64,000 bases of DNA from Verrucomicrobiia bacterium. GTDB taxonomy: Bacteria; Verrucomicrobiota; Verrucomicrobiia; Verrucomicrobiales; DEV007. A program made the position numbers and the translations under genes. The stretch covers positions 496,001-560,000 of the forward strand of contig JAUICH010000001.1 in assembly GCA_030427505.1 (NCBI GenBank), given 5' to 3'. Positions 1-64,000 of the stretch are shown here, in pieces; position 1 is the first letter of the stretch, and each line of letters opens with the position of its first letter. The notes under the pieces are model-generated. The model was not told where the DNA came from. It did no database searches and saw only the letters and a list, made by a program, of their open reading frames with translations.

Positions 1-672
1 CAGGACCTGGACTTCCAGGTGTTTGGCGCGGGCGATGAAACGTTCCAGGAAGACGGCGGAGTTGCCGAAGGCCCGTTCCGCTTCGCCCTGGGCCTCGAGG
101 AGCTTGGTTTCCAGTTCGGATTCCTTGTAGACCACCCGCATCCCGCGGCCGCCGCCGCCAAAGGCCGCCTTGATGATGAGGGGAAAGCCAATTTCCTTCG
201 CGATCTTCAGCGCTTCCACCGGGTCGGACACCGGGTCTTCCGTGCCGGGCAGGGTGGGCACGCTCACTTTATGGGCCATGGCTCGCGCCGCGACCTTGTC
301 CCCCATCTGTTGCAGGAGGTGGGGCGAGGGACCCACGAAAATAATGCCGGCGTCCGCACAGGCTTTGGCAAAGTCAGGATTCTCCGAAAGAAAGCCGTAG
401 CCCGGATGGATCAGTTGGATGCCCTTCTCGACAGCCAGGGCGACGATACCCTCTATGTCAAGGTAAGCGCCCACGGCGCCCTTTTCCTTCCGCAATTGAT
501 AGGCTTCGTCCGCTTTGAAACGGTGCCGGGAGAACCGGTCTTCATCCGCGTAGATGGCGACGGTTCGCAGGCCCAGCTCCGTGGCGGCGCGGAAGATGCG
601 AATGGCGATTTCGCCGCGGTTTGCGGCCATTAATTTCAACGGGGTTTCCCCCTCGGAAGGAGCTGCGGACAT
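1..672 (-). CDS. pyc: Pyruvate carboxylase, N-terminal part (partial)
   Basis: The reading frame runs off the left edge, so only the first 224 codons are present. They encode the start of the biotin carboxylase domain: KLMAANRGEIAIRIFRAATE, then VAIYADEDRFSRHRFKADEA, IHPGYGFLSENP and the glycine-rich AFGGGGRGMR loop. The RFSRHRFKADEAYQL stretch is characteristic of pyruvate carboxylase rather than of acetyl- or propionyl-CoA carboxylase subunits. The enzyme would make oxaloacetate from pyruvate, ATP and bicarbonate. The ATG lies 8 bases after a TATATA box, so the transcript leader may be very short. The transcarboxylase and biotin-carrier parts must lie outside the window, so I cannot exclude a separate-subunit form. 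Confidence 0.85.
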   Translation of the reverse strand, partial: MSAAPSEGETPLKLMAANRGEIAIRIFRAATELGLRTVAIYADEDRFSRHRFKADEAYQLRKEKGAVGAYLDIEGIVALAVEKGIQLIHPGYGFLSENPDFAKACADAGIIFVGPSPHLLQQMGDKVAARAMAHKVSVPTLPGTEDPVSDPVEALKIAKEIGFPLIIKAAFGGGGRGMRVVYKESELETKLLEAQGEAERAFGNSAVFLERFIARAKHLEVQVL

Positions 673-680
673 GGCGGCAA

Positions 681-710
681 TATATAGGGGCCGCACGACA
701 GCCAGTGCAA
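681..710 (-). promoter_or_regulatory. Candidate pyc promoter with very short leader
   Basis: On the minus strand TTGCAC (705-710) and TATATA (681-686) are separated by 18 bases. Transcription would start within a few bases of the pyc ATG at 672, leaving almost no leader and no visible Shine-Dalgarno sequence. This is a consensus match by eye only. Confidence 0.3.
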
Positions 711-769
711 AGAAATTTGCCCGCTTGCGTTCCGAATGCGGCCATTTGAGGCCGCCGTGGATTCAGAGA

Positions 770-1693
770 TCAGTTTGCGCCCGCCTCCGGCGCATAGGTC
801 ATCTGCTCCACTGAGTAGCCCTTTTTCCGCAGGAGATCGACGACGCTCTTCTCTCCCACCAGATGCCCGGCGCCCACGACGAACATCATGTTCTTCTTGC
901 CCTGAATGGCTTTCTCAATCTCGGGGATCCAGCTGGCGTTCCGGTCGAAGAGGAGGATTTTCGCCAGTTCAGGGGCCTCCTCGAAGTCTTCGTTGACCAG
1001 TTTGTCCAGAGTGGCGGCGTCCCCTTGTTTCCAGGCGCTGATCATTTCGCCCAGAATTTCCGGCAGCTTCTCCACGGTCTCCAGCGTCATGGCCAAGATT
1101 TCCTCCTGCTTTTCCGCCGGTAGTTTGTCGAAGAGCTTTAGCTGAAACTCCATGGTCTCCAGCGCGCCGGTCGGCTTCCCGTCCGCCACGGCCCGGCCAT
1201 GGTACTTCATGTCCAGCCCCAGGTGGGGCAGGGCGCCCATCCGCAGCGCTTCCAGGCTACTGATGTTCATGGCCATGAGCCCCGGCTTCATCCGGTCGAA
1301 AACTGGCCCGCTCAAGCCGCGGCTTTTCAGGTAGTCCTGAAGCTTGGCGTAGGTTTCTTCGCTGAGGTGATTCTTGATGTGATCTCCCTCGGGGTAGCCC
1401 GCCATCTCCAGCATGGTCTGGACGTTGCTCAGGGCCATCGCGTCGTTCAGATCGATCTCGAAATAAAGCTTCCGGCTATCTTGATAAGCTTCCTCAAACA
1501 CCGGCGGAAGAGGGTAGTCCTGCTGCCGGAGGAGGTGAACCGAGCCCGCCAGGTAAATGGTGTTGTCCTCGTCCTCGATCTTCCAGAGGCAGGCGGTCTC
1601 TTCCGGCGCTGATGGTTCTTGGGCCAGACTGGCTCCGCCGAGGAGGCAGGCCAGCCCGGCGAAACTAGCCAGCGTGTAGGCTCGGGTTTTCAT
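770..1693 (-). CDS. TraB/GumN family exported protein
   Basis: This 307-residue protein has a signal peptide (MKTRAYTLASFAGLACLLGG, cleavage near SLAQ). It shows the TraB/GumN pattern: an early GSVHLL motif with its histidine, an internal helical region, and a C-terminal VVGAGHLVGEKSVVDLLRKK block. These Gx2H and GAGH blocks are the conserved parts of the family, which is suspected to include metal-dependent hydrolases or peptidases, but no bacterial role is firmly established. I chose the ATG at 1693 because it opens the signal peptide; the frame continues upstream for 20 residues without signal-like sequence. It stands alone, divergent from the VCBS gene that starts 75 bases away. Confidence 0.8.
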   Translation of the reverse strand: MKTRAYTLASFAGLACLLGGASLAQEPSAPEETACLWKIEDEDNTIYLAGSVHLLRQQDYPLPPVFEEAYQDSRKLYFEIDLNDAMALSNVQTMLEMAGYPEGDHIKNHLSEETYAKLQDYLKSRGLSGPVFDRMKPGLMAMNISSLEALRMGALPHLGLDMKYHGRAVADGKPTGALETMEFQLKLFDKLPAEKQEEILAMTLETVEKLPEILGEMISAWKQGDAATLDKLVNEDFEEAPELAKILLFDRNASWIPEIEKAIQGKKNMMFVVGAGHLVGEKSVVDLLRKKGYSVEQMTYAPEAGAN

Positions 1694-1767
1694 GGCAAAA
1701 GGCAGGGTTTCAGTGCATGAACTAACTGGAAAAGACCTTCCCCCGCAAAGCAAAACTTCCCCCGCTC

Positions 1768-2934
1768 ATGACACGCCCAATCAGTTTCCTTGCCGCTGGC
1801 TTCTTCCTTCTGCCCATCGTTGCCAAGGGTCAGGAACCGCCCGCGGCGGATCCCGCCTGGAAAAAGCACGTCATCCAGGATGGCTTCGCCACCCAAACTG
1901 CCGTGGCGGCGGATTTCACCGGAGACGGCCACATGGACATCATCGCCAGCAATGGCGGCAAGGTCCGGCTCTTTGCGGGGCCGGACTGGAAAGACGAGCA
2001 TGCGCTTTACGTATATCCGAAGATCAATACCCAGTGTATCCATGTTGAAACTTTTGATGTGGACGGCGACGGAGACCCCGACTACCTGGGCGCCAACTCC
2101 AAGGGCCCGGTCTTCTGGCTGGAAAACCCGGGCGGAAACATCGAAGGGCTCTGGACCTACCGCATCGTGGACGACCACCTGAACGGCATCCATTGTCTGC
2201 TGAAAGCGGATGTAAACGCGGATGGTCAGCCAGACCTTTTGGTAAACAATTTCGAGCCGGAGGGACCCCTGGGCGATTCACTTACTTGGCAGCAGGTGCC
2301 GGACCGGCCGCTTGAGGCGAAAACCTGGCTCCGGAACGTGTTCGCGCCCGGAGATGCGCCCGGCGGCAGCCACTACTTCGGATTTGGCGATGTGGATGGC
2401 GACGGCGATGGCGACATTGCCTGCGGCGCGAAGGGGGATCCGTTCCAAGGCGGCAACTGGTTTGCCTGGTGGAAGAACCCGGGCGGCGGCGGCGCCGGAA
2501 TCTGGGAAAAAGAAATCATCGCGGAGGGTCAGGCAGGCGCCACCAACATCCTTCCCGCCGACGTGAACGGAGATGGAGTCATGGACTTCATCGCCTCCCG
2601 GGGTCATGGCCAGGGTGTGCTGTGGTTCGAAGGACCGGGCCCGGAGTGGGTCTTGCATGACATACAGCCCGAGATCGTGGGGCCTCATAGCCTGACGGTT
2701 TCCGACCTGGATGGGGATGGTGACATGGACGCCGCCACTTGTGGCAAAGAAAGCCAGTGGGTGATGTGGTACGAGAACGACGGCTTGGGAAACTTCGCGC
2801 TCCACCTCATCGACGCCGGTCAAATGGCTTACGATATCCGGTCAACCGACCTGGACGGCGACGGGGACCTGGACCTCCTGCTGGCGGGCCACCGGTCGAA
2901 AAACGTGGTGTGGTACGAGAACCCGCTGAAGTGA
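1768..2934 (+). CDS. Exported VCBS/FG-GAP repeat protein
   Basis: This 388-residue protein has a short signal peptide (cleavage near VAKGQ). Seven calcium-binding-type repeats with the pattern D-x-[DN]-x-D-G-x-x-D are spread along the chain, including DFTGDGHMD, DVDGDGDPD, DVNADGQPD, DVNGDGVMD and DLDGDGDLD. The spacing fits one seven-bladed beta-propeller of VCBS/FG-GAP repeats with little else attached. Such proteins are secreted or surface-exposed, and this one carries no catalytic domain or sorting tail that I can see. Its ligand is unknown; carbohydrate or protein binding is only a family-level possibility. Confidence 0.8.
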   Translation: MTRPISFLAAGFFLLPIVAKGQEPPAADPAWKKHVIQDGFATQTAVAADFTGDGHMDIIASNGGKVRLFAGPDWKDEHALYVYPKINTQCIHVETFDVDGDGDPDYLGANSKGPVFWLENPGGNIEGLWTYRIVDDHLNGIHCLLKADVNADGQPDLLVNNFEPEGPLGDSLTWQQVPDRPLEAKTWLRNVFAPGDAPGGSHYFGFGDVDGDGDGDIACGAKGDPFQGGNWFAWWKNPGGGGAGIWEKEIIAEGQAGATNILPADVNGDGVMDFIASRGHGQGVLWFEGPGPEWVLHDIQPEIVGPHSLTVSDLDGDGDMDAATCGKESQWVMWYENDGLGNFALHLIDAGQMAYDIRSTDLDGDGDLDLLLAGHRSKNVVWYENPLK

Positions 2935-2961
2935 CCTCAACCAGCGGGCTGGGAACCCGCT

Positions 2962-3573
2962 TTACTGCGTGGCGCTGACGTCCAGGGGGCGCACAATCGG
3001 CCGCGCCTTGAGCGGAGGTTCCTTGGCGGGCGCGTCCCGGTCTCGGGCGCTCAGCTTGCGTTGGATGGGGGACTCGTTGGACTGAAGGTTGGCATGGTAA
3101 ACCGTGGACTCCTTCAGGTGCATCCAGAGACTGAAGCTGAGGGCCCAGCACCCTAGGGCCACGCTCACGCCGGCCAGTCCCAGTCCCAGACGATTGCGGC
3201 GGGGACCCACCAGCATGGCCGCGCCGGCCATGCCCGCCAGCCAGAGAAAGATCCACTTATGCTCCACCCGGTCTTGCGTGGTCTGGGCAAAGCCCGTCGC
3301 GCGGTCCGGCTCGTTATATTGATAAACCTTCTGAATCCGGTCCTGCGCCTCGGTCCGTGCTCTCAGGTAGGGTACAATGCACAGGCCAGACGCCACCAGG
3401 ACGACCAGAGCCGCTATCTGAACGCGGTTGTCCTTGGCGAAGAATCCCAGCGCGAACGCCAGGATGCCAATGCCGATCCCGTAGATGAAGATCGGCTCCA
3501 GGAGCAGAAACGCGTATTCGGGATCGCGTAGCGCGCCGAAAAATCGTTCGAAGTGTTCGATGAAATCTTTCAT
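2962..3573 (-). CDS. Hypothetical membrane protein coupled to ruvB
   Basis: This 203-residue protein has about four hydrophobic segments: IFIYGIGIGILAFALGFFA, IAALVVLVASGLCIVPYL, IFLWLAGMAGAAMLV and LAGVSVALGCWALSFSLW. A charged, proline-containing tail follows. I recognise no named family. The ATG at 3573 overlaps the ruvB stop codon as TGATG, which implies translational coupling; a GTG one codon upstream is also possible. The overlap indicates co-transcription with ruvB, but says little about function. Confidence 0.6.
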   Translation of the reverse strand: MKDFIEHFERFFGALRDPEYAFLLLEPIFIYGIGIGILAFALGFFAKDNRVQIAALVVLVASGLCIVPYLRARTEAQDRIQKVYQYNEPDRATGFAQTTQDRVEHKWIFLWLAGMAGAAMLVGPRRNRLGLGLAGVSVALGCWALSFSLWMHLKESTVYHANLQSNESPIQRKLSARDRDAPAKEPPLKARPIVRPLDVSATQ

Positions 3574-4667
3574 CACAGGAATCGGGTTTGCAGATCTTCG
3601 GGGGGCTGCGTTCCCAGTTTGGCATAGGCCGCCGCCATGGCCACGCGGCCCCGCGGGGTGCGTTTGATCAAGCCCTGCATGATCAGGTAAGGTTCGTAGA
3701 CTTCCCCGATGGTGGATTCGTCTTCGCCCACCGCCACGGCCAGGGAGTTCAGGCCCACTGGGCCTCCGGAAAACTTGTACACCAGCGCCTCCAGCAGCCG
3801 GATGTCCATCTCCTCCAGCCCATCGGGATCGATGTCGTACATGGCCAGCGCCGCGTCCGCGACCTTCTGGGTGATGATGTTGTCCGCCTTTACCTGCGCG
3901 TAGTCGCGCACCCAGCGCAGCAGGTTGTTCGCGATCCGGGGCGTGCCACGGGAGCGGGAAGCGATCTCCCGCGCGCCGCCCGTCTCAATGGGGATGTTCA
4001 GCAGACCGGCGGAGCGCTCGATAATGTGGCTGAGGTCCTCCACATTGTAGTAGTCCAGCCGGTTCGTCATGCCGAAACGGGAACGCAGTGGCGCCGTCAG
4101 CATGCCCGCCCGCGTGGTCGCGCCCACCAGGCAGAACTTCGGCAGATTGATCTGGATGGAGCGCGCGCTGGGACCTTGGTCGATGATGATGTCCAGCCGG
4201 TAGTCTTCCATCGCGGGGTAGAGGTATTCCTCAATGGAAGGGTGCAGCCGGTGGATTTCGTCGATGAAAAGAAAATCGCCCCGTTCCAGATTGGTCAGGA
4301 TGCCGGCCAGGTCGCCCGCTTTTTCGATTTGCGGACCGCTGGTGCAGTGAATGTGGCTGCCGAAAGCCTGGGCCAGAATGTGCGCCAGCGTGGTCTTCCC
4401 CAGTCCGGGAGGGCCGCACAGCAGCACATGGTCCAGGGCGTCATTTCGCTGGCGGGCCGCTTCCACCATCAGCATGAGCCTCTCCGTGACCTTGGCTTGG
4501 CCCCGGAAATCTTCGAAACCTGGGGGGCGCAGCGAAACTTCCAGCTCATCCGGCACGCTGTCTGCGGGCTCTTGGAACATACGCGGGCTGTTCACGGGAG
4601 AGTTAGCCGGCGGCTCAGGAAGCGTGCCGGTTGGCACAAAGGATGGGCTGGACGCGGTAGCGGGCAT
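3573..4667 (-). CDS. ruvB: Holliday junction branch migration ATPase RuvB
   Basis: This 364-residue protein is RuvB, the AAA+ motor that with RuvA drives branch migration of Holliday junctions. Visible parts are [12 protein letters not shown], Walker A GPPGLGKT (residues 85-92), Walker B FIDEIHRL (DE at 136-137), the sensor region [19 protein letters not shown] and the winged-helix C-terminal domain ending in TPRGR. The first 40 or so residues form a proline/serine-rich extension before the conserved core, longer than in most RuvB proteins; a later ATG at 4580 would remove much of it. ruvA and ruvC are not adjacent. A membrane-protein gene overlaps its stop codon. Confidence 0.95.
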
Positions 4668-4955
4668 GGGAAACCGAGTGAAAACCCAAATGCGACAAAA
4701 TTTTTCCTAAATGTGAGACCATTAACATATCTAAGTAATAAAAGAAACCAAATTTACCGGCTAATCGGGCTCACTTCGCAACCAGGGGCCCTTTACGAGT
4801 GCATCGCTTGCAAAGATTAACCAAAGTTAAATACATGGAGTTCGTAGTTGAAAATTTCCGCCTTGACGCGACCTTATTTATTTTCGAAAAGAAGCGGTTC
4901 CATTCTTCTTGCTACAGATAAATTTCTAAACATACATCCAGCGATCCATTTTCAC
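4668..4955. other. AT-rich divergent intergenic region, ruvB/bamA
   Basis: This 288-base gap is clearly richer in A and T than the flanking genes and must hold the promoters for ruvB (leftward) and bamA (rightward). An open frame enters bamA from 4848 but lacks a signal peptide at its start, so I treat that part as leader. I see no RNA gene or strong hairpin. Confidence 0.5.
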
Positions 4956-7277
4956 ATGAATCTAGTCTCGGCCGCTTTTCGGAACATTCGTCAAATCATC
5001 TGTGCCTGGGGAGTGGGAACGGCCTTTTTGGTGTCGTCCTACTGCGCCTCCGCCCAAGAGGTCGGCCAGGCAAAGATCGTCAAAGATATTGACGTTCAAT
5101 ATGTGGGTGCGCCTACCGTGGCGGAAGACCGCATTCTTTCTTACATGTCCCTGAAGACGGGAGACGCCTTCACTCCCGGCGCCGTCGAAGAGGACATCAA
5201 GAGTATTTACAACAGCGGGGAAGTGGAAAATATCCGCATCCTTTCCGAGCCCCTCGGTGGTGGCGTTCGCGTCATTGTGGTGGTGCAGACCCGCTCCCTG
5301 CTCGGCCAGGTGATGTTCACCGGCAATACCGTGTTCCCCACGGATAAGCTGAAAAAAGAAGCCAGCCTGAGTGAAGGCGGCGCCATCAACGAAGAAGACA
5401 TCCAGAAAGCACGCACCAAGGTTCTCGATCTCTATCGGAAGAATGGCTATCCGGAAGCGACGATCAATTACCGTTTGTCCGCTCCTAACAAACAAGGCTA
5501 CTCCGATCTGATCTTCACCATGGACGAAGGTGGCCGCGGGGTGCTCCGCAAGATCGAATTCGTCGGCAACTCGGTCTTCGACTCTGGTGAATTGCGCAAG
5601 CAGATGGATCAGAAGCAGAAGAGCGTCTTTTCTCTTTTCTCCAAGGCGGGCCGAATCGACCAGACCACCATCGAGAATGACGTTCAGAAGATTGAAGACC
5701 ACTACCAGAACCATGGCTACCTGAACGCCCAAGTGGTGGATGTCCGCCGCGTGCGGGTGGACGACGAGCAGGTCGACCTTATTATCACCATCGAAGAAGG
5801 CCAAATGTGGACCGTCAATGACGTCCGCGTGAACGGCATCAATGTGCTGGACATCGGCACGGAAGTCAGCCCCTACCTGAAGATTCAGGGCGGTCAAACC
5901 TACTCCGGCCAGTTCCTGAAGGACGATCTTCAGTTGATCCAGGATCAATACGGCAGCCAGGGTTATGCTGACGCCGCGGTGGAGCCTCAGCTCATTGCCG
6001 CCGGCCCGAATCAGGTGGACGTCATCTATGACGTGACCGAAGGCCGCAGGTTCAGCGTCGGACGCATCAATATCGCGGGTAACGACAAGACGAAGGAAGA
6101 AGTCATTCGCCGCGAGTTGGCCATCGATCCGGGTGATGAGTTCGACACCGTGCGGATCGACGCCAGCCGTCAGCGTCTGGTCAACCTGAACTACTTCTCC
6201 AGTGTGGATGTTATGCCGGTGGACACGTCTTATCTGGACGTGAAAGACTTGAACATCCGCGTGACCGAGAAGCCGACCGGCACCATCAACTTCGGCGCGG
6301 GCTTCAGTTCCATCGACAACTTGGTGGGCTTTGTGGATGTCAGCCAGGGTAACTTTGACTTGGGTAACTGGCCGTCCATGACTGGCGCCGGTCAGAAGTT
6401 CCGCATGAGCCTGAAATACGGCACGGAACGCCGCGACTTCGTGATGAGCCTTACCGAACCCTGGTTCATGGGGCAGCGCCTCGCCCTCGGTGGGGAAGTC
6501 TTCTTCCGCGACCTGCTCTTCCTGAGCGACCAGTATGACCAGCGCCAGTATGGCGGCGCCATTTCTCTCCGGAAGCCCGTGGGTGAGTTCTCCTACGTGC
6601 GGGTGGAATACCGCCCGCAGATGTATGAAATCTTCGACGTGGAAGACGACGCTTCCGAGGAAATCCGCTCCGAGGAGGGTGAGTTCTTCGACAGCAATCT
6701 GGCGATCTCTTATGTCTATGACACCCGCGACAGCCTCTTCCTGCCTCGCAACGGTCACCGCGTCGCCTTGGGAGCGGACTACTCCGGTTTGGGTGGCGAT
6801 GTTGACACCTACGGGGTTAACGCGAGCGCCGCGAAGTATTTCAACCTGCCTCTGGATGGCATCCTGACGGTCGGTGGTAACATTGACATCGTGGACGGCG
6901 ATCCGGCTCCGATCTTCAAGCGCGTCTTCCGCGGTGGCAGTAACGACCTGCGCGGTTTCGACTATCGTGACGTGGGTCCGAAGGACGAATTCGGCGAGCC
7001 TCTGGGCGGCGGCACGGGTGTTGATGCCGTGGTGGAATACACCTTCCCGCTCATCGGCGACAAAGTTCGCGGTGCCTTGTTCTACGACATCGGTGTCGTG
7101 AACGAAGACTCCTGGGACTTTGACTTCGGTGATTACAATTCCGACTTCGGTTTCGGCGTTCGTCTCTTCATCCTCGGAGGTGCTCCAGTTCGCTTGGATT
7201 ACGCCATTCCGCTGGAAGCTGACGAGTTCAACGACGACGGAGGACGCTTCAACTTCACGTTCGGCTACCAATTCTAA
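4956..7277 (+). CDS. bamA: Outer membrane protein assembly factor BamA
   Basis: This 773-residue protein is BamA, the Omp85 core of the machine that folds beta-barrels into the outer membrane. It has a signal peptide cleaved near ASAQ (residues 31-34), POTRA repeats over roughly residues 38-430 (IVKDIDVQYVG, LGQVMFTGNTVF, VLRKIEFVGNSVF, WTVNDVRVNG, FSVGRINIAGND), and a C-terminal barrel with the LRGFDYRDVGP motif near residue 665. It ends in phenylalanine (FTFGYQF), as barrel substrates usually do. I chose the ATG at 4956 because it immediately precedes the signal peptide; the frame is open for 36 codons upstream. The ompH-like and lpxD genes follow, a common arrangement in Gram-negative bacteria. 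Confidence 0.95.
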   Translation: MNLVSAAFRNIRQIICAWGVGTAFLVSSYCASAQEVGQAKIVKDIDVQYVGAPTVAEDRILSYMSLKTGDAFTPGAVEEDIKSIYNSGEVENIRILSEPLGGGVRVIVVVQTRSLLGQVMFTGNTVFPTDKLKKEASLSEGGAINEEDIQKARTKVLDLYRKNGYPEATINYRLSAPNKQGYSDLIFTMDEGGRGVLRKIEFVGNSVFDSGELRKQMDQKQKSVFSLFSKAGRIDQTTIENDVQKIEDHYQNHGYLNAQVVDVRRVRVDDEQVDLIITIEEGQMWTVNDVRVNGINVLDIGTEVSPYLKIQGGQTYSGQFLKDDLQLIQDQYGSQGYADAAVEPQLIAAGPNQVDVIYDVTEGRRFSVGRINIAGNDKTKEEVIRRELAIDPGDEFDTVRIDASRQRLVNLNYFSSVDVMPVDTSYLDVKDLNIRVTEKPTGTINFGAGFSSIDNLVGFVDVSQGNFDLGNWPSMTGAGQKFRMSLKYGTERRDFVMSLTEPWFMGQRLALGGEVFFRDLLFLSDQYDQRQYGGAISLRKPVGEFSYVRVEYRPQMYEIFDVEDDASEEIRSEEGEFFDSNLAISYVYDTRDSLFLPRNGHRVALGADYSGLGGDVDTYGVNASAAKYFNLPLDGILTVGGNIDIVDGDPAPIFKRVFRGGSNDLRGFDYRDVGPKDEFGEPLGGGTGVDAVVEYTFPLIGDKVRGALFYDIGVVNEDSWDFDFGDYNSDFGFGVRLFILGGAPVRLDYAIPLEADEFNDDGGRFNFTFGYQF

Positions 7278-7294
7278 GCCAGACGGATTCCGCG

Positions 7295-7317
7295 CCTGAA
7301 TCCTTGCCGGATTCAGG
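7295..7317 (+). terminator. Hairpin after bamA
   Basis: A perfect 9-bp stem (CCTGAATCC / GGATTCAGG) with a 5-base loop lies 17 bases after the bamA stop. Only a weak T-rich stretch follows, so it may slow rather than end transcription into the next gene. Confidence 0.45.
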
Positions 7318-7442
7318 TTGCGCATTTAATGGAGTCGCTTTTAATTCAGGCTCCCCAGAGTCGTTGGGCGTCGTTTCGGATGATATGTCGCGGCGGTCGC
7401 CTTCGCCGGGCTGAAGTTCCAAAACCTGCAACCTATCTCTAA

Positions 7443-8060
7443 ATGAAACTACCTCAGATTGTCTCTCTTTCTTTGCTCGCGGCCTTCGCGCTGGCGGCGG
7501 CGCCAGACGCTGGCGCACAGGATTTGAAGATTGCGGTGGCTGATATCCAGGCCGCTCTCAACAAATACTACAAGACCAACTCCGAAATCAAAAACATCGA
7601 AGAGATTGCCGGCACTGAACGGGCCGCCGTGGACGAACGGGTCGCCGCCTTGAACATCTTGAACAACAAGCTCGGTGAGCTGGAAAAGAAAGTAAACGAT
7701 ACCTCTCTCAGCGAAGAGGCGCGGCGCGGCGCTCTCAGCGAAGCGCAGAATTATGTGGCTGAACGTACTGGGAAGCTACGCGAGCTGGAAGAAGCCCGCC
7801 GGGCGGGATCTGAAAAAGTCCTCCAGGCTCGCCAGGCCATGGAACAACGTCTTGTGGAAGACGTGAAGAAAGTGGTCGAGCAGATCGCTGCCGAGAAGGG
7901 CTTTGACATGGTGGTCGACAAATCGTTCCTGCCCCGTGCCAATAAAGTGCTCGTCTACACTTCCGAAAAAGTCCCGGATCTGACCGAAGACATTATCGCC
8001 GCGCTGAATAAAGACGCTCCGCCGGAAGCTGCGGCTCCCGCCGCAACGGGCGAGCAGTAA
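7443..8060 (+). CDS. OmpH/Skp-family periplasmic chaperone
   Basis: This 205-residue protein has a signal peptide (cleavage near DAGAQ, residues 22-26) followed by the OmpH/Skp layout: a short beta segment (LKIAVADIQAALNKY), a long charged coiled coil from about residue 45 to 140, and a closing segment (GFDMVVDKSFLP, VLVYTSEKVPDLTEDIIAAL). Skp-type trimers hold unfolded outer-membrane proteins in the periplasm and deliver them to BamA, which fits its place directly after bamA. The alanine/proline-rich C-terminus looks disordered. It is somewhat longer than E. coli Skp, mostly because of that tail. Confidence 0.88.
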   Translation: MKLPQIVSLSLLAAFALAAAPDAGAQDLKIAVADIQAALNKYYKTNSEIKNIEEIAGTERAAVDERVAALNILNNKLGELEKKVNDTSLSEEARRGALSEAQNYVAERTGKLRELEEARRAGSEKVLQARQAMEQRLVEDVKKVVEQIAAEKGFDMVVDKSFLPRANKVLVYTSEKVPDLTEDIIAALNKDAPPEAAAPAATGEQ

Positions 8061-8071
8061 AGTAAGCCCGC

Positions 8072-8123
8072 GGCGTGGGGAGAGGCACCGCCGAGAAGTG
8101 AATCTCCCCACCTGCCGCCTTTT
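8072..8123 (+). terminator. Terminator after the ompH-like gene
   Basis: The stem TGGGGAGA (8076-8083) pairs with TCTCCCCA (8103-8110), and GGCG (8072-8075) can pair with CGCC (8116-8119) across a bulge. Four T residues follow. This would separate the ompH-like gene from lpxD, implying that lpxD has its own promoter in the next 100 bases. Confidence 0.5.
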
Positions 8124-8228
8124 CGGTTCTATTGAGGGAAACCGTTCGCGCGATACCCATGGACCCCTGGACGGTTGTTTGTCCGGAGGTCCCGGGGCGA
8201 GCTGAAAAACTTTAACGGCTGACATACC

Positions 8229-9302
8229 GTGCAGATTACGTTAGGGGAACTTGCTAAGCTCGTGGAGGGCACCATCGTCCGTGGGGCCGAGGACGCGGTC
8301 TACATGGGCCTTTCCGCCTTGACCGATGCCCTGCCGGATGAGGTCAGTTTTTTCGGAAATCCCAAGTACGCGGATGATTTGAGCAAGACCAAGGCCGGCG
8401 TCGTGCTCATTCCCGAAATGGAGGTGAATGCCCCGGAATCGGTGGCGCTGATCCGGGTATCAAATCCCACCAGCGCTTTCGAACGGGTCGTCCATCACTA
8501 TGCGGCGCCGAAGCGTCCGTTCGTTCCAGGCGTGCATCCCTCCGCGGTCGTGGCGGAAGATGTGAGCTTCAATCCCGATAAAGTCTGTATCAGCCCGAAT
8601 GTTGTCATCGAATCCGGTGTCTCGATCGGAGACGGCACCTTCATCGGCGCCGGTTCGGTCATCTCCATTGGAACGAAAATCGGGCGGGATTGCCAGATCA
8701 AGCACAACGTCACGATCTGTGAGGGTACTATTATTGGAGACCGGGTCATCATCTTCGGCGGAGTTGTGATCGGGTCGGATGGCTACGGCTATCAGTTGGT
8801 GGATGGGAAGTATCAGAAGATCGATCAACTAGGGATTGTCCGAATTGGGGATGATGTAGAGATCGGAGCCAATTCCACAGTCGACCGCGCCCGTTTTGGC
8901 GAGACGGTTATCGGAGAGGGCACCAAGATCGACAACCTCGTCCAAATCGGTCACAACTGCGTGATTGGGAAGCACTGTCTCTTCGTGGCGATGGTGGGTG
9001 TCGCCGGTTCCACCCGTGTGGGAGACTACTGCATTTTCGGCGCCCAAGTGGGGGTCGCCGGACACCTTTTGTTGGAGGATCACGTCACCGTGGCGGCCCG
9101 CTCCGGTGTCATCAACAATTTGTACTCGGGAAACACCTATTTCGGCTATCCCGCCGTGCCCATGAAACAGAACCTCCGGCACACCATGCACGTCAAGCGG
9201 CTTGGAAAATTCTTCGAACGGGTGCGTGACCTGGAAGCGAAGGTCGCGAAGTTAGACGGGTCGGAATCGAACGAAGACGCCTCTGCCGGGAAACCGGATT
9301 AG
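8229..9302 (+). CDS. lpxD: UDP-3-O-acylglucosamine N-acyltransferase LpxD
   Basis: This 357-residue LpxD adds the second acyl chain in lipid A synthesis. An N-terminal uridine-binding domain (LGELAKLVEG, FFGNPKYADDL) is followed by a left-handed beta-helix of hexapeptide repeats (IGDGTFIGAGSVI, IGEGTKIDNLVQIGHN) with the catalytic-type histidine at 242 in IGHNCVIG, and a C-terminal helical extension (HTMHVKRLGKFFERVRDLE). The start is GTG at 8229; no better in-frame start precedes the conserved MQITLGELA. Its last four bases overlap the end of the convergent nuclease gene. Confidence 0.93.
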   Translation: MQITLGELAKLVEGTIVRGAEDAVYMGLSALTDALPDEVSFFGNPKYADDLSKTKAGVVLIPEMEVNAPESVALIRVSNPTSAFERVVHHYAAPKRPFVPGVHPSAVVAEDVSFNPDKVCISPNVVIESGVSIGDGTFIGAGSVISIGTKIGRDCQIKHNVTICEGTIIGDRVIIFGGVVIGSDGYGYQLVDGKYQKIDQLGIVRIGDDVEIGANSTVDRARFGETVIGEGTKIDNLVQIGHNCVIGKHCLFVAMVGVAGSTRVGDYCIFGAQVGVAGHLLLEDHVTVAARSGVINNLYSGNTYFGYPAVPMKQNLRHTMHVKRLGKFFERVRDLEAKVAKLDGSESNEDASAGKPD

Positions 9303-10681
9303 AAATCGATGCGTTGACCAGCTTCCGGGATGTGGATTTTCGTCTCCGGAAGTTCCTTCTGGATGGCTTGCCGCAGCCACTCGCGGGCACTGAGATCGCC
9401 GTGTACCAGGATGAGGTGGCGCGGCCTCACTTTCACCGCGAAGTCGCGCAACGCTTCGCGCGGCGCATGTCCGCTGAAGTCGAATTTTTCCACCGGGCAT
9501 TGCAGCGGAACCAGGGGCTGCCCAGGCTCCAGTTCGATGCGGTCGCCCTTCTTAGACCGGAGGATCTGGCCCGCGGGCGTGTCCGGATCCGCGTAACCCA
9601 CAAATAACAGGGCGTTCCGGCTGTCCTCCAGGATTCGCTTGGCGAAGCGGTTGGAAACCGTTTTCGGGGTCATCATTCCGCTGGAGAACGCGTAAATCCT
9701 CCCCCTGGAATAGGGAATTTCGCCACGGCTGCGGCGTGAGGCCGCCACCAGTCCCGGCATGTCATCCAGGATCCGAAAACCCCGTTGGTGCCGCCGGCTC
9801 GTGTCCGCGAAGCGGTCAAAGAGAGTGGTGATCTTGGTGCTTAGGCCGCCAATGTGGATGGGGACATCCATGTCGATGATCCCGCGCTCCTTTAGCTCCT
9901 TGATCATGAGCATCGTCTCTTGGGTCTTGCCCAGGGCGAAAACCGGTATCATGACCGACCCGCCGCGCTCCAGGGCATCGGCGATGCACTGGCCCAGGCG
10001 AAGCATCTCCTTCTCCCTTGTGTAGCCGGGCGCCCTTTGGCTGTCGCCCCGGGTGGACTCCATGATCAAGACATCCACCGGATCTTCAGGAAACGCGGAG
10101 GAGCGGACCAGGGTCTGGTCCTCGAAATGAACGTCGCCCGTGTAGAACACAGACCGGCCGTTCCATTCCAGCCGCATGCCCGCCGCGCCCAGGGTGTGAC
10201 CGGCGGAGAAAAACTCGCAACGCACTTCCCCATCCTGACCCAGGGTAAACGCGCGCCCCGGGTTCCGGATTTCCCAGGATGGAATGATCCGGTCCAGTTC
10301 GCCATGGGTAAACAGCGGGTACTCCATCACGCCGGCTTCCTCGCGAATGGAGCACATTACGTTGACCGAGTTGTGGAGCATCGCCTGGGCTAGCTCCAGC
10401 GTTTCCTCCGTCATGTGGACACGCGCGTTCGGTTGTTGCTGAACCAGCACGGGCAAGGCTCCGGTGTGATCCTGATGAGCGTGTGAAACCAGGATGGCGT
10501 CCACGGAATCGTAGCGCAGCTTTTCGAGATCAGGCAGGGCTTCGAAACCATTTCGTTTCGGATGCATTCCGGCATCCAGAACGACACGCGTTTCGCCAGC
10601 CTGAATCAGGTAGCTGTTGGCGCCCACGTCCAAAGTACGCGACAGGCATTGAAAAAAGAAAGTGGCTTGAGACTCCGGCAC
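9299..10681 (-). CDS. Metallo-beta-lactamase/beta-CASP ribonuclease
   Basis: This 460-residue protein belongs to the beta-CASP branch of metallo-beta-lactamases, which process RNA (CPSF73/RNase J-like). It carries the metal motif HAHQDH (residues 67-72), the later histidine in FSAGHTLGAAG, the aspartate in FYTGDVHF, motif A MESTRGD, motif B FDFSGHAPREAL and motif C LVHGD, so it should be active. The start is GTG at 10681: the frame is open for only 10 more codons upstream and contains no ATG there. It converges with lpxD with a 4-base overlap, so the genes share no terminator space. Confidence 0.85.
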   Translation of the reverse strand: MPESQATFFFQCLSRTLDVGANSYLIQAGETRVVLDAGMHPKRNGFEALPDLEKLRYDSVDAILVSHAHQDHTGALPVLVQQQPNARVHMTEETLELAQAMLHNSVNVMCSIREEAGVMEYPLFTHGELDRIIPSWEIRNPGRAFTLGQDGEVRCEFFSAGHTLGAAGMRLEWNGRSVFYTGDVHFEDQTLVRSSAFPEDPVDVLIMESTRGDSQRAPGYTREKEMLRLGQCIADALERGGSVMIPVFALGKTQETMLMIKELKERGIIDMDVPIHIGGLSTKITTLFDRFADTSRRHQRGFRILDDMPGLVAASRRSRGEIPYSRGRIYAFSSGMMTPKTVSNRFAKRILEDSRNALLFVGYADPDTPAGQILRSKKGDRIELEPGQPLVPLQCPVEKFDFSGHAPREALRDFAVKVRPRHLILVHGDLSAREWLRQAIQKELPETKIHIPEAGQRIDF

Positions 10682-10890
10682 GAAAACAAATGAGGGATTC
10701 GAAAAACCGCGTCAGAAACCACGCGGCGCGGGAAGACAGGCACGTAAGAAATGGATTGGCATGGAGTATCCTGATCGAGCCGAGTCTTAAGGCAGGGGGT
10801 GCTGGGCGGAGTTTGGACGCGTTGACGCTGATGGCAAGGACGGAAAACGATAAACCGGTTTTCGCGGCGCAAGTACCTACAAAACTGTTC

Positions 10891-10905
10891 AAGTTTATTA
10901 AACTT
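10891..10905. promoter_or_regulatory. 15-bp perfect palindrome, possible operator
   Basis: AAGTTTATTAAACTT reads the same on both strands around a central base. It sits about 30 bases before the candidate -35 at 10934, a plausible activator position. Its AT-rich sequence means that chance cannot be excluded. Confidence 0.35.
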
Positions 10906-10933
10906 TCTGTAACAAATATGTCCGATTCTTGTG

Positions 10934-10962
10934 TTTACCAGGTTTCGGGAGTGCGATAGACT
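10934..10962 (+). promoter_or_regulatory. Candidate promoter for the SH3-like protein
   Basis: TTTACC (10934-10939) and TAGACT (10957-10962) are spaced by 17 bases, each matching four of six sigma-70 consensus bases. A transcript would have a leader of about 35 bases. Confidence 0.35.
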
Positions 10963-10991
10963 CAAGAGACTTTTTTTAATTGTTAAAGAGT

Positions 10992-10996
10992 GGAGG
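10992..10996 (+). promoter_or_regulatory. Ribosome binding site deciding the 11005 start
   Basis: GGAGG lies 8 bases before the ATG at 11005. An upstream in-frame GTG at 10990 overlaps this site and is therefore unlikely to be used. Confidence 0.65.
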
Positions 10997-11004
10997 CAAA
11001 AAAT

Positions 11005-12555
11005 ATGACCGGCTTACGTAATATCGTTAGGACGGCCGTTGGCGCCGGAACTGTTGTTTTTCTGGGCATTTTCATGACGGCTTTGGCGACGGCTCAGTCG
11101 CAGGGTTCTTCGGCTGGCATGACCGAGTACGTCCCGGGTGCGTCAGACGCGCAACGCCGGGAGATGATGCGCGTACGTTCGCAAGCTCAAAAAGCCCGTG
11201 CCGAGGCGGAACAGGCAGCCATTGAGAAATCCGCCGCCGAAGCCCTTCGCGAACAACAACGTCAGCAGGCACTGGCCGATGCCCGCGCGCACAAAGCCAT
11301 CGTCAATCAAGCCGCGCGCGAACTGGAGTACGCCACCGCGGACAATGCTTACGAAGAGGTCCCGGCCGGACAGATCGCGGCGTGGAACTCTCTTGAGGGG
11401 CGCAAAGTTCAGCGAGGCGTTCCCCAGGAGTTTCTCGACAATCTGCCTGAAGAAGAGACAGACGAGACCAAGGAGAAAAAAGGGTTCAAGCCACTGAAGG
11501 CTGTCACGGGTGTGTTTGCCGCCGCTCCGAAACTGCCAAAGTTTGGCAAGAGCGAGGAAGAGAAGGCCAAGAAAGAAAGAGGCGAAACCGAGCCGATGCC
11601 TGAATTTGTCCCGGCTTCCAAATTGACTCTCAGCGGAGCGGCCGCGGTAGCGCCGGTCGAAGTCATGGAGCCAGCTCCTCCGGCGGCCCCTCCGGCCGAG
11701 CCTCAGCCTCGCGTTCCACCGGCCAACATGCTGGTGTCCGCCTCCACGAGCAAACCTGCCGAGGTCTCCGCGCCGCTGCCACCCGCCACGCGCCGGAACG
11801 ACGATTCCAATGTATCCGCCAGCCTGCTGCCTTCCTTGGAGGACGGTAACGAGCCGCTCATGGCTGAAGGGTCGAAGAAAGGCTTCATGAAGGGAATCAC
11901 GTCCCTCTTGCCCATCGGTGGCAAAGGAAACGGCGCTTCCAATGAGGAATTGCCCGCTTTCGCCGACGTGGGTTCGGGGGCGGAACCCGAAATGGCTGAT
12001 AAGAAGTCAAATGGCCCCGGCTTCCTCGGATCCATCGCGGATCGCCTGACGCCGGACTTTTCCGGAAGCCAGGCCTCTTCTCCCGGAAGAGCGCCAGAAC
12101 CTTCCAGCGGATCGGATGAGGTTTATGTCATCAATACTGACGGGGTGGAGTTCTTCCCCTTTGGCAGCGAAGAGATGAATTCCCAAGCGGTCGGCTTGCC
12201 TAGAGGAACCGCCGTCCGCATGACCAAGAAGGGAGATGACTGGAGCGCCGTGCAACTGCAGAATGGCAAGGTGGGCGTCCTGCGGAACAGCGTCATGCGT
12301 CCCGCCCGGGGTTCCGACGATATTCCCCAGTCGCTCTTCGCCAGCCGTTCGAAACCAGCTTACCCGACCACGGCACGCATTTCTCAACCGCGTTCCGCGT
12401 CCGCTATCTCCAGTGGATCTTCTGGAGGAACTTCCAACAACTACGTTCCTCCGATCGACGTTCCGCTTCCGTCCATTTCCACCTCGTCCGATGAGGGTGC
12501 TCTTCCGCTGGGACATGGTCTGTTGCCTCCGCTGGAAGAAAGCGTGGTGGAATAA
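11005..12555 (+). CDS. Exported coiled-coil/proline-rich protein with SH3-like domain
   Basis: This 516-residue protein is not a recognised family. In order it shows a signal peptide (VVFLGIFMTALATAQS), an Ala/Glu/Gln-rich charged helix likely to form a coiled coil (about residues 50-110), lysine-rich and proline-rich stretches, and a compact segment near residues 371-432 (VYVINTDGVEFFPFG, LPRGTAVRMTKKGDDWSAVQ, GKVGVLRNSVM) with the look of an SH3b-type barrel. SH3b domains often bind peptidoglycan or cell-wall peptides, which would suit the L,D-transpeptidase gene just downstream. The Ser/Pro-rich tail is probably disordered. The start is fixed by the GGAGG at 10992. Confidence 0.65.
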   Translation: MTGLRNIVRTAVGAGTVVFLGIFMTALATAQSQGSSAGMTEYVPGASDAQRREMMRVRSQAQKARAEAEQAAIEKSAAEALREQQRQQALADARAHKAIVNQAARELEYATADNAYEEVPAGQIAAWNSLEGRKVQRGVPQEFLDNLPEEETDETKEKKGFKPLKAVTGVFAAAPKLPKFGKSEEEKAKKERGETEPMPEFVPASKLTLSGAAAVAPVEVMEPAPPAAPPAEPQPRVPPANMLVSASTSKPAEVSAPLPPATRRNDDSNVSASLLPSLEDGNEPLMAEGSKKGFMKGITSLLPIGGKGNGASNEELPAFADVGSGAEPEMADKKSNGPGFLGSIADRLTPDFSGSQASSPGRAPEPSSGSDEVYVINTDGVEFFPFGSEEMNSQAVGLPRGTAVRMTKKGDDWSAVQLQNGKVGVLRNSVMRPARGSDDIPQSLFASRSKPAYPTTARISQPRSASAISSGSSGGTSNNYVPPIDVPLPSISTSSDEGALPLGHGLLPPLEESVVE

Positions 12556-12660
12556 TTCCGCTGAAATCGTTCGCCACGGTATCGGTACCCGGAGGGACTT
12601 GGAGTCCGCGTAAACGATTCTCCGTTGCAAATCCTCCGGTCTGCCGGAAACGTTTCTTTG

Positions 12661-13488
12661 ATGAGAGGCGGCTCCCCGGAACTTCCACAGCCTTGGCGGC
12701 CTGCCGTCACCACCCGGCGGGGTTGGCTGTCGGTGGGGGCGGCCGGGGTGGTTTCCGGCCTCTTCAAGGGCCTCGGGTTCGCCAATCCCCGGGATGGCCG
12801 CTACTTCATCCCCAGACATGCCGGGCAGTTGATTGTTTCGGTGGCGGAAAGCTGGTCCAGCAACACCGCCCGTCTCTGGCGCTTTGAGCGGAACGGTCAG
12901 TCCTGGAGAGTGGTCGAGCCAGAGCCCATTCCGGTGCTGCTTGGCCGCAATGGTCTGGCTTGGGGCAGGGGAGTGTTGCCCGTTCCTCCGGGAGAAATGA
13001 AGCAGGAAGGAGATGGCAAAGCGCCCGCCGGTTGTTTCGCCTTGGGCCGTATCTATGGGAATGATGCCCGGCTGCCAGAAGGCGCCAGCTATCCCTATCG
13101 GCAGGTCACACCCTGGGACGCGTGGCCAGATGATCCCCGCAATCCCCACTACAATCAGCATGTCGTGGTAAACCCGGCGGATATTCCCCCCTGGTTCGAA
13201 AAACAGAAGATGCGCCTGAACGATCCCGCCTATCACTGGCTGGTGGAGATTCGTCACAATATGGATCCGAAGCCGGTTCCCAATGGGGGGAGCGCTATCT
13301 TTTTCCACATCCGCCGCGGGCCTGACCGGCCTTCTTCCGGTTGTACCACCATGGCTCAGAGCGATTTGCTCCGCATCATCCGTTGGCTCCGGGTGGAAGC
13401 GCGTCCCCACTACGTTCTCCTGCCCAAGCGGGACTATCGGGAACTCCAGCCCTACTGGAACCTGCCCCACCTTCCTTCCGCGGGTTAG
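12661..13488 (+). CDS. L,D-transpeptidase (YkuD-like) domain protein
   Basis: This 275-residue protein carries a twin-arginine/signal-like start (TTRRGWLSVGAAGVVSGLFK) and then a YkuD-type catalytic region: a histidine at 216 (IFFHIRRG) and the cysteine at 228 in PSSGCTTM, matching the H...S-x-G-C pattern of L,D-transpeptidases. Such enzymes crosslink peptidoglycan or attach proteins to it in the periplasm. The subgroup resembles the YafK/ErfK-like set rather than classical Ldt enzymes. I chose the ATG at 12661; a TTG at 12625 is in frame but has no ribosome site. It follows the SH3-like gene by 105 bases and may work on the same wall. Confidence 0.75.
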   Translation: MRGGSPELPQPWRPAVTTRRGWLSVGAAGVVSGLFKGLGFANPRDGRYFIPRHAGQLIVSVAESWSSNTARLWRFERNGQSWRVVEPEPIPVLLGRNGLAWGRGVLPVPPGEMKQEGDGKAPAGCFALGRIYGNDARLPEGASYPYRQVTPWDAWPDDPRNPHYNQHVVVNPADIPPWFEKQKMRLNDPAYHWLVEIRHNMDPKPVPNGGSAIFFHIRRGPDRPSSGCTTMAQSDLLRIIRWLRVEARPHYVLLPKRDYRELQPYWNLPHLPSAG

Positions 13489-13648
13489 GAAACTCCGCTC
13501 CGCGGATTCTCAAATTCGAGTCCAAGTCCGCTGGGCCGCGGGCGCCGTTCCCTTGAACAAATTCGGGAATACTCCGTCTAATATATTACGGAAAAACTAA
13601 TAATTTGCATTTCTTAAGACATTCACCTTTATTATTAGGAGGTTCCTT

Positions 13649-14152
13649 ATGAAATCTTACCGGCTATCTCCATCCAAGCTGGTCGAAAACGGCTCCCCGA
13701 ATCTTCTTCGCCGGAACATTCTCATCGTTGACGATCAGCCTGCTAACCGGCGCCTGATCTCCCAGATGCTCGCGACGATCGGGTATATCATTGCCGAAGC
13801 TGAAGATGGTTCCGAAGCCGTGGAAAGTTTGCGGGTGCTTCTTCCGGACTTGATTATCATGGACTTGGAGATGCCCCGCATGGGTGGGTTGGAAGCTATC
13901 CGCGCCATTCGCAAAATGGATGGCCCCGTGACCTTCACTCCCATTCTGGCTGCCACCGGAAACCCACAGCCCGAGACCCAGGCCAATGTTATCCAAGCCG
14001 GAGCGGACGCCTACCTGACGAAGCCCTTCAATCTCCAGGATCTCACCCGCGCCATCGCCGAGTTGTTGCAAGAGCAGCAGCAACAAAAGACCGAGCCGGA
14101 AGATTCCGCGGAGTCCTCTCCGGAATCGGGTCCGGTGGAAAACGCCGCCTGA
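13649..14152 (+). CDS. Stand-alone response-regulator receiver protein
   Basis: This 167-residue protein is a single receiver domain: acidic pair D28/D29 (ILIVDDQ), phosphoacceptor D72 (IIMDLEMPRMGG), switch threonine T103 and lysine K125 (YLTKPF). After it comes only a Gln/Glu-rich tail of about 30 residues, so there is no DNA-binding or enzymatic output. Such CheY/Spo0F-like proteins act by binding partners or passing phosphate along. No histidine kinase lies in the window. A strong AGGAGG at 13637-13642, six bases before the ATG, and an efficient terminator suggest a well-expressed single-gene unit. Confidence 0.85.
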   Translation: MKSYRLSPSKLVENGSPNLLRRNILIVDDQPANRRLISQMLATIGYIIAEAEDGSEAVESLRVLLPDLIIMDLEMPRMGGLEAIRAIRKMDGPVTFTPILAATGNPQPETQANVIQAGADAYLTKPFNLQDLTRAIAELLQEQQQQKTEPEDSAESSPESGPVENAA

Positions 14153-14173
14153 AGCGGGACCTCGGCGTTTTTT
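14141..14173 (+). terminator. Rho-independent terminator of the receiver gene
   Basis: AACGCCG (14141-14147) pairs with CGGCGTT (14163-14169), followed by a run of six T (14168-14173). The stem begins inside the last codons of the gene. Confidence 0.65.
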
Positions 14174-14187
14174 CGTTCCAGAGAGAT

Positions 14188-14712
14188 TCAGGCGATTAGC
14201 AGCATGGCCAGCGCCATCGCGGCCATGCCCAAGTCTTCCACCAAGGCTACGGTGGAAAGCGGCACGCTCAGGACCGATCCCATACAGGCGCACTCAATAT
14301 CCAGGCCTTTTTTCAGGGCGCGGATGACACCCAGCGCCCCAAAGATCATGACGGCGACAGTCGCGGAATAGACGGCCGTGGGTTGCCAGTGGGACAGGTA
14401 CCCCAGGCCCAAGGCCGCTTCGATGAAAGGATAGACGTACGCGTAGGGCCGAAGCGGCTTTGCCAGCAGGTCATACATCTGAAATCCGTCCGCAAAACCG
14501 TCCAGGTCAAAGAGCTTGAACATGGAAAACACGATCAGGAAGAACCCCATGAAATCGTGCATCCAGCGCATCGTATCCCAGCCGCCAGCGTAGGCATACT
14601 CCTTGGCGAAGGCCGCCAGCAGCGTCAGCGTGACGATGACGATCAGTGGCAGGTAGTCCCGCCAGTGGTTGCCCCTGCCCGATTCACGTTTCTTGATGTC
14701 TTCATTGGCCAT
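14188..14712 (-). CDS. MauE/DoxX-like membrane protein
   Basis: This 174-residue protein has four membrane segments (YLPLIVIVTLTLLAAFA, FMGFFLIVFSMFKLF, YVYPFIEAALGLGYL, YSATVAVMIFGALGVIRAL) and ends with ECACMGSVLSVPLSTVALVED. That C-x-C-x-G-S motif plus four helices is the pattern of MauE/DoxX-like redox-associated proteins, which supply or recycle thiols in the membrane; the exact substrate is unknown. The ATG at 14712 has GGAGA 8 bases upstream. A much longer frame extends upstream across the tRNA gene and was not used. Confidence 0.7.
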   Translation of the reverse strand: MANEDIKKRESGRGNHWRDYLPLIVIVTLTLLAAFAKEYAYAGGWDTMRWMHDFMGFFLIVFSMFKLFDLDGFADGFQMYDLLAKPLRPYAYVYPFIEAALGLGYLSHWQPTAVYSATVAVMIFGALGVIRALKKGLDIECACMGSVLSVPLSTVALVEDLGMAAMALAMLLIA

Positions 14713-14851
14713 TGGCGAATCTCCGGTTGCGTTCCAAAGAGGGTTACGAACCAAACGGGGCCAAGCGATGGCCGTATCCCGGACCGGACAGGGCCGGAGA
14801 AGAGGCTTTAGCTCAAAAATTTGCGGCGGAGAGACGGTATCCAGACCGGAA

Positions 14852-14926
14852 TGGTACACCCGACAGGAGTCGAACCTGTATCTACGGCTTCGGAGGCCGC
14901 CATTCTATCCATTGAACTACGGGTGC
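14852..14926 (-). tRNA. tRNA-Arg (anticodon CCG)
   Basis: The minus strand folds into a full cloverleaf: acceptor GCACCCG/CGGGTGT (with a terminal G-U pair), D stem GTTC/GAAT, anticodon stem GCGGC/GCCGT with loop CTCCGAA, and T arm ACAGG-TTCGACT-CCTGT. The anticodon CCG (14891-14893) reads the arginine codon CGG. The 3' CCA is encoded (14852-14854). It lies between the MauE-like gene and proB. Confidence 0.93.
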
Positions 14927-15015
14927 CTTTTTTGAGGAGGCGGTAAAGCTAGCACAAAAACCCGCGCTTTACAGCGGGATTCAAGCAAGAAATATTCACC
15001 CCTCCCGCTTATCCC

Positions 15016-15825
15016 ATGGAATCCCGCACTGGAAAGACTGTCGTCATCAAAATAGGCACCGGCGTACTGACGCGTGGCGAGGGGATTTCCCTGCACCATG
15101 CCATGATCGCCCGCATCGTGCAGTCCGTCGCGGACCTGGTGGAGGAGGGCCACCGCTGCATTGTGGTGTCCAGCGGCGCCGTGGGCGCGGGGCTGATGGC
15201 CCTGGGGCTTAGCGAGCGGCCCAAGGAAGTGAACATGCTCCAGGCCTGCGCCGCCATCGGTCAGGCCCGGCTCATGCAGATTTACGAAAGCCAATTCAAT
15301 CACTACGGGCTGAAAGTGGCCCAGCTCCTTCTCACCAACGAAGATTTCGGAGCCGAACAGCGCCGGACCAACGTGCGTAACACCCTGACCAAGCTGGTCG
15401 CTCTGGGCCAGGTGGTGCCCATCATCAACGAAAACGACTCGGTGGCCGTCTTCGAGCTGAGCGTGGGCGACAACGACGTGCTTTCCTCCAAGGTAGCCGT
15501 CCTCGCTGAGGCGGACCTGCTCATCCTGCTGACTTCCGTCCCGGGCCTCCTCGCCCCGGGGGAGACCAATCCCGAGAACATCGTGGAAGAGGTGGAAGAC
15601 ATAGAGGCGGTGCTCGACTTCGCCAGCCAGGAGCGGGGCCGCCTGTCCGTGGGCGGCATGCGCAGTAAGCTGGAAGCCGTCAAAACGACCGTTTCCCACG
15701 GCATCGAGACCATTATTGCCGCCGGGGCGAATCCCGAGCAACTGAGCGAACTGGTGGCCGGCCAGGGAAGAGGCACCCGTTTCAAACCTGGTAAAGCCAT
15801 GTTGGAGAAAGAAGCGGCACCCTGA
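15016..15825 (+). CDS. proB: Glutamate 5-kinase, short form without PUA domain
   Basis: This 269-residue protein is the amino-acid kinase part of ProB, which phosphorylates glutamate in the first step of proline synthesis. Family motifs are VVIKIGTGVLT, CIVVSSGAVGAG, VPIINENDSVA, VGDNDVLSSKVA and the G-rich VGGMRSKLEA block. The C-terminal PUA domain of E. coli ProB (about 100 residues) is missing; such short forms are known and the chain ends naturally here. proA follows after 104 bases, giving the usual proBA order. Confidence 0.93.
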   Translation: MESRTGKTVVIKIGTGVLTRGEGISLHHAMIARIVQSVADLVEEGHRCIVVSSGAVGAGLMALGLSERPKEVNMLQACAAIGQARLMQIYESQFNHYGLKVAQLLLTNEDFGAEQRRTNVRNTLTKLVALGQVVPIINENDSVAVFELSVGDNDVLSSKVAVLAEADLLILLTSVPGLLAPGETNPENIVEEVEDIEAVLDFASQERGRLSVGGMRSKLEAVKTTVSHGIETIIAAGANPEQLSELVAGQGRGTRFKPGKAMLEKEAAP

Positions 15826-15929
15826 TTTTTCTTCGGAAACGTTGATGAGAGAGCGAGAGCCAGCGGTATCGGCTTAGGACCGCCGTTTACACGCATTGTT
15901 TATTTTCCCGATTTTCCCCCCCAGATTTC

Positions 15930-17186
15930 ATGGACCTGAAAGAACAGATACATCAGATGGGCCGGCAGGCCCTGGCGGCTTCCCGGCAGTTGGTCAAGCT
16001 CTCCACGCAGCAGAAGAACCAGGTGCTGCTCGCCATGGCGGATGAGTTGACCGCCAGCGAACCGACTATTCTGGAGGCCAATCGCCACGACGTGGCCGCC
16101 GCGAAAGAAAACGGACTGACCAACGCCATGGTCGACCGGCTGACACTCACCTCCGCCCGCGTCACCGCCATCGCGGACGGCATCCGCCAAGTGGCCTCAC
16201 TGAACGATCCCGTCGGAGAGATCATTAAGGAATGGACCCGGCCCAATGGTCTCCGCATCCAGAAAAAGCGCGTGCCAATCGGTGTCATCGGCATCATTTA
16301 CGAGTCGCGTCCCAACGTCACCAGCGACGCTGCCGTGCTGTGTCTGAAGACGGGGAACGCCACCATTCTGCGGGGCGGAAAGGAAGCCATCCATTCGAAC
16401 CGCGCCATCGCCGCCGCTCTCCAGCGTGGTGGGGAGAAAGCCGGGCTGCCGCTTCACAGCATCCAGCTCATTCCCTTTACCGACCGGGAAAGCGTGCGGC
16501 ACCTGGCGGAAATGGATCAGTATTTAGACCTCATCATTCCCCGGGGCGGAGCGGGTCTCATCGAAACCGTGGTATCCCTGGCCCGCATGCCGGTCATCAA
16601 ACACTACGACGGCATCTGCCACACCTATGTGGACAAGGACGCGGACCTGAACATGGCCGAAGTCATCGTGGTCAACGCCAAGACCCAGAAGCCCAGTGTC
16701 TGCAATGCCCTGGAGACACTCCTGGTCCATCGCGATGTGGCGAAAGAATTCTATCCCCGCGTCGGCGCCGCCCTGGCGGAAAAAGGAGTGGAGATCCGCG
16801 CGGATGAAACCGCCCGCACCCTCTTGGGAGTGGAAAGCCAACCCGCCGCGGAAGCGGACTGGACCACCGAATACCTGGACCTGATCCTCAGCGTAAAGAC
16901 AGTCGACTCCCTGGACGCGGCCATCGATCACATCAACCACTACGGCTCCCATCACAGCGACGCCATCGTCACGCGGGACGAAGCCGCCGCCGAGCGGTTT
17001 TTGAATGAGGTGGATTCCGCCACCGTCTTCTGGAACAGCTCCACGCGGTTTAGCGATGGGGAGGAATTCGGGTTTGGGGCGGAAATCGGCATCAGCACGG
17101 ACAAGCTTCACGCCCGGGGCCCCATGGCGTTGGAGGAACTGACGTCCTACAAGTATCTCTTATTCGGCACTGGCCAGGTGAAGTAA
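15930..17186 (+). CDS. proA: Gamma-glutamyl phosphate reductase
   Basis: This 418-residue ProA reduces gamma-glutamyl phosphate to glutamate semialdehyde, the second proline step. It is an aldehyde-dehydrogenase-fold enzyme; the nucleophile-position cysteine is C258 in QKPSVCNALE. Other family blocks are GVIGIIYESRPNVTSDAA, ILRGGKEAIHSN and the signature DHINHYGSHHSDAI. The length is normal. It works with ProB just upstream, while proC is not in the window. The gene converges on the pseudokinase gene with only 34 bases between. Confidence 0.95.
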   Translation: MDLKEQIHQMGRQALAASRQLVKLSTQQKNQVLLAMADELTASEPTILEANRHDVAAAKENGLTNAMVDRLTLTSARVTAIADGIRQVASLNDPVGEIIKEWTRPNGLRIQKKRVPIGVIGIIYESRPNVTSDAAVLCLKTGNATILRGGKEAIHSNRAIAAALQRGGEKAGLPLHSIQLIPFTDRESVRHLAEMDQYLDLIIPRGGAGLIETVVSLARMPVIKHYDGICHTYVDKDADLNMAEVIVVNAKTQKPSVCNALETLLVHRDVAKEFYPRVGAALAEKGVEIRADETARTLLGVESQPAAEADWTTEYLDLILSVKTVDSLDAAIDHINHYGSHHSDAIVTRDEAAAERFLNEVDSATVFWNSSTRFSDGEEFGFGAEIGISTDKLHARGPMALEELTSYKYLLFGTGQVK

Positions 17187-17220
17187 GCCGGTCCGCTTGC
17201 CCCGGAGATGCCGGCTGGGA

Positions 17221-19566
17221 TTACCACAAATTCTCGAATAGGAGGAATCGCCGGCGGATGTTTTCCGCTGGTGTGGCCGGAGGTTTGGTGGATGGCTTCG
17301 CGGGAGGCCTCAAAGGAGGGTCTCCGGGGCTAGAGTGAGGTGGGGTTTCACTTTCCGGCGGGGCGGAGCCATTTACGGCGGGCTCTCGAACGGGACCTCG
17401 TTCTTGTACCACACCGGAAGGCGGCAGGTTCGCGAAAAGAGGTTTGCGAATGGGAGCGCCACTGTGGGGCAGAGACAGCTCGTCTTCGGGAAAAGGGGTC
17501 AACACCGTGGGATGATCCGAATCGCTGCCGTTTTTGTCCGATACGGGTTCCAAGGGTGGCGGCATGGCGGGGCCGGTTTCCCGCGCGATGGGTTCTTCGA
17601 ACATGGGAGGCGCCGAGTGGGGGGGGACTGCCTCGTGCGGTATTTCGTTTCCGGAAGCAGGACCTTCCCCGGTGGCTGCTGGCGCCAGCGGAGCGTCCGC
17701 GGCCTGGGGCGGAGATGCCAGTGAAGGAGTAGAAGCCGTCTCCGGCGCCCCGGTGACCTGGGACTTTTCCTGTGAAGGCGGACGGAAAGGCAACAGCGGC
17801 CGGTATTCCAGCCGTTCCAAGCGTTTGCCGAAGAGTTCCACCCATTGGTCCCGGGCCTCTACATCCTGATCGTCGTAGGCGCCCAGGGTTTTCTTCAGGA
17901 TTTCCAAAAGGGCGGGATCGTGACAGAGAGGCAGGGGATGCAGGTTCCCTTTCCGCAGCCGTTCATCGAAGAAACAGCACTCCAACATCCAGATAGTCAG
18001 CGCGGGAAGCCAGGCGGTGCGGGCCTCATCCGAACGATCCTCTCCGGCGGGGTTGGCCATTTCGTCTTCTGGCGTTGCCGGGACAGCGGCGGGTGTGTCT
18101 TTCAGTTGGCTGTCCACTGAGAAACGGATCGCTTCCCAGGCCGTCACCCGGGGAACGAAGAGAGACTCCGCCATGCGGCCCACCCGGAACTGCACCTCAT
18201 AGGAAGGCCATTCGTCCACGGGCGTATAGAGCAGCGCCGCCGGATCCAGGTCCTCCGAACCACCCTTTCTGGTCTGGAATTGGATCAGCAAGTTTTCCGG
18301 GGGGAGCGGGGCAAAGATAAGCCCCCCAGAGGACAGGTGTTCCAAAATGGGGTGAATGCGGGAGACCAGGATCAGCGTTTCCTTCGGCGTCAGGCGTTCG
18401 CGGGCCGCCAGCAGGGTGGCCAGAGAAAACCCGTTCAGGAGATCCTCGTACCGTAGCGTGTACTGGGCATCCATTTCCAGAGACCAGGCCCGGGCCAGGT
18501 TGGGGTGGTTCTTGAGGAAACGGTGGCTCATTTTCCGCTGGAGCGCGTGAAAGTCGCTGGGCTCCAGCCAGGCACTGGGCGGCAGCACATGCACGCTCGC
18601 CGGGGTGCCAGTGGGCCGGGTCATCCCTTCACCAGAGACTTCACCGTCCAGCCGATAGGGTGAAAATTCCGGCCCCTTTTGTTCGTGGAAAGTGTAGTTG
18701 TCCCCGAAAGTGTCCTGAAACCCCGGATTGTCGGTAAAGAAGGTTCGCATCGGAGAGCGCGGCACCCAGCTTTCCGACGTGAGCGCGGCACTCTGCCGGA
18801 TCCGGTAGGGGGTGCTGCCCACCACTCCCACCAGGGCTTCGCGCAGTTCCCGGAGAAAACGAAGCCCCACGCCCGCGGGCTGTTTGGCGGCCCGGGAAAG
18901 CAGGGACGCCATGGGGCCGGACAAGCCGGATCCGTCTTCCGCCATCCGGTCTATGCTGTCCAGACCGGGAAGCTCCTTGCCCGAACTCAGCAAATGCAGC
19001 AACACGGTAATCCGGCCCAGCCACAGCAGAGTCAGGCTGGTATCCGTCTTAGGCTCTTCCTTCCGGTCCAGACCCAACTGCGCCAGCCGGAGCGAGAGGT
19101 GCCGGCCCCCAGTCAGAGTGACCGCAAAGTCGGACAGGTTCAGCGCGTTCAGAATGCGCGGATGGTGCGACAGGGCGCCGATGACGTCGCAGAGTTGGTG
19201 GATGATGGAGAGCGTCAGGCTCTTGGGCAAGACCCGGTGACGTTTCAGGTAGTCGTGAAGCCGTTCGCCATCCACGTACTCGGTTGCGTAGAAATAAGTC
19301 TCGTTCCGCCAGCCGGCGTCCACCACTCCCGCCACATTCGGATGCTGGATCACCCGGGCCACCTCAATGCGTTCTTCCACGGACTCCCGTTCCTGAGATT
19401 GGAGCCGCTGCCCCTGTTGAAAGGGGAAATGGACCACCGCGAACCGTCCATCCGCCTTGTTCAGAGCCAGACAGGCGTGGGCCGTGTCTCGTTGATAAAG
19501 CGTGTAGAAAGTTCCGTCGTTCTTACGGCAAAGCTCAAAGGGAGCGATGTCCTGAGGCGATGTCAT
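17221..19566 (-). CDS. Tandem pseudokinase-like protein with proline-rich tail
   Basis: This 781-residue protein has two Ser/Thr-kinase-like regions. In the first (about 10-260), NVAGVVDAGWRNETYFYATE and YVDGERLHDYLKRHRVLP match N-lobe/hinge sequence, but the VAxK-position lysine is a histidine (FAVVHFPF), HRDLKPEN has become NALNLSDF and DFG has become AQLG. The second (about 335-560) has LEHLSSGGLIFAPLPPENLL, again without the HRD aspartate. Both therefore look catalytically dead. From about residue 600 the chain is proline/alanine-rich and probably disordered. No signal peptide or membrane helix is visible. It could be a scaffold or sensor; no partner is evident nearby. Confidence 0.65.
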   Translation of the reverse strand: MTSPQDIAPFELCRKNDGTFYTLYQRDTAHACLALNKADGRFAVVHFPFQQGQRLQSQERESVEERIEVARVIQHPNVAGVVDAGWRNETYFYATEYVDGERLHDYLKRHRVLPKSLTLSIIHQLCDVIGALSHHPRILNALNLSDFAVTLTGGRHLSLRLAQLGLDRKEEPKTDTSLTLLWLGRITVLLHLLSSGKELPGLDSIDRMAEDGSGLSGPMASLLSRAAKQPAGVGLRFLRELREALVGVVGSTPYRIRQSAALTSESWVPRSPMRTFFTDNPGFQDTFGDNYTFHEQKGPEFSPYRLDGEVSGEGMTRPTGTPASVHVLPPSAWLEPSDFHALQRKMSHRFLKNHPNLARAWSLEMDAQYTLRYEDLLNGFSLATLLAARERLTPKETLILVSRIHPILEHLSSGGLIFAPLPPENLLIQFQTRKGGSEDLDPAALLYTPVDEWPSYEVQFRVGRMAESLFVPRVTAWEAIRFSVDSQLKDTPAAVPATPEDEMANPAGEDRSDEARTAWLPALTIWMLECCFFDERLRKGNLHPLPLCHDPALLEILKKTLGAYDDQDVEARDQWVELFGKRLERLEYRPLLPFRPPSQEKSQVTGAPETASTPSLASPPQAADAPLAPAATGEGPASGNEIPHEAVPPHSAPPMFEEPIARETGPAMPPPLEPVSDKNGSDSDHPTVLTPFPEDELSLPHSGAPIRKPLFANLPPSGVVQERGPVREPAVNGSAPPESETPPHSSPGDPPLRPPAKPSTKPPATPAENIRRRFLLFENLW

Positions 19567-19738
19567 CGGCTACCAGCGGCACGAAGAAATAAGCAGGAAA
19601 AGTGTCAAAAAGACCGGGAAAGGCCGATATCAGACAAATAATCTAGATAACGTAAAAATTCTAATCATACCCAGAGATTATGCCACTCCGAATTGTGATT
19701 AATTTTAGTTTTCTAGAATATAGGGAAAACTGAATATC
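19567..19738. other. AT-rich gap before the pseudokinase gene
   Basis: This 172-base stretch is much richer in A and T than the flanking genes and presumably holds the promoter for the leftward pseudokinase gene. I see no coding frame or strong terminator. Confidence 0.45.
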
Positions 19739-20572
19739 TCAGGCTGTTAGCCGGAGAATTGTCACTTCCGGAGGGCAGGCGAACCGCGCGGGAATGGCAA
19801 TCGTGCCGATTCCCCGGGTCACATAGACGTGCTGACCCTGCTTGGAGTAGAGCCCGGAGACATATTTCTTTCCATAGGATGGCAGCCGGAGCGCGCCGAA
19901 AAAGGGCGCGCAGATCTGGCCCCCGTGAGTATGACCGGAAAGCTGGAGCAGCACCCTGGGGTCCTTCTTGGCCGTGTCGAAGAAATCGGGCTCGTGCGCG
20001 CCGAGGATGACTGGCACGTCTCTCTCTACCCCTTTGAGGGCGCGGGGCAGGTCTGGGTTTCCCGCCCAGACGCTTTCCGTGGCCGCCAGGGCGAAGTCCG
20101 CCCCACCTTTTGAAAGGATCAGTCCTTCATTTCTCAGCACGCGGAGACCGGCCTTTTGCAGGGCGGCCGTGACGCGAACCGTGTCGTGCCACTGGTCATG
20201 GTTTCCGAGCGCCGCGTAGATGCCCAAGGGCGCCGAAAGGCGTTTCAGCGCGCCGCACAGCAGGGGCATGGCGCTGACGTCTTCCGAAATATAGTCCCCC
20301 ATCAGGATGATGACGTCCGGCTTCTGGGCATTCATCGTGGCGACGCAGCGCTCCACGAAGTCCACCTCCAACGTTTCATCAAAGTGGAAATCCGCCATGA
20401 CGCCGATGGTCACGCCATCCAGACCGGCGTGTTGCCGCGGCAGAGGGCAGTTGGTCCGCTCCACGGTGATGCGGTGGCGTTCCACCAGCGCTCCCCAGCC
20501 GTAAGAGCCCGTCCCGGCCAGGCCCAAGGTGCCGGCGCGGAGCAGGCTTCGTCGTGTCATGACCTTGATCAT
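19739..20572 (-). CDS. Calcineurin-like metallophosphoesterase (copy A)
   Basis: This 277-residue protein has a twin-arginine-type start (MTRRSLLRAGTLGLAGTG) and the complete two-metal phosphoesterase set: D-x-H in MADFHFDE, MGDYI, GNHDQW, the histidine in GAHEPDFF and SGHTHGGQ. It resembles the YaeI/YkoQ group, whose members act on phosphodiester or phospholipid substrates at the membrane. The substrate here is not known. It is followed upstream on the same strand by a close paralogue of almost equal length, so the two arose by tandem duplication. Confidence 0.82.
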   Translation of the reverse strand: MIKVMTRRSLLRAGTLGLAGTGSYGWGALVERHRITVERTNCPLPRQHAGLDGVTIGVMADFHFDETLEVDFVERCVATMNAQKPDVIILMGDYISEDVSAMPLLCGALKRLSAPLGIYAALGNHDQWHDTVRVTAALQKAGLRVLRNEGLILSKGGADFALAATESVWAGNPDLPRALKGVERDVPVILGAHEPDFFDTAKKDPRVLLQLSGHTHGGQICAPFFGALRLPSYGKKYVSGLYSKQGQHVYVTRGIGTIAIPARFACPPEVTILRLTA

Positions 20573-20612
20573 TTTTGAATGGCTGAGCCGGAATAATGAG
20601 ATCTTTCCTACC

Positions 20613-21449
20613 TCAAGCGGTCAGCCTGAGAACCGTCAGTTCCGGCGGACAGGCGAAGCGCGCCGGAATGGCAATCGTGCCCACGCCCCGCGTGACGTAG
20701 AGGTGTTGCTGGTTTCGGGTGTAGAGCCCGGAAATGTAGTTCTGACCATACCTGGGAAGGTAGAGCGGCCGGAAAAACGGAAGGCGGATCTGGCCTCCGT
20801 GTGTGTGGCCGGAAAGTTGCAGAAAGACCCGGGAGTCTTTTTGGGAACGGTCGAAAAAGTCCGGTTCGTGAGCGCCCAGGATTACTGGGGTTTCTTTCGG
20901 CACGCCTTTCAGGGCATGGGAGAGATCCGGTTTCCCTACGATGACGCTTTCCGTTCCCGCCACGGCGAAGGTCTTTCCGCCACGGGACAAGAGGACGTGC
21001 TGGTCGCGCAGCACCCGGACTCCCGCTTTCTGGAGATGGGTTTCCACCTGTTTCCCGTGGTCCCAGCGGTAGTCGTGGTTGCCCAGCACCGCGTAAACGC
21101 CGAGGGGCGCGGAGAGGGGCTTCAAAAGCCCGCCGAGTTCCGGCATGACCTTCGTGTTTCGGGTCACGAAATCACCCGCCAGAAAGATGAGATCCGGCTT
21201 TTCCGCGTTCATCTTGGCCACGCAGTGTTTCACGAACGCCACCTCCCGGGTTTCATCGAAGTGAAAGTCCGACAACACGCCTATCTTCAGGCCTTCCAGA
21301 GCTGAATCCCGCGGTCGCAGGGGGCATTTCACCCGTTCCACGGCCAAGCGAAAACGTTCCACCAGGAAACCCCAGCCAATAGGTCCCGAGCCCACGAGCC
21401 CCAGGCTGCCAAATCGAAAAAGATTTCTTCGTGAAAGGACTTTGATCAT
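20613..21449 (-). CDS. Calcineurin-like metallophosphoesterase (copy B)
   Basis: This 278-residue paralogue of the next gene has the same architecture: MIKVLSRRNLFRFGSLGLVG start, LSDFHFDETREV, AGDFVTRN, GNHDYRWDH, GAHEPDFFDRS, SGHTHGGQIRLP and the same C-terminus YVTRGVGTIAIPARFACPPE. All metal ligands are kept, so both copies should be active. The gap to copy A is 40 bases, consistent with one transcript. Differences are concentrated between the metal motifs, which could mean different substrates. Confidence 0.82.
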   Translation of the reverse strand: MIKVLSRRNLFRFGSLGLVGSGPIGWGFLVERFRLAVERVKCPLRPRDSALEGLKIGVLSDFHFDETREVAFVKHCVAKMNAEKPDLIFLAGDFVTRNTKVMPELGGLLKPLSAPLGVYAVLGNHDYRWDHGKQVETHLQKAGVRVLRDQHVLLSRGGKTFAVAGTESVIVGKPDLSHALKGVPKETPVILGAHEPDFFDRSQKDSRVFLQLSGHTHGGQIRLPFFRPLYLPRYGQNYISGLYTRNQQHLYVTRGVGTIAIPARFACPPELTVLRLTA

Positions 21450-21571
21450 CGTTCCGCGGCGTGAATCGGACGGGTTCCGGCCTATACGGGATCGCGCCCG
21501 CGGTTATTTCACGCATTGCAAAAATCCCGATTCGCGCACAGGTTCAACAACCTCTCAGAAAACCGGATGGC

Positions 21572-22648
21572 ATGGGCAATCAGGAACTTACTCCATTTAC
21601 CGACTTTTGGTTCCTGTTTCTGAGCATTGTGCTGGAGGGCGCGCCCTTCATTTTCTTCGGTACGCTGATCTCGGGCTTTATCGACGCCTACCTGCCAGCG
21701 GGACTGATCGACAAGTTCCTGCCGAAGCGCCGTTCCCTGGCGGTGCTCATGAGTGGCCTGATGGGCGCCTTTTTGCCGGTGTGTGAATGCGCCATCGTGC
21801 CCGTGATCCGGCGTTTGATCCGCAAGGGCCTGCCCGTTTCCTGCGCCATCACTTACATGCTTTCCGCGCCGATCATCAACCCCATCGTGGTGATCAGCAC
21901 GCTGAATGCCTTCAGCAACCAGGGGCAGCAGGAGCAGGCCCTGCGCCCCATGCAGGTGGAGGAAGTGGTGGACCCCTGGTTTGTCGTGGGCAGCCGTCTC
22001 CTGCTCGCCTACATAGTCACCGTCGGCGTGGGACTGATCGTTCTGCGGCTGAGGAAGGAACACGTGCTGAAAGACCGCGTGCTGGCCACCATGCCGGCGG
22101 AAGGGGATCAGCCCGAGATCCACGATCACGGCGAAGAGCACGCCGCCAATCATGCTCATGCTCATGCTCACGCTCATGAACACGAACACCGCCACGAAGA
22201 GGCTGAAGGGCATAAACACGAGCACGAGCACGAGCACGTAGAACAAGCGCCGGACCGCCTGGTGATTGCCATGCGCACCGCCATGCGCGACTTCGTGGAT
22301 ACCGCCATGTATTTCACCATTGGGGTGGCCATCACGGCGCTGTTTAAGGCCTACGTCTCCGAAGGACTGGTGACCTTCTTTAACCAGAGCGAATACGTCG
22401 GGGTAAACCTGATGATGGTGCTGGCCTTCATCCTTTCGCTCTGCAGCACTTCAGACGCTTTCATCGCGGCAAATTTCCCGGTCCCGCTTTCCGCCAAACT
22501 GTCTTTCCTCATCTACGGGCCCATGATGGACGTGAAACTGGTATTCATGTACCTGGCGGTGTTCAGGAAGCGCTTCGTGCTGGCGATGGCGCTGGGGCTG
22601 TTTGCCGTCATCGGGATCGTGTGTTATTCGTGGATAAACCTCACGTGA
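21572..22648 (+). CDS. Permease of the YcgR/DUF318 family with His-rich loop
   Basis: This 358-residue membrane protein belongs to the predicted permease family that includes Bacillus YcgR. Typical blocks are VLEGAPFIFFGTLISGFID, GLMGAFLPVCECAIVPVIRR, MLSAPIINPIVV and LCSTSDAFIAANFPVP. Between the two membrane halves lies a loop of about 45 residues rich in His and Glu (HAHAHAHAHEHEHRHEE and following), likely to bind zinc or a similar metal. The ATG at 21572 is preferred over the upstream frame because the conserved part begins right after it. The partner gene starts 10 bases downstream. Confidence 0.85.
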   Translation: MGNQELTPFTDFWFLFLSIVLEGAPFIFFGTLISGFIDAYLPAGLIDKFLPKRRSLAVLMSGLMGAFLPVCECAIVPVIRRLIRKGLPVSCAITYMLSAPIINPIVVISTLNAFSNQGQQEQALRPMQVEEVVDPWFVVGSRLLLAYIVTVGVGLIVLRLRKEHVLKDRVLATMPAEGDQPEIHDHGEEHAANHAHAHAHAHEHEHRHEEAEGHKHEHEHEHVEQAPDRLVIAMRTAMRDFVDTAMYFTIGVAITALFKAYVSEGLVTFFNQSEYVGVNLMMVLAFILSLCSTSDAFIAANFPVPLSAKLSFLIYGPMMDVKLVFMYLAVFRKRFVLAMALGLFAVIGIVCYSWINLT

Positions 22649-22658
22649 TCTTTTTTAC

Positions 22659-23783
22659 ATGCGCCGTGTATTGCAGTTGGCACTGATCTCCGCCCTGCTG
22701 GTTTGGGGCGGGATGTTTGTGTATTTTTATGCCTCCCAGAGGGTGCAGGACTTTCTGGACACGAATTTCCGCACCCTGGTGCTGGTGTCTGGGGTGGGGC
22801 TGCTGGTGGTCGCTCTGTTCAATTTGCTGACCCTGAAAAAGCAGGCTGGGTGTACTCACGACCATGGCGAAGAGGAAGCCGACGGGCACACTGGCTGTTG
22901 TGGCGGTGGGGGAGGCTGCTGCGAGCCCGAACACGGCCATGACCATGACCATGACCATGACCATGACCATGACCATGACCATGACCATCATCGCGAACAC
23001 CATGGCCACGGCGAGGACCACGCGCACACGCATGTGCACGATCATGATGAAGCCACGCCAACCAATACGATCACGGCCCTGCTGATTCTCATTCTGCCGC
23101 TCGTGCTGGCGGCGAATTTTTCCCGGGACCGCTTCAGCATGGACTACGTGACGAAGTGGGACAACATCGACCGGACCATCCGCAAGATGAAAGCCAACCA
23201 ACCCGAGGATGGGGCGGCTCTGGACGAGCGCATGGCCTACAACACGCCGGACTCCGTTCCGGACGGTGAGGTGCCGATTCCTCAGGACGTGACCGCGGCG
23301 GATGTTCCCCCGGCTCCGGAGCCGGACCCGGAGGTGGCAGCCGCTGGAAACACCAGTGGGGGCGACGAGTGGGGCGAGTTCACCCTGGAAGATTTGAAGC
23401 GCATGGTGCCGCAGAACGAAGCGGGAAATTTCCTGCTGGAAGTGCCGCAGCTTTTTTACACGGCGGGCGATGAAGAGATCCAGCGCGTGCTGACTGGGCT
23501 GCCGGTGGAAACCATCGCGCAGATCATGCCGGAAAAACTGCATAACCCCAATGGCAAGCGGATGCGCATCTTCCGGTTGTTCATTGAATGCTGTGCGGCG
23601 GACGCTCGCCCCCTTTCCATCCCGATCGAGTTTTCCGGCGACCTTCCGGATTTGGAAACCCAGCAGTGGGTGAAAGTGGTCGGGAAAATGTCTTATCCCA
23701 AGGAAGAGGGTGAAATCGTGGCTCTGCTGAAAGTGGAAACGCTGGAGCCGACCGAGGAACCGGTGGACGCGATGATGTTCTGA
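22659..23783 (+). CDS. YcgQ-type (TIGR03943-like) membrane protein with His/Cys-rich loop
   Basis: This 374-residue protein begins with two membrane helices (LALISALLVWGGMFVYFYA, LVLVSGVGLLVVALFNLLT), then a His/Cys-rich loop (CTHDHGEEE, CCGGGGGCCEPEH, eight HD dipeptides), a third helix (ITALLILILPLVLAANFS) and a large soluble domain ending in LEPTEEPVDAMMF. The layout is that of the YcgQ/TIGR03943 family, which is found next to YcgR-type permeases; in Bacillus the pair is controlled by the zinc regulator Zur. The eight HD units are encoded by a near-perfect 6-base repeat. I infer a metal-linked transport pair. Confidence 0.78.
   Translation: MRRVLQLALISALLVWGGMFVYFYASQRVQDFLDTNFRTLVLVSGVGLLVVALFNLLTLKKQAGCTHDHGEEEADGHTGCCGGGGGCCEPEHGHDHDHDHDHDHDHDHDHHREHHGHGEDHAHTHVHDHDEATPTNTITALLILILPLVLAANFSRDRFSMDYVTKWDNIDRTIRKMKANQPEDGAALDERMAYNTPDSVPDGEVPIPQDVTAADVPPAPEPDPEVAAAGNTSGGDEWGEFTLEDLKRMVPQNEAGNFLLEVPQLFYTAGDEEIQRVLTGLPVETIAQIMPEKLHNPNGKRMRIFRLFIECCAADARPLSIPIEFSGDLPDLETQQWVKVVGKMSYPKEEGEIVALLKVETLEPTEEPVDAMMF
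22938..22985 (+). repeat. (CATGAC)8 microsatellite coding for (His-Asp)8
   Basis: Eight exact tandem copies of CATGAC run in frame inside the YcgQ-type gene and encode alternating His-Asp. Copy-number change by slippage would lengthen or shorten the metal loop by whole dipeptides without breaking the frame. Confidence 0.9.
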
Positions 23784-23895
23784 GCGCACAAGCTTTTGGT
23801 CCGCGTGTGTTGGGTCCGGCGAGCGCTTGGTTGTCTAAAAGGAAACGGAATATTCCTTTGTCATTTGGGGGACAAGGCTGTTTCTGTTCGTCTCC

Positions 23896-24585
23896 ATGGC
23901 GGACGCTTCTTCAATTCCTGTTCCTTACGTAGAGACTTTCGAGCCGCTGGCAGAGCTGCCGGGCTTGGTGCATGGCTTTGTCCTGCGGCATCCGGACATT
24001 CCGGTGGGCGTGGACCGGGCGGAGGTGTTGAGCCGGCTAGCCTCCCACTTTCGGGAGAGCCTGCAGAAGGTGGGAGTGTTTTATGACGACCTGATCCGGG
24101 CCGAGCAGGTACACGGTGGCGACGTGGTGGCCGCGGATGCCCTCAGCCCCGGAACGGTGGTGTCTTCCGTGGATGGACTGATCACTCAGCTTCCAGGCCA
24201 GACGTTGGGAATCTATGTGGCGGACTGTTGCGCGGTCTTCCTGGCGGACCCGGAAAACCGGGCCTGCGGGCTGGTGCATTCAGGAAAAAAGGGGTCCGAG
24301 GCAAAAATCGCCGCCCGCGCCGTGGCAGAGATGAAGGAGCGCTACGGCACGAATCCCGCTAAACTGGTGACGGTGTTGAGTCCTTGTATTCGCCCGCCTG
24401 CTTACGAAGTGGATTTTGCCGCCCAGATACGCGAACAACTCGCGGAAAGCGGCGTGCCCATGGACCAGATCCGCGACAGTGGCGCGTGCACTTCATCCGA
24501 TTTGGAGCGGTATTATTCCTATCGGATGGAAAAGGGTTCGACCGGCCGGATGCTGGCGGTGCTGGGCTGGCGGCGGGAGGCGTAA
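23896..24585 (+). CDS. PgeF/YfiH-type laccase-domain protein
   Basis: This 229-residue protein belongs to the YfiH/PgeF/LACC1 family (laccase-like fold; members act as purine nucleoside phosphorylases or as a peptidoglycan amino-acid proofreading hydrolase). The three metal-site positions are kept: H73 in EQVHGGDVV, the cysteine in ADCCAVFL and H128 in GLVHSGKKGSE. The usual HAGWRG block is HSGKKG here, so the substrate loop differs. It precedes ispE by one base. Confidence 0.78.
   Translation: MADASSIPVPYVETFEPLAELPGLVHGFVLRHPDIPVGVDRAEVLSRLASHFRESLQKVGVFYDDLIRAEQVHGGDVVAADALSPGTVVSSVDGLITQLPGQTLGIYVADCCAVFLADPENRACGLVHSGKKGSEAKIAARAVAEMKERYGTNPAKLVTVLSPCIRPPAYEVDFAAQIREQLAESGVPMDQIRDSGACTSSDLERYYSYRMEKGSTGRMLAVLGWRREA
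24575..24580 (+). promoter_or_regulatory. Ribosome binding site for ispE inside the end of pgeF
   Basis: GGGAGG ends 6 bases before the ATG at 24587 and lies within the last codons of the upstream gene. It selects 24587 over the later ATG at 24656, which has no such site. Confidence 0.65.
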
Positions 24586-24586
24586 C

Positions 24587-25558
24587 ATGAGCAAGCTGGG
24601 CGGAATTCTCGGCTGGCTGCACCAGCGCTTTTCGATCCGTAGACGTAAAAACTTCATGAGTGACCCTGGAGGCGAACCCTTGGTGCTGGACGCACCGGCC
24701 AAGACGAATCTGAACCTCAGGGTTCTGGGGCGGAGGAAAGATGGCTTTCACGAAATCGAAACCCGCATGCTGCCACTGTCTCTGGCTGACACCCTGAGTT
24801 TCCAGCCTCTGGAAAAAGGCTCCGGAGTCCAGCTGGAGATGAAGTGGGAAGTGGGCGACGCCGGCGTGGGCCCGGAAGAGGCCGAAACCGCTCATCTGAA
24901 CTCAGAGGACAATCTGGTGATGCGCGCGGTGCGCAAGCTGGAGCAGCGTTGCCATCTGGGGTTCGACGTGCGGATCGAGGTTACGAAGCGCATTCCCATG
25001 GGCGCCGGCTTGGGGGGCGGCAGCACGGACGCGGCGGCCACCCTGATGGGGCTGAACCGCCTGTACCAACTGGGCCTTTCCACGGATGACCTGCTCTGGA
25101 CGGCGGGCGAACTGGGCTCCGACATTCCGTTTTTTATCCGCGAATCCGTCTGCGACTGCCGCGGCCGGGGAGAAACCGTGGTGGCCACCGGTTTTCACTT
25201 CGAGCTGCCGATTCTCCTCATCAAACCTGGCTTCGGTGTGTCCACGCCCTGGGCCTATCAGCGCTGGGCGGAGGCGAAGCCCCTTCCCACGGTGCCATAC
25301 GTGCCGCAGTATTGTCCCTGGGGCGTGATGATGAATGACTTGGAACAGCCCGTATTCGAGAAGTATCTCTTCCTGGCCCGGCTCAAGGTGTGGCTGCTGG
25401 AGCAGCACGAAGTACACGCCGCCATCATGTCCGGCTCCGGTTCCACCATGCTGGCGGTCCTGAGCCGGAACGACCTGGGCCGCGAACTCGAAATGCGGGT
25501 CAAGGAACGCTTCGGCAAGACCATCTGGACCCACGTGGGGCACTCGCTGGCGAGTTAG
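24587..25558 (+). CDS. ispE: 4-diphosphocytidyl-2-C-methyl-D-erythritol kinase
   Basis: This 323-residue GHMP kinase acts in the MEP pathway of isoprenoid synthesis. Motifs are APAKTNLNLRVLGRRKDGFH at the start of the core, the ATP loop PMGAGLGGGSTDAAATL, GSDIPFF, and the C-terminal AIMSGSGSTMLAVL. An N-terminal extension of about 30 residues, rich in basic residues, precedes the core; the strong ribosome site supports it as translated. It is one base downstream of the pgeF-like gene and probably coupled to it. Confidence 0.92.
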   Translation: MSKLGGILGWLHQRFSIRRRKNFMSDPGGEPLVLDAPAKTNLNLRVLGRRKDGFHEIETRMLPLSLADTLSFQPLEKGSGVQLEMKWEVGDAGVGPEEAETAHLNSEDNLVMRAVRKLEQRCHLGFDVRIEVTKRIPMGAGLGGGSTDAAATLMGLNRLYQLGLSTDDLLWTAGELGSDIPFFIRESVCDCRGRGETVVATGFHFELPILLIKPGFGVSTPWAYQRWAEAKPLPTVPYVPQYCPWGVMMNDLEQPVFEKYLFLARLKVWLLEQHEVHAAIMSGSGSTMLAVLSRNDLGRELEMRVKERFGKTIWTHVGHSLAS

Positions 25559-25574
25559 CAAGTCCTTTAGGAAC

Positions 25575-25612
25575 GGGGGAATGGCCGCAACAAGGCGCAA
25601 AAGGCGCAAAGA
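25575..25612. repeat. Dispersed intergenic repeat, copy 1
   Basis: The 38-base sequence starts GGGGGAATGGCCGCAA and contains GGCGCAAAAGGCGCAAAGA. A second copy is at 27915-27952. Both lie just downstream of rightward genes (ispE, moaD). This is a short dispersed repeat rather than a mobile element with ends. Confidence 0.55.
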
Positions 25613-25634
25613 CTTTGATGGGAAGTTTCCGAGT

Positions 25635-26210
25635 TCAGATGGCCTGAGAAGCCGCGTTTTCGAATGCTTCCGCGGTGATCTCTTCAACCGCCACCAGATG
25701 AGGATTCCGTCGCAGATTCTGAATGAAGATTTGCAGGTCTTCTTTTCTTGCGACTTCAATCATTAGAAACTGAGAGTCTCCCTCTCTCTTTCGCGCGGCT
25801 CCCTGGATGAAAGGTTCGTCAAACGTGGGGAAGAGATGGAACTGAAAATAAGCGGCGTCTTCGCTGGTAAAACGAAGCTGGAGGTAGTGCTCCGAGGACG
25901 TATCCGGTTCCTCTTCCTCTTCCTCTTCCTCGAAATCTTCTCCGGCTTCCAGCCCCTGCCACCGGCCGTCATCAAAACCGATTAGGAAACTTGGGTCTCC
26001 CGTCCCACAATCTTCCTCAATGGCATTCAAAGCTGAGATGAATTCTCTTTCCCAATCCGCCGAGGAAGTGTCCAGCCGGTGAAACAATTCGATCATGAGC
26101 CGGGCGCTCATCCCGTTCGCCGCCTGCCGGATTCTTGAGTCAACGTCCAACCCGAAAACGGTTTCGCCCGCGATGGCGCGGAGTAGGAGAGTCGCATCGG
26201 GTGCGGACAT
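25635..26210 (-). CDS. Hypothetical acidic protein
   Basis: This 191-residue cytosolic-looking protein is not recognised. Residues near 95-105 form an acidic run (eight consecutive Glu after EDFE) encoded by a CTC/TTC-type low-complexity DNA stretch (about 25912-25940). The second half has an alternating pattern (YLQLRFTSEDAAYFQFHLFP, FLMIEVARKEDLQIFIQNL) suggesting a small alpha/beta domain. It converges with ispE and follows pdxH on the same strand by 36 bases, so it may be co-transcribed with pdxH. Confidence 0.55.
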   Translation of the reverse strand: MSAPDATLLLRAIAGETVFGLDVDSRIRQAANGMSARLMIELFHRLDTSSADWEREFISALNAIEEDCGTGDPSFLIGFDDGRWQGLEAGEDFEEEEEEEEPDTSSEHYLQLRFTSEDAAYFQFHLFPTFDEPFIQGAARKREGDSQFLMIEVARKEDLQIFIQNLRRNPHLVAVEEITAEAFENAASQAI

Positions 26211-26246
26211 GGGTAGCGGGAGCTTGGGGGCTGTATCAGGCGGCGA

Positions 26247-26918
26247 TTATGGGCTCAGCCGCCGCATCGTCCAGTCTTCGCTGACTTTCGTGGGGCGCGA
26301 GTATTCGATGCGGTCGTGCAAGCGGTTGGGCCGGCCCTGCCAGAACTCGAAGTCCAGCGGGATCAGGCGGTAGCCGCCCCAATGGGGCGGCGCGGGGACG
26401 GGCTCTTTTTCGGGATACTTCGCGCGGAATTCCTGGTCCCGCTCCTCCAGCCATTCCCGGTTGGGAATCTCCTGGCTTTGATTGGACACCCAGGCCCCGA
26501 TGCGGGCGCCGTAAGGGCGCTGCTGAAAGTAGTCCTCCGTTTCGTCACGGTGTACTTTTTCGACAATGCCGTGGAGGACGATCTGGCGTTCCAGTTCCTT
26601 CCAGAAAAACAGCGCGGCGGCCCGGGGGAGATGCTCCAGGTCGCGGCCCTTCCGGCTTTCGTAGTTGGTGTAGAAATCGAAGCCCTTCTCGCTGTAGCCC
26701 TTCAGGAGCACCGTGCGCACGGAGGGCAGCCCCACGGGACTGCATGTGGCCAGGCTCATGGAATTTACCTCCAGCAAACCGGCCTCTGAGGCGTCCTCAA
26801 ACCAGCGGTCGAACTGATCGAAGGGGGTGGCGGCCATTTCCGGCTCCAACAGGCCTGCCTGGGAATATTCCTGACGGAGCCGGGCCAGCGAACGCTTGGT
26901 TTTGGGTTTCTCAGCCAT
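26247..26918 (-). CDS. pdxH: Pyridoxamine 5'-phosphate oxidase
   Basis: This 223-residue FMN enzyme makes pyridoxal phosphate from pyridoxine or pyridoxamine phosphate. Family blocks: LATCSPVGLPSVRTVLLKGY, GFDFYTNYESRKGRDL, AALFFWKELERQI, the substrate segment RPYGARIGAWVSNQSQ, and the C-terminal signature EFWQGRPNRLHDRIEY with the final WTMRRLSP. The length is typical. It is divergent from hpt, with under 100 bases for both promoters. Confidence 0.94.
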   Translation of the reverse strand: MAEKPKTKRSLARLRQEYSQAGLLEPEMAATPFDQFDRWFEDASEAGLLEVNSMSLATCSPVGLPSVRTVLLKGYSEKGFDFYTNYESRKGRDLEHLPRAAALFFWKELERQIVLHGIVEKVHRDETEDYFQQRPYGARIGAWVSNQSQEIPNREWLEERDQEFRAKYPEKEPVPAPPHWGGYRLIPLDFEFWQGRPNRLHDRIEYSRPTKVSEDWTMRRLSP

Positions 26919-27001
26919 AATGGAAGATTTCAGTATACGGCAAAAAACGGTTTCGTCCGATCCCTATGCATCCTTTGATACGGGATTGTCCCTTTGCCCA
27001 G

Positions 27002-27586
27002 ATGTCTTCTCCGAACCTTATGGATCCAACCCCGTCCCCAGCGAATTATTCTCAGCTTGATCGAGTCCTGCTCGATGAGGTCCGGATTCGCCGGCGCGTG
27101 GCCGAAATGGGCCGCCAGATTACAGCGGAATACGAGGGGCAGGCCCTTACCGTGGTCACGATTCTCCAGGGTGGCGCCGTGTTCATGGCGGACCTGATCC
27201 GGGAGATACACCTGCCCATGAAGCTGGAATCCATCAGTGTGGCCAGTTACCACGGCGGCACTGAGAGCAGTGGCACGGTTACGTTTCTACAGAGCGAGTT
27301 GCCGGACATCGACGGGCGGGACGTGATCCTCCTGGATGACATTCTGGATTCCGGCCGGACGCTGGCAGCGATCCGGCACCGCTTCGAAACTGAGAAGAAA
27401 CCCGCCAGCGTGCGGGTTTGTGTGTTCCTCGAGAAGAACATTCCGCGAGCGGCGGAGGTAGTGGCGGACTATCGGGGGTTTTTGATCGAAGATCTTTTCG
27501 TGGTTGGCTACGGCCTGGACTACCAGGGCGAGCACCGGAACCTGCCGGTGGTCGGCACGCTGAGACCGGAGTTGATTGAAAAGTGA
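27002..27586 (+). CDS. hpt: Hypoxanthine phosphoribosyltransferase
   Basis: This protein of about 194 residues is a type I purine phosphoribosyltransferase that salvages hypoxanthine/guanine using PRPP. The PRPP loop is VILLDDILDSGRTLAAI; LTVVTILQGGAVFMADLIRE and the late GYGLDYQGEHRNLP complete the family pattern. The start is uncertain: ATG codons at 26966, 27002 and 27020 are all in frame and none has a clear ribosome site; 27002 gives a length close to the family norm. Confidence 0.9.
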   Translation: MSSPNLMDPTPSPANYSQLDRVLLDEVRIRRRVAEMGRQITAEYEGQALTVVTILQGGAVFMADLIREIHLPMKLESISVASYHGGTESSGTVTFLQSELPDIDGRDVILLDDILDSGRTLAAIRHRFETEKKPASVRVCVFLEKNIPRAAEVVADYRGFLIEDLFVVGYGLDYQGEHRNLPVVGTLRPELIEK

Positions 27587-27648
27587 CGTTCCCGGAGTGA
27601 AGGTAAGGTTTCCCGACATCGGGAATTTTGACCCAATTTTCGCCAAAC

Positions 27649-27897
27649 ATGACGCTCCGTATTCTGTTCTTTTCCGTGCTCCGCGACGTGACGGGGGAGG
27701 AAGAGATCGAAGAAACCCTGCCCGAAACCGGTTGCCGGGTGAGCGACTTGCTGGAGAGGCTCTACGGCAAATATCCCGGCCTGAAAGAGTGGGACGGGAA
27801 AATCCTGGTGGCGGCGGAACAGTCCTACGTGGACCGCAACACGGAGTTGAGCGAAGGGCAGGAGATCGCCATCATGCCGCCGGTGCAGGGGGGATAA
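27649..27897 (+). CDS. moaD: MoaD/ThiS-family sulfur carrier protein (orphan)
   Basis: This 82-residue protein has the MoaD size, the ubiquitin-like pattern (MTLRILFFSVLRDVTG, VSDLLERLYGKYPGL, ELSEGQEIAIMPPVQGG) and the terminal Gly-Gly that is adenylated and turned into thiocarboxylate. The PPVQGG ending is typical of MoaD, the small subunit of molybdopterin synthase. No other molybdenum cofactor gene is in the window, so the partner MoaE and activating MoeB must be elsewhere. The ATG at 27649 is preferred to a TTG seven codons upstream. Confidence 0.82.
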   Translation: MTLRILFFSVLRDVTGEEEIEETLPETGCRVSDLLERLYGKYPGLKEWDGKILVAAEQSYVDRNTELSEGQEIAIMPPVQGG

Positions 27898-27914
27898 GCA
27901 GGTAGCGTGGGAAA

Positions 27915-27952
27915 GGGAATGGCCGGAAAAAGGCGCAAGATGTCGCAAAAGA
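27915..27952. repeat. Dispersed intergenic repeat, copy 2
   Basis: The sequence starts GGGAATGGCCGGAAAA, contains AGGCGCAAGATGTCGCAAAAGA and aligns with 25575-25612 at most positions. It lies 17 bases after the moaD stop, in the same orientation relative to the upstream gene as copy 1. Confidence 0.55.
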
Positions 27953-27988
27953 ATATTGCTGGAGGAATCTTAGCTTAGCCAATCAGGT

Positions 27989-28375
27989 ATGCAGATTTTT
28001 GGCATTGGGATCGACATCGTGGAAACGGAGCGAATCGCGAAATCGATCGAGCGTTTCGGAGACCGTTTCTTGGATCGAGTCTACACCCAGGCGGAACGGG
28101 CCTATTGCGACAAAATGAAATTTCCCGAGCGCTACTACGCGGCGCGCTTCGCCGCCAAGGAAGCGATCTCCAAGACTTTCGGCACCGGTATCAATCACCA
28201 GGTGGGCTGGAAGGACATGGAAGTGCTGCGCCGCGAGTCGGGCGAGCCCTACGTGGTGCTCAGCGGCGGCGCGAAAGCCTTCGCCGAGGAGAATGGCATC
28301 ACGGAAGTGAAGATCAGCCTGTCCCACGCGGACCACTACGCGGCGGCGAATGCCGTGGCCTGCCAGGGGAGCTAA
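27989..28375 (+). CDS. acpS: Holo-[acyl-carrier-protein] synthase
   Basis: This 128-residue enzyme attaches 4'-phosphopantetheine from CoA to acyl carrier protein. It has the two AcpS signatures: GIGIDIVETERI near the start, with the Mg-binding aspartate, and RYYAARFAAKEAISKTFG in the middle, with the glutamate; it ends with the usual ISLSHADHYAAANAV. The length is normal. The gene runs into the convergent parC with 27 bases between stops. Confidence 0.93.
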   Translation: MQIFGIGIDIVETERIAKSIERFGDRFLDRVYTQAERAYCDKMKFPERYYAARFAAKEAISKTFGTGINHQVGWKDMEVLRRESGEPYVVLSGGAKAFAEENGITEVKISLSHADHYAAANAVACQGS

Positions 28376-28402
28376 GAAAGCCCTCGCCGGTGTTTGTCAG
28401 GC

Positions 28403-30361
28403 CTACGCTTCCTTCGGCGCACGGACCACGCGATCCACTCCGTGGCGGGTCAGAATGTTACCCTGAGCGCCGCGGCCTTTGATGGCGGTCTCGCCGAAGT
28501 TCACCTGGATCTGGACGTTCCGTAGCCGCAGGGCGGGCTTCAGATGGACCAGCGCTTTTTCCGCGTTGGCGGAAGCTTCGTCCGGATGTTCGGTCAGCCA
28601 CAGGACGCGGGTGCCGGGGGTGCCTTTGGCCAGATCGTAAAGTTTGTCCCGGGTCACGCCGCCCACTTGGAAGCGCTTCAGGTAGGTATTCCCCTGGCGG
28701 CCGTCGCGGTAGATCAGGTTGTAGACCTTCGGCTCGTCTTTGTTGAAGACGGCCACATGGACGTTGTCTTTTCCGATGAAGACCTTTTCCTCGATCTTTA
28801 CCACGCGCATGGTGCCGTCGCGGGCGATGGCCAGGATGTCGTCCATTCGTGAGCACTTGCCGATGGCCTCATCGCGTTTCAGACCGTAGCCGGCGAAGCC
28901 TTCTTTCCGGTTCACGTAGAGCGTCTCGTTGGCCACGATGACTTCCTTCGCCACCACGCGGTCGAAAGTATCAAGCACGGTCTTCCGCTCGCGGCCTTTG
29001 CCGTACTTGTCCTTCAGGTTTTCGAACCAGCGGATGGCGTACTTGGTGAGCTGGCGAAGGTTCTTTTTCGTCTCCGCGATCTGATCTTCCAGCCCGCGGA
29101 TGTATTCGTCCGCCTTGAAGGAGTCGAACTTAGAGATGCGCTTGATCTTGATCTCGGTGAGCCGGACGATGTCGTCATCGGTAACCTTTCGCCTAAGCAG
29201 TTTCAGGTAGGGCTTCAAGCCGGTCCAGATTTCTTCCATCACCGATTCCCAGGTGGTGGATTCTTCGATACGGCGGTAGATGCGCTTTTCGATGAAGATC
29301 TTTTCCAGGCTGGAGAAGTGCCATTTTTCCTCCAGCTCGCTCAGGCGGATTTCGAGTTCCTGTTTCAGCAGGTTCTTCGTGTTCCGCGTGCTGCGGCGGA
29401 GAATTTCCTTAACGGAAAGGAACTGTGGTTTGTCGTCCTCGATGACACAGGCGTTCGGCGCGATGGAGACTTCGCAGTCCGTGAAGGCATAGAGTGCCTG
29501 CATGGTCTGTTCCGGGTCCGCGCCGGGGGGCAGATGGATCAGGATCTCCACGTTCGCGGCCGTGTTGTCCTCGATTTTGGCGACCTTGATCTTGCCCTTT
29601 TCGTTGGCCGCCACGATGGAGTCCATCAATCCGGGGGCGTTGGTGCCGAAGGGGATCTCCCGGATGGTGAGGAGCTTACGGCCAGTCTTCTCGATCTTGG
29701 CCCGCACCCGCACCCGGCCTCCGCGCATGCCTTCATTGTAGTCCGAGATGTCCGCGATGCCGCCCTGAGGGAAGTCGGGATAAATCTCGAAGTCCTCTTT
29801 CCGCAGCACGGCAATGGAGGCATCCACCAACTCGATGAAGTTGTGCGGCAGGATCTTGCAGGCCAGACCCACGGCAATGCCTTCCACCCCTTGGGCGAGC
29901 ACGAGGGGGAACTTCACCGGCAGGGTCACCGGCTCCTTGTTCCGCCCGTCGTAGGAGGCGGCCCAGACCGTGGTCTTGGGGTTGAAGAGGATCTCGTTGC
30001 CGAGCTTCGACAGGCGGCACTCGATATAGCGCGGCGCGGCGGCGGGGTCGCCGGTCAGGATGTTGCCCCAGTTTCCCTGGGTATCGATGAGCAGGTCTTT
30101 CTGGCCGAGCTGCACCAGGGCATCGCCGATGGAGGCATCGCCATGCGGATGGTACTGCATGGTGTGGCCCACGATGTTGGCCACCTTGTTGAAGCGGCCA
30201 TCGTCCTTTTCCTTCAGCGAGTGAAGGATGCGGCGCTGCACCGGCTTCAGTCCGTCGTTCAGGTGCGGCACGGCGCGTTCCAGGATGACGTAGCTGGCGT
30301 AGTCCAGGAACCAGTCGGAATACATGCCCTTCAGGGGCGTCTGGGGGGTGCCGTTAGACAT
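28403..30361 (-). CDS. parC: Type IIA topoisomerase subunit A (ParC-like, short form)
   Basis: This 652-residue protein is a GyrA/ParC-type breakage-reunion subunit. The active-site tyrosine is Y112 with R111 (AAAPRYIECRLS), preceded by GLKPVQRRILHSL and the YHPHGDASIGDAL helix; the long coiled-coil region and a short C-terminal beta domain (DEPKVYNLIYRDGRQG) follow. It is shorter than E. coli ParC/GyrA and lacks a full six-bladed C-terminal wheel. It pairs with the ParE-like gene 31 bases upstream. At the quinolone-sensitive position (Ser83 of E. coli GyrA) it has alanine, A76. Confidence 0.88.
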   Translation of the reverse strand: MSNGTPQTPLKGMYSDWFLDYASYVILERAVPHLNDGLKPVQRRILHSLKEKDDGRFNKVANIVGHTMQYHPHGDASIGDALVQLGQKDLLIDTQGNWGNILTGDPAAAPRYIECRLSKLGNEILFNPKTTVWAASYDGRNKEPVTLPVKFPLVLAQGVEGIAVGLACKILPHNFIELVDASIAVLRKEDFEIYPDFPQGGIADISDYNEGMRGGRVRVRAKIEKTGRKLLTIREIPFGTNAPGLMDSIVAANEKGKIKVAKIEDNTAANVEILIHLPPGADPEQTMQALYAFTDCEVSIAPNACVIEDDKPQFLSVKEILRRSTRNTKNLLKQELEIRLSELEEKWHFSSLEKIFIEKRIYRRIEESTTWESVMEEIWTGLKPYLKLLRRKVTDDDIVRLTEIKIKRISKFDSFKADEYIRGLEDQIAETKKNLRQLTKYAIRWFENLKDKYGKGRERKTVLDTFDRVVAKEVIVANETLYVNRKEGFAGYGLKRDEAIGKCSRMDDILAIARDGTMRVVKIEEKVFIGKDNVHVAVFNKDEPKVYNLIYRDGRQGNTYLKRFQVGGVTRDKLYDLAKGTPGTRVLWLTEHPDEASANAEKALVHLKPALRLRNVQIQVNFGETAIKGRGAQGNILTRHGVDRVVRAPKEA

Positions 30362-30392
30362 GGCTTAACTCAAAAAGTAATCGAAGCCTGTA

Positions 30393-32282
30393 TCAGGCGG
30401 CGTCCTGTTCCGGTGGCTGTTCTTCCACCACGGGCGCTTCTTCCTCGATGATATCCGTCTCCACCCGCAGGTTTTCGATGATGTGCTGCTGCCGCTCCGG
30501 AGAGTTCTTGCCCATGTAGAAGGCCAGCACGTCGTCGATGCTTTTTTGCTTCGGCGGCAGTTCCACGGGGTCGAGCCGCATGTCTTTGCCGATGAAGTGG
30601 CTGAACTCGTCCGGGGAAATTTCACCCAGCCCTTTGAAGCGAGTGATCTCCGGTCCCTTCACTTCCGCCAGGGCTTTCTGGCGTTCGTCCTCCGTGTAGC
30701 AGTAGCGCGTCTCTTTCTTGTTCCGCACCCGGAAGAGCGGGGTCTGAAGGATGTAGAGGTGGCCTTCGCGGACGAGGTCCGGGAAGAACTGGAGGAAAAA
30801 CGTCAGGAGCAGCAGGCGGATGTGCATGCCGTCCACGTCCGCGTCCGTGGCCAGGACCACTTTGCTGTAGCGGAGGTTGTCCAGGTTGTCTTCAATGTCC
30901 AGGGCGGCCTGGAGGAGGTTAAATTCTTCGTTTTGGTAAACGATCTTCCGGGACAGGCCGTAGGAGTTCAGCGGCTTGCCCTTCAGGGAAAAGACGGCCT
31001 GGGTCTCCACGTTCCGCGCCTTTGTGATGGAGCCGGAAGCGGAGTCGCCCTCCGTAATGAAGAGCGTGGTTTCGGCGGCCAGTTTGTGCCTGGTGTTGTA
31101 GTGGGCGCGGCAGTCCCGCAGTTTGCGGTTGTGCAGCTTGGCCTGCTTGGCGCGGTCGCGGGCCAGTTTCTTGATGCCCTTCATGTCCTTGCGCTCGCGT
31201 TCGGAGCGCTGGATTTTTTCCTGCATCGCTTCCGCCGCCGCCTTGTGCCGGTGGAGGAAGTTGTCCAGGTGCTGGCCGAGGAAATTGCCGACGAAGGAAC
31301 GGATCGTGTCGCCCTTTGGCGCCATGTGGGTGGAGCCGAGACGCGTCTTGGTCTGCGATTCGAAGACCGGCTCCTCCACTTTCACGCTGATGGCGGCCAC
31401 GATGCCGGAGCGGATGTCGCCGGCTTCGAACTGTTTCTTGAAATAGGTGCGGACGGTGGAGATCAGCCCTTCCCGGAACGCCGCCAGGTGCGTGCCGCCC
31501 TGGGTGGTGTTCTGCCCGTTGACGAAGCTGTAATACTCTTCCCCGTTCTGCTCGGTGTGAGTGAACGCCACCTCGATGTCCTTGTCGCTGAGGTGGATGA
31601 TGGGGTAGAGGACTTCCTCTTCGCCCAGGTTCTCCGTGAGCAGATCCAGCAGGCCGTTCTTGGAGCGGAATTTCTTCCCATTCAGCGAGAGGGTCAGCCC
31701 CGTGTTCAGGTAGGCGTAGTTGCGGAGCATGTGCTCCACGAACTCGAGGTCCCACTTAAAGGGGCCGAAGATCTCTTCGTCCGCCTCGAAGCTCAGGGCG
31801 GTGCCATTTTCTTCCTTGGTTTTGTGCGGATTCTTGAGTTCCTCCGTCACTTCCGCCCGGCAGAATTCGATGGCCTTGGTCTTCCCGTCGCGGAAGGCCT
31901 GGATTTCGAAGAACGAAGAGAGGGCGTTCACCGCCTTGATGCCCACGCCGTTGAGGCCCACGGACTTTTTGAAGGCTTCCGAGTCGTACTTCGCGCCGGT
32001 ATTGATCTTGGCGGCGCAATCCATCAGTTTCCCCAGCGGAATGCCGCGTCCGTAGTCACGCACCCGGACAAAGCGGTCCTCGATCTCGATGTCGATGGTC
32101 TTCCCGTAGCCCATCACGAACTCGTCGATGGAGTTGTCGATGACTTCCTTGAGCAGGATGTAGAGGCCGTCGTCCGGGGAGGAACCGTCGCCCAGTTTCC
32201 CGATGTACATGCCGGGCCGGAGCCGAATGTGCTCCCGCCAGTTCAGGGAGCGAATGTGATCTTCAGTGTAGTCTGCGGCCAT
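30393..32282 (-). CDS. parE: Type IIA topoisomerase subunit B (ParE-like)
   Basis: This 629-residue ATPase subunit partners the ParC-like protein. GHKL motifs are visible ([39 protein letters not shown]), and the Toprim part has TEGDSASGS and [17 protein letters not shown], with the KGLGEI motif near the end. The acidic tail ([15 protein letters not shown]) is low complexity. I call the pair topoisomerase IV rather than gyrase because of the compact A subunit and the paired arrangement; a gyrAB pair would be expected elsewhere in the genome. Confidence 0.9.
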
Positions 32283-32404
32283 GAAAATGGGGAGGACTGT
32301 GAAAAACCTAATCCTTTAAGAAATCTTAACAAAATTCAATCGCAAATCCAGTACCTGCCGCTGAACTTTTCGTTCGCCGGCCCGCGGATTTTTCGACCGG
32401 GCCC

Positions 32405-32662
32405 TCAAGAAGCTGACTGGGCCAGATAGTCGAGCGCCTTCTGGTAGCTGCACTGGGTCAGAAAATGGTCGAGCCGGGCCGGGATGCGTCCCTTCAGGGC
32501 GGCATGCTTCGCCATCAGAGCTTCCGAAACGTTTTTCAGCGCCTCCAGGTGGGCGTCTGGATCCCGGTCCCGGAACTCCGTGTCCGCGATGACCGAGAGG
32601 CGCTTTTCGAGCAGGGCTTGCAGCTCCGCGTAGTCGTTTGCCAACTCTGGGCTGGTAGTCAT
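32405..32662 (-). CDS. Small hypothetical helical protein
   Basis: This 85-residue, mostly helical protein (ELANDYAELQALLEKRLSVI, LEALKNVSEALMAKHAAL, RLDHFLTQCSYQKALDYL) has no signal peptide and no family I can name. The start ATG at 32662 lies 5 bases after a perfect TATAAT on the same strand, pointing to a leaderless message. Its translation-like residue pattern and dedicated promoter make it likely to be real. Confidence 0.55.
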   Translation of the reverse strand: MTTSPELANDYAELQALLEKRLSVIADTEFRDRDPDAHLEALKNVSEALMAKHAALKGRIPARLDHFLTQCSYQKALDYLAQSAS

Positions 32663-32667
32663 TCCTC

Positions 32668-32673
32668 ATTATA
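32668..32673 (-). promoter_or_regulatory. Consensus -10 (TATAAT) for a leaderless gene
   Basis: A perfect TATAAT on the minus strand ends 5 bases before the ATG at 32662. Normal start-site spacing puts the transcript start at or next to that ATG. The -35 region is weak. Confidence 0.45.
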
Positions 32674-32772
32674 GCGCAGCCCTCCGCCTCGCAAAGGATG
32701 GGGTGGGTGATCCGGCCGGAATGTTCCGTTAAAACCGTGTCACTCTGGGGAGAGATGTGTATAGTCGCGGCC

Positions 32773-34434
32773 ATGCCTCCCGAAGCTGCCGCCGACATCC
32801 AGACCGTGAGTGAAAGCTTTACCGGTTGGGACTGGGCGGTGGTCTTTGTTTACCTCCTCATTTGCACCGGGATCGGCCACCTGATGCGGGGGAAGCAGGC
32901 CACCATTCGGGACTTTTTCCTGGGCGGGCGCTCCCTGCCATGGCCCGCGGTGAGCGGGTCCATCATCGCCACGGAAATCAGTGGCGTGACCTTCATCGGG
33001 GTGCCCGGGATGGTCTTCGCGCTGATGGGGGACTTCACCTATCTCCAGTGGGCCCTGGGCTCCATCATCGCACGCTTCGTCATCGGCCTGTTTCTGGTGA
33101 AATACTACTACGAGCGGGAGATTTACAGCCCCTACGAGTTCATGGGACACCGCCTGGGGGGAGGGATCAAGACTCTGGCGACCATCATTTTTGCCATCGG
33201 CAGCATCCTGGGCCAGAGCGTGCGGGTCCTGGTGGCGGCCCTGGCGCTGGATGTGGTGACGCCCATGCCCTTCGAGTGGTGCATCGTGGTCATCGGCCTC
33301 TTCGCCATCGTCTGGACCCTCATGGGCGGCATGTCCACGGTCATCTGGACGGACGTCATGCAGTTCATCCTTTTTGCCCTGGGTGGCTTCGTGGCGCTTT
33401 TCTGGATTGTGAACGCCTTGGATAGCGGCTGGGCCGACTTCTGGAACATCGGGAGTGGCGCGCGGGGCATCGAAGCGTTGTGGACCCCGGGAACGGAGGC
33501 GTCACCCAACAAGTTCTACCTGATCAATCCCTCCTTCGACAAAAACGCGGGCTTCACCCTCTGGGTGGCCATCTTGGCCGCGCCTTTCCTGAACCTGAGC
33601 GCGTTTGGGGTGGATCAGCTCAACGCTCAGCGCATGTTCTGCTGCCGTTCGGCGAAGGACGCCAGCAAAGCCATCATCTTCAGTTCCATCGGCCAGATCG
33701 TCACCATCCTGATGCTCATGGTGGGCGCGGCGCTCTTTGTCTACTACCGGGAGTTCCCACCGAACGCGGCCTTGGAAGCCCGCTTTGAGGAGAATCACGA
33801 CTACGTCTTCCCCTCCTGGATCACCGTGACCCTGCCGCCCGGCTTGAGCGGGCTCATCCTGGCGGGTGTGTTCGCGGCCGCCATCTCCAGCCTGGACTCT
33901 ATTCTGGCCGCGCTTTCGCAGACCACGCTGTCGCTCTTTCACCCACCGGACCGCGAGCACACCCCCGAGCAGGGGCGCAAGCTGGTCATGTGGTCCCGGG
34001 TCTTGGTGGTCTGCTGGGGGCTGTTTTTAACTTACTTCGCCATCGTCCTGGATAAGATGCGGGGCGACATCAACATGGTGAACCTGGCCTTCGGGATGGT
34101 CGCTTATACCGCCGGGCCCATGCTCGGCATGCTCATCTGTGCCATCTTCTTCCGGAACGCGCGGGTCTGGGGGCTTGCGGCCGGCTTCGTCCTTTCTTTC
34201 CTCCTGGTGCTCTTTTACCGGACCGATCTCTACACCATTCTGATTAAGAAAGGCGTTACCACGGCAGAGGCCATTGCCAGCTGGGCGCCCGTGGCAGTGG
34301 TTCCAGGCGAACCGGCGATGGTGGACGCCACCGTCAACTACGCCTGGGCCTGGCCCGTGACGACCTTTCTGACGGTTTTCTGCGGGCTCTTGTCTGGGTG
34401 GATATCACCCCGGAACAGGCCCGTAAGCACTTGA
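32773..34434 (+). CDS. Sodium/solute symporter (SSS family)
   Basis: This 553-residue membrane protein has about 13 hydrophobic segments and SSS-family sequence: DFFLGGRSLPWPAVSGSIIATEISGVTF early on, VIWTDVMQFILFALGG, and the later GLSGLILAGVFAAAISSLDSILAALS, which carries the conserved sodium-site serines. It would import a solute with sodium. The substrate cannot be read from sequence. Start choice is open: ATG 32755 sits directly against GGGGAGAG, ATG 32773 is further away; the conserved part is the same in both. Confidence 0.85.
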   Translation: MPPEAAADIQTVSESFTGWDWAVVFVYLLICTGIGHLMRGKQATIRDFFLGGRSLPWPAVSGSIIATEISGVTFIGVPGMVFALMGDFTYLQWALGSIIARFVIGLFLVKYYYEREIYSPYEFMGHRLGGGIKTLATIIFAIGSILGQSVRVLVAALALDVVTPMPFEWCIVVIGLFAIVWTLMGGMSTVIWTDVMQFILFALGGFVALFWIVNALDSGWADFWNIGSGARGIEALWTPGTEASPNKFYLINPSFDKNAGFTLWVAILAAPFLNLSAFGVDQLNAQRMFCCRSAKDASKAIIFSSIGQIVTILMLMVGAALFVYYREFPPNAALEARFEENHDYVFPSWITVTLPPGLSGLILAGVFAAAISSLDSILAALSQTTLSLFHPPDREHTPEQGRKLVMWSRVLVVCWGLFLTYFAIVLDKMRGDINMVNLAFGMVAYTAGPMLGMLICAIFFRNARVWGLAAGFVLSFLLVLFYRTDLYTILIKKGVTTAEAIASWAPVAVVPGEPAMVDATVNYAWAWPVTTFLTVFCGLLSGWISPRNRPVST

Positions 34435-35102
34435 TAGCCAAAAGAAGCTAGATTCTAACATTGGCGGAATCCTGACACGACAACATCCGGCGGAACGGGA
34501 TGATTCAGCCCGGACGGAGGAGCCGGGTGTTCTGAAACGAGCGAGCCAGGGGGGTGAAAGAAGTTGCGCAAGCTTGCAACCAAAAAGCGGGACGAGATTT
34601 CGGCTTAGCTGAAAGGTTAGAAAAAGGATGCAAAATTTGGAGTATTTTTGCACGCCTGATTTATGGTATTTATAACCCCTCTCACCATGGCGAGATACGG
34701 TTTGGTTATTCCGTTTCGACGCCGCCAAAGCCTCAAAAAATGGGTAAATTTTCTTGAGCCAGATGGCCAATAGATTTACTAAGGGATCTCGACGCGAGCG
34801 GTGAGCTGCCAGTCCGGTAAAGGGAGAAAAATTAAGGCTCCAAAGTGTGGGAGCGACTGCCGGAAAAACGCCATCTGTCCACGGACCGTCTCGCGCGGAA
34901 ATGTGTGTGGCTGGAGGACTACTTGTCTCCATGAATATGACTGCCTTTGTAAATTGCTTACTATCAACAACTTACGATTCGCGGCAGAATTCATGGGCTC
35001 TCTTGGCACTTGGTGCCTCCGGCAATTTGATCGCTACCTGCCTATCCCATGCCGCAATCGAAAAAGACCACCGAGACCCTTTCAGAAGGAACCGTTAACC
35101 CA
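34435..35102. other. 668-base gene-free region before dnaA, possible replication origin
   Basis: No convincing coding frame lies here. The middle (about 34600-34760) is AT-rich in contrast to the rest, and small dyads occur, among them GCAAGCTTGC at 34569-34578 and a TTCGGC-TTA-GCTGAA hairpin near 34600. Position next to dnaA-dnaN is the classical place for oriC. I found no canonical TTATCCACA box on either strand, so the call rests on location and composition only. Confidence 0.25.
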
Positions 35103-36569
35103 ATGGCTGAGACTCAAAAAACCGAAGTGCTTTGGACGCTCATCAGGGCCGAGTTGAAGACTCGTTTGGGGGGCCCTGCGTTCGACCGCTGGTTCCTTCG
35201 GTCCAGGCTGGTGGCAGCGGATGGAAACGTGGTCCGGTTGGCCGTGGGAAGCGAAATCCAGCAGCTCTTCATCGAGGAAAATTTGAGAGACCTGATTGAA
35301 GAAATTCTCTCGGGTTACTTTGAAGGTAAGCCAAAAGCCGTTTTTTCAGTGGATCGTTCGTTGGAGGGAGAGGTGCCGGCGGCTAAAGAGGTCAAAGAGG
35401 AAGGAATGAATGGAGCCGCCGGTCACGAGGGGAAAAACGGGATGCCGAAAAAGACAAATTTGCGCCAAAGTGGATCGGCCAAGCCCGGACCCCAATATGC
35501 CCTCAACGAGTTGGCTGAAGACACGGTCGAAGAGGGAGAAAGTGTTGAAAGCGAGCGTTTTACTTTCGACAACTTTGTCGTGGGAGACAACTGCCAGATG
35601 GCGGTCGCGGCGGCGCTGGCTGTCGCAGAAAAGCCCGCCCGCACCTACAACCCCCTTTACCTGTTCTCTGACAGCGGTCTTGGGAAGACCCATCTCTTGA
35701 AGGCCATCAAGAACGAGGTGCTCCGCCTCCGGCCCAAGGCCAAGGTCCTCTACGTGCCTAGCGAAGTCTTCCTGAACGAGTTTATTGAAGGTCTCCGGAA
35801 CAACGCGCTGGTAAAGTTCCGCAAGAAGTACCGGAAGGCGGATTTCCTGCTCATCGACGATATTCAGTTTCTGGCGAACAAAGACGCCATGCAGGAAGAA
35901 TTCTTCCATACCTTCAACTCTCTGACGGACGCGCATAAGCAGATCGTGCTTTCCAGCGACAAGTCGCCGAGCGAGTTGAAGGGACTGGAAGAGCGAATGA
36001 TTTCCCGCCTGGAGTGGGGCATGACCGCGGAGATCTACGCCCCGGGCATGGAAACCCGCATCGCCATCCTGCAGCGTAAGATGGACGACATGGTGGTCCG
36101 GTTGGAAGATTCGGTGGTCGAATACATCGCGGAACGAATCACCCGGAACGTCCGCCGCATGGAGGGGGCGCTGTTGCGGGCGGCTTCATTCAAGTCCATG
36201 AACGGAGTGGACCCCAGCGCGGACGAACTGGCGCACATTCTGGACGATCTCCTTCAGGACGAACTGGGCAAGAAAGCCACCGTGGACGACATCCAGAAGC
36301 AGGTGGCGGAGCACTTCGACCTGCGGATCGCGGACCTCACCGGTATCCGCCGGCCGGCCAACATCGCGCTGGCCCGGCAGATCGCGATGTACCTCGCCCG
36401 GGAACTGACGGACAATTCGTTGAAGGAAATCGGCGAAGCGTTTGGGGGCCGGGATCATGGAACCGTGCTGCACGCCTGGAGAAAAATCCGTGGGCGGCTC
36501 GACACCGACAGCAATATCAAGAGCAAGGTCAGCTTCCTGCGGCGGAGGCTCCAGAAATCCGGAGCCTGA
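35103..36569 (+). CDS. dnaA: Chromosomal replication initiator DnaA
   Basis: This 488-residue DnaA has the four-part layout: a helical domain I, a charged linker of about 80 residues, the AAA+ domain and a helix-turn-helix domain IV. Walker B is FLLIDDIQFLANK. The Walker A segment reads FSDSGLGKTHLL (S189-H197) where GGVGLGKTH is usual, so the first glycine is serine. Domain IV reads GRDHGTVLHAW: D451 and H452 are kept, but the next residue, threonine in E. coli (T435, a DNA contact), is glycine (G453). The ATG at 35103 is preferred; one at 35049 is in frame without a ribosome site. dnaN follows. Confidence 0.95.
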   Translation: MAETQKTEVLWTLIRAELKTRLGGPAFDRWFLRSRLVAADGNVVRLAVGSEIQQLFIEENLRDLIEEILSGYFEGKPKAVFSVDRSLEGEVPAAKEVKEEGMNGAAGHEGKNGMPKKTNLRQSGSAKPGPQYALNELAEDTVEEGESVESERFTFDNFVVGDNCQMAVAAALAVAEKPARTYNPLYLFSDSGLGKTHLLKAIKNEVLRLRPKAKVLYVPSEVFLNEFIEGLRNNALVKFRKKYRKADFLLIDDIQFLANKDAMQEEFFHTFNSLTDAHKQIVLSSDKSPSELKGLEERMISRLEWGMTAEIYAPGMETRIAILQRKMDDMVVRLEDSVVEYIAERITRNVRRMEGALLRAASFKSMNGVDPSADELAHILDDLLQDELGKKATVDDIQKQVAEHFDLRIADLTGIRRPANIALARQIAMYLARELTDNSLKEIGEAFGGRDHGTVLHAWRKIRGRLDTDSNIKSKVSFLRRRLQKSGA

Positions 36570-36605
36570 GGCTGGAGAAAGGCGCCATCCGTCACCGTTG
36601 GCGGC

Positions 36606-36631
36606 AGGTGAAACGCGCGGTTTCAACACCT
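36606..36631 (+). terminator. Hairpin after dnaA
   Basis: GAAAC (36610-36614) pairs with GTTTC (36620-36624), and outer AGGT/ACCT can pair across a short bulge. No T run follows, so a terminating role is uncertain; it may instead be a regulatory dyad in the dnaA-dnaN gap. Confidence 0.3.
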
Positions 36632-36780
36632 GTGTCCGCGTGCGTGCCGCATTTGTACCAAGTGACGGATTTTAATTAGACATGCCTGACAATTGCGTTC
36701 AATATGCTCGCGATTCCGTCTGCTCATTCGGCAACAACTGCCGGAATGTCAGCAAAGTAGGGTAGACGCTTTTAGGCGCC

Positions 36781-37878
36781 ATGAAATTCCAGATCGATCG
36801 GGAAACCTTTCTAGAAGGCCTCCAACAGGTTCAGCACGTTGTCAGCACCCGTACGACCCTGCCCATACTTTCGAACGTCTTAATTGAGGCGGATGGAGAC
36901 GAACTCAAATTGACGACCACGGACCTGGACGTGGGGGTCAGCGGAAGAATCAAGGCCGACATTGAAAGCGGCGGCGCCTCCACCCTGCCGGCCCGCCGGC
37001 TGGTGAATATCATTCGCGAGCTGCCGAGCAGCGACGTCGCGGTCGAGATTGATGGAGACAATGTGGCCTCCATTCGCAGTGGCCCGAGTTTCTTCAAGAT
37101 CCTGGGCCTGGATCAGGAAGAGTTTCCTCCGTTTCCGGACTTCGACGAAGCCAAGGAGTTCGCGTTGGATCAAAAGACCCTGCGGGACAGCCTGCGCAAA
37201 ACGTCTTACGCCATCTCCACCGACGAGACCCGCTACGTCCTGAACGGCATCTTTTGCAGCCTCAAAGACGGCATGATGACTCTGGTGGCCACGGATGGGC
37301 GCCGCCTGGCCATGGTGGAGCACGAAGTGGAATTTCCCGCCGGTAATGAAACGGATGTCATCATTCCGACCAAGGCGGTGAACGAACTGCAGCGACTGCT
37401 GGGAGAGGTGGGCGAAGTCAGGGTCCGCATCACGGACAGCCAGATCGCTTTCGAACTGAATCAAAACGTTCTGGTCAGCAAACTGATCGAGGGTAACTAC
37501 CCGAATTTCCGCCAAGTCATCCCGGGCGAAGCGAACGACCGGGTTACCATCGAGCGCGAAGTGCTGCTCAACTCCGTTCATCGCGTGTCTCTGTTGACCA
37601 GTGAGAAGTCGAATTCCGTGAAGCTGATGTTCGAAGACGATCAGCTCCACATCACGGCAAACTCCCCTGAGATTGGGGAAGCCAAGGAAAGCCTTCATGT
37701 TCAGTACAAGGGCAAGAAGATGTCCATCGCCTTCAACCCAGACTTCCTGATGGCTCCGCTGCGGAACCTGGATCAGGACGAGGTTTTCCTGGATCTCATC
37801 GACGAAATGAGTCCCGGCGTCCTCAAGGTGGACGAGCCTTTCCTTTATGTGCTCATGCCCATGCGGGTGAGCCAGTAA
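36781..37878 (+). CDS. dnaN: DNA polymerase III beta sliding clamp
   Basis: This 365-residue clamp subunit has the three-domain beta-clamp layout of normal length: MKFQIDRETFLEGLQQVQHV, LPARRLVNIIRELPS, GIFCSLKDGMMTLVATDGRRLAMVE, LVSKLIEGNYPNFRQVIP and a C-terminus ending LYVLMPMRVSQ, which matches the typical VMPMR ending. It tethers the replicative polymerase to DNA. It lies 211 bases after dnaA, a widespread order. Confidence 0.95.
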   Translation: MKFQIDRETFLEGLQQVQHVVSTRTTLPILSNVLIEADGDELKLTTTDLDVGVSGRIKADIESGGASTLPARRLVNIIRELPSSDVAVEIDGDNVASIRSGPSFFKILGLDQEEFPPFPDFDEAKEFALDQKTLRDSLRKTSYAISTDETRYVLNGIFCSLKDGMMTLVATDGRRLAMVEHEVEFPAGNETDVIIPTKAVNELQRLLGEVGEVRVRITDSQIAFELNQNVLVSKLIEGNYPNFRQVIPGEANDRVTIEREVLLNSVHRVSLLTSEKSNSVKLMFEDDQLHITANSPEIGEAKESLHVQYKGKKMSIAFNPDFLMAPLRNLDQDEVFLDLIDEMSPGVLKVDEPFLYVLMPMRVSQ

Positions 37879-37988
37879 GGAAAACTGACGGGGGCCTTCT
37901 ATTCCGGGCCACTCCCCTGTGGTGACGGCTCCGGGATGTCCGTTGAGAGACGGCGAGCTTCGACAAGAAATCGGACCGGTTGGGCTCT

Positions 37989-38651
37989 TTACGCTCCGGC
38001 TGGCGTGTCCGGCACCGGTTGCGAGAGAAAGTTCCGTAGCAATGTCATGCCCAGCTTTTGGCTGCGCTCTGGGTGAAACTGGGTGGCCACGGCTCGGCCC
38101 TGGCGAATACTGGCCGCGAACTCGATGCCGTAGTCCGCGGTCGAACCAATTGCGGCCGGGTCTTCGGGCGCCGGATAGTAGGAGTGAACGAAATAGAAGT
38201 AAGGCTTCTCTGGCAGCGACCGCCAAATGGGATCGGCCGGGTCCGCCAGTTTCAGGGCGTTCCAACCCATGTGGGGAACCTTCAGCCCCATGGTGGAGGG
38301 AAACCGTTTTACCGTGCCGCTCAGAAAGCCCAGGCCTTCCGTGCCGGGAGACTCTTCGCTGGACTCGAAGAGAACCTGGTAGCCAATGCAGATGCCAAAG
38401 AAAGGCCGGTCTTCCCGAAGCCAGGAGCGCAGGGGACTCACCAGTCCGCGGGCCTCAAGTTGGTTCATGCAGTCTCCAAAGGCTCCCTGACCCGGAAACA
38501 CCAGACGGTCAATGCCTTCCAGATCAGCAGAGGCACTGATCAGGCGGATGTCCGCGCCGAGAAACTCCAAGGCGTTTCTGACGCTCCGCAGGTTGCCTCC
38601 CCCGTAGTCGATGATTCCCGTCCGGGAACCGCCAGATGTCTCGCTTTCCAT
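37989..38651 (-). CDS. hisH: Imidazole glycerol phosphate synthase subunit HisH
   Basis: This 220-residue class I glutamine amidotransferase supplies ammonia to HisF in histidine synthesis. The nucleophile is C88 (FFGICIGYQ) with the triad H193 and E195 (ATQFHPER); GIIDYGGGNLRSV and GQGAFGDCM are family blocks. Most HisH proteins have G-[IV]-C-L-G-M-Q, so the I and Y here are mild variants. It follows hisB by 23 bases on the same strand, while hisF and hisA are not adjacent. Confidence 0.93.
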   Translation of the reverse strand: MESETSGGSRTGIIDYGGGNLRSVRNALEFLGADIRLISASADLEGIDRLVFPGQGAFGDCMNQLEARGLVSPLRSWLREDRPFFGICIGYQVLFESSEESPGTEGLGFLSGTVKRFPSTMGLKVPHMGWNALKLADPADPIWRSLPEKPYFYFVHSYYPAPEDPAAIGSTADYGIEFAASIRQGRAVATQFHPERSQKLGMTLLRNFLSQPVPDTPAGA

Positions 38652-38674
38652 GTTACCGGGCCCGGAAAGGGTGT

Positions 38675-39277
38675 TTAGAGAACGTCCTTGGTGCTGGGGA
38701 TCTGATCGGCGATCCGCGAATCGATCCGGATGGCCTGGTCCACGGCTTTGGCCATGCCTTTGAAAACGGCTTCGGACATGTGGTGAGCATCCCGGCCATA
38801 GAGAATGGCCACGTGAAGATTCATCAAGGCGTTGAAGGAAAAGGCCCGGAGAAACTCCTCGATGAGCGTGAAATTGAAACTGCCGCCAATAGACTCCATC
38901 TTTTCGGGAGCTTCATAGGCCAGGTAAGGGCGTCCGCCAAAGTCCAGGGCCACGCGGCACAGGGTCTCGTCCATCGGCAGGAGCGCCCAGCCGTAGCGCA
39001 CGATGCCGCGTTTGTCGCCCAAGGCTTCTTTGAGCGTCTGCCCCAGCACGATACCCGTGTCTTCCACCGTGTGGTGAAAGTCCACTTCCAGGTCGCCCTT
39101 GGCGGTCACTTCCAGGTCGATCCGGCTGTGCTTGGAAAAGAGCGTCAGCATGTGGTCGAAGAACGGAATCCCCGTATCGATCCGGCTGATGCCCCGGCCA
39201 TCCAGATCCAGTCGAAGATCGATGACGGTTTCGGCAGTCTCTCTGTGGGTGTGGGCTGTTCGCGTTCTGGCGCTCAT
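38675..39277 (-). CDS. hisB: Imidazoleglycerol-phosphate dehydratase
   Basis: This 200-residue protein is the monofunctional HisB dehydratase of histidine synthesis, a Mn-dependent 24-mer. Metal-binding repeats are visible as DTGIPFFDHML, VDFHHTVEDTGI and GRDAHHMSEAVFKGMAKA. There is no histidinol-phosphatase domain such as enterobacterial HisB has. It probably forms a two-gene unit with hisH. Confidence 0.94.
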   Translation of the reverse strand: MSARTRTAHTHRETAETVIDLRLDLDGRGISRIDTGIPFFDHMLTLFSKHSRIDLEVTAKGDLEVDFHHTVEDTGIVLGQTLKEALGDKRGIVRYGWALLPMDETLCRVALDFGGRPYLAYEAPEKMESIGGSFNFTLIEEFLRAFSFNALMNLHVAILYGRDAHHMSEAVFKGMAKAVDQAIRIDSRIADQIPSTKDVL

Positions 39278-39360
39278 CTATCGAGGTCATTAAGAAAGGG
39301 CTCAATCAGCGGGACGGAACTTTCCTCCGCGAAAGAGCCCTTGCGCTAACTATCCTCTGA

Positions 39361-39440
39361 CCCGGCGCGGTGTGCAACACCGCCCGGGAAAAGGGTGCCG
39401 TTCTATTGAGAACCAGGCCGCTTTGTGAACGGCCCAGTTC
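39361..39440 (-). terminator. Two hairpins between an exported protein gene and hisB
   Basis: A strong stem of 12 pairs with one bulge (39361-39388, loop GCA) and a second stem GGCCG/CGGCC with outer GAAC/GTTC (39410-39440) lie just past the end of the leftward gene that stops at 39454. Neither is followed by a clear T run, so the terminator call is tentative. Confidence 0.35.
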
Positions 39441-39453
39441 CCCGGCTGGTCGA

Positions 39454-41064
39454 TCATGCGTCTTCCTTCTTTCCGCCAATGCCGAGCACTTTGGCGCCTA
39501 CGGTCACGATAATGAGTACCGCGGCCAATCCCCAGATGACGTACTGAAGATTGAACCCGCCGCCCGAAGAAGAGGCGGATGTGGGCCGGGGCTGCTCTTC
39601 CTCTTCCTCGTCCGCTTCATCCGAGGCGGGGGCTGGCTTGGCGGGTTTCTTGGCAGAGGACGTGGATTTCTTCTCCGGCTTGCCGGTTTCCTTTTTCTTC
39701 TCGTCGTCAGAAGCCTTGGAGGCGGCCATGGCCGCCGCAAGCGAAGTGGCTGGCGCCTCTCCGGCTCCTTCTTCTTTCTTTTCCTCTTCGGCGGGATCCT
39801 TGGCGGCCGAGCCTTGCAGGGCTGTCATCAGTTCTTCCGTTTTGGAATCTTCGGCTTCCTTCGCTTTCTTGGCGGCTTCGGCGACTTCCGCTTTCTTGGC
39901 TTTCAGCTTGTCGTAGAGGCTGGCCACGTAGTTTTCCTTGGAAGAACTGCCCTTGCCGGAGGAAGACCTTTTGGCGGAAGATCCCGTGCCTGTGCGGGAT
40001 TGCGGGCGGTTCTGGGGGCCGGAGCTGGACCGGGCGCCGGGCGAAGCACTCACGCTGGTGGGCATGGCCAGCGCTTCTTTGAGCTTGGCTTCCGCTTCGG
40101 CTGTCTGACCTTTATTGATCATCTCCTCGGCGGTCATGAAGACTTTGGCTTGCTCCGCCAGCAGGCCGGGGTCCGCAGAGGCCAGCCGTTCGTTTTCAGA
40201 TTCGATCAGGCTAGACACAGACTCCAGGCTGTCGCGGGAGCGCACATTCACCGTCATCCATTTGATGCCTTCCGCCTTTTCGGCTTCCACCCGTGCTTTG
40301 TATTGTTCCTGTTCGCGCTGGTAGGCCGCTTCCGTGTCGGCCCGTTGCAACTCGTTCAGGGTCTCCAGGCCTTTTTGGTATTCCGACTCTTTGTATTCCA
40401 GATCCGCCAGATTGCGTTGAATGGTCTTGCCATAGACCGGCAGGATCATCTGGGCCAGTTTCACCGCTTCCGGATAGGCTTCCGTGCCGGTGTATTGCTC
40501 TTCGATTCTTTCGAACTCGCGCATCGCGCTGGTGAAGTCCCGCTTGTTGGCCAGTTGGTTCATCCGGTACTTGAGCACCCGCGCCTGGTAGTTGGCTTTG
40601 AAGTTCTGCTGGTAGTCCTTACTGATCCACTGGTCTTCCAGTTTCACCTGACCCGCGTCCCGCAGCGCCTTTTCTTCCTGTAGCTGCTTGAGGATCTTTT
40701 CGACCTCATCCTTGTGTGGGCTGTCGGGATAGGCCTTCAGGAAGGCCTCCGGTCCGGTCCGGATCATCTCTTCGTAGTCTGAGGAGGACATCAACGAAGG
40801 CGTGGGGATATGGGATTGAATCCGTTCGAACTCCAAGTCATCGGGAGTCGACTTCTGGATTTCGGCAATGTCTTTCCGGAGAACGGTTTTCGTGTCCTTG
40901 ATCCCGGCATTGAGCTGGATTTCTATCTTAATGAAGTCGCTGCTCTCATAGGTGATCTTGCCGTCCAGTTCTTCACCGGTATTCAACTTCACGATGTCAG
41001 AATAGCCGGGCAGAACGGTGAGTGCCCAAATTGCGGCAACGAGGGGGTAAACAAATCGCTTCAT
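39454..41064 (-). CDS. Exported protein with low-complexity linker and C-terminal anchor
   Basis: This 536-residue protein has a signal peptide (cleavage near GYSD), an N-terminal beta-type domain (DIVKLNTGEELDGKITYESS, then TVLRKDIAEIQKSTPDDLEF), helical TPR-like or coiled segments over residues 90-330, a Ser/Lys/Glu/Ala-rich linker, and a single C-terminal helix (YVIWGLAAVLIIVTVGAKVL). The N-terminal part resembles a small domain seen in exported verrucomicrobial proteins sometimes labelled PTPDL; I offer this only as a likeness. It is probably anchored in the inner membrane and reaches into the periplasm. Confidence 0.6.
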   Translation of the reverse strand: MKRFVYPLVAAIWALTVLPGYSDIVKLNTGEELDGKITYESSDFIKIEIQLNAGIKDTKTVLRKDIAEIQKSTPDDLEFERIQSHIPTPSLMSSSDYEEMIRTGPEAFLKAYPDSPHKDEVEKILKQLQEEKALRDAGQVKLEDQWISKDYQQNFKANYQARVLKYRMNQLANKRDFTSAMREFERIEEQYTGTEAYPEAVKLAQMILPVYGKTIQRNLADLEYKESEYQKGLETLNELQRADTEAAYQREQEQYKARVEAEKAEGIKWMTVNVRSRDSLESVSSLIESENERLASADPGLLAEQAKVFMTAEEMINKGQTAEAEAKLKEALAMPTSVSASPGARSSSGPQNRPQSRTGTGSSAKRSSSGKGSSSKENYVASLYDKLKAKKAEVAEAAKKAKEAEDSKTEELMTALQGSAAKDPAEEEKKEEGAGEAPATSLAAAMAASKASDDEKKKETGKPEKKSTSSAKKPAKPAPASDEADEEEEEQPRPTSASSSGGGFNLQYVIWGLAAVLIIVTVGAKVLGIGGKKEDA

Positions 41065-41276
41065 GACGTATATGGGTTGGAAAAGGCCAATCTATTGGCG
41101 GGAGTAATGGGGGAAATCCAGAATATTAATTTAGTTTCTTTACCGAATCGGAACAATTCTTTTTGCGGCGAAAGCCTTTGGGGCTGGGCATGCGCTCTTT
41201 AGAGGAGCGATATGAGAGCTTTCCTTTGTGGCGATTTTCGCTGAAATTCTATTAGGAATCTTTAGTAGTTAAGATT

Positions 41277-42089
41277 GTGTTATCAATTGTGGTTGCCAGT
41301 CAGAAAGGTGGGGTCGGCAAGACGACCGTGGCCATCAACTTGGCCTACTCCCTGGCCCGTAGAGGCTGGCGGACCCTGTTGGTGGATTCCGATCCGCAGG
41401 GGTCGGTAGGCCTTTCCCTGACGGAGAAGGCTCGCGACTGCAGCGGGTTCTTTGACATCCTGTCAGGCACCGCCGTGGGAGATACCGCGTTGCTGTCTAC
41501 CCGCTTGCCCGAACTAAGTCTGATGGCTTCGGGAGATCCCGATAAATTTTACTTGGGAAGCGTGGCCGTGCAGCGCGAACTGATTTCCGCGCGGATCCAG
41601 AGTCTCTTTGCCGATACCAAAGAGGCCGGATTTGACGTCTGCCTCATCGATACCCAGGCCGGTGTGTATGGCGTGAACGGAGAGCTGCTGCGCGCCTCCG
41701 GTCATGTACTCATTCCGGAGCAAGCGGAACCGCTGGCCTTGAGGTCGCTACCTCAAATGTTGAGAATGTTGGCTTCCATCAAGGCCGATTCGGACACACC
41801 ACAATTGATCGGCGTCTTGCTGACCATGGTGCGGCCCGAAGATCCGGACGGTCTGAGCCTATTGGAGGAGGTAAGGGAAGCCTTTCCGCGGGAACTGGTC
41901 ATGAAGACCACCATCCCGCGAGATGACGACTATCTAAAAGCGAGCCAGATCGGAGTACCGGTGGGCCTGCTCTACCGAAACCCTCCCTTAAGCGCCCTGA
42001 TCTTCGATCAGTTGGCCGCGGAGATCGAAAAAAAACTGAACCTGGAGACCCGGCATGGCGAAACAGAATTCACTCGGCTCATGGATTGA
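41277..42089 (+). CDS. ParA/MinD-type P-loop ATPase
   Basis: This 270-residue ATPase has a deviant Walker A (QKGGVGKTT, residues 9-17), TLLVDSDPQGSVGLSL and CLIDTQAGVYGVNGELL, all typical of ParA. ParA proteins position DNA or protein cargo. No ParB or parS site is nearby; instead the next gene overlaps it by 35 bases, so cargo positioning is as likely as DNA partition. The start is GTG at 41277 with a weak ribosome site. Confidence 0.85.
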   Translation: MLSIVVASQKGGVGKTTVAINLAYSLARRGWRTLLVDSDPQGSVGLSLTEKARDCSGFFDILSGTAVGDTALLSTRLPELSLMASGDPDKFYLGSVAVQRELISARIQSLFADTKEAGFDVCLIDTQAGVYGVNGELLRASGHVLIPEQAEPLALRSLPQMLRMLASIKADSDTPQLIGVLLTMVRPEDPDGLSLLEEVREAFPRELVMKTTIPRDDDYLKASQIGVPVGLLYRNPPLSALIFDQLAAEIEKKLNLETRHGETEFTRLMD

Positions 42090-42888
42090 TCCCGAAGAGA
42101 TCCGTTCCCTGACCGGAAAGCTGATGCCTGCCCGCGAGGAAGGGGAGAAGGAGGCGAAAGCCAGCGCCGAGTCCGGAGAGAAAGAGGAGCAGCAGCCTGA
42201 TGGCTTGGGGTGGAACTTGCCCCAAAGTTACAGCGCCGCGCCGTTTCCCACCCCGGAACGGAAGCTCCGCGCCCCGGCGGAGTCCGCCCCCGTACCGCCC
42301 AAACTCCCCATGGCGCGGCGCGCGGCCCGGGCCTTGGCGGACCTGAAAAGCCAAGCCATGGAATCCGGCTTACTAAAGAAGAAAGGCGAAATACCAAACG
42401 GTATCTCTCCGTCATCCGGCAACGGCGTTTCGGAGGAAAAGAACAAAGATGGCGCGCGGTCCCAGTTGCCTGAACTGGAGTTCGAAATCGCGGACGCTCC
42501 GCTGCGGGTCAGGCTCCTGTCCTTTGCCCGTTGGGCCAGCCGCCGGACGCAGAGCCGTTTCCTCATCCTGATCGACTCGCAGGGGTACACCTTGGTCGAA
42601 GAAAAGGAGCCGGATTTTCCCGCGGCATCCGCGGACTTGGTCCGCGCGTCCCTCATGTTTTCCGGAGTTGCCGGCCGTTCCGAAAAGCTGATCACGTCCC
42701 AGGAGGAGGCCCAGGGAGTAGCCCTGCTGGCGCTAGGGGACCGGGAATGGCTGGCCGTGGTAGGCTGTGAGAGCCGGGTCGGCCCGGTCACCTTGTGTCT
42801 TCTGCTCGATCAACCTGTCCGGGCAGCGGATTCCGTCTTGCTGCGGCGGGGGCTGGAGCGGGCGCTGGACCCGCCGCGGGACAACTGA
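42055..42888 (+). CDS. Hypothetical partner of the ParA-type ATPase
   Basis: This 277-residue protein has a charged, proline-rich N-terminal half and a compact C-terminal half (about 155-270) with an alternating pattern: RFLILIDSQGYTLVEEKEP, LVRASLMFSGVAG, GVALLALGDREWLAVVGCES. This pattern recalls roadblock/LC7-type domains, which regulate small GTPases and ATPases, but the match is by eye only. It overlaps the ParA gene by 35 bases and has GGAGA 9 bases before its ATG, so the two proteins are made together and may form one complex. Confidence 0.55.
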   Translation: MAKQNSLGSWIDPEEIRSLTGKLMPAREEGEKEAKASAESGEKEEQQPDGLGWNLPQSYSAAPFPTPERKLRAPAESAPVPPKLPMARRAARALADLKSQAMESGLLKKKGEIPNGISPSSGNGVSEEKNKDGARSQLPELEFEIADAPLRVRLLSFARWASRRTQSRFLILIDSQGYTLVEEKEPDFPAASADLVRASLMFSGVAGRSEKLITSQEEAQGVALLALGDREWLAVVGCESRVGPVTLCLLLDQPVRAADSVLLRRGLERALDPPRDN

Positions 42889-42916
42889 CTACAACAGACG
42901 TTCCGGCGAGGCGAAT

Positions 42917-45900
42917 TCAAACCTTCCTCATTTGCCGGGAAAGGCTGACCTGAAGGGCCAGAAACCCGCCGACCGCGAAGAAGCCCATGGCCAGCCCATT
43001 GAGCCACAGGGTGGATCCGGTGAACTCCGTTTCATCGCCGAAGAGCGACAGGTGCAGCCGTTTGGTGTCCCCGAAAAAGACATTCGGGGGCCGTTTTCGC
43101 CGGTAGTCGTCTTGTTCGATCTTTGCCCGGTTGAAAAGGTCCAGGATCTTTTCGTTCAGGTACAGTTCTTCCGCGGTCACTCGCTTTTCGCCGTCTCCCG
43201 GCTTCTCGAAGCGGTCCAATGAATCCACGTTGAATTCGCCGGTCATCAAAGCTTTCCGGATGAAATGAATCTGGCGGGATACCTGATTGGCCGACTTGCC
43301 TCCCAGGCCGTGAACCACGGCCAGGGCCTGCTTGGCCGCGTCCAGGCGCTTGATCTCGTCCTCGCTCAGATCGCCGGGCTTGTTGATAATGGACTGGAGC
43401 TCGCTTTCGATGTCATTGATCAAAGCACTCGCGGGATTCCGCTGGGCGTGGGCAATGATGACCGCCTCATAGGACCAGCGCAAAGGCATCACTTCACAAA
43501 TTAACGGAACCTTCAGGCTGCTCTGTTCGTCCGCGTTGCTGGGCCGCAGCCAGCGCTGGATGAAGTCCAGGTTTTGGTTCATCTCCTCATACTTAATCAA
43601 GGCCCCGCCGAGGATGATGTTTGGGATCAACACCAAAGGAATGATATTCAGCGCCGTCTTGGGAGAGTTCACCACGCTGGAGACAAAGAGACCCGACGTG
43701 ACTCCCACCAGGGAGGTGGTGAACATCCAGAACAAGTTGTGCCAGAACATGTCCCGGATGGACAAAATGGCATTCCCGATCAGCAGGTAGATGACGCACT
43801 GGAGCAGCGCGAAAATACTGAGGGACAACACCTTCGCCAGACAATAGGTGAGCACGCGGATGCGGTGGTTCCGTTCCCGCTCCAGGAGAATGCGGTCGCG
43901 GATGATGTCCTCCGCGCTGTTCGTCAGGCCCAGGAACAGAGCGGTCACCAGGGTCAGGAAAAGATAGGTCGGAATGTGGAAGGCGGAGGCAAAGTTGTAC
44001 TCCCCGGTTTCCGAATAGCGCAGCACTCCGGCAATCAGGATGGCCAGCAGCGGCGCTTCCAGCAGGGTGGTGGCCAGGTTGGCCCGGTTGCGCAGCTTGC
44101 TCAGGAACGCGCGCTTGAACTGGCTCAGGAAGTGGACGCCTTCCTCGTGCAGTTTTCGCTGGGGGCCTTTGGGAGGCAGGCGAACCTTGGAGACGCCGGA
44201 GGTGTCGGGCTCGATTTCCCGGAGGTGAACTTCCTGTAGCAGGCGGTGCGTTTGGAAGCGGTCCCGCCAGAAGCCGGGGCTGAAGCGCCGCGCCGGGATG
44301 AGTTGATCCCGGTCGTTCTGTTCGTAGATGATGTCGCCGCTCAGGTCGCGCAGGGGCGTTTCCAGAACGTCGAAGACAAAGTCCGGTGTCAGCGCGGAAG
44401 GGGTCAGGTGTTCGTTGTCCGCGGCTGCCGTGTGGCGGACGCCTTCCTGGAGCCGTGCCTCGTCAAAGTATTCCAGCATCTGGGTCGGCGTGCCGAAGAA
44501 GGCCAGGTTCCCACCCTTGTCCAGCAGGATGGCCTTGTGAAACATATGAAAGAGCCGGCTGCTGGGCTGGTGAATGCTGACCAGCGTGATCTTGTTGTGC
44601 GTGAGGCCGCGAATGATTTCCAGGACGTGTTCCGAGTCTTTGGACGAAAGGCCGGACGTCGGCTCGTCAAAAAGGTAGACATCCGAGATGCCGATCATGT
44701 CCAGCCCGGCGTTCAGGCGCTTGCGCTGGCCGCCGCTGAGGTTCTTGCTCCGTTCGTCACCCGCCAGACGGTGGCGAATCTCGTTCAGGCCCAGTTCCAC
44801 CAGTTTGGAGTCCGCGCGCCGCTTCCGTTCCGCGCCGCTCAGGTGAGGCGCGCGGATCGCGGCGGCCGTGTCGATGTTTTCCTCCACGGTCAGGAGGGAG
44901 TCCAGCGCTTCCTCGTGCGGAATGTAGGAGATGTAAGGCGTCAGGTCCTCCCGGTGGTCGTAGAGGTCCAGGCCGTTCAGGAAAATCTGGCCTTCGGTGG
45001 GCTTCAGCAGCCCGGCCAAGGTCTTCATCATGGTACTTTTCCCGCAGCCGCTGGGCCCCATGATGCAGATCATCTCGCCGCGCTCCACGGAAAAGCTGAT
45101 GCTGTCCAGCGCCGGGTGCTTGCGGTCGTAGTAGTGGGAAAGATCGCGCACCTGGAGGGAACTGATGACGTTCCGCTCTTCCTCGATGACGCGGTCGGAA
45201 AAATGACAGCGCAGGTACTGGCCGTCCCCGACGGCCACGGTATCGCCATCTTCGAGCGCGACGGTCCCACGGACGGGAGAACCATTGACCGAGATGGGGC
45301 GGTTGGCTTCCAGGATTTCCAGCTCACCCCTCTTTTCGAAGAAGTCGCACTTGATCCGCAGGAGGATGTCTCCGCTGCTGTTGGGAGAGAGCAGGATGTC
45401 TCCGTGCCGGAGCAGGTTGGAGTTGTTGGAAACCAGGTACTCCGAACGCGCGGGCGTCAGCTCGAAACGCCCGCCCAGCTCCCGCGCCCGGCGCCGGAGG
45501 TCGGAAATGGCGATCTCCGTGTGGTCGTCGAAGACGATCTTGTCCCGGAGGGAGACTTCCAGGTTCGTGCCCCGGGTCATCTTCGTCTTCCCGATGCGGG
45601 CCTTCACGTCCCGCAACACGTTGACGATGATGTTCAGGCCAAACTTGACCTCCAGGTAGGTCTGCTTCGAGCGGGCCTTTTCGATGAAGTGCGTCCCATT
45701 GTGGTCCAGGGCCAGGAAGAGCTGGACCGCGGAGACGTCTTTCTTGGCGTTGAAGTAGAAAACCAGGTCCTGGTAATCCTGCACGACCTCCGCGATCAGG
45801 ACTCGCTGGCCTTCATAAATGCGGCAAAATTCCCCAGTGCGGATCTGGTGACCCCGCACAATGATCGGTTCCGTGCCGATGTTTTTGAGGAGAATGAGGT

Positions 45901-46573
45901 TCTGAAAGCGAAACGCGGCAATGGAGTGTTCGTCCGAGAGAGTCTGCAGCACCACGTCTGCCGGCTTTCGGCCCGCGATCATGAGGGACTCCAGAGGTTG
46001 GCCGGCGGGCTCCGGAGCGGCTGTGCCGCCCAACTCGCTGGTGTTCAGCTGGTAAACAATGCCGATGGCTTCCGAGGCCACCCCCAGGTTCGTCATGAAC
46101 TGGTAGAAGGTGATGAGGTGCTCCTTCTGCAGCCGGGCCCGGGAGATCAGGACATACAGCTGCACGCCGAGCAGAATTTTTTCTTCCAGGGGCAATCGCT
46201 TGCTGAGATTTTGCGCGATACCGTTCAGGTCCTGGGACTCGTGCAGCGCCCGGGCATAGAGGCCGCGCAGCTCGGAATAGACCGTCTCCGGGTAGTCATA
46301 ACGCAGGAAACCGAGAGAGGAATCGATGTCCGTCTCCGCGATTTTTCCATCCACCTTGCTGAAGCCCGCGAAGACTTGGATCAGCACCGGCAGCATCGTT
46401 TCCGCCGTGCGGGACTGGCCGCGGCGGGTCAGCCGGCGGCGAAGGCGCTTCCACAGAGGCTGCCGCCGGGGGCCGAAGTTTCCCCGCAGGGGCTGCTTGC
46501 TCGAAGGCGAGGAGGATGTGCCCGGCGAAGGCAGTTGAGGGTCTGGACTGGAGACGGATGTTTGGTGCATCAA
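42917..46573 (-). CDS. TerB/FHA-like/ABCG-type transporter fusion
   Basis: This 1218-residue protein combines, in order: a proline/basic start, a helical region resembling TerB (about 60-165, VLIQVFAGFSKVDGKIAETD), beta-rich segments ending in an FHA-like stretch (about 430-475, ISVNGSPVRGTVALEDGDTV), an ABC ATPase with Walker A MGPSGCGKST (near 505) and signature LSGGQRKRLN (near 611), then an ABC-2 membrane domain (about 815-1000) and a last helix near 1195. ATPase-before-membrane order with HQPSSRLFHMF is ABCG/White-like. The substrate is unknown. TerB and FHA domains suggest stress- or phospho-dependent control. Confidence 0.75.
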   Translation of the reverse strand: MMHQTSVSSPDPQLPSPGTSSSPSSKQPLRGNFGPRRQPLWKRLRRRLTRRGQSRTAETMLPVLIQVFAGFSKVDGKIAETDIDSSLGFLRYDYPETVYSELRGLYARALHESQDLNGIAQNLSKRLPLEEKILLGVQLYVLISRARLQKEHLITFYQFMTNLGVASEAIGIVYQLNTSELGGTAAPEPAGQPLESLMIAGRKPADVVLQTLSDEHSIAAFRFQNLILLKNIGTEPIIVRGHQIRTGEFCRIYEGQRVLIAEVVQDYQDLVFYFNAKKDVSAVQLFLALDHNGTHFIEKARSKQTYLEVKFGLNIIVNVLRDVKARIGKTKMTRGTNLEVSLRDKIVFDDHTEIAISDLRRRARELGGRFELTPARSEYLVSNNSNLLRHGDILLSPNSSGDILLRIKCDFFEKRGELEILEANRPISVNGSPVRGTVALEDGDTVAVGDGQYLRCHFSDRVIEEERNVISSLQVRDLSHYYDRKHPALDSISFSVERGEMICIMGPSGCGKSTMMKTLAGLLKPTEGQIFLNGLDLYDHREDLTPYISYIPHEEALDSLLTVEENIDTAAAIRAPHLSGAERKRRADSKLVELGLNEIRHRLAGDERSKNLSGGQRKRLNAGLDMIGISDVYLFDEPTSGLSSKDSEHVLEIIRGLTHNKITLVSIHQPSSRLFHMFHKAILLDKGGNLAFFGTPTQMLEYFDEARLQEGVRHTAAADNEHLTPSALTPDFVFDVLETPLRDLSGDIIYEQNDRDQLIPARRFSPGFWRDRFQTHRLLQEVHLREIEPDTSGVSKVRLPPKGPQRKLHEEGVHFLSQFKRAFLSKLRNRANLATTLLEAPLLAILIAGVLRYSETGEYNFASAFHIPTYLFLTLVTALFLGLTNSAEDIIRDRILLERERNHRIRVLTYCLAKVLSLSIFALLQCVIYLLIGNAILSIRDMFWHNLFWMFTTSLVGVTSGLFVSSVVNSPKTALNIIPLVLIPNIILGGALIKYEEMNQNLDFIQRWLRPSNADEQSSLKVPLICEVMPLRWSYEAVIIAHAQRNPASALINDIESELQSIINKPGDLSEDEIKRLDAAKQALAVVHGLGGKSANQVSRQIHFIRKALMTGEFNVDSLDRFEKPGDGEKRVTAEELYLNEKILDLFNRAKIEQDDYRRKRPPNVFFGDTKRLHLSLFGDETEFTGSTLWLNGLAMGFFAVGGFLALQVSLSRQMRKV

Positions 46574-46787
46574 AGACCGTGGTTCGGGACAGGAGTGGCC
46601 TCTTTGTAATGTCCGGCACGGATGGCCGTCATTTCCAAGTGGCAGCTATAGGCCGTCCGCCGCTAAACTGAAGCCGTAATTCCATTGGAACAAGGGTTTT
46701 CGCGGCGGCCCCCAGTCAGGGGAGAATGGAATGGATTCCCCGGCAAGATGGCGTATGCTCCACTAATCTTCTTCTCTTTTTCAGAAA
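46574..46787. other. Divergent region, ABC fusion/ftsH
   Basis: This 214-base gap must hold promoters for the leftward transporter and for ftsH. A GGGGA...TCCCC dyad lies near 46717-46740. I see no other structure or coding frame. Confidence 0.4.
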
Positions 46788-48857
46788 ATGGCACAGAACA
46801 AAGGTAACGGCTCTCAGGACAAAGAACCCCGTGGGAGCGGCAATGGCGGAGGCGGTGGCGATTCGAGTTTTAACTGGCGTGGCTTTTTGTTGCTGAGCAT
46901 CGCCATCGGTCTTTTCGGGCTGGCATGGGTTTCTAAACAAACCGGCGCCGACAAGACGGTTACCTTCCGCGAGTTCAAGGAACTCCTGGATAACGACCGG
47001 ATCTACGTCAACGAGAAGGAAAACAAGGTGCTCTCCATGGTGAAGCGCCAAGGCAGCGGCGAAGAATTCTTGATGGGCTTTTACAAGCTGACCGAAGCGG
47101 AAGCCGCCGAGTCCAAGAAGAGCGAACAGTCGTTCAAGACCGAGATCATTCTCGACTACGTGAAGGACGATTTGGACGAAATGCTCGCCGCGAAGGGCCT
47201 GCAGATCGACGAAATGAAGACCGACAAGGACACCTTTGGCGCTGTCCTTATCACTTTCCTCCCGCTTTTCATCCTGATCGCACTGCTCTATTTCCTCTTC
47301 CGCCACCAGATGCGCATGGCGGGCCGGGGCGCGATGAACTTCGGCAAGAGCAAGGCCAAGATGATGGCCCTGGACAAGAACAAGATCACCTTCAAAGACG
47401 TCGCCGGCGTGGAAGAAGCGAAGGAAGAGGTCTGGGAAATCGTGGAATACTTGCGCGATCCTAAGAAATTCCAGCGCCTGGGCGGCCGCATCCCGAAGGG
47501 CGTGCTCATGGTGGGCCCTCCCGGTACCGGTAAAACCCTGCTGGCCCGCGCCATCGCGGGGGAGGCGGACGTGCCTTTCTTCAGCATCAGCGGTTCGGAC
47601 TTTGTGGAAATGTTTGTCGGCGTGGGGGCTTCCCGCGTGCGCGACATGTTCGAACAGGGCAAAAAGAACGCGCCCTGCCTGATTTTCATCGATGAGATCG
47701 ACGCCGTGGGCCGCCATCGCGGTCATGGGCTGGGCGGCGGTCATGACGAGCGCGAGCAAACTCTGAATGCTCTGCTCGTGGAGATGGACGGTTTCGACAC
47801 TCAGGAAGGCGTCATCATCATTGCCGCCACCAACCGGCCGGACGTGCTGGACCCCGCGCTGCTGCGTCCGGGACGTTTCGACCGCCAGATCACCGTCAGC
47901 CTGCCGGACGTGAAGGGGCGGGAAGAAATCCTCCGCGTCCACGCGAAGAAGGTGAAAATCGCCGAGTCCGTGGACCTCGCCGTCATCGCCCGGGGCACGC
48001 CCGGTTATTCCGGCGCGGAACTGGCCAACGTCATCAACGAAGCCGCCCTGCTGGCCGCGCGGAAGGGGATGAAGGCCATCACCATTCGCGAGCTGGAAGA
48101 GGCCCGGGACAAAGTCCGCTGGGGCCGCGAGCGCCGCAGCCTGGCGTTGAGCGAGAAGGAGAAGCTGAACACGGCTTACCACGAAGCCGGTCACGCCATC
48201 CTGAACGAGCTTTTGGAGCACACCGACCCCCTGCACAAGGTCACCATCATCCCGCGCGGACCTTCCCTGGGCTCCACCATGTTCCTGCCGGAAGAGGACA
48301 AATTCACCTACCGGAAGAACGAACTCGTGGACGACCTTGTCGTGGCCATGGGTGGCCGAGTGGCGGAGGAAATTCGCTTTGGCGACGTGACCAACGGCGC
48401 CGTGGGCGACATCCGCATGGCCACGAACATCGCCCGCCGCATGGTCTGCGAATGGGGCATGAGCGACGATCTGGGTATGGTCGAATATGGGGACCATCAG
48501 GAGCATCTCTTCCTGGCCCGCGAGATCAGTTCCCCCCGCAACTACAGCGAAGCCACCGCTCAGAAGATCGATACCGAGGTCAAGCGCCTCATCGACAATG
48601 CGCATGACAAGGCACGTGAACTGCTGCTCAAATATCGTGACCGGCTGGATGCCATTGCCAATGCACTGCTCGAATACGAGACCCTGGACGGAATCCACAT
48701 CCGGGAAATCATGGAACACGGAGAGCTCCGCAATCCGCCCAGCAGTCCGCTGCCTCCGGACCTCCCGGAAGAACCCAAGAAACCGCAACCGGCGCCCGAG
48801 AAGCGCACCAACGATGGCGGCGAACTTCCGGGCGATCTGGCTCCCGCGGGAGCCTGA
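46788..48857 (+). CDS. ftsH: ATP-dependent zinc metalloprotease FtsH
   Basis: This 689-residue membrane protease degrades misfolded and regulatory proteins. It has two membrane helices (near 25-45 and 147-166) around a periplasmic domain, the AAA+ module with Walker A GPPGTGKT (243-250), [10 protein letters not shown] and the [23 protein letters not shown], then the zinc site HEAGH (465-469). The N-terminus ([17 protein letters not shown]) and the Pro-rich tail ([18 protein letters not shown]) are low complexity. The length is normal. It stands between the ABC fusion and gap as a single gene. Confidence 0.95.
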
Positions 48858-48934
48858 GCACCCTCCGGCGCCTCTTCATTCTCAATGCCTTACGGAGGCG
48901 GGAAAAAGGTGTCGGAATGTCGGCATTTCGCCGG

Positions 48935-48963
48935 TTGACGCCCCCCGGCAAGCTTGCTTAATT
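48935..48963 (+). promoter_or_regulatory. Candidate promoter for gap
   Basis: TTGACG (48935-48940) is followed after 17 bases by TTAATT (48958-48963). The -35 is strong, the -10 only fair. The transcript leader would be about 95 bases. Confidence 0.4.
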
Positions 48964-49029
48964 AGCGCCGCTCCGCCTGGGACGAACCGCCGGAGCTTCA
49001 GAGACATTTGTGCCCTGGACCGGGATTGA

Positions 49030-50064
<1,035 letters not shown>

Positions 50065-50128
50065 GGTTCCTTTCACCCGGCCCGCTTCGTGGCTGGCCGG
50101 TAAACACTACCGGAAACTTTGAGTTTTG

Positions 50129-50166
50129 GCGCCCTTCGACACCCGTTGTTGAAGGGCGCTTCTTTT
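50129..50166 (+). terminator. Rho-independent terminator between gap and pgk
   Basis: GCGCCCTTC (50129-50137) pairs perfectly with GAAGGGCGC (50151-50159) over a 13-base loop and is followed by TTCTTTT. It would release part of the transcripts after gap. Confidence 0.7.
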
Positions 50167-50200
50167 GCCCGATTAGTTCGGAACTTTATCGCAATTATCC

Positions 50201-51412
50201 ATGGCTAAACTGAGCATTCGCGATCTTGAACCCGCCGGCAAACGCGTGCTGATGCGGGTGGACTTCAATGTCCCGCTGAAGGACGGCGACGGCGGCGCCC
50301 GGGTCATCACGGATGACACCCGCATCCAGGCGGCCCTTCCTTCCATCAAGCACTTGGTGGACGCCGGAGGCAAAGTCATCCTCATGTCGCACCTCGGTCG
50401 CCCGGATGGCGAGCCAGACACGAAATACTCCCTGAAGCCCGCCGCGGACCGGCTGGGCGAACTGCTGGGCAGCACGGTGAAGTTCGCTTCCGACTGTATC
50501 GGCGAACCGGCGGAAACGGCGGTGGCATCCCTCCAGGATGGTGAGGTCCTGCTCCTGGAAAACGTCCGCTTCCATAAAGGCGAGACGAAGAACGACCCCG
50601 GGCTTTCCAAGGCCCTGGCCGCCTTTGGCGACATTTACGTGAACGACGCCTTCGGCACTGCTCACCGCGCTCACGCCTCCACCGCTGGCGTGGCGGATTA
50701 CATCGAGCAGTGCGCGATGGGTTTCCTCATCGAGAAAGAGCTCAAATATCTTCAGGACGAACTGGAGAGCCCAGGCCGGCCGTTCCTGGTCATCATGGGC
50801 GGCGCGAAAGTGTCGGACAAGATCCAGGTGATCACCCGCCTCATGGAAAAGGCGGATGCCTTCATCATTGGCGGCGCCATGGCTTACACGTTTGCCAAAG
50901 CCCAAGGCTTCCCCATCGGCAATAGCCTGGTGGAGAACGACAAGCTGGACCTGGCCCTGGAGATCCTGAAGATGGCGAAAGAGAAGGATACCCGTTTCCT
51001 CCTGCCCGCCAACAACCTGGAAGCCGACGCGTTTAGCGAAGAAGCCAATGTCCGCATGACGCCTGTCTTTGGACCGGATTCCGGAATTACCGAAGGTTGG
51101 GAAGGTGTCGACATCGGCGACGTGGCGATTGAGGATTTCAAGAAAGAGATCGCCACGGCCAAGACCATCATCTGGAATGGTCCCATGGGTGTTTTCGAAA
51201 TCGACAAGTTCGCCAATGGCACCAAGGCGGTTGCGGAAGCGGTGGCGGAGTCCGGCGCGGTCTCCATCATCGGCGGCGGAGATTCCGTGACCGCGATCAA
51301 CAAATTCGGCTTGGGTGACAAGGTCACCTTCATGTCCACGGGCGGCGGCGCGTCCCTGGAACTTCTGGAAGGAAAAGAGCTTCCCGGAATCGCCGCTCTC
51401 AGCGAAAAATAG
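50201..51412 (+). CDS. pgk: Phosphoglycerate kinase
   Basis: This 403-residue enzyme makes ATP from 1,3-bisphosphoglycerate. Blocks visible: KRVLMRVDFNVPLKDG, LMSHLGRPDG, LLENVRFHKGE, NDAFGTAHRAHAS, GGAKVSDKI, WNGPMGVFE and the C-terminal GGGDSVTAINKFGLGDKV with STGGGASLELLEG. The length and order are standard. tpiA follows after 56 bases. Confidence 0.96.
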   Translation: MAKLSIRDLEPAGKRVLMRVDFNVPLKDGDGGARVITDDTRIQAALPSIKHLVDAGGKVILMSHLGRPDGEPDTKYSLKPAADRLGELLGSTVKFASDCIGEPAETAVASLQDGEVLLLENVRFHKGETKNDPGLSKALAAFGDIYVNDAFGTAHRAHASTAGVADYIEQCAMGFLIEKELKYLQDELESPGRPFLVIMGGAKVSDKIQVITRLMEKADAFIIGGAMAYTFAKAQGFPIGNSLVENDKLDLALEILKMAKEKDTRFLLPANNLEADAFSEEANVRMTPVFGPDSGITEGWEGVDIGDVAIEDFKKEIATAKTIIWNGPMGVFEIDKFANGTKAVAEAVAESGAVSIIGGGDSVTAINKFGLGDKVTFMSTGGGASLELLEGKELPGIAALSEK

Positions 51413-51468
51413 CCGTCCGGAAATTCAGACAATTTTCCTCCGGCTCCCTTTAGAAAGTTAAACAGGTT

Positions 51469-52260
<792 letters not shown>

Positions 52261-52298
52261 GGGAGGAAACTCCTTCCTCACGCCGCTTCACGAAAGTA

Positions 52299-52344
52299 GC
52301 TTTAGGCTTAGCCGAAAGCCGGTGGTCCTCGACCTCCGGGCGAG
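52299..52344 (+). terminator. Two hairpins downstream of tpiA
   Basis: A stem of eight pairs with one mismatch and a TTA loop (52299-52319, GCTTTAGGC/GCCGAAAGC) is followed by CCTCG/CGAGG (52326-52344). There is no T run, so terminator function is only likely by position. Confidence 0.3.
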
Positions 52345-52390
52345 GAACTTGCATACCGGGCTCACGAGTTTCGACGGTTGGTTTTTCAGG

Positions 52391-52574
52391 TCAGGTCGAC
52401 GTGAGTAGAGACTGATCCTCTTCGGTCGTCTCGATAGGGAGGGGAATGTCCCGCAAAGGCCCCCTTCGAATGACAAGGGCGTTGTCCGCCTGGCGAGCCA
52501 GGATGATGTGAACTCGCGAGGGAAACTTTCGCGACATGGAAGGATAGCGGGTGAGTCCGTTGCTTGCTACTCAT
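52391..52574 (-). pseudogene. Frameshifted and truncated gene fragment
   Basis: Starting at ATG 52574 the frame reads MSSKQRTHPLSFHV; one base later the frame beginning at ATG 52537 reads MSRKFPSRVHIILARQADNA followed by LVIRRGP and stops at 52391 after 48 residues. Joined, they resemble the N-terminus of a widespread uncharacterised family that I recall starting RTHPLSRKLPSRVHVLLAR and continuing with VVIRRGP; the remaining part of the family is missing. A one-base deletion near 52541 plus loss of the 3' part would explain this. The first ATG overlaps the end of the gene at 52567. The family match is from memory. Confidence 0.4.
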
Positions 52575-53214
52575 GATAATAAGCCCAATCGGCGATAGGC
52601 TCATACCAGCCACTTTCCCCACGCTCAGGATAGTTCTGGAGCGGGTAGTACATGAAGCGGTCGAAGCCTCCATTGAAACAGTACACGTTCAGCATCCAGG
52701 GGTTGTCATCCCATCGCCGCATGTCTTCGCCGGTGGTGTAGTGGTACTTGGAATAAGCCATCATGCCGGTCTTGGGAATGGCTTCGAGGTATTCCGGCAC
52801 CAGGGCTTCCAAGGTTTCGGGCGGACTTCCGTGGTGATCTTCCGTATAGGCTGTGACGGCCTCGACCAAGGGTTTGCTCCGGATCGCCAATTGTTCGAAT
52901 GCCTGGTGCCGGATTTTCTCACTAAGAATCGTTCCGGCCAGAGATGCCGGTACGGTGGCCAAACATAACAACAGCCATGCGAAAGCGCTTTTTCGGCGGC
53001 GCTTTGAAAGCAGGAACCAAGGCAAGACCAGGATCCCGAAAATCGCGGCCACGGTCATGGCCGCATAGAAATGTTCAATAAAGAAGGCAAACCCGGTTCC
53101 GATTGGTGCTACCTGGAGATAGGCTCCAATGGCCATCAAGAAGGGGCATGCAATTACCCACGGCCATAATTTTCTGGTTCCTGGATGCCGGAAAAAGTTG
53201 AGGAGATCTTTCAT
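52567..53214 (-). CDS. Hypothetical membrane protein
   Basis: This 215-residue protein has three hydrophobic segments (WPWVIACPFLMAIGAYL, AMTVAAIFGILVLPWFLL, FAWLLLCLATVPASLAG) and a soluble C-terminal domain rich in Tyr/Trp (VTAYTEDHHGSPPETLEALV, YLEAIPKTGMMAYSKYHY, MYYPLQNYPERGESGWYEP). The AYTEDHHGSPPETLEAL helix recalls sequences that follow the helix of pilin-like proteins, but there is no prepilin start. No named family. The downstream pseudogene start overlaps its stop. Confidence 0.55.
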   Translation of the reverse strand: MKDLLNFFRHPGTRKLWPWVIACPFLMAIGAYLQVAPIGTGFAFFIEHFYAAMTVAAIFGILVLPWFLLSKRRRKSAFAWLLLCLATVPASLAGTILSEKIRHQAFEQLAIRSKPLVEAVTAYTEDHHGSPPETLEALVPEYLEAIPKTGMMAYSKYHYTTGEDMRRWDDNPWMLNVYCFNGGFDRFMYYPLQNYPERGESGWYEPIADWAYYHE

Positions 53215-53312
53215 CCCTGGATTTGAGGGGGGCGAACAAAGAACAGCTTAGCATCGAGCCGCAAGCGGATTCAATTCCGCAGAGGCACTTGCCGGACGAC
53301 GCTCTTCGGCCC

Positions 53313-54146
53313 CTAACTTTCCAGCTCTTTCTCCAGCGGCGCCGCGTATCCGTTGCTGGAACTCTCGAGACCACCGCCTAGGTCCAGGTAGTCCGTCGTG
53401 GTCATCATGCGGCTGGCGAGGTCCAGGTCCAGTTTGGCTTCCACGGGTTTGGCGCGGATGGCGGCGGAGTCCGCGGCCAGGTCGAATTGCGCTTCGATCC
53501 GGCCCAGGTCGGAATCGATTTCTTCCAGGGATTGGGTGCGCTTTCCAAACAGGGCTAGCCGTTTTCGGAGCAGTTCCAGGGTGGCGGCTTTGCTTTCGCG
53601 GATGGATTCGCTGGTTTCCGGCGGATCGTCCGCGATGTCGGCTTCCAACTCCGCGATGCGGGTGGTGAGAGCGGCGGCCTGAGCCTCCGAATCGGGTGCC
53701 GTGAGGTGCTGGCGGGCGATGAGCAGCTTTAGGAATACGGTTTCGAGCACCCGGAGATTGGCGAGGTTGTCCTCCGCCACCGGGTCGCCCTGGGCAAAGG
53801 TTCCGTAGTAGCCTGAAACTTTGTCCAGTTTAGAAGTTAGCAAAGCGTGGCGTTCCTGATTGGGGAGAGTCAACTGGTGGATCAAGTCCTGGCGGGCGGC
53901 GTCTTTGCTCTCCTGATCGTTCCAGGCTTCCTGAGCGTCCACCAGCCGGCGGAAACGTCTCGAGCCCACCATGGCCCAGAGAAAGGCCGTTTCCGCGCCC
54001 AGCCCCAGGAGCCAAAACGCGGGGTGCCCGAAGCCCAGCAGCACCACCACCGCCACGGCCATGAGGTTCACCGGCATGTCGCCGAGCAGGGGAATGCGTT
54101 CGCGGACGAAAAAGGCGGCCCGGAGATAACGGAGAAATCGGTTCAC
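53313..54146 (-). CDS. Membrane-anchored coiled-coil protein of the VWA/binding-protein cluster
   Basis: This 277-residue protein has two membrane helices (LMAVAVVVLLGFGHPAFWLL, AETAFLWAMVGSRR region) followed by a long charged helical part (about 85-250) with heptad-like spacing, then a short tail. I recognise no family. The GTG at 54146 is the likely start; it lies only 4 bases beyond the end of the inverted-repeat element that fills the gap to the binding-protein gene, while the frame's first start (TTG, 54236) would lie inside that element. Same strand and order suggest it works with the two binding proteins. Confidence 0.6.
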   Translation of the reverse strand: MNRFLRYLRAAFFVRERIPLLGDMPVNLMAVAVVVLLGFGHPAFWLLGLGAETAFLWAMVGSRRFRRLVDAQEAWNDQESKDAARQDLIHQLTLPNQERHALLTSKLDKVSGYYGTFAQGDPVAEDNLANLRVLETVFLKLLIARQHLTAPDSEAQAAALTTRIAELEADIADDPPETSESIRESKAATLELLRKRLALFGKRTQSLEEIDSDLGRIEAQFDLAADSAAIRAKPVEAKLDLDLASRMMTTTDYLDLGGGLESSSNGYAAPLEKELES

Positions 54147-54149
54147 GCT

Positions 54150-54364
54150 AGGGTGTATGGACAAATTGGCGGACGGCCCGGCGCGAGACCATTTTTCGGC
54201 TGGCAAGGCGCGCCGGGCGCCGTTGGGTGATCCCAATAGAGGGAGGCGGAACGCAGCCAGGCGGAAAATGGGCCGCGTCCTTGGAAAATTCGCCGCTTGC
54301 GGCGCTGTTCCGATAACCTCTTTTCATCCCATCCGGGCCGTTTGGGGATTTGTCCATACGCCCT
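54150..54364. mobile_element. MITE-like element with 32-bp inverted ends
   Basis: The 32 bases at 54150-54181 (AGGG-x-GTATGGACAAAT...ACGGCCCGG) recur inverted at 54333-54364 with 26 matches. The 215-base interior has no transposase and no conserved frame. The element occupies almost the whole gap between two cluster genes (ends 5 bases from one stop and 4 bases from the next start). I see no clear target-site duplication, so a non-mobile structured leader is the alternative. Confidence 0.5.
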
Positions 54365-54369
54365 GGTGT

Positions 54370-55614
54370 TTACGGTGAACTGCGAATGCGCTGCCAGCCA
54401 GTCAAAAGGTTGTTGATGGCTTCGGCTTTCGGCGGTTCGGCGATGGAAGTGAGATCGATTTGCAGGCCGTATTTCTCATACAGCGTAAAAGGACTGTCCG
54501 GGCCCTTCACCGGCACCGCCGGGTTTCCGGGGCGGAAGCCATGGACCAGGGACTGGGCCTGCACCGGCTCGCTCATCAGGAATTCCAGGAAGGTCTCCGC
54601 CGCTTTCCGCTCGTCTTTGGAAGTCCATTCCGCGTCGATGATGTAGTAGGGGTTGTCGTTCCAGAGATTGATCGCGGGATAGACGACTTGCAGCGAGCCC
54701 CACCGGCCCTCGGCGTTCTTCAGATAGTCGATGGCGACGTTCTCATACACAAAAATGGCGTCGAACGAAGCGGGGCCTTTCAGCACCATGTCTCGCATCA
54801 TGTTTCCGGTGGAATTGGAGAGACCGGTCACGGCGCCTTCGATTTTGCGGAGCCACTGCTGGAAACCCGCATCCACGATGTCGGCCAGTTCCAGTGGGCG
54901 GGTCTTATGATGGTAGTGCTGCGCCATCAGGGCCAGGGAGAGGAGACCGCTGTTGGATTCGTTTGGATTGGTGTGTCCGAACTTGAAGAAACCCCACTCC
55001 GGCTTGTTGGCGATGGTGCCCCAGCCGCCCGGCTCGTGAAGGGCTTCGCCAATGGCGTCAAAGTTCACCTCGGGGTATTTGGTGGCGAAGGCATCGTAGC
55101 GCTCTTTCCAGAATACGAAGACCATGGGCGTCAGGGCCAGGGCTTCCTCGCGGGCGATGGGATTGCCGCCGCCGTATTTGAGTTGCCATTCGTCCACGAA
55201 GACATTGCGATAGGCGGAGCTGGCCGGGCTCCAGACGTGAATCTTTTCGGTGCCGTCGATGGTGGCGCGAGCGCCTTCCAGCGAACCCATCGGAATCAGT
55301 TCGATGGCGATCTTGCCGCCGTCCTTGGTCTTGGAAAACTCACCCACCGCCCACTGCAGCCAGCGTTTCTTTTCCGTGCCGTAGGCCATGCGCACGGTGA
55401 TCTGCTTACCGGAACTGGAAGTCCCGGAGGAGGAAGAAACCGAGCCGGAGGCGGAGGACGAAGTCCCCGAGCCGCTACCCGCGCCAGGATCGCCAGAGCC
55501 GGAGCGGCCCTTGAACAAATAGAAAGCTCCGGCAGCGCAGAGAGCCATGAACAGAAAGAGAATCAGTTTACCCAGGAAAGTCAGTCCCGGTCCGTCGTCT
55601 TTGGGATTCGCCAT
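54370..55614 (-). CDS. Membrane-anchored solute-binding protein
   Basis: This 414-residue protein starts with one membrane helix (LTFLGKLILFLFMALCAAGAF, about 11-31), a Gly/Ser linker of about 35 residues, then a type-2 periplasmic binding fold of the SBP_bac_11 kind: ITVRMAYGTEKKRWLQWAV, ALALTPMVFVFWKERYDAF, FKFGHTNPNESNSGLLSLAL, FDAIFVYENVAIDYL, AAETFLEFLMSEPVQ. It is an evident paralogue of the binding part of the neighbouring VWA protein. Ligand unknown; no transporter permease or ATPase is in the cluster. Confidence 0.75.
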   Translation of the reverse strand: MANPKDDGPGLTFLGKLILFLFMALCAAGAFYLFKGRSGSGDPGAGSGSGTSSSASGSVSSSSGTSSSGKQITVRMAYGTEKKRWLQWAVGEFSKTKDGGKIAIELIPMGSLEGARATIDGTEKIHVWSPASSAYRNVFVDEWQLKYGGGNPIAREEALALTPMVFVFWKERYDAFATKYPEVNFDAIGEALHEPGGWGTIANKPEWGFFKFGHTNPNESNSGLLSLALMAQHYHHKTRPLELADIVDAGFQQWLRKIEGAVTGLSNSTGNMMRDMVLKGPASFDAIFVYENVAIDYLKNAEGRWGSLQVVYPAINLWNDNPYYIIDAEWTSKDERKAAETFLEFLMSEPVQAQSLVHGFRPGNPAVPVKGPDSPFTLYEKYGLQIDLTSIAEPPKAEAINNLLTGWQRIRSSP

Positions 55615-55652
55615 AAGTCAGGAGTCGATGAAAATGGGTTCGCGCCGGGATC

Positions 55653-57356
55653 CTAGAAGAACGTGGAAATCTCCTTAAAGACCTCGTCGATGTTTTGGGG
55701 CGTGCCCTTGAAATATTTGCCCCGGGTCACGTCCGCGATCTTTTCCAGGACGTCAGCCCGGGCGCCGCTGCCGTAGCCGATGGTGAAGATGCGGATGCCG
55801 CCGGTTTCAGAAGAGGCGGAAATCTGCTGCAGCATGGCGTCCAGGGTCGCTTGGCTGTGTTCGTCCGCGCCGTCAGACAGCACCACGATGGCGGTGATCT
55901 TCTTGGGCTGAGGATTGGCGGTCAGCTCCGCGTGTGCCTGGATGACCGCGTCGTAGAGAGCCGTGCCCCCGTTGGGATACAGCGTGCCCAGTTGCTTGAG
56001 AAACTCAGAACGATTCGCGCCCACCGGCTGGTTCTTGCCCAGCCAGATGGCCTCGTGGTTAAACGGAACCAAGGAAAACTGGTCGTTCTCTCCCAGTAAA
56101 TTAATTAGCTGCCGGGCGCCGTTCTTGGCGTTTTCCATCTTGCTCTCCTGTTTCATGGAGCCAGAGGTATCCAGCACCAGAGCCACGTTGGCCTTCTTTT
56201 TGCGCAACCGCCACAGGTCCTGAATGGCCTGCATTACGGGCACCTCAGGCACTTCCAGGGTGGTCTGCGGTTGGGCGGGGTCCACGCCGTGCGCCGCGTC
56301 AAAGGGCGCACCCAGGGCGAGTGAAACGTCCGCGGGCCGGAACCCGAAATCCTTGGCCCGTTCTTGCTGCGGGGTGTCCGTCAGGAAGGCAATGTACTGT
56401 TCCGCGGCGTCCCGGTGGTCCGCCGTGACCCAGTCGCGGTCCACGATGCCCACCGGATGGTCGGAGTAGAAAGTGCCTTCCTTCGGATAAATGGCGACCA
56501 CGGGGAAGGGCAGGTTCTCTTTCCCGTAGCTTTCGATGACCATGTTTTCGTATAGCACCGAAGCGCTCAGGTATTCCGGGCCGTTGTCGAACATCTTGCG
56601 CCCGAAGAAGCCGGTGGAGCGGCCGTAGTGAACGATGGCACTTTCGATTTCCTCCAGGTAGTCGCCCGTGGCCGGGGCCTGGACATCAGCCAGGGTCAGG
56701 TTCTGCACCTTCCCCGTGGCGGCGTAGGTTTCAGCAAAGAGGGAAATGATGCCGCTGTTCGAGTACTCCGGGTGCGTGTGGCCAAAGCGGAAGCGGCCCC
56801 ACTGGGGGAAACCCTTTCCCGCCCAGCCGGCGTCGTCCAGGGCCATGGTGTGTACGTCCGCCCAGCCCAGCGGCCGGTTCGGCCAGCCCAGGGCTTCGGC
56901 CATGGGTTTCCACATGGCGATGACGACGGGCGAGAGCACCAGGTTCTCCGTATTGCCCACGAGGTTTCTCCCCAGCCGGGCCTGGGACTCCGCGTTGCCC
57001 AGCTTGATAAAGGCTTCGGAGGCCGGGCTCACCAGATGGGTTTCCCGCTTTCCTTCCAGGATTTCCTCCACGCACTCGCCCGAGCCCATGGGGATGTGTT
57101 CGACGAAAATTTTCTTCCCGGAGGCGGTCTTGTGCTTGGCCCGGTTAAATTCCGCGGTCAGCGCGTCGATCCATTTTTCCTTTTCCGACCCCGCCGTGAA
57201 GACCAGGCGGAGAGTGTCCGGTCCGGAGGGGGGCGCCGCTCCGCCGGAACCTCCGTTACTTTGAGAATCCGGGCCGGGAGACTGGCTGTCACCACAACCG
57301 GTCAGGCACAGCGCCAAGGTGGCCAGAAGGAGGAGGAATTTTTTCATCGCGTTCAT
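55653..57356 (-). CDS. Lipoprotein: solute-binding domain fused to a VWA domain
   Basis: This 567-residue protein has a lipoprotein signal (lipobox LTGC, cysteine 21), a binding domain (LRLVFTAGSEKEKWIDALTA, LVSPASEAF, FRFGHTHPEYSNSGIISLF, LYENMVIESYGKENLPFP) and a C-terminal VWA domain with a complete MIDAS: DTSGSM near 393, GGTALYD, and SDGADEH near 492. The VWA should bind a metal and a partner protein. The gene comes first in a leftward cluster, 38 bases before the membrane-anchored paralogue. I chose the ATG at 57356; the frame extends upstream without a signal. Confidence 0.78.
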   Translation of the reverse strand: MNAMKKFLLLLATLALCLTGCGDSQSPGPDSQSNGGSGGAAPPSGPDTLRLVFTAGSEKEKWIDALTAEFNRAKHKTASGKKIFVEHIPMGSGECVEEILEGKRETHLVSPASEAFIKLGNAESQARLGRNLVGNTENLVLSPVVIAMWKPMAEALGWPNRPLGWADVHTMALDDAGWAGKGFPQWGRFRFGHTHPEYSNSGIISLFAETYAATGKVQNLTLADVQAPATGDYLEEIESAIVHYGRSTGFFGRKMFDNGPEYLSASVLYENMVIESYGKENLPFPVVAIYPKEGTFYSDHPVGIVDRDWVTADHRDAAEQYIAFLTDTPQQERAKDFGFRPADVSLALGAPFDAAHGVDPAQPQTTLEVPEVPVMQAIQDLWRLRKKKANVALVLDTSGSMKQESKMENAKNGARQLINLLGENDQFSLVPFNHEAIWLGKNQPVGANRSEFLKQLGTLYPNGGTALYDAVIQAHAELTANPQPKKITAIVVLSDGADEHSQATLDAMLQQISASSETGGIRIFTIGYGSGARADVLEKIADVTRGKYFKGTPQNIDEVFKEISTFF

Positions 57357-57555
57357 GATGGGGAGGCGGAAAGAAGGTGTCGATTGCACACAAGGGCCTG
57401 TTTTGTAATGCCAGGAAATTGGGCGGTTTCTGGGATCGGTGGACTCAGAGGCGCTCTCTTGAGACGGCTGATTGGCGAGATTTCCCTTGTCCGGTCTCAT
57501 GCGTTCCGATAAGCCCTCTCAGGAAAGCCCCGTGGCCGAAGTTCGGTCATTGATT

Positions 57556-57581
57556 GGCAATTTCTTATACAAGAAATTGCC
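57556..57581. promoter_or_regulatory. 26-bp perfect dyad, operator or hairpin
   Basis: GGCAATTTCTT and its exact reverse complement AAGAAATTGCC flank ATAC. The stem of 11 pairs is long enough for a repressor dimer site or an RNA hairpin; the absence of a T run and the position about 75 bases before the next start favour an operator. Confidence 0.45.
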
Positions 57582-57601
57582 CAAGTCAGCGGCGTTGTGT
57601 G

Positions 57602-57617
57602 GTGACGGAACTGTCAC
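57602..57617. promoter_or_regulatory. GTGAC-N6-GTCAC dyad, CRP-like
   Basis: GTGAC and GTCAC are inverted around 6 bases about 40 bases before the sialidase-like start. The layout resembles a CRP/FNR-type half-site pair, although the family of the regulator cannot be read from the site. Confidence 0.35.
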
Positions 57618-57656
57618 ATTTCGATCTCATCTATTCCTGACAAATCTCCTGGAGAC

Positions 57657-58994
57657 ATGCTCTACGAAACTTTCGGAGGCTTTCGACGGCTTCTTTTGAC
57701 TTCTCTTGTTTTCTTCAGTGGATGGTCATCGGAAAAGGTCAGGGGCGGGGAGGCATCCTCCAAATTACCAGGGGGAGCTCCGCTGGATGAATACGGCGCT
57801 CAGCTTCTCGGCGCTTCTCCTGAATTCATGGAGAGGCTTCTCGAAGGGGAACAGGCTGGCTTGATCGAACTCAAAGCCGTCAACCTTCCCCGGGAAGTAA
57901 GAAACGACTGCAATCACTTCGGCTGGCCCATCGCGACGATGGCGGGCGAAACCTTGGTGGTCATGCACCGGCGCATTCCCGGACACAACAAGAACGGCGC
58001 GGGAAAGCCGGACCCATCCATGTCTTATGGCATTGTCCTTCGCAGCGAGGATCATGGGAAGACCTGGTCTGAGCCGTATGACTTACGCGACTGCATGAAG
58101 CCGGAAGACCGGAACCGGGGCGGCATCGTTCCCTTGTCGCACCGGCGGAAGTTCGATCCTGAAAATCACTCTTCTGAAGGTTACAAGGTCCATCTTCACT
58201 CCATCGGCACCGCGAAAGATGGAGCCGTGGTGGCGATCAACAATCACGGGGTGTTTCGCTCCGAAGATGAAGGCCGGACCTGGAAGCATTTTCCGGCCGC
58301 GTTGCGGGACGATACCTTTCATCACCAGATCGTGAATCTGGGCCCGCGCATTCTGGAGGATCCCACGCGGGGCCTGTTGGTCTTTGGCAATTGGTTTGGT
58401 GAGGCGGAAGGCTACCACACCCTGCACAACCAGTTTGTCGCGCTGTGTTCGCCTGACGGTGGGGCGACTTGGGAAGTAGAGGAATACCCGGTGGGTTTTC
58501 CGCAATACGAGCCGGCAGCGCTGTATCAAGACGGCCGCTATCTTTTCGTGACGCGGGACCAAACTGAAGTCCGGGCCCACAAGCAAATGACGTGGCAACC
58601 GGGGAAACCGCCGAAGATCACGAGTACCAACCTCGAAAACCCTCGCTACGTCGATACGGTGGATTTCTCCTTTAATCCGGTCACGAAACGTTTCGAGATC
58701 GTCCGTTCCGAGCGCTACCACATGGAACTATGGCTGTGGAGCTTGGACCCCGCCGATTGGGAAACCGGACATTGGCGCCGCGAGTGCCGCCTTCTTGCCC
58801 GGAATGGAAAGTTCTACCAGGACGCCGACGGTTTTCACCCCGCCGCGGCGGTCATCGATGAGGCCCGTGGCGTGCAGCACCTTTTTATCTACACCGGCCA
58901 TCCCAATGGACCTGCCGGAGTCTTCCGGATCACGCGGACTTTGGACACGGAAAGCCTGCGGAAATTCATGGAACGGGAAGAGATCGTGAACTAG
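57657..58994 (+). CDS. Exported sialidase-like (BNR/Asp-box) protein
   Basis: This 445-residue protein has a signal-like start (LLLTSLVFFSGWSSEK) and a six-bladed propeller type sequence with three Asp boxes: SEDHGKTW, SEDEGRTW and SPDGGATW. The first arginines expected of sialidases may lie in VVMHRRIPG and near it. It resembles the exo-alpha-sialidase/BNR repeat superfamily, which in marine bacteria includes enzymes on glycans other than sialic acid. The start at 57657 is preceded by GGAG four bases away. The gene stands alone behind a region with two operator-like dyads. Confidence 0.7.
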   Translation: MLYETFGGFRRLLLTSLVFFSGWSSEKVRGGEASSKLPGGAPLDEYGAQLLGASPEFMERLLEGEQAGLIELKAVNLPREVRNDCNHFGWPIATMAGETLVVMHRRIPGHNKNGAGKPDPSMSYGIVLRSEDHGKTWSEPYDLRDCMKPEDRNRGGIVPLSHRRKFDPENHSSEGYKVHLHSIGTAKDGAVVAINNHGVFRSEDEGRTWKHFPAALRDDTFHHQIVNLGPRILEDPTRGLLVFGNWFGEAEGYHTLHNQFVALCSPDGGATWEVEEYPVGFPQYEPAALYQDGRYLFVTRDQTEVRAHKQMTWQPGKPPKITSTNLENPRYVDTVDFSFNPVTKRFEIVRSERYHMELWLWSLDPADWETGHWRRECRLLARNGKFYQDADGFHPAAAVIDEARGVQHLFIYTGHPNGPAGVFRITRTLDTESLRKFMEREEIVN

Positions 58995-59032
58995 AATTTT
59001 GGACGATCTTCGCAGTGGAACTGTCTCAGCCC

Positions 59033-59731
59033 ATGATTGACCGGCCCGCCAGAGATACCGCCATTGCTGTGATCGAGTTATTCCTGAGAGGCCGCATTAC
59101 GGAATACGAATGTGGGGATTGGTTGGAAGAGATCGATACCCGGGATCCATTGGTTGAGGAAGCCGCTACCCTGGCTTGGTATTCCTACACCGAGTTGAAA
59201 GAACAACAACCGGATCATCCCAAAGTAGGGTGGGACTATTTTCAGCGTTGGCAGTTGCTGTTGAAGTCAGATGTAGAGGTTCGGTTTAGGAGAGAGGCGC
59301 AAAGATCCTGGGATCACTTTTTGGCCTTTGTTGCGCTAGTCGCGTTTCTCATCGTAGCGCTGTTTGTGGGATGGGGTTGGGAACTCTTCATTTACTCTAT
59401 TCCTTTTGCGGCGGTATCCATTGCGATTTCGCGGTATCGTAAACGCCGCGAAGAAGAGCGCCGGATTTCCCGGGAAGAGGCCGTGCTCGCTCCGTTCCGG
59501 TCGTACTCCCAAATTCGATGGTTGAGAAAGCGGGTGCCTTCATTCTACAAGAACAAGTACAGGAAAGAGACCGACCGGCGCCGGGACGAGCCTCAGGAAA
59601 CATCCGAGTCTTTCCTGACTTGGTACTGTCGGTACATTTTGGTGCCGGTTCCATTGGTTCTTCTGTTCCAAGCTCTTGTTAGTCCGGAAGACACAAAAAT
59701 GTCCTTACGGGGGTGCCCCGCGAATGGGTAG
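59033..59731 (+). CDS. Hypothetical membrane protein
   Basis: This 232-residue protein has an acidic N-terminal helical part (ITEYECGDWLEEIDTRDPLV), two adjacent membrane helices (FLAFVALVAFLIVALFVGWG, LFIYSIPFAAVSIAI), a very basic stretch (SRYRKRREEERRISREE, RKETDRRRDE) and a last hydrophobic segment (YILVPVPLVLLFQALV). No family recognised. A GTG at 59015 is an alternative start. It follows the sialidase-like gene by 38 bases and could be co-transcribed. Confidence 0.5.
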   Translation: MIDRPARDTAIAVIELFLRGRITEYECGDWLEEIDTRDPLVEEAATLAWYSYTELKEQQPDHPKVGWDYFQRWQLLLKSDVEVRFRREAQRSWDHFLAFVALVAFLIVALFVGWGWELFIYSIPFAAVSIAISRYRKRREEERRISREEAVLAPFRSYSQIRWLRKRVPSFYKNKYRKETDRRRDEPQETSESFLTWYCRYILVPVPLVLLFQALVSPEDTKMSLRGCPANG

Positions 59732-59951
59732 CTATCTCACAAATCTGCAGGACCGCCCAAACAGGCGGAATACTGACGGAAGAATCAGGTTCGCTTCGCT
59801 TTCGCAAAGAGAAGAGAGGTGGCGCTTTTCCCGGTGGCTTCATTAACGCTGGGCCGGGCCCCGCGGATCGTTTCATGGCTCCGCCCGCGGTTGACGCCAC
59901 CCCTTTTCCTCCGTAGAGAAAGGGTTACAGGAATTTTTTCAGCGACAATCC
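59732..59951. other. Intergenic region before the carbonic anhydrase gene
   Basis: This 220-base gap has a small CCGCC/GGCGG hairpin at 59753-59768 and a TTGACG near 59891 that could be a -35. No clear -10 or coding frame is visible. Confidence 0.4.
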
Positions 59952-60602
59952 ATGCTCCGCGCCCTTGCTGCTCTCGAATCTCTTAAAGAAGGAAACCAGC
60001 GTTTTGTTTCGGAAACCCGGGGCGAAGCGTCGCTGACCGGCCAGGCCCGCCGCATGGAACTGGTGGCGGGGCAGAGTCCTTCAGCGATCATTCTGGGCTG
60101 TTCGGACTCCCGGGCGCCGGCGGAAATCGTCTTCGACCAGGGCCTGGGGGATCTTTTCGTGATCCGGGTGGCGGGCAATATTGTAGCCCCTTCCCAGGTG
60201 GGCAGCATTGAGTTCGCGGCGGAGCGTTTCGGCTCCCGGCTGGTGGTGGTGCTAGGGCATACGCTTTGCGGAGCGGTAACCGCCACGCTGGAAGAACTGC
60301 GGCGGCCATCGGAAAACCGGTCGCCGAACCTTAAGTCCATCGTGGATCGCATCCGGCCTTCGGTGCAGCCGCTGCTGGAGTTCAGCGGGAAACAGGAAAC
60401 GGACACCCTCATTCGCCGCGCGGTCCGCGCAAACATCCGCGCTTCCGCCAATCACCTCCGTCACGGCTCGCCCATCTTGGAAGAGTTGGTGGATAGTGAC
60501 GGTCTTCTGGTCGTTGGCGCCGAGTACTGCCTGGAAACCGGCGTCGTGGAATTCTTCGACGGATTGCCTCAGGAGATCGACAAAGAGGAAGCGGGTGAGT
60601 AG
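59952..60602 (+). CDS. Beta-class carbonic anhydrase
   Basis: This 216-residue protein is a beta-carbonic anhydrase, interconverting CO2 and bicarbonate. Zinc ligands are C50, H103 and C106 (GCSDSRAP and LGHTLCGAV), with the D52/R54 dyad. No signal peptide, so it is cytosolic. The bicarbonate could feed pyruvate carboxylase, whose gene starts this window, but they are far apart and the link is only metabolic. Confidence 0.92.
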   Translation: MLRALAALESLKEGNQRFVSETRGEASLTGQARRMELVAGQSPSAIILGCSDSRAPAEIVFDQGLGDLFVIRVAGNIVAPSQVGSIEFAAERFGSRLVVVLGHTLCGAVTATLEELRRPSENRSPNLKSIVDRIRPSVQPLLEFSGKQETDTLIRRAVRANIRASANHLRHGSPILEELVDSDGLLVVGAEYCLETGVVEFFDGLPQEIDKEEAGE

Positions 60603-60688
60603 GGTGGTTCCGGCTAAGTGGGCCGGCCAGTGAATCGGCTTGGCCGATTCATCAGGTTCTCCCGAAACTATCAACCCCTCATACGGCG

Positions 60689-61117
60689 ATGAAGAAGTGG
60701 TCTCTCCCTGCCCTGTTCCTAACGTCAATACTTGCCCCGATGGTTGCCGCCTGTTCTTCCGATCCATCCAGTGACGGCGAACAAGCCGCCGCCCAAGAGC
60801 CGCTGGTCATTCGAGCAAGCAGCAACAAAGCGATTGTCAATTTCGACTCGTTCTCCGTGGAACCGGGTCAAACCGTCAAGTTCGAGGCGCCCAGTCCGGA
60901 GAGTCTTATCCTGGTGCGGGTGAAGGGGCCCGAACCGGTCACGGTCGCGGGCACTTTGATTTCCAATTGTCCGCTGAAATTCGAGGCAAAAGGTGGTTTC
61001 AAAGTGGAGTCAGGAGCCACTCTGGATGTTCCGGGCATGGAAGGAACAAGGTTTCCGGCGGGAGTTCCCGTGGTTCTCAATCGGCAGGGTTCGCCGGTGG
61101 TTCCAGTCCAAGAATAG
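60689..61117 (+). CDS. Small lipoprotein resembling a lone haemagglutination (TPS-like) domain
   Basis: This 142-residue protein has a lipoprotein signal (cysteine 22, MVAAC) and then a sequence that follows the two-partner-secretion/filamentous-haemagglutinin N-terminal pattern: NKAIVNFDSFSVEPGQTVKF (like NAIINWxSFxIGxGxxVxF), LILVRVKGPEPVTVAGTLIS (like LNRVxGxxxSxIxGxL) and GGFKVESGATLDVPG (like NGVxFGxGAxVxVGG). In such adhesins this is the start of a protein of thousands of residues; here it is the entire mature protein. Similarity is by eye. Confidence 0.55.
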   Translation: MKKWSLPALFLTSILAPMVAACSSDPSSDGEQAAAQEPLVIRASSNKAIVNFDSFSVEPGQTVKFEAPSPESLILVRVKGPEPVTVAGTLISNCPLKFEAKGGFKVESGATLDVPGMEGTRFPAGVPVVLNRQGSPVVPVQE

Positions 61118-61193
61118 CTTTTCTTAGATCCCAAAGGGAGTCGCTGGCTCTTTTCCCGGCGTCTCCCAGGACACCTGTCTGACTTCTTCGCTC

Positions 61194-61613
61194 ATGACTG
61201 CCGTGTCACAGAATAAAGGGAAGACTCTCGCCCTCATTGGGCTATGGCTGCAACTGGGACCGGTGTTTGGCTTGGTGGGAACGGTAGTGGGGATGCTCCG
61301 TGCCTTCAGCACGATGGGAGTCGATGGTTCGGATCCGAAAGAATTGGCGGCGGGCATTTCAACCGCCCTGATCACGACCGCCGTGGGTGCCGTCGTGGCA
61401 TTGGTGGGAATCTTCCTGATCGCGATTTCCGTGTTTGCCTACCAATACCGGGCTAAATGGCTATTCGTCTGGCTGGTTGTCCTCAGCGTCTTGCACCTGT
61501 TTTGGTGGCCGTACGGAACGGTGCTTGGCGTGGTGGCCCTCATCGCCCTGATGGTTTACCGGCGACAGTTTCTCGAACCAGGAAAGCCGGAAGGGGAGTC
61601 ATCAATGCCGTAG
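61194..61613 (+). CDS. MotA/TolQ/ExbB-like small membrane protein
   Basis: This 139-residue protein has four membrane helices. The second half of the first pair, GPVFGLVGTVVGMLRAFSTM, and the following ELAAGISTALITTAVGAVVALVGIF match the conserved proton-channel core of MotA/TolQ/ExbB. It lacks the large cytoplasmic domain of those proteins, so it is a minimal form. No TolR/ExbD partner follows; the next small membrane protein starts 4 bases after its stop. Confidence 0.6.
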   Translation: MTAVSQNKGKTLALIGLWLQLGPVFGLVGTVVGMLRAFSTMGVDGSDPKELAAGISTALITTAVGAVVALVGIFLIAISVFAYQYRAKWLFVWLVVLSVLHLFWWPYGTVLGVVALIALMVYRRQFLEPGKPEGESSMP

Positions 61614-61616
61614 TCG

Positions 61617-61934
61617 ATGCTAATAGAGATGAAAGACGAAACCAAACTCACGGAAGAAGAAAGACTGGTTCTCCGGGAAATGACAATTCAAAGAAAGTGG
61701 AATATCGCGGAGCAAAACCTCACCATTCTCCTTCCGTCCCTCGTCATGTCAGTTTACGGCATTCTTAAGGCAGATGTGGGACTCGCTATTTTTGGCTGGA
61801 TCTTGTACCTCATTTTGAGGATCCGGCTGGCCATTCGACAAGAGGCTATGATGAAACCGATTCAGTCCGGGCTCCGCAAGGTCCTGGAAGAAGGCGAGAG
61901 GGCTGTTCAAGCTTCCAGCGAAGAAGCTTCTTGA
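61617..61934 (+). CDS. Hypothetical small membrane protein
   Basis: This 105-residue protein has charged ends and one hydrophobic hairpin (LTILLPSLVMSVYGILKA, GLAIFGWILYLILRIRLAI). It begins 4 bases after the TolQ/MotA-like gene and probably shares its transcript; ATG at 61629 is an alternative start. Family not recognised. Confidence 0.45.
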   Translation: MLIEMKDETKLTEEERLVLREMTIQRKWNIAEQNLTILLPSLVMSVYGILKADVGLAIFGWILYLILRIRLAIRQEAMMKPIQSGLRKVLEEGERAVQASSEEAS

Positions 61935-61947
61935 GAAGCCGAGGGAT

Positions 61948-62535
61948 TCACTCCTCCGTGGCCTTGCGGTGATTTGCTGCTTTTCCGATCAGGTGATCCA
62001 AGCTTTTACCCAAGGCGGAACGCCGGGCCACCAGCTGGGCTTCGATCTCATCGATCCACCACGTTTGCTTGATATACCGCGGATCTTCTAAGGTCAGACC
62101 AGAGAGTCGAAACCTGGGCACCTCCACTATTCCGTCGATATCCGTGTGGACCTCTATATCGCCATTCGTACGGTGCAATATGACCGTCGCGAAGGGCAAC
62201 TCGTGTCCGTCTTCAGCCAATAAAGTCACTTCCCGGGAGAATATCTTGGGAATGCCCCAGATCGAGCCAACCACAGATACGACGATGACCGCGAGGATGG
62301 ACAACTCCGTGGCGTTGAAACCTCGAGGAAATTTTTGAGTCTCTCCCCGGTCCTTGCGTCGTTTGAGACGGCCGATCTTGAAGCCGGACACGAACAGCCT
62401 GATGATAAACTCGACAGCCAGAAGTAACTGATTGATGGCCGCTATCGTGAGTTCGACTAACGCCACAACCAGCGAGAACACTAGGACGATGATGGTGTCG
62501 AGGATCATGTTGGGTTTGGGAAACCATGCAGACAT
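61948..62535 (-). CDS. Hypothetical membrane protein
   Basis: This 195-residue protein has an N-terminal hydrophobic region (ILDTIIVLVFSLVVALVELT, AAINQLLLAVEFIIRLFV), a basic loop (IGRLKRRKDRGE), another helix (LSILAVIVVSVVGSIWGI) and a beta-rich soluble tail (VTLLAEDGHELPFATVILHR). No family recognised. It is convergent with the small membrane protein upstream, 13 bases apart. Confidence 0.45.
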   Translation of the reverse strand: MSAWFPKPNMILDTIIVLVFSLVVALVELTIAAINQLLLAVEFIIRLFVSGFKIGRLKRRKDRGETQKFPRGFNATELSILAVIVVSVVGSIWGIPKIFSREVTLLAEDGHELPFATVILHRTNGDIEVHTDIDGIVEVPRFRLSGLTLEDPRYIKQTWWIDEIEAQLVARRSALGKSLDHLIGKAANHRKATEE

Positions 62536-62583
62536 TCTAGCCAGACGGCCAGTCCTTTTGGATAAAGGCGCCCACGCCAGCGA

Positions 62584-64000
62584 TCAAAGATCCAGGCTCA
62601 CCTCTTTCACATCCGGGGCGTCCGCGCAGGTGGCAACCTGAAAGCCAAGGCGGCGCATTAGGCGCAGCATGGGGTGGTTGGTCGTCAGGACTTGGCCTTC
62701 GATCTGTTTGATTCCCTTGCCCCGAGCTTCGTCCATCAGCGTTCTCATCAGCAGCGTTCCGATGCCGCGGTCATGCCAGTTGTCCGCCACCACGATGGCG
62801 AACTCGCAGCTCTCTCCGTCGGGGTTGATGATGTAACGGGCGATGCCGATTTCGACTTCCTTGCCTTTCTCATGAATGCTGGCCAGGAAGGCCATCTCCC
62901 GGTCGTAGTCGATTTGGGTAAAGCGGACCAGCATTTCTGGGGAAAGCTCCTGCAGCGACTGCATGAACCGGAAATACTTGGCTTCCGGTGACAGGTTTCG
63001 CACAAAGCGCTGCTCCATTTCCGCGTCTTCCGGCCGGATGGGGCGGACGGTCAGAGTCTTTCCATTGTCCAGAGTGGTGGTCTTGACGAGGTTTCCCGGG
63101 TAAGGAGGAATCGCCATGTGGGCAAAGTAGCGGCCTGGCCCGGGTATCTTGCGGGGCTGCGAAGAGGTCAGGTGGACCCGCGCATCCAGAGCGCATACGC
63201 CGGACTCATCCGTGCTCAGGGGATTGATGTCCAACTCCTCGATTTCCGGAATCTCGCACACCAGTTCGGACAGCCGCAGGAGAACGTGCTCCAGCGCCAG
63301 CGCATCCACCGGGGGCAGGTTGCGGAACGCGCCGAGCAGCCGGGCGACGCGGGTCCGGGCAATCATCCGGCGGATCAGGACTGAGTTCAGCGGTGGCAGG
63401 CAGACCGCGCGGTCGGCCAGGACTTCCACGGTGGTGCCGCCCCAGCCAAAAGTGATCACCGGGCCAAAGACCGGGTCGCGGACCACGCCGACCAGCAACT
63501 CGCGGACGTGGGCCCGGCTCCATTGCTTTTCAAGAGTCACGCCGGTCAATTTTGCTTCCGGCGCGTTGGCGCGGACCCGTTCCATGACATTGGAAAAAGC
63601 GCGTCCGACTTCCTCAGAATTCCTGAGATTCAGTTCCACTCCATCGACATCCGACTTGTGGCTCAGGTCCGGCGAATCGATCTTCATCACCACCGGAAAC
63701 CCGAGTTGGCTGGCTACCTCGACCGCTTCTTCCGCGGTGGCGGCGGCACGGGTTTCGGCCACGGGAATGTGGAAAGCGGCCAGCAGCGTCTTGGCCTCTG
63801 AAGAAGACAGGTGCGTCCGTCCTTTTTCCAAGGCTGCCTGGACCAGGCGGCGGGATTCCTCCACTTGAGGTCGAGATTGATCGGTGAGGGGGCCCGGAAC
63901 CTCCAGCAGAAGCCTTTGGTTGCGGTGGTAGTGCCACAACTGAGCAAAGGCGGACACCGCCGCTTCAGGCGTGTAGAAAGAAGGGATGCCTGCCTCGGCG
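62584..64000 (-). CDS. PatZ-type acyl-CoA synthetase/GNAT fusion, C-terminal part (partial)
   Basis: The frame is open to the right edge, so the N-terminus is missing. The visible 471 residues hold, in order, the end of the NDP-forming CoA-ligase part (GIPSFYTPEAAVSAFAQLW), an ATP-grasp domain (LAAFHIPVAETRAA, GFPVVMKIDSPDLSHKSDV, VFGPVITFGWGG, EELDINPL) and a GNAT acetyltransferase domain (VRPIRPEDAEMEQRFVRNLS, FAIVVADNWHDRGIGTLLM, GQVLTTNHPMLRLMRRLGF). This is the layout of Pat/PatZ protein lysine acetyltransferases, which control acetyl-CoA synthetase by acetylation. Confidence 0.85.
   Translation of the reverse strand, partial: AEAGIPSFYTPEAAVSAFAQLWHYHRNQRLLLEVPGPLTDQSRPQVEESRRLVQAALEKGRTHLSSSEAKTLLAAFHIPVAETRAAATAEEAVEVASQLGFPVVMKIDSPDLSHKSDVDGVELNLRNSEEVGRAFSNVMERVRANAPEAKLTGVTLEKQWSRAHVRELLVGVVRDPVFGPVITFGWGGTTVEVLADRAVCLPPLNSVLIRRMIARTRVARLLGAFRNLPPVDALALEHVLLRLSELVCEIPEIEELDINPLSTDESGVCALDARVHLTSSQPRKIPGPGRYFAHMAIPPYPGNLVKTTTLDNGKTLTVRPIRPEDAEMEQRFVRNLSPEAKYFRFMQSLQELSPEMLVRFTQIDYDREMAFLASIHEKGKEVEIGIARYIINPDGESCEFAIVVADNWHDRGIGTLLMRTLMDEARGKGIKQIEGQVLTTNHPMLRLMRRLGFQVATCADAPDVKEVSLDL

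What the first reader, a model, noticed from the sequence alone, without database searches (positions are those of the whole stretch)
53313..57356. Cluster of paralogous binding proteins, one fused to VWA, with a coiled-coil membrane protein
Three leftward genes encode a lipoprotein with binding domain plus VWA (complete MIDAS), a membrane-anchored paralogue of the binding domain, and a two-helix coiled-coil protein. No ABC permease or ATPase is present, so this is not an uptake system. A ligand-sensing complex on the inner or outer membrane is a plausible reading. The shared FGHT-x-P-x-SNSG motif shows the two binding domains are related.
Basis: partly seen in the sequence, partly recalled or inferred. 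Interest (0 to 1): 0.6.

Follow-up and report, generated by a model that had tools for sequence, protein, structure and literature searches.

The report
Ligand-sensor module linked to PspA
Three neighbouring genes encode two related ligand-binding proteins and a membrane-anchored helical protein that recur together in several bacterial phyla without a constant transporter partner, and in some relatives sit beside the membrane-remodelling protein PspA, which suggests an untested ligand-triggered envelope-maintenance device.

Summary
The window encodes a lipoprotein with a type II substrate-binding domain (SBP_bac_11) plus VWA with complete MIDAS (P1), an anchored SBP paralogue (P2) and a TM-hairpin helical-bundle protein (CC). 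The set is conserved: of 37 named relative loci with 4 kb on both sides of P1, 33 have P2 and 27 a CC protein; P1 and P2 stem from one old duplication. No ABC permease or ATPase is a constant neighbour. New here: in 6 of the 37 loci a PspA (bacterial ESCRT-III) gene lies between P2 and CC, in 4 an AAA ATPase follows; the window's genome has that PspA-AAA pair on another contig. In a myxobacterial class a CC homologue stands with PspA and an SBP of another family (NMT1) in 34 of 42 loci read; in three it stands with an SBP-OmpA protein and an ABC permease/ATPase. Best reading: an SBP-gated membrane-stress or remodelling module with CC as transducer; ligand, contacts and signalling direction are inferred. 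A 219-bp MITE-like repeat separates P2 from CC. New variant of a known kind.

The parts
55653..57356 (-). P1: lipoprotein, type II substrate-binding domain (SBP_bac_11) fused to VWA with complete MIDAS (567 aa)
   Evidence: Pfam; MIDAS conservation over 61 sequences; lipobox-like site in 48 of 62 P1 ORFs by regular expression
54370..55614 (-). P2: membrane-anchored (hydrophobic helix about residues 13-36) substrate-binding paralogue of P1 (414 aa)
   Evidence: Pfam; model pLDDT 90.4; Foldseek best 1sbp E 1.4e-13; pairing with P1
53313..54146 (-). P3/CC: N-terminal TM hairpin plus helical bundle, member of a superfamily often encoded beside anchored SBPs (277 aa, GTG start)
   Evidence: alignment; model; profile links; neighbourhoods
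54148..54366 (.). MITE-like repeat (about 219 bp, terminal inverted repeats) that fills nearly all of the P2-P3 gap; not part of the module but may affect its expression
   Evidence: in the G035 orthologue the gap is 22 bp if P3 starts at the same GTG (L063)
52567..53214 (-). Downstream ORF (215 aa, hydrophobic N-terminal part), co-directional, 98 bp from P3; phmmer found no relative in the loci then held, so not counted as part of the module

Best explanation
A transenvelope ligand-sensing module. P2 is a substrate-binding protein fixed in the inner membrane; P1 is a lipoprotein carrying the same binding fold plus a metal-dependent VWA interaction domain; CC sits in the inner membrane by a hairpin with its helical bundle in the cytoplasm. 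Ligand binding by P1/P2, probably with P1-VWA contact, changes the CC protein, which recruits or releases PspA (ESCRT-III-type membrane remodelling) with a partner AAA ATPase. In the window genome PspA-AAA is encoded on another contig. Shown: domains, fold of P2, conserved three-gene linkage, paralogy, PspA/AAA linkage in part of the relatives, recurrence of SBP+CC+PspA with another SBP family. Inferred: ligand binding, topology of CC, physical contacts, direction of signalling, nature of the ligand (anion-like at a guess from the nearest folds).
For: Three-gene linkage: of 37 named loci with 4 kb on both sides of P1, P2 in 33, CC in 27, PspA in 6, AAA in 4. PspA lies between P2 and CC in all six: L066, L067, L068, L072, L073, L079; PF04012 5.4e-11 for L066, the other five cluster with it. 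The same PspA type and AAA lie together in the window's genome (L134; session models c5 1e-114 and c6 5e-235). Myxobacterial class: of 45 CC matches I read 42: 34 have PspA, NMT1 SBP and CC in order, 3 PspA and CC, 3 SBP-OmpA with ABC genes and CC, 2 NMT1 and CC cut by the contig end. CC groups are linked by profile comparison (c1-cm 99.2%, cm-co 99.7%, c347-cm 97.8%; c1-c347 95.4%). P1 and P2 halves of the tree broadly repeat the same groups. P1 and P2 share conserved loop residues (S111, P130, SN 220-221, ST 268-269, YE 290-291 in P2 numbering, 89-100%); that they line the pocket was not mapped. Basic residues flank the hairpin on both sides in many CCa proteins, mixed in CCb (crude hydropathy scan).
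Against: PspA is adjacent in only 6 of 37 loci, four of them one clade; none was detected in the Myxococcota or Chloroflexota P1-P2 loci (session PspA model). The PspA type and the PspA-AAA pair also occur in genomes without P1-P2 (pair in G012; PspA in G003), so they have other work. The genome of L106 (G250) has a different PspA (no c5 hit) and only a 31% AAA relative; those of L072 and L079 have no AAA relative at E 1e-30. Further CC homologues in G037, G050, G053, G056 stand beside various other genes. Ten of the 37 loci show no CC and four no P2. No interaction, ligand or expression data.
Confidence: 0.45

Rival explanations
1. Scavenging or delivery: P1 and P2 are orphan substrate-binding proteins that feed a permease encoded elsewhere; CC is a scaffold that recruits the transporter.
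For: Type II SBP fold closest to sulfate and ferric/metal-citrate binding proteins; in L191, L192, L197 a CC homologue is encoded next to SBP-OmpA, permease and ABC ATPase genes (Pfam run on L191 only); in L055 a CC homologue directly follows an exporter-type ABC gene.
Against: No constant permease or ATPase beside P1-P2 in loci from six phyla by record titles; P2 is anchored and P1 carries VWA, both unusual for delivery proteins (established knowledge).
Confidence: 0.2
2. Surface or periplasmic adhesion/assembly: VWA-MIDAS binds a protein partner or surface and the SBP folds serve as scaffolds rather than receptors.
For: MIDAS 98-100% conserved over 61 sequences; the VWA part resembles secreted VWA proteins (NCBIfam marine sortase-target 1.3e-17, far below that model's cut-off; ITIH4 5.2e-6).
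Against: Loop motifs of the SBP fold are kept in both P1 and P2, which a pure scaffold would not need; the cytoplasmic PspA/AAA link is unexplained.
Confidence: 0.13
3. Input arm of a two-component or other transcriptional signalling system rather than of membrane remodelling.
For: Chloroflexus-type loci (L109, L110, L114, L122) continue with genes of a histidine-kinase cluster and a 119-aa cluster; for L109 Pfam shows histidine kinase and response regulator.
Against: Limited to one closely related group of four loci; no regulator is constant elsewhere (6 HATPase and 6 Response_reg hits among 134 flanking ORFs, the Chloroflexus ones included).
Confidence: 0.1

Closest known systems
PspA / phage-shock-protein systems with AAA+ partners (Ravi et al. 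2024, PMC11237479; passages seen)
   Same: PspA next to a protein with two AAA+ domains, N-terminal one inactive; PspA or TM-Snf7 homologues with AAA+, ABC ATPase, permease and a PBPB-OmpA solute/peptidoglycan-binding protein are described there; my L191-type loci look like that ABC operon.
   Different: No occurrence of 'vWA', 'SBP', 'substrate-binding', 'NMT1' or 'Myxo' in its main text; supplements not readable. The P1-P2-CC module has no constant ABC transporter, has a VWA-fused SBP, and PspA is adjacent only in a minority.
PspM (Rv2743c) of the actinobacterial psp operon
   Same: A two-TM membrane protein encoded beside PspA (passages in PMC11237479).
   Different: Reported there only in Actinobacteria; sequences were not compared here.
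Type II substrate-binding proteins of ABC importers (sulfate SBP 1sbp, FbpA, MctA)
   Same: Fold of P2 (Foldseek E 1.4e-13 for 1sbp); SBP_bac_11 in P1 and P2.
   Different: About 9-17% identity in the listed rows, no adjoining permease/ATPase, TM anchor on P2, VWA on P1.
MoxR AAA+ / VWA modules (passages in PMC5898192)
   Same: VWA protein associated with AAA+ ATPases in conserved neighbourhoods.
   Different: The AAA here matches PF00004 and is adjacent in only 4 of 37 loci; the VWA is extracytoplasmic by its lipobox and fused to an SBP.
Archaeal Meth_adaptin ESCRT loci with ProX substrate-binding protein (passage in PMC11188069)
   Same: An SBP gene in an ESCRT-type locus.
   Different: Archaeal Vps4/ESCRT system, glycine-betaine-type SBP; no VWA in the text by the find.

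Membership tests
SBP_bac_11 / type II substrate-binding fold | Sequence match above curated cut-off and two-lobed type II SBP fold | tested here: met
   P1 50.7 and P2 46.7 bits against cut-off 25; P2 model matches 1sbp, TM by target 0.70. The fold of P1 itself was not modelled.
VWA domain with MIDAS | DxSxS, T, D metal-site residues | tested here: met
   D444, S446, S448, T513 100%, D543 98% of 61 sequences, numbering of the 615-aa ORF
ABC uptake system | Permease and ABC ATPase encoded with the SBP | tested here: not met
   None among the genes adjoining in the window; ABC ATPase-like ORF somewhere in 3 of 58 named loci, none next to the module; permeases 3 of 134 flanking ORFs, opposite strand. 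Met only for CC homologues in other contexts (L191).
PspA (PSP / bacterial ESCRT-III) system | PspA gene in the same locus | tested here: inconclusive
   Not in the window locus; present in 6 of 37 relative loci; PspA-AAA pair on another contig of the window genome
PspA (PSP / bacterial ESCRT-III) system | Physical coupling of module proteins to PspA | not testable with these tools
   No complex prediction or experiment available
ESCRT-III/PspA/Snf7 fold for CC itself | Homology of CC to PspA by profile or fold | tested here: inconclusive
   hhalign CC against PspA probability 0.2-1.5%; VIPP1 7o3x only at Foldseek rank 50, E 1.9; VIA-align generic helical bundles; no Snf7 sequence compared
Known anti-phage defence systems (PADLOC) | Match of P1, P2 or P3 to a defence model | tested here: inconclusive
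   No match at E 0.01 for the three proteins; the AAA matches IetA models at about 1e-11, over the AAA part, and L066 PspA matches coiled-coil parts of other models at 5e-4 or weaker
PspM (Rv2743c) | Sequence homology to PspM | not tested
   No PspM sequence was compared; CC members matched no Pfam family convincingly (best 0.00095 in one of 13)

The most novel reading that the evidence does not exclude
A family of TM-hairpin helical proteins (CC) is a general adaptor by which bacteria couple interchangeable membrane-anchored substrate-binding proteins (SBP_bac_11 with VWA partner, NMT1, NMT1-OmpA) to PspA/AAA membrane remodelling, i.e. ligand-gated bacterial ESCRT-III systems.
Probability: 0.35. 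Interest if true: 0.75.

Novelty: new variant of a known kind. Interest (0 to 1): 0.55.

Why it matters
How PspA-type membrane-remodelling proteins are told when and where to act is open outside a few model systems (established knowledge). A recurring cassette that puts an anchored solute-binding protein, a membrane hairpin protein and PspA together would give a concrete, testable input signal, and it links SBPs to something other than transport or chemotaxis. It also points to a protein family (CC) without Pfam or NCBIfam model in several phyla.

Tried and rejected
TelA/toxic-anion-resistance partner: considered from recall; TelA is not among the Pfam matches of CC. CC as an ESCRT-III/PspA homologue: profile comparison gives 0.2-1.5% and Foldseek no hit with E at most 0.001 (best APPL2 BAR, E 0.078); VIA-align rows are generic helical bundles with Z up to 10.2, within what the tool warns is common; VIPP1 is only at rank 50 of Foldseek. 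Defence system: PADLOC gives nothing for P1-P3. Consensus promoter scan over the window: 7 matches against 11.6 expected, uninformative. Rfam on 53000-58000 at E 1: none. Further CC homologues in G037, G050, G053, G056 have no constant partner. Single-strand fold of the repeat is strong (z -4.4), but terminal inverted repeats explain at least part of that; an RNA role was not pursued. Literature: eight searches; I saw listings only, several capped (15 of 17, 12 of 207, 12 of 392), and passages of four papers (PMC11237479, PMC9239133, PMC5898192, PMC11188069). PMC9239133 has none of 'vWA', 'von Willebrand', 'substrate-binding', 'Verrucomicrobi', 'solute'. Nothing seen describes the SBP-VWA/SBP/CC module, but subscription papers and supplements were not readable. 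The patchy spread within the phylum was noted and not explained. Gene calls in loci are mechanical (picked by conservation or GC3), so some neighbours are wrong or missed.
Full report
What is there. Three leftward genes are present as reported: P1 55653-57356, P2 54370-55614, P3/CC 53313-54146. P1 is a lipoprotein by its lipobox and has SBP_bac_11 and VWA domains; P2 has SBP_bac_11 behind an N-terminal hydrophobic helix; P3 matches no Pfam or NCBIfam model at E 0.1. My protein queries for P1 lacked the initial Met (566 aa), and P3 was queried first with the over-long ORF (307 aa), then as 279 and 277 aa. Over 61 P1 sequences the MIDAS residues are 98-100% conserved. A lipobox-like site is found in 48 of 62 P1 ORFs (regular expression, untrimmed ORF starts).

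Structure. P2 was modelled at mean pLDDT 90.4 (32 sequences) and matches the sulfate-binding protein 1sbp at E 1.4e-13, then ferric- and metal-citrate-binding proteins among others. P3 was modelled at pLDDT 77.2 with 13 sequences: short N-terminal helix, hydrophobic helices at about 26-38 and 43-61, then helices 63-91, 94-117, 122-148, 153-172 and 180-231. Foldseek against the PDB gave no match with E at most 0.001, and the second look showed generic helical bundles. Basic residues on both sides of the hairpin in many CCa proteins, less clearly in CCb, suggest that both ends are cytoplasmic; this is inference from a crude hydropathy scan.

Relatives. A scan of named genomes with P1 found 61 loci. 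Of these, 37 have at least 4 kb on both sides of P1, 18 are nearer a contig end and 3 (L107, L111, L119) gave no P1 ORF in my sorting. Among the 37, P2 is near in 33 (not L084, L085, L115, L117) and a CC protein in 27 (not L074, L075, L081, L082, L084, L085, L086, L091, L115, L117). Gene orders are mostly P1-P2-CC in Verrucomicrobiota/Acidobacteriota, P1-CC-P2 in Myxococcota and P2-P1-CC in Chloroflexota. A quick tree of 100 P1/P2 rows (ORFs of unusual length left out) splits a P2 side (40 rows) from a P1 side (60 rows) with SH-aLRT 100, and both sides hold a Myxococcota group and a Verrucomicrobiota/Acidobacteriota group; Chloroflexota form one group on the P2 side but several on the P1 side, with extra copies. 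So one duplication probably preceded the spread. L107_P2b and L111_P2 fall inside P1; L111's and L107's P1 were missed by my sorting. Group names follow record titles, some of which look mis-assigned. In the window's own phylum the module is rare: a P2 profile found it in 2 of 194 sampled genomes at E 1e-20, one of them the own genome. Among 57 near genomes, own included, a CC homologue was found in 7, the close three-gene set in G000, G023 (split over contigs), G035 and G037; G018 has a distant P1-P2-like pair without CC (L062).

The PspA link. In L066, L067, L068, L072, L073 and L079 one gene stands between P2 and CC; the L066 protein is PspA_IM30 (5.4e-11) and the six form one cluster. In L066, L067, L068 and L073 an AAA ATPase follows CC (PF00004, 4.8e-24 in the C-terminal half of L066's). 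L066, L072, L073 and L079 are one clade in the tree; L067 and L068 lie elsewhere. In the window's genome the same PspA type and AAA lie together on another contig (G000:C19). This PspA type is present in 13 of the 14 genomes with a CCa-type module that I looked at (G000, G023, G035, G037, G241-G249; not G250); but it is also present in G012 and G003, which have no P1-P2, so presence alone shows little. In G248 a second CC gene stands directly beside PspA without an SBP. No random-gene control for PspA adjacency was run.

A second architecture. In the genome of L094 (titled Pyxidicoccus; G251) and of L099 (G252) a CC homologue stands in a row PspA - NMT1/THI5-type SBP with an N-terminal hydrophobic stretch - CC (L153, L154; for L153 NMT1 3.4e-10 and PspA 3.3e-18), with a relative of the AAA about 7-13 kb away. 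In a sample of 58 genomes of G251's class 42 carry the CC homologue, 45 matches in all. I read 42 of the 45 (not those in G288, G291, G304): 34 show PspA, NMT1 and CC in order, PspA often only in part because the stretch ends there; 2 show NMT1 and CC and are cut by the contig end (L158, L179); 3 show PspA and CC without NMT1 at E 1e-4 (L189, L190, L193); 3 (L191, L192, L197) show an NMT1 SBP, permease, ABC ATPase and CC, with OmpA fused to the SBP (Pfam run on L191 only). Most of the 34 are close relatives. The CC groups are one superfamily by profile comparison: window type against this myxobacterial type 99.2% (E 1e-19), that against the ABC-operon type 99.7%, the Chloroflexota/Myxococcota P1-P2 type against it 97.8%, window type against Chloroflexota/Myxococcota P1-P2 type 95.4%. 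Coiled-coil composition can raise such scores; the alignment does cover the hairpin.

No constant transporter. A regular expression for ABC ATPases hit 3 of the 58 named loci (L069, L082, L084), none next to the module; in L082 a co-directional run of three genes joins it to P1. A Pfam scan of 134 flanking ORFs from the 37 loci found 3 BPD_transp_1, all in Chloroflexus-type loci on the other strand (L114 two, L122 one), and 3 PBP_like_2, of which I traced L084 and L074. That table shows 25 of 111 families, so rarer ATPase hits could be hidden. Among CC homologues outside the module, L055 (G037) directly follows an exporter-type ABC gene.

Reading. The recurrent theme is an SBP that is membrane-anchored, encoded with a CC protein, and, in two architectures with different SBP families, with PspA. 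I take this as the best evidence that CC couples SBPs to PspA. The ligand, the direction of signalling and any physical contact are inferred. Ravi and colleagues (PMC11237479; passages only) already describe PspA with a two-AAA protein, and ABC operons with a PBPB-OmpA protein and a TM-Snf7 homologue; my L191-type loci are probably of that kind, and their 'TM-Snf7' might be CC, which I could not check because supplements were closed. Hence 'new variant of a known kind'. A passage in PMC11188069 notes a ProX SBP in archaeal ESCRT loci, a possible parallel. Eight literature searches (listings, some capped) showed no account of the SBP-VWA/SBP/CC module.

The repeat. The P2-P3 gap of 223 bp is filled but for 4 bp by a repeat at 54148-54366 with terminal inverted repeats (consensus CTAGGGTGTRTGGACAAATT and its complement; 23 copies aligned). 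One search lists 42 copies or fragments over 100 bp, own included, at 71-93% identity, with only 40 of 214 first-look candidates scored; of 28 other genomes searched only G008 has partial relatives. In the G035 orthologue the gap is 22 bp if P3 starts at the same GTG. This looks like a MITE inserted in the operon; it leaves P3 intact but replaces its upstream region.

Noticed in passing
window 54148-54366: MITE-like repeat of about 219 bp with 20-bp terminal inverted repeats beginning and ending CTAG; at least 42 copies or fragments in the genome at 71-93% identity, only partial relatives in 1 of 28 other genomes searched; inserted between P2 and P3.
   Followed up: partly
L153 14185-16986 (G251:C155), L154 11218-14033: Myxobacterial row PspA - NMT1/THI5-type SBP with N-terminal hydrophobic stretch - CC homologue, not met in the papers searched; 34 of 42 CC loci read there.
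   Followed up: partly
L191 1340-5535, L192 2074-6346, L197 1238-5414: CC homologue encoded next to an NMT1 SBP fused to OmpA, an ABC permease and an ABC ATPase (Pfam on L191 only); a further helical ORF (234 aa in L192) lies upstream.
   Followed up: partly
L109 10606-12498, also L110, L114, L122: In Chloroflexus-type loci P2-P1-CC is followed by a histidine kinase and a lone response-regulator receiver protein (Pfam on L109).
   Followed up: no
L134 7991-9757 (G000:C19): AAA protein beside PspA; in its L066 relative only the C-terminal half matches AAA, the N-terminal half possibly being the inactive AAA copy described for such proteins; weak IetA match in PADLOC.
   Followed up: no
L146 5513-7446 (G248:C11): Second CC gene directly beside PspA in a genome whose other CC gene is beside P1-P2 (L069).
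   Followed up: no
L055 5428-8788 (G037:C21): CC homologue 14 bp behind an exporter-type ABC transporter gene (ABC_membrane plus ABC_tran).
   Followed up: no
window 57657-58994: Divergently transcribed 445-aa ORF upstream of P1, sialidase/neuraminidase-like by eye (recall, not searched).
   Followed up: no
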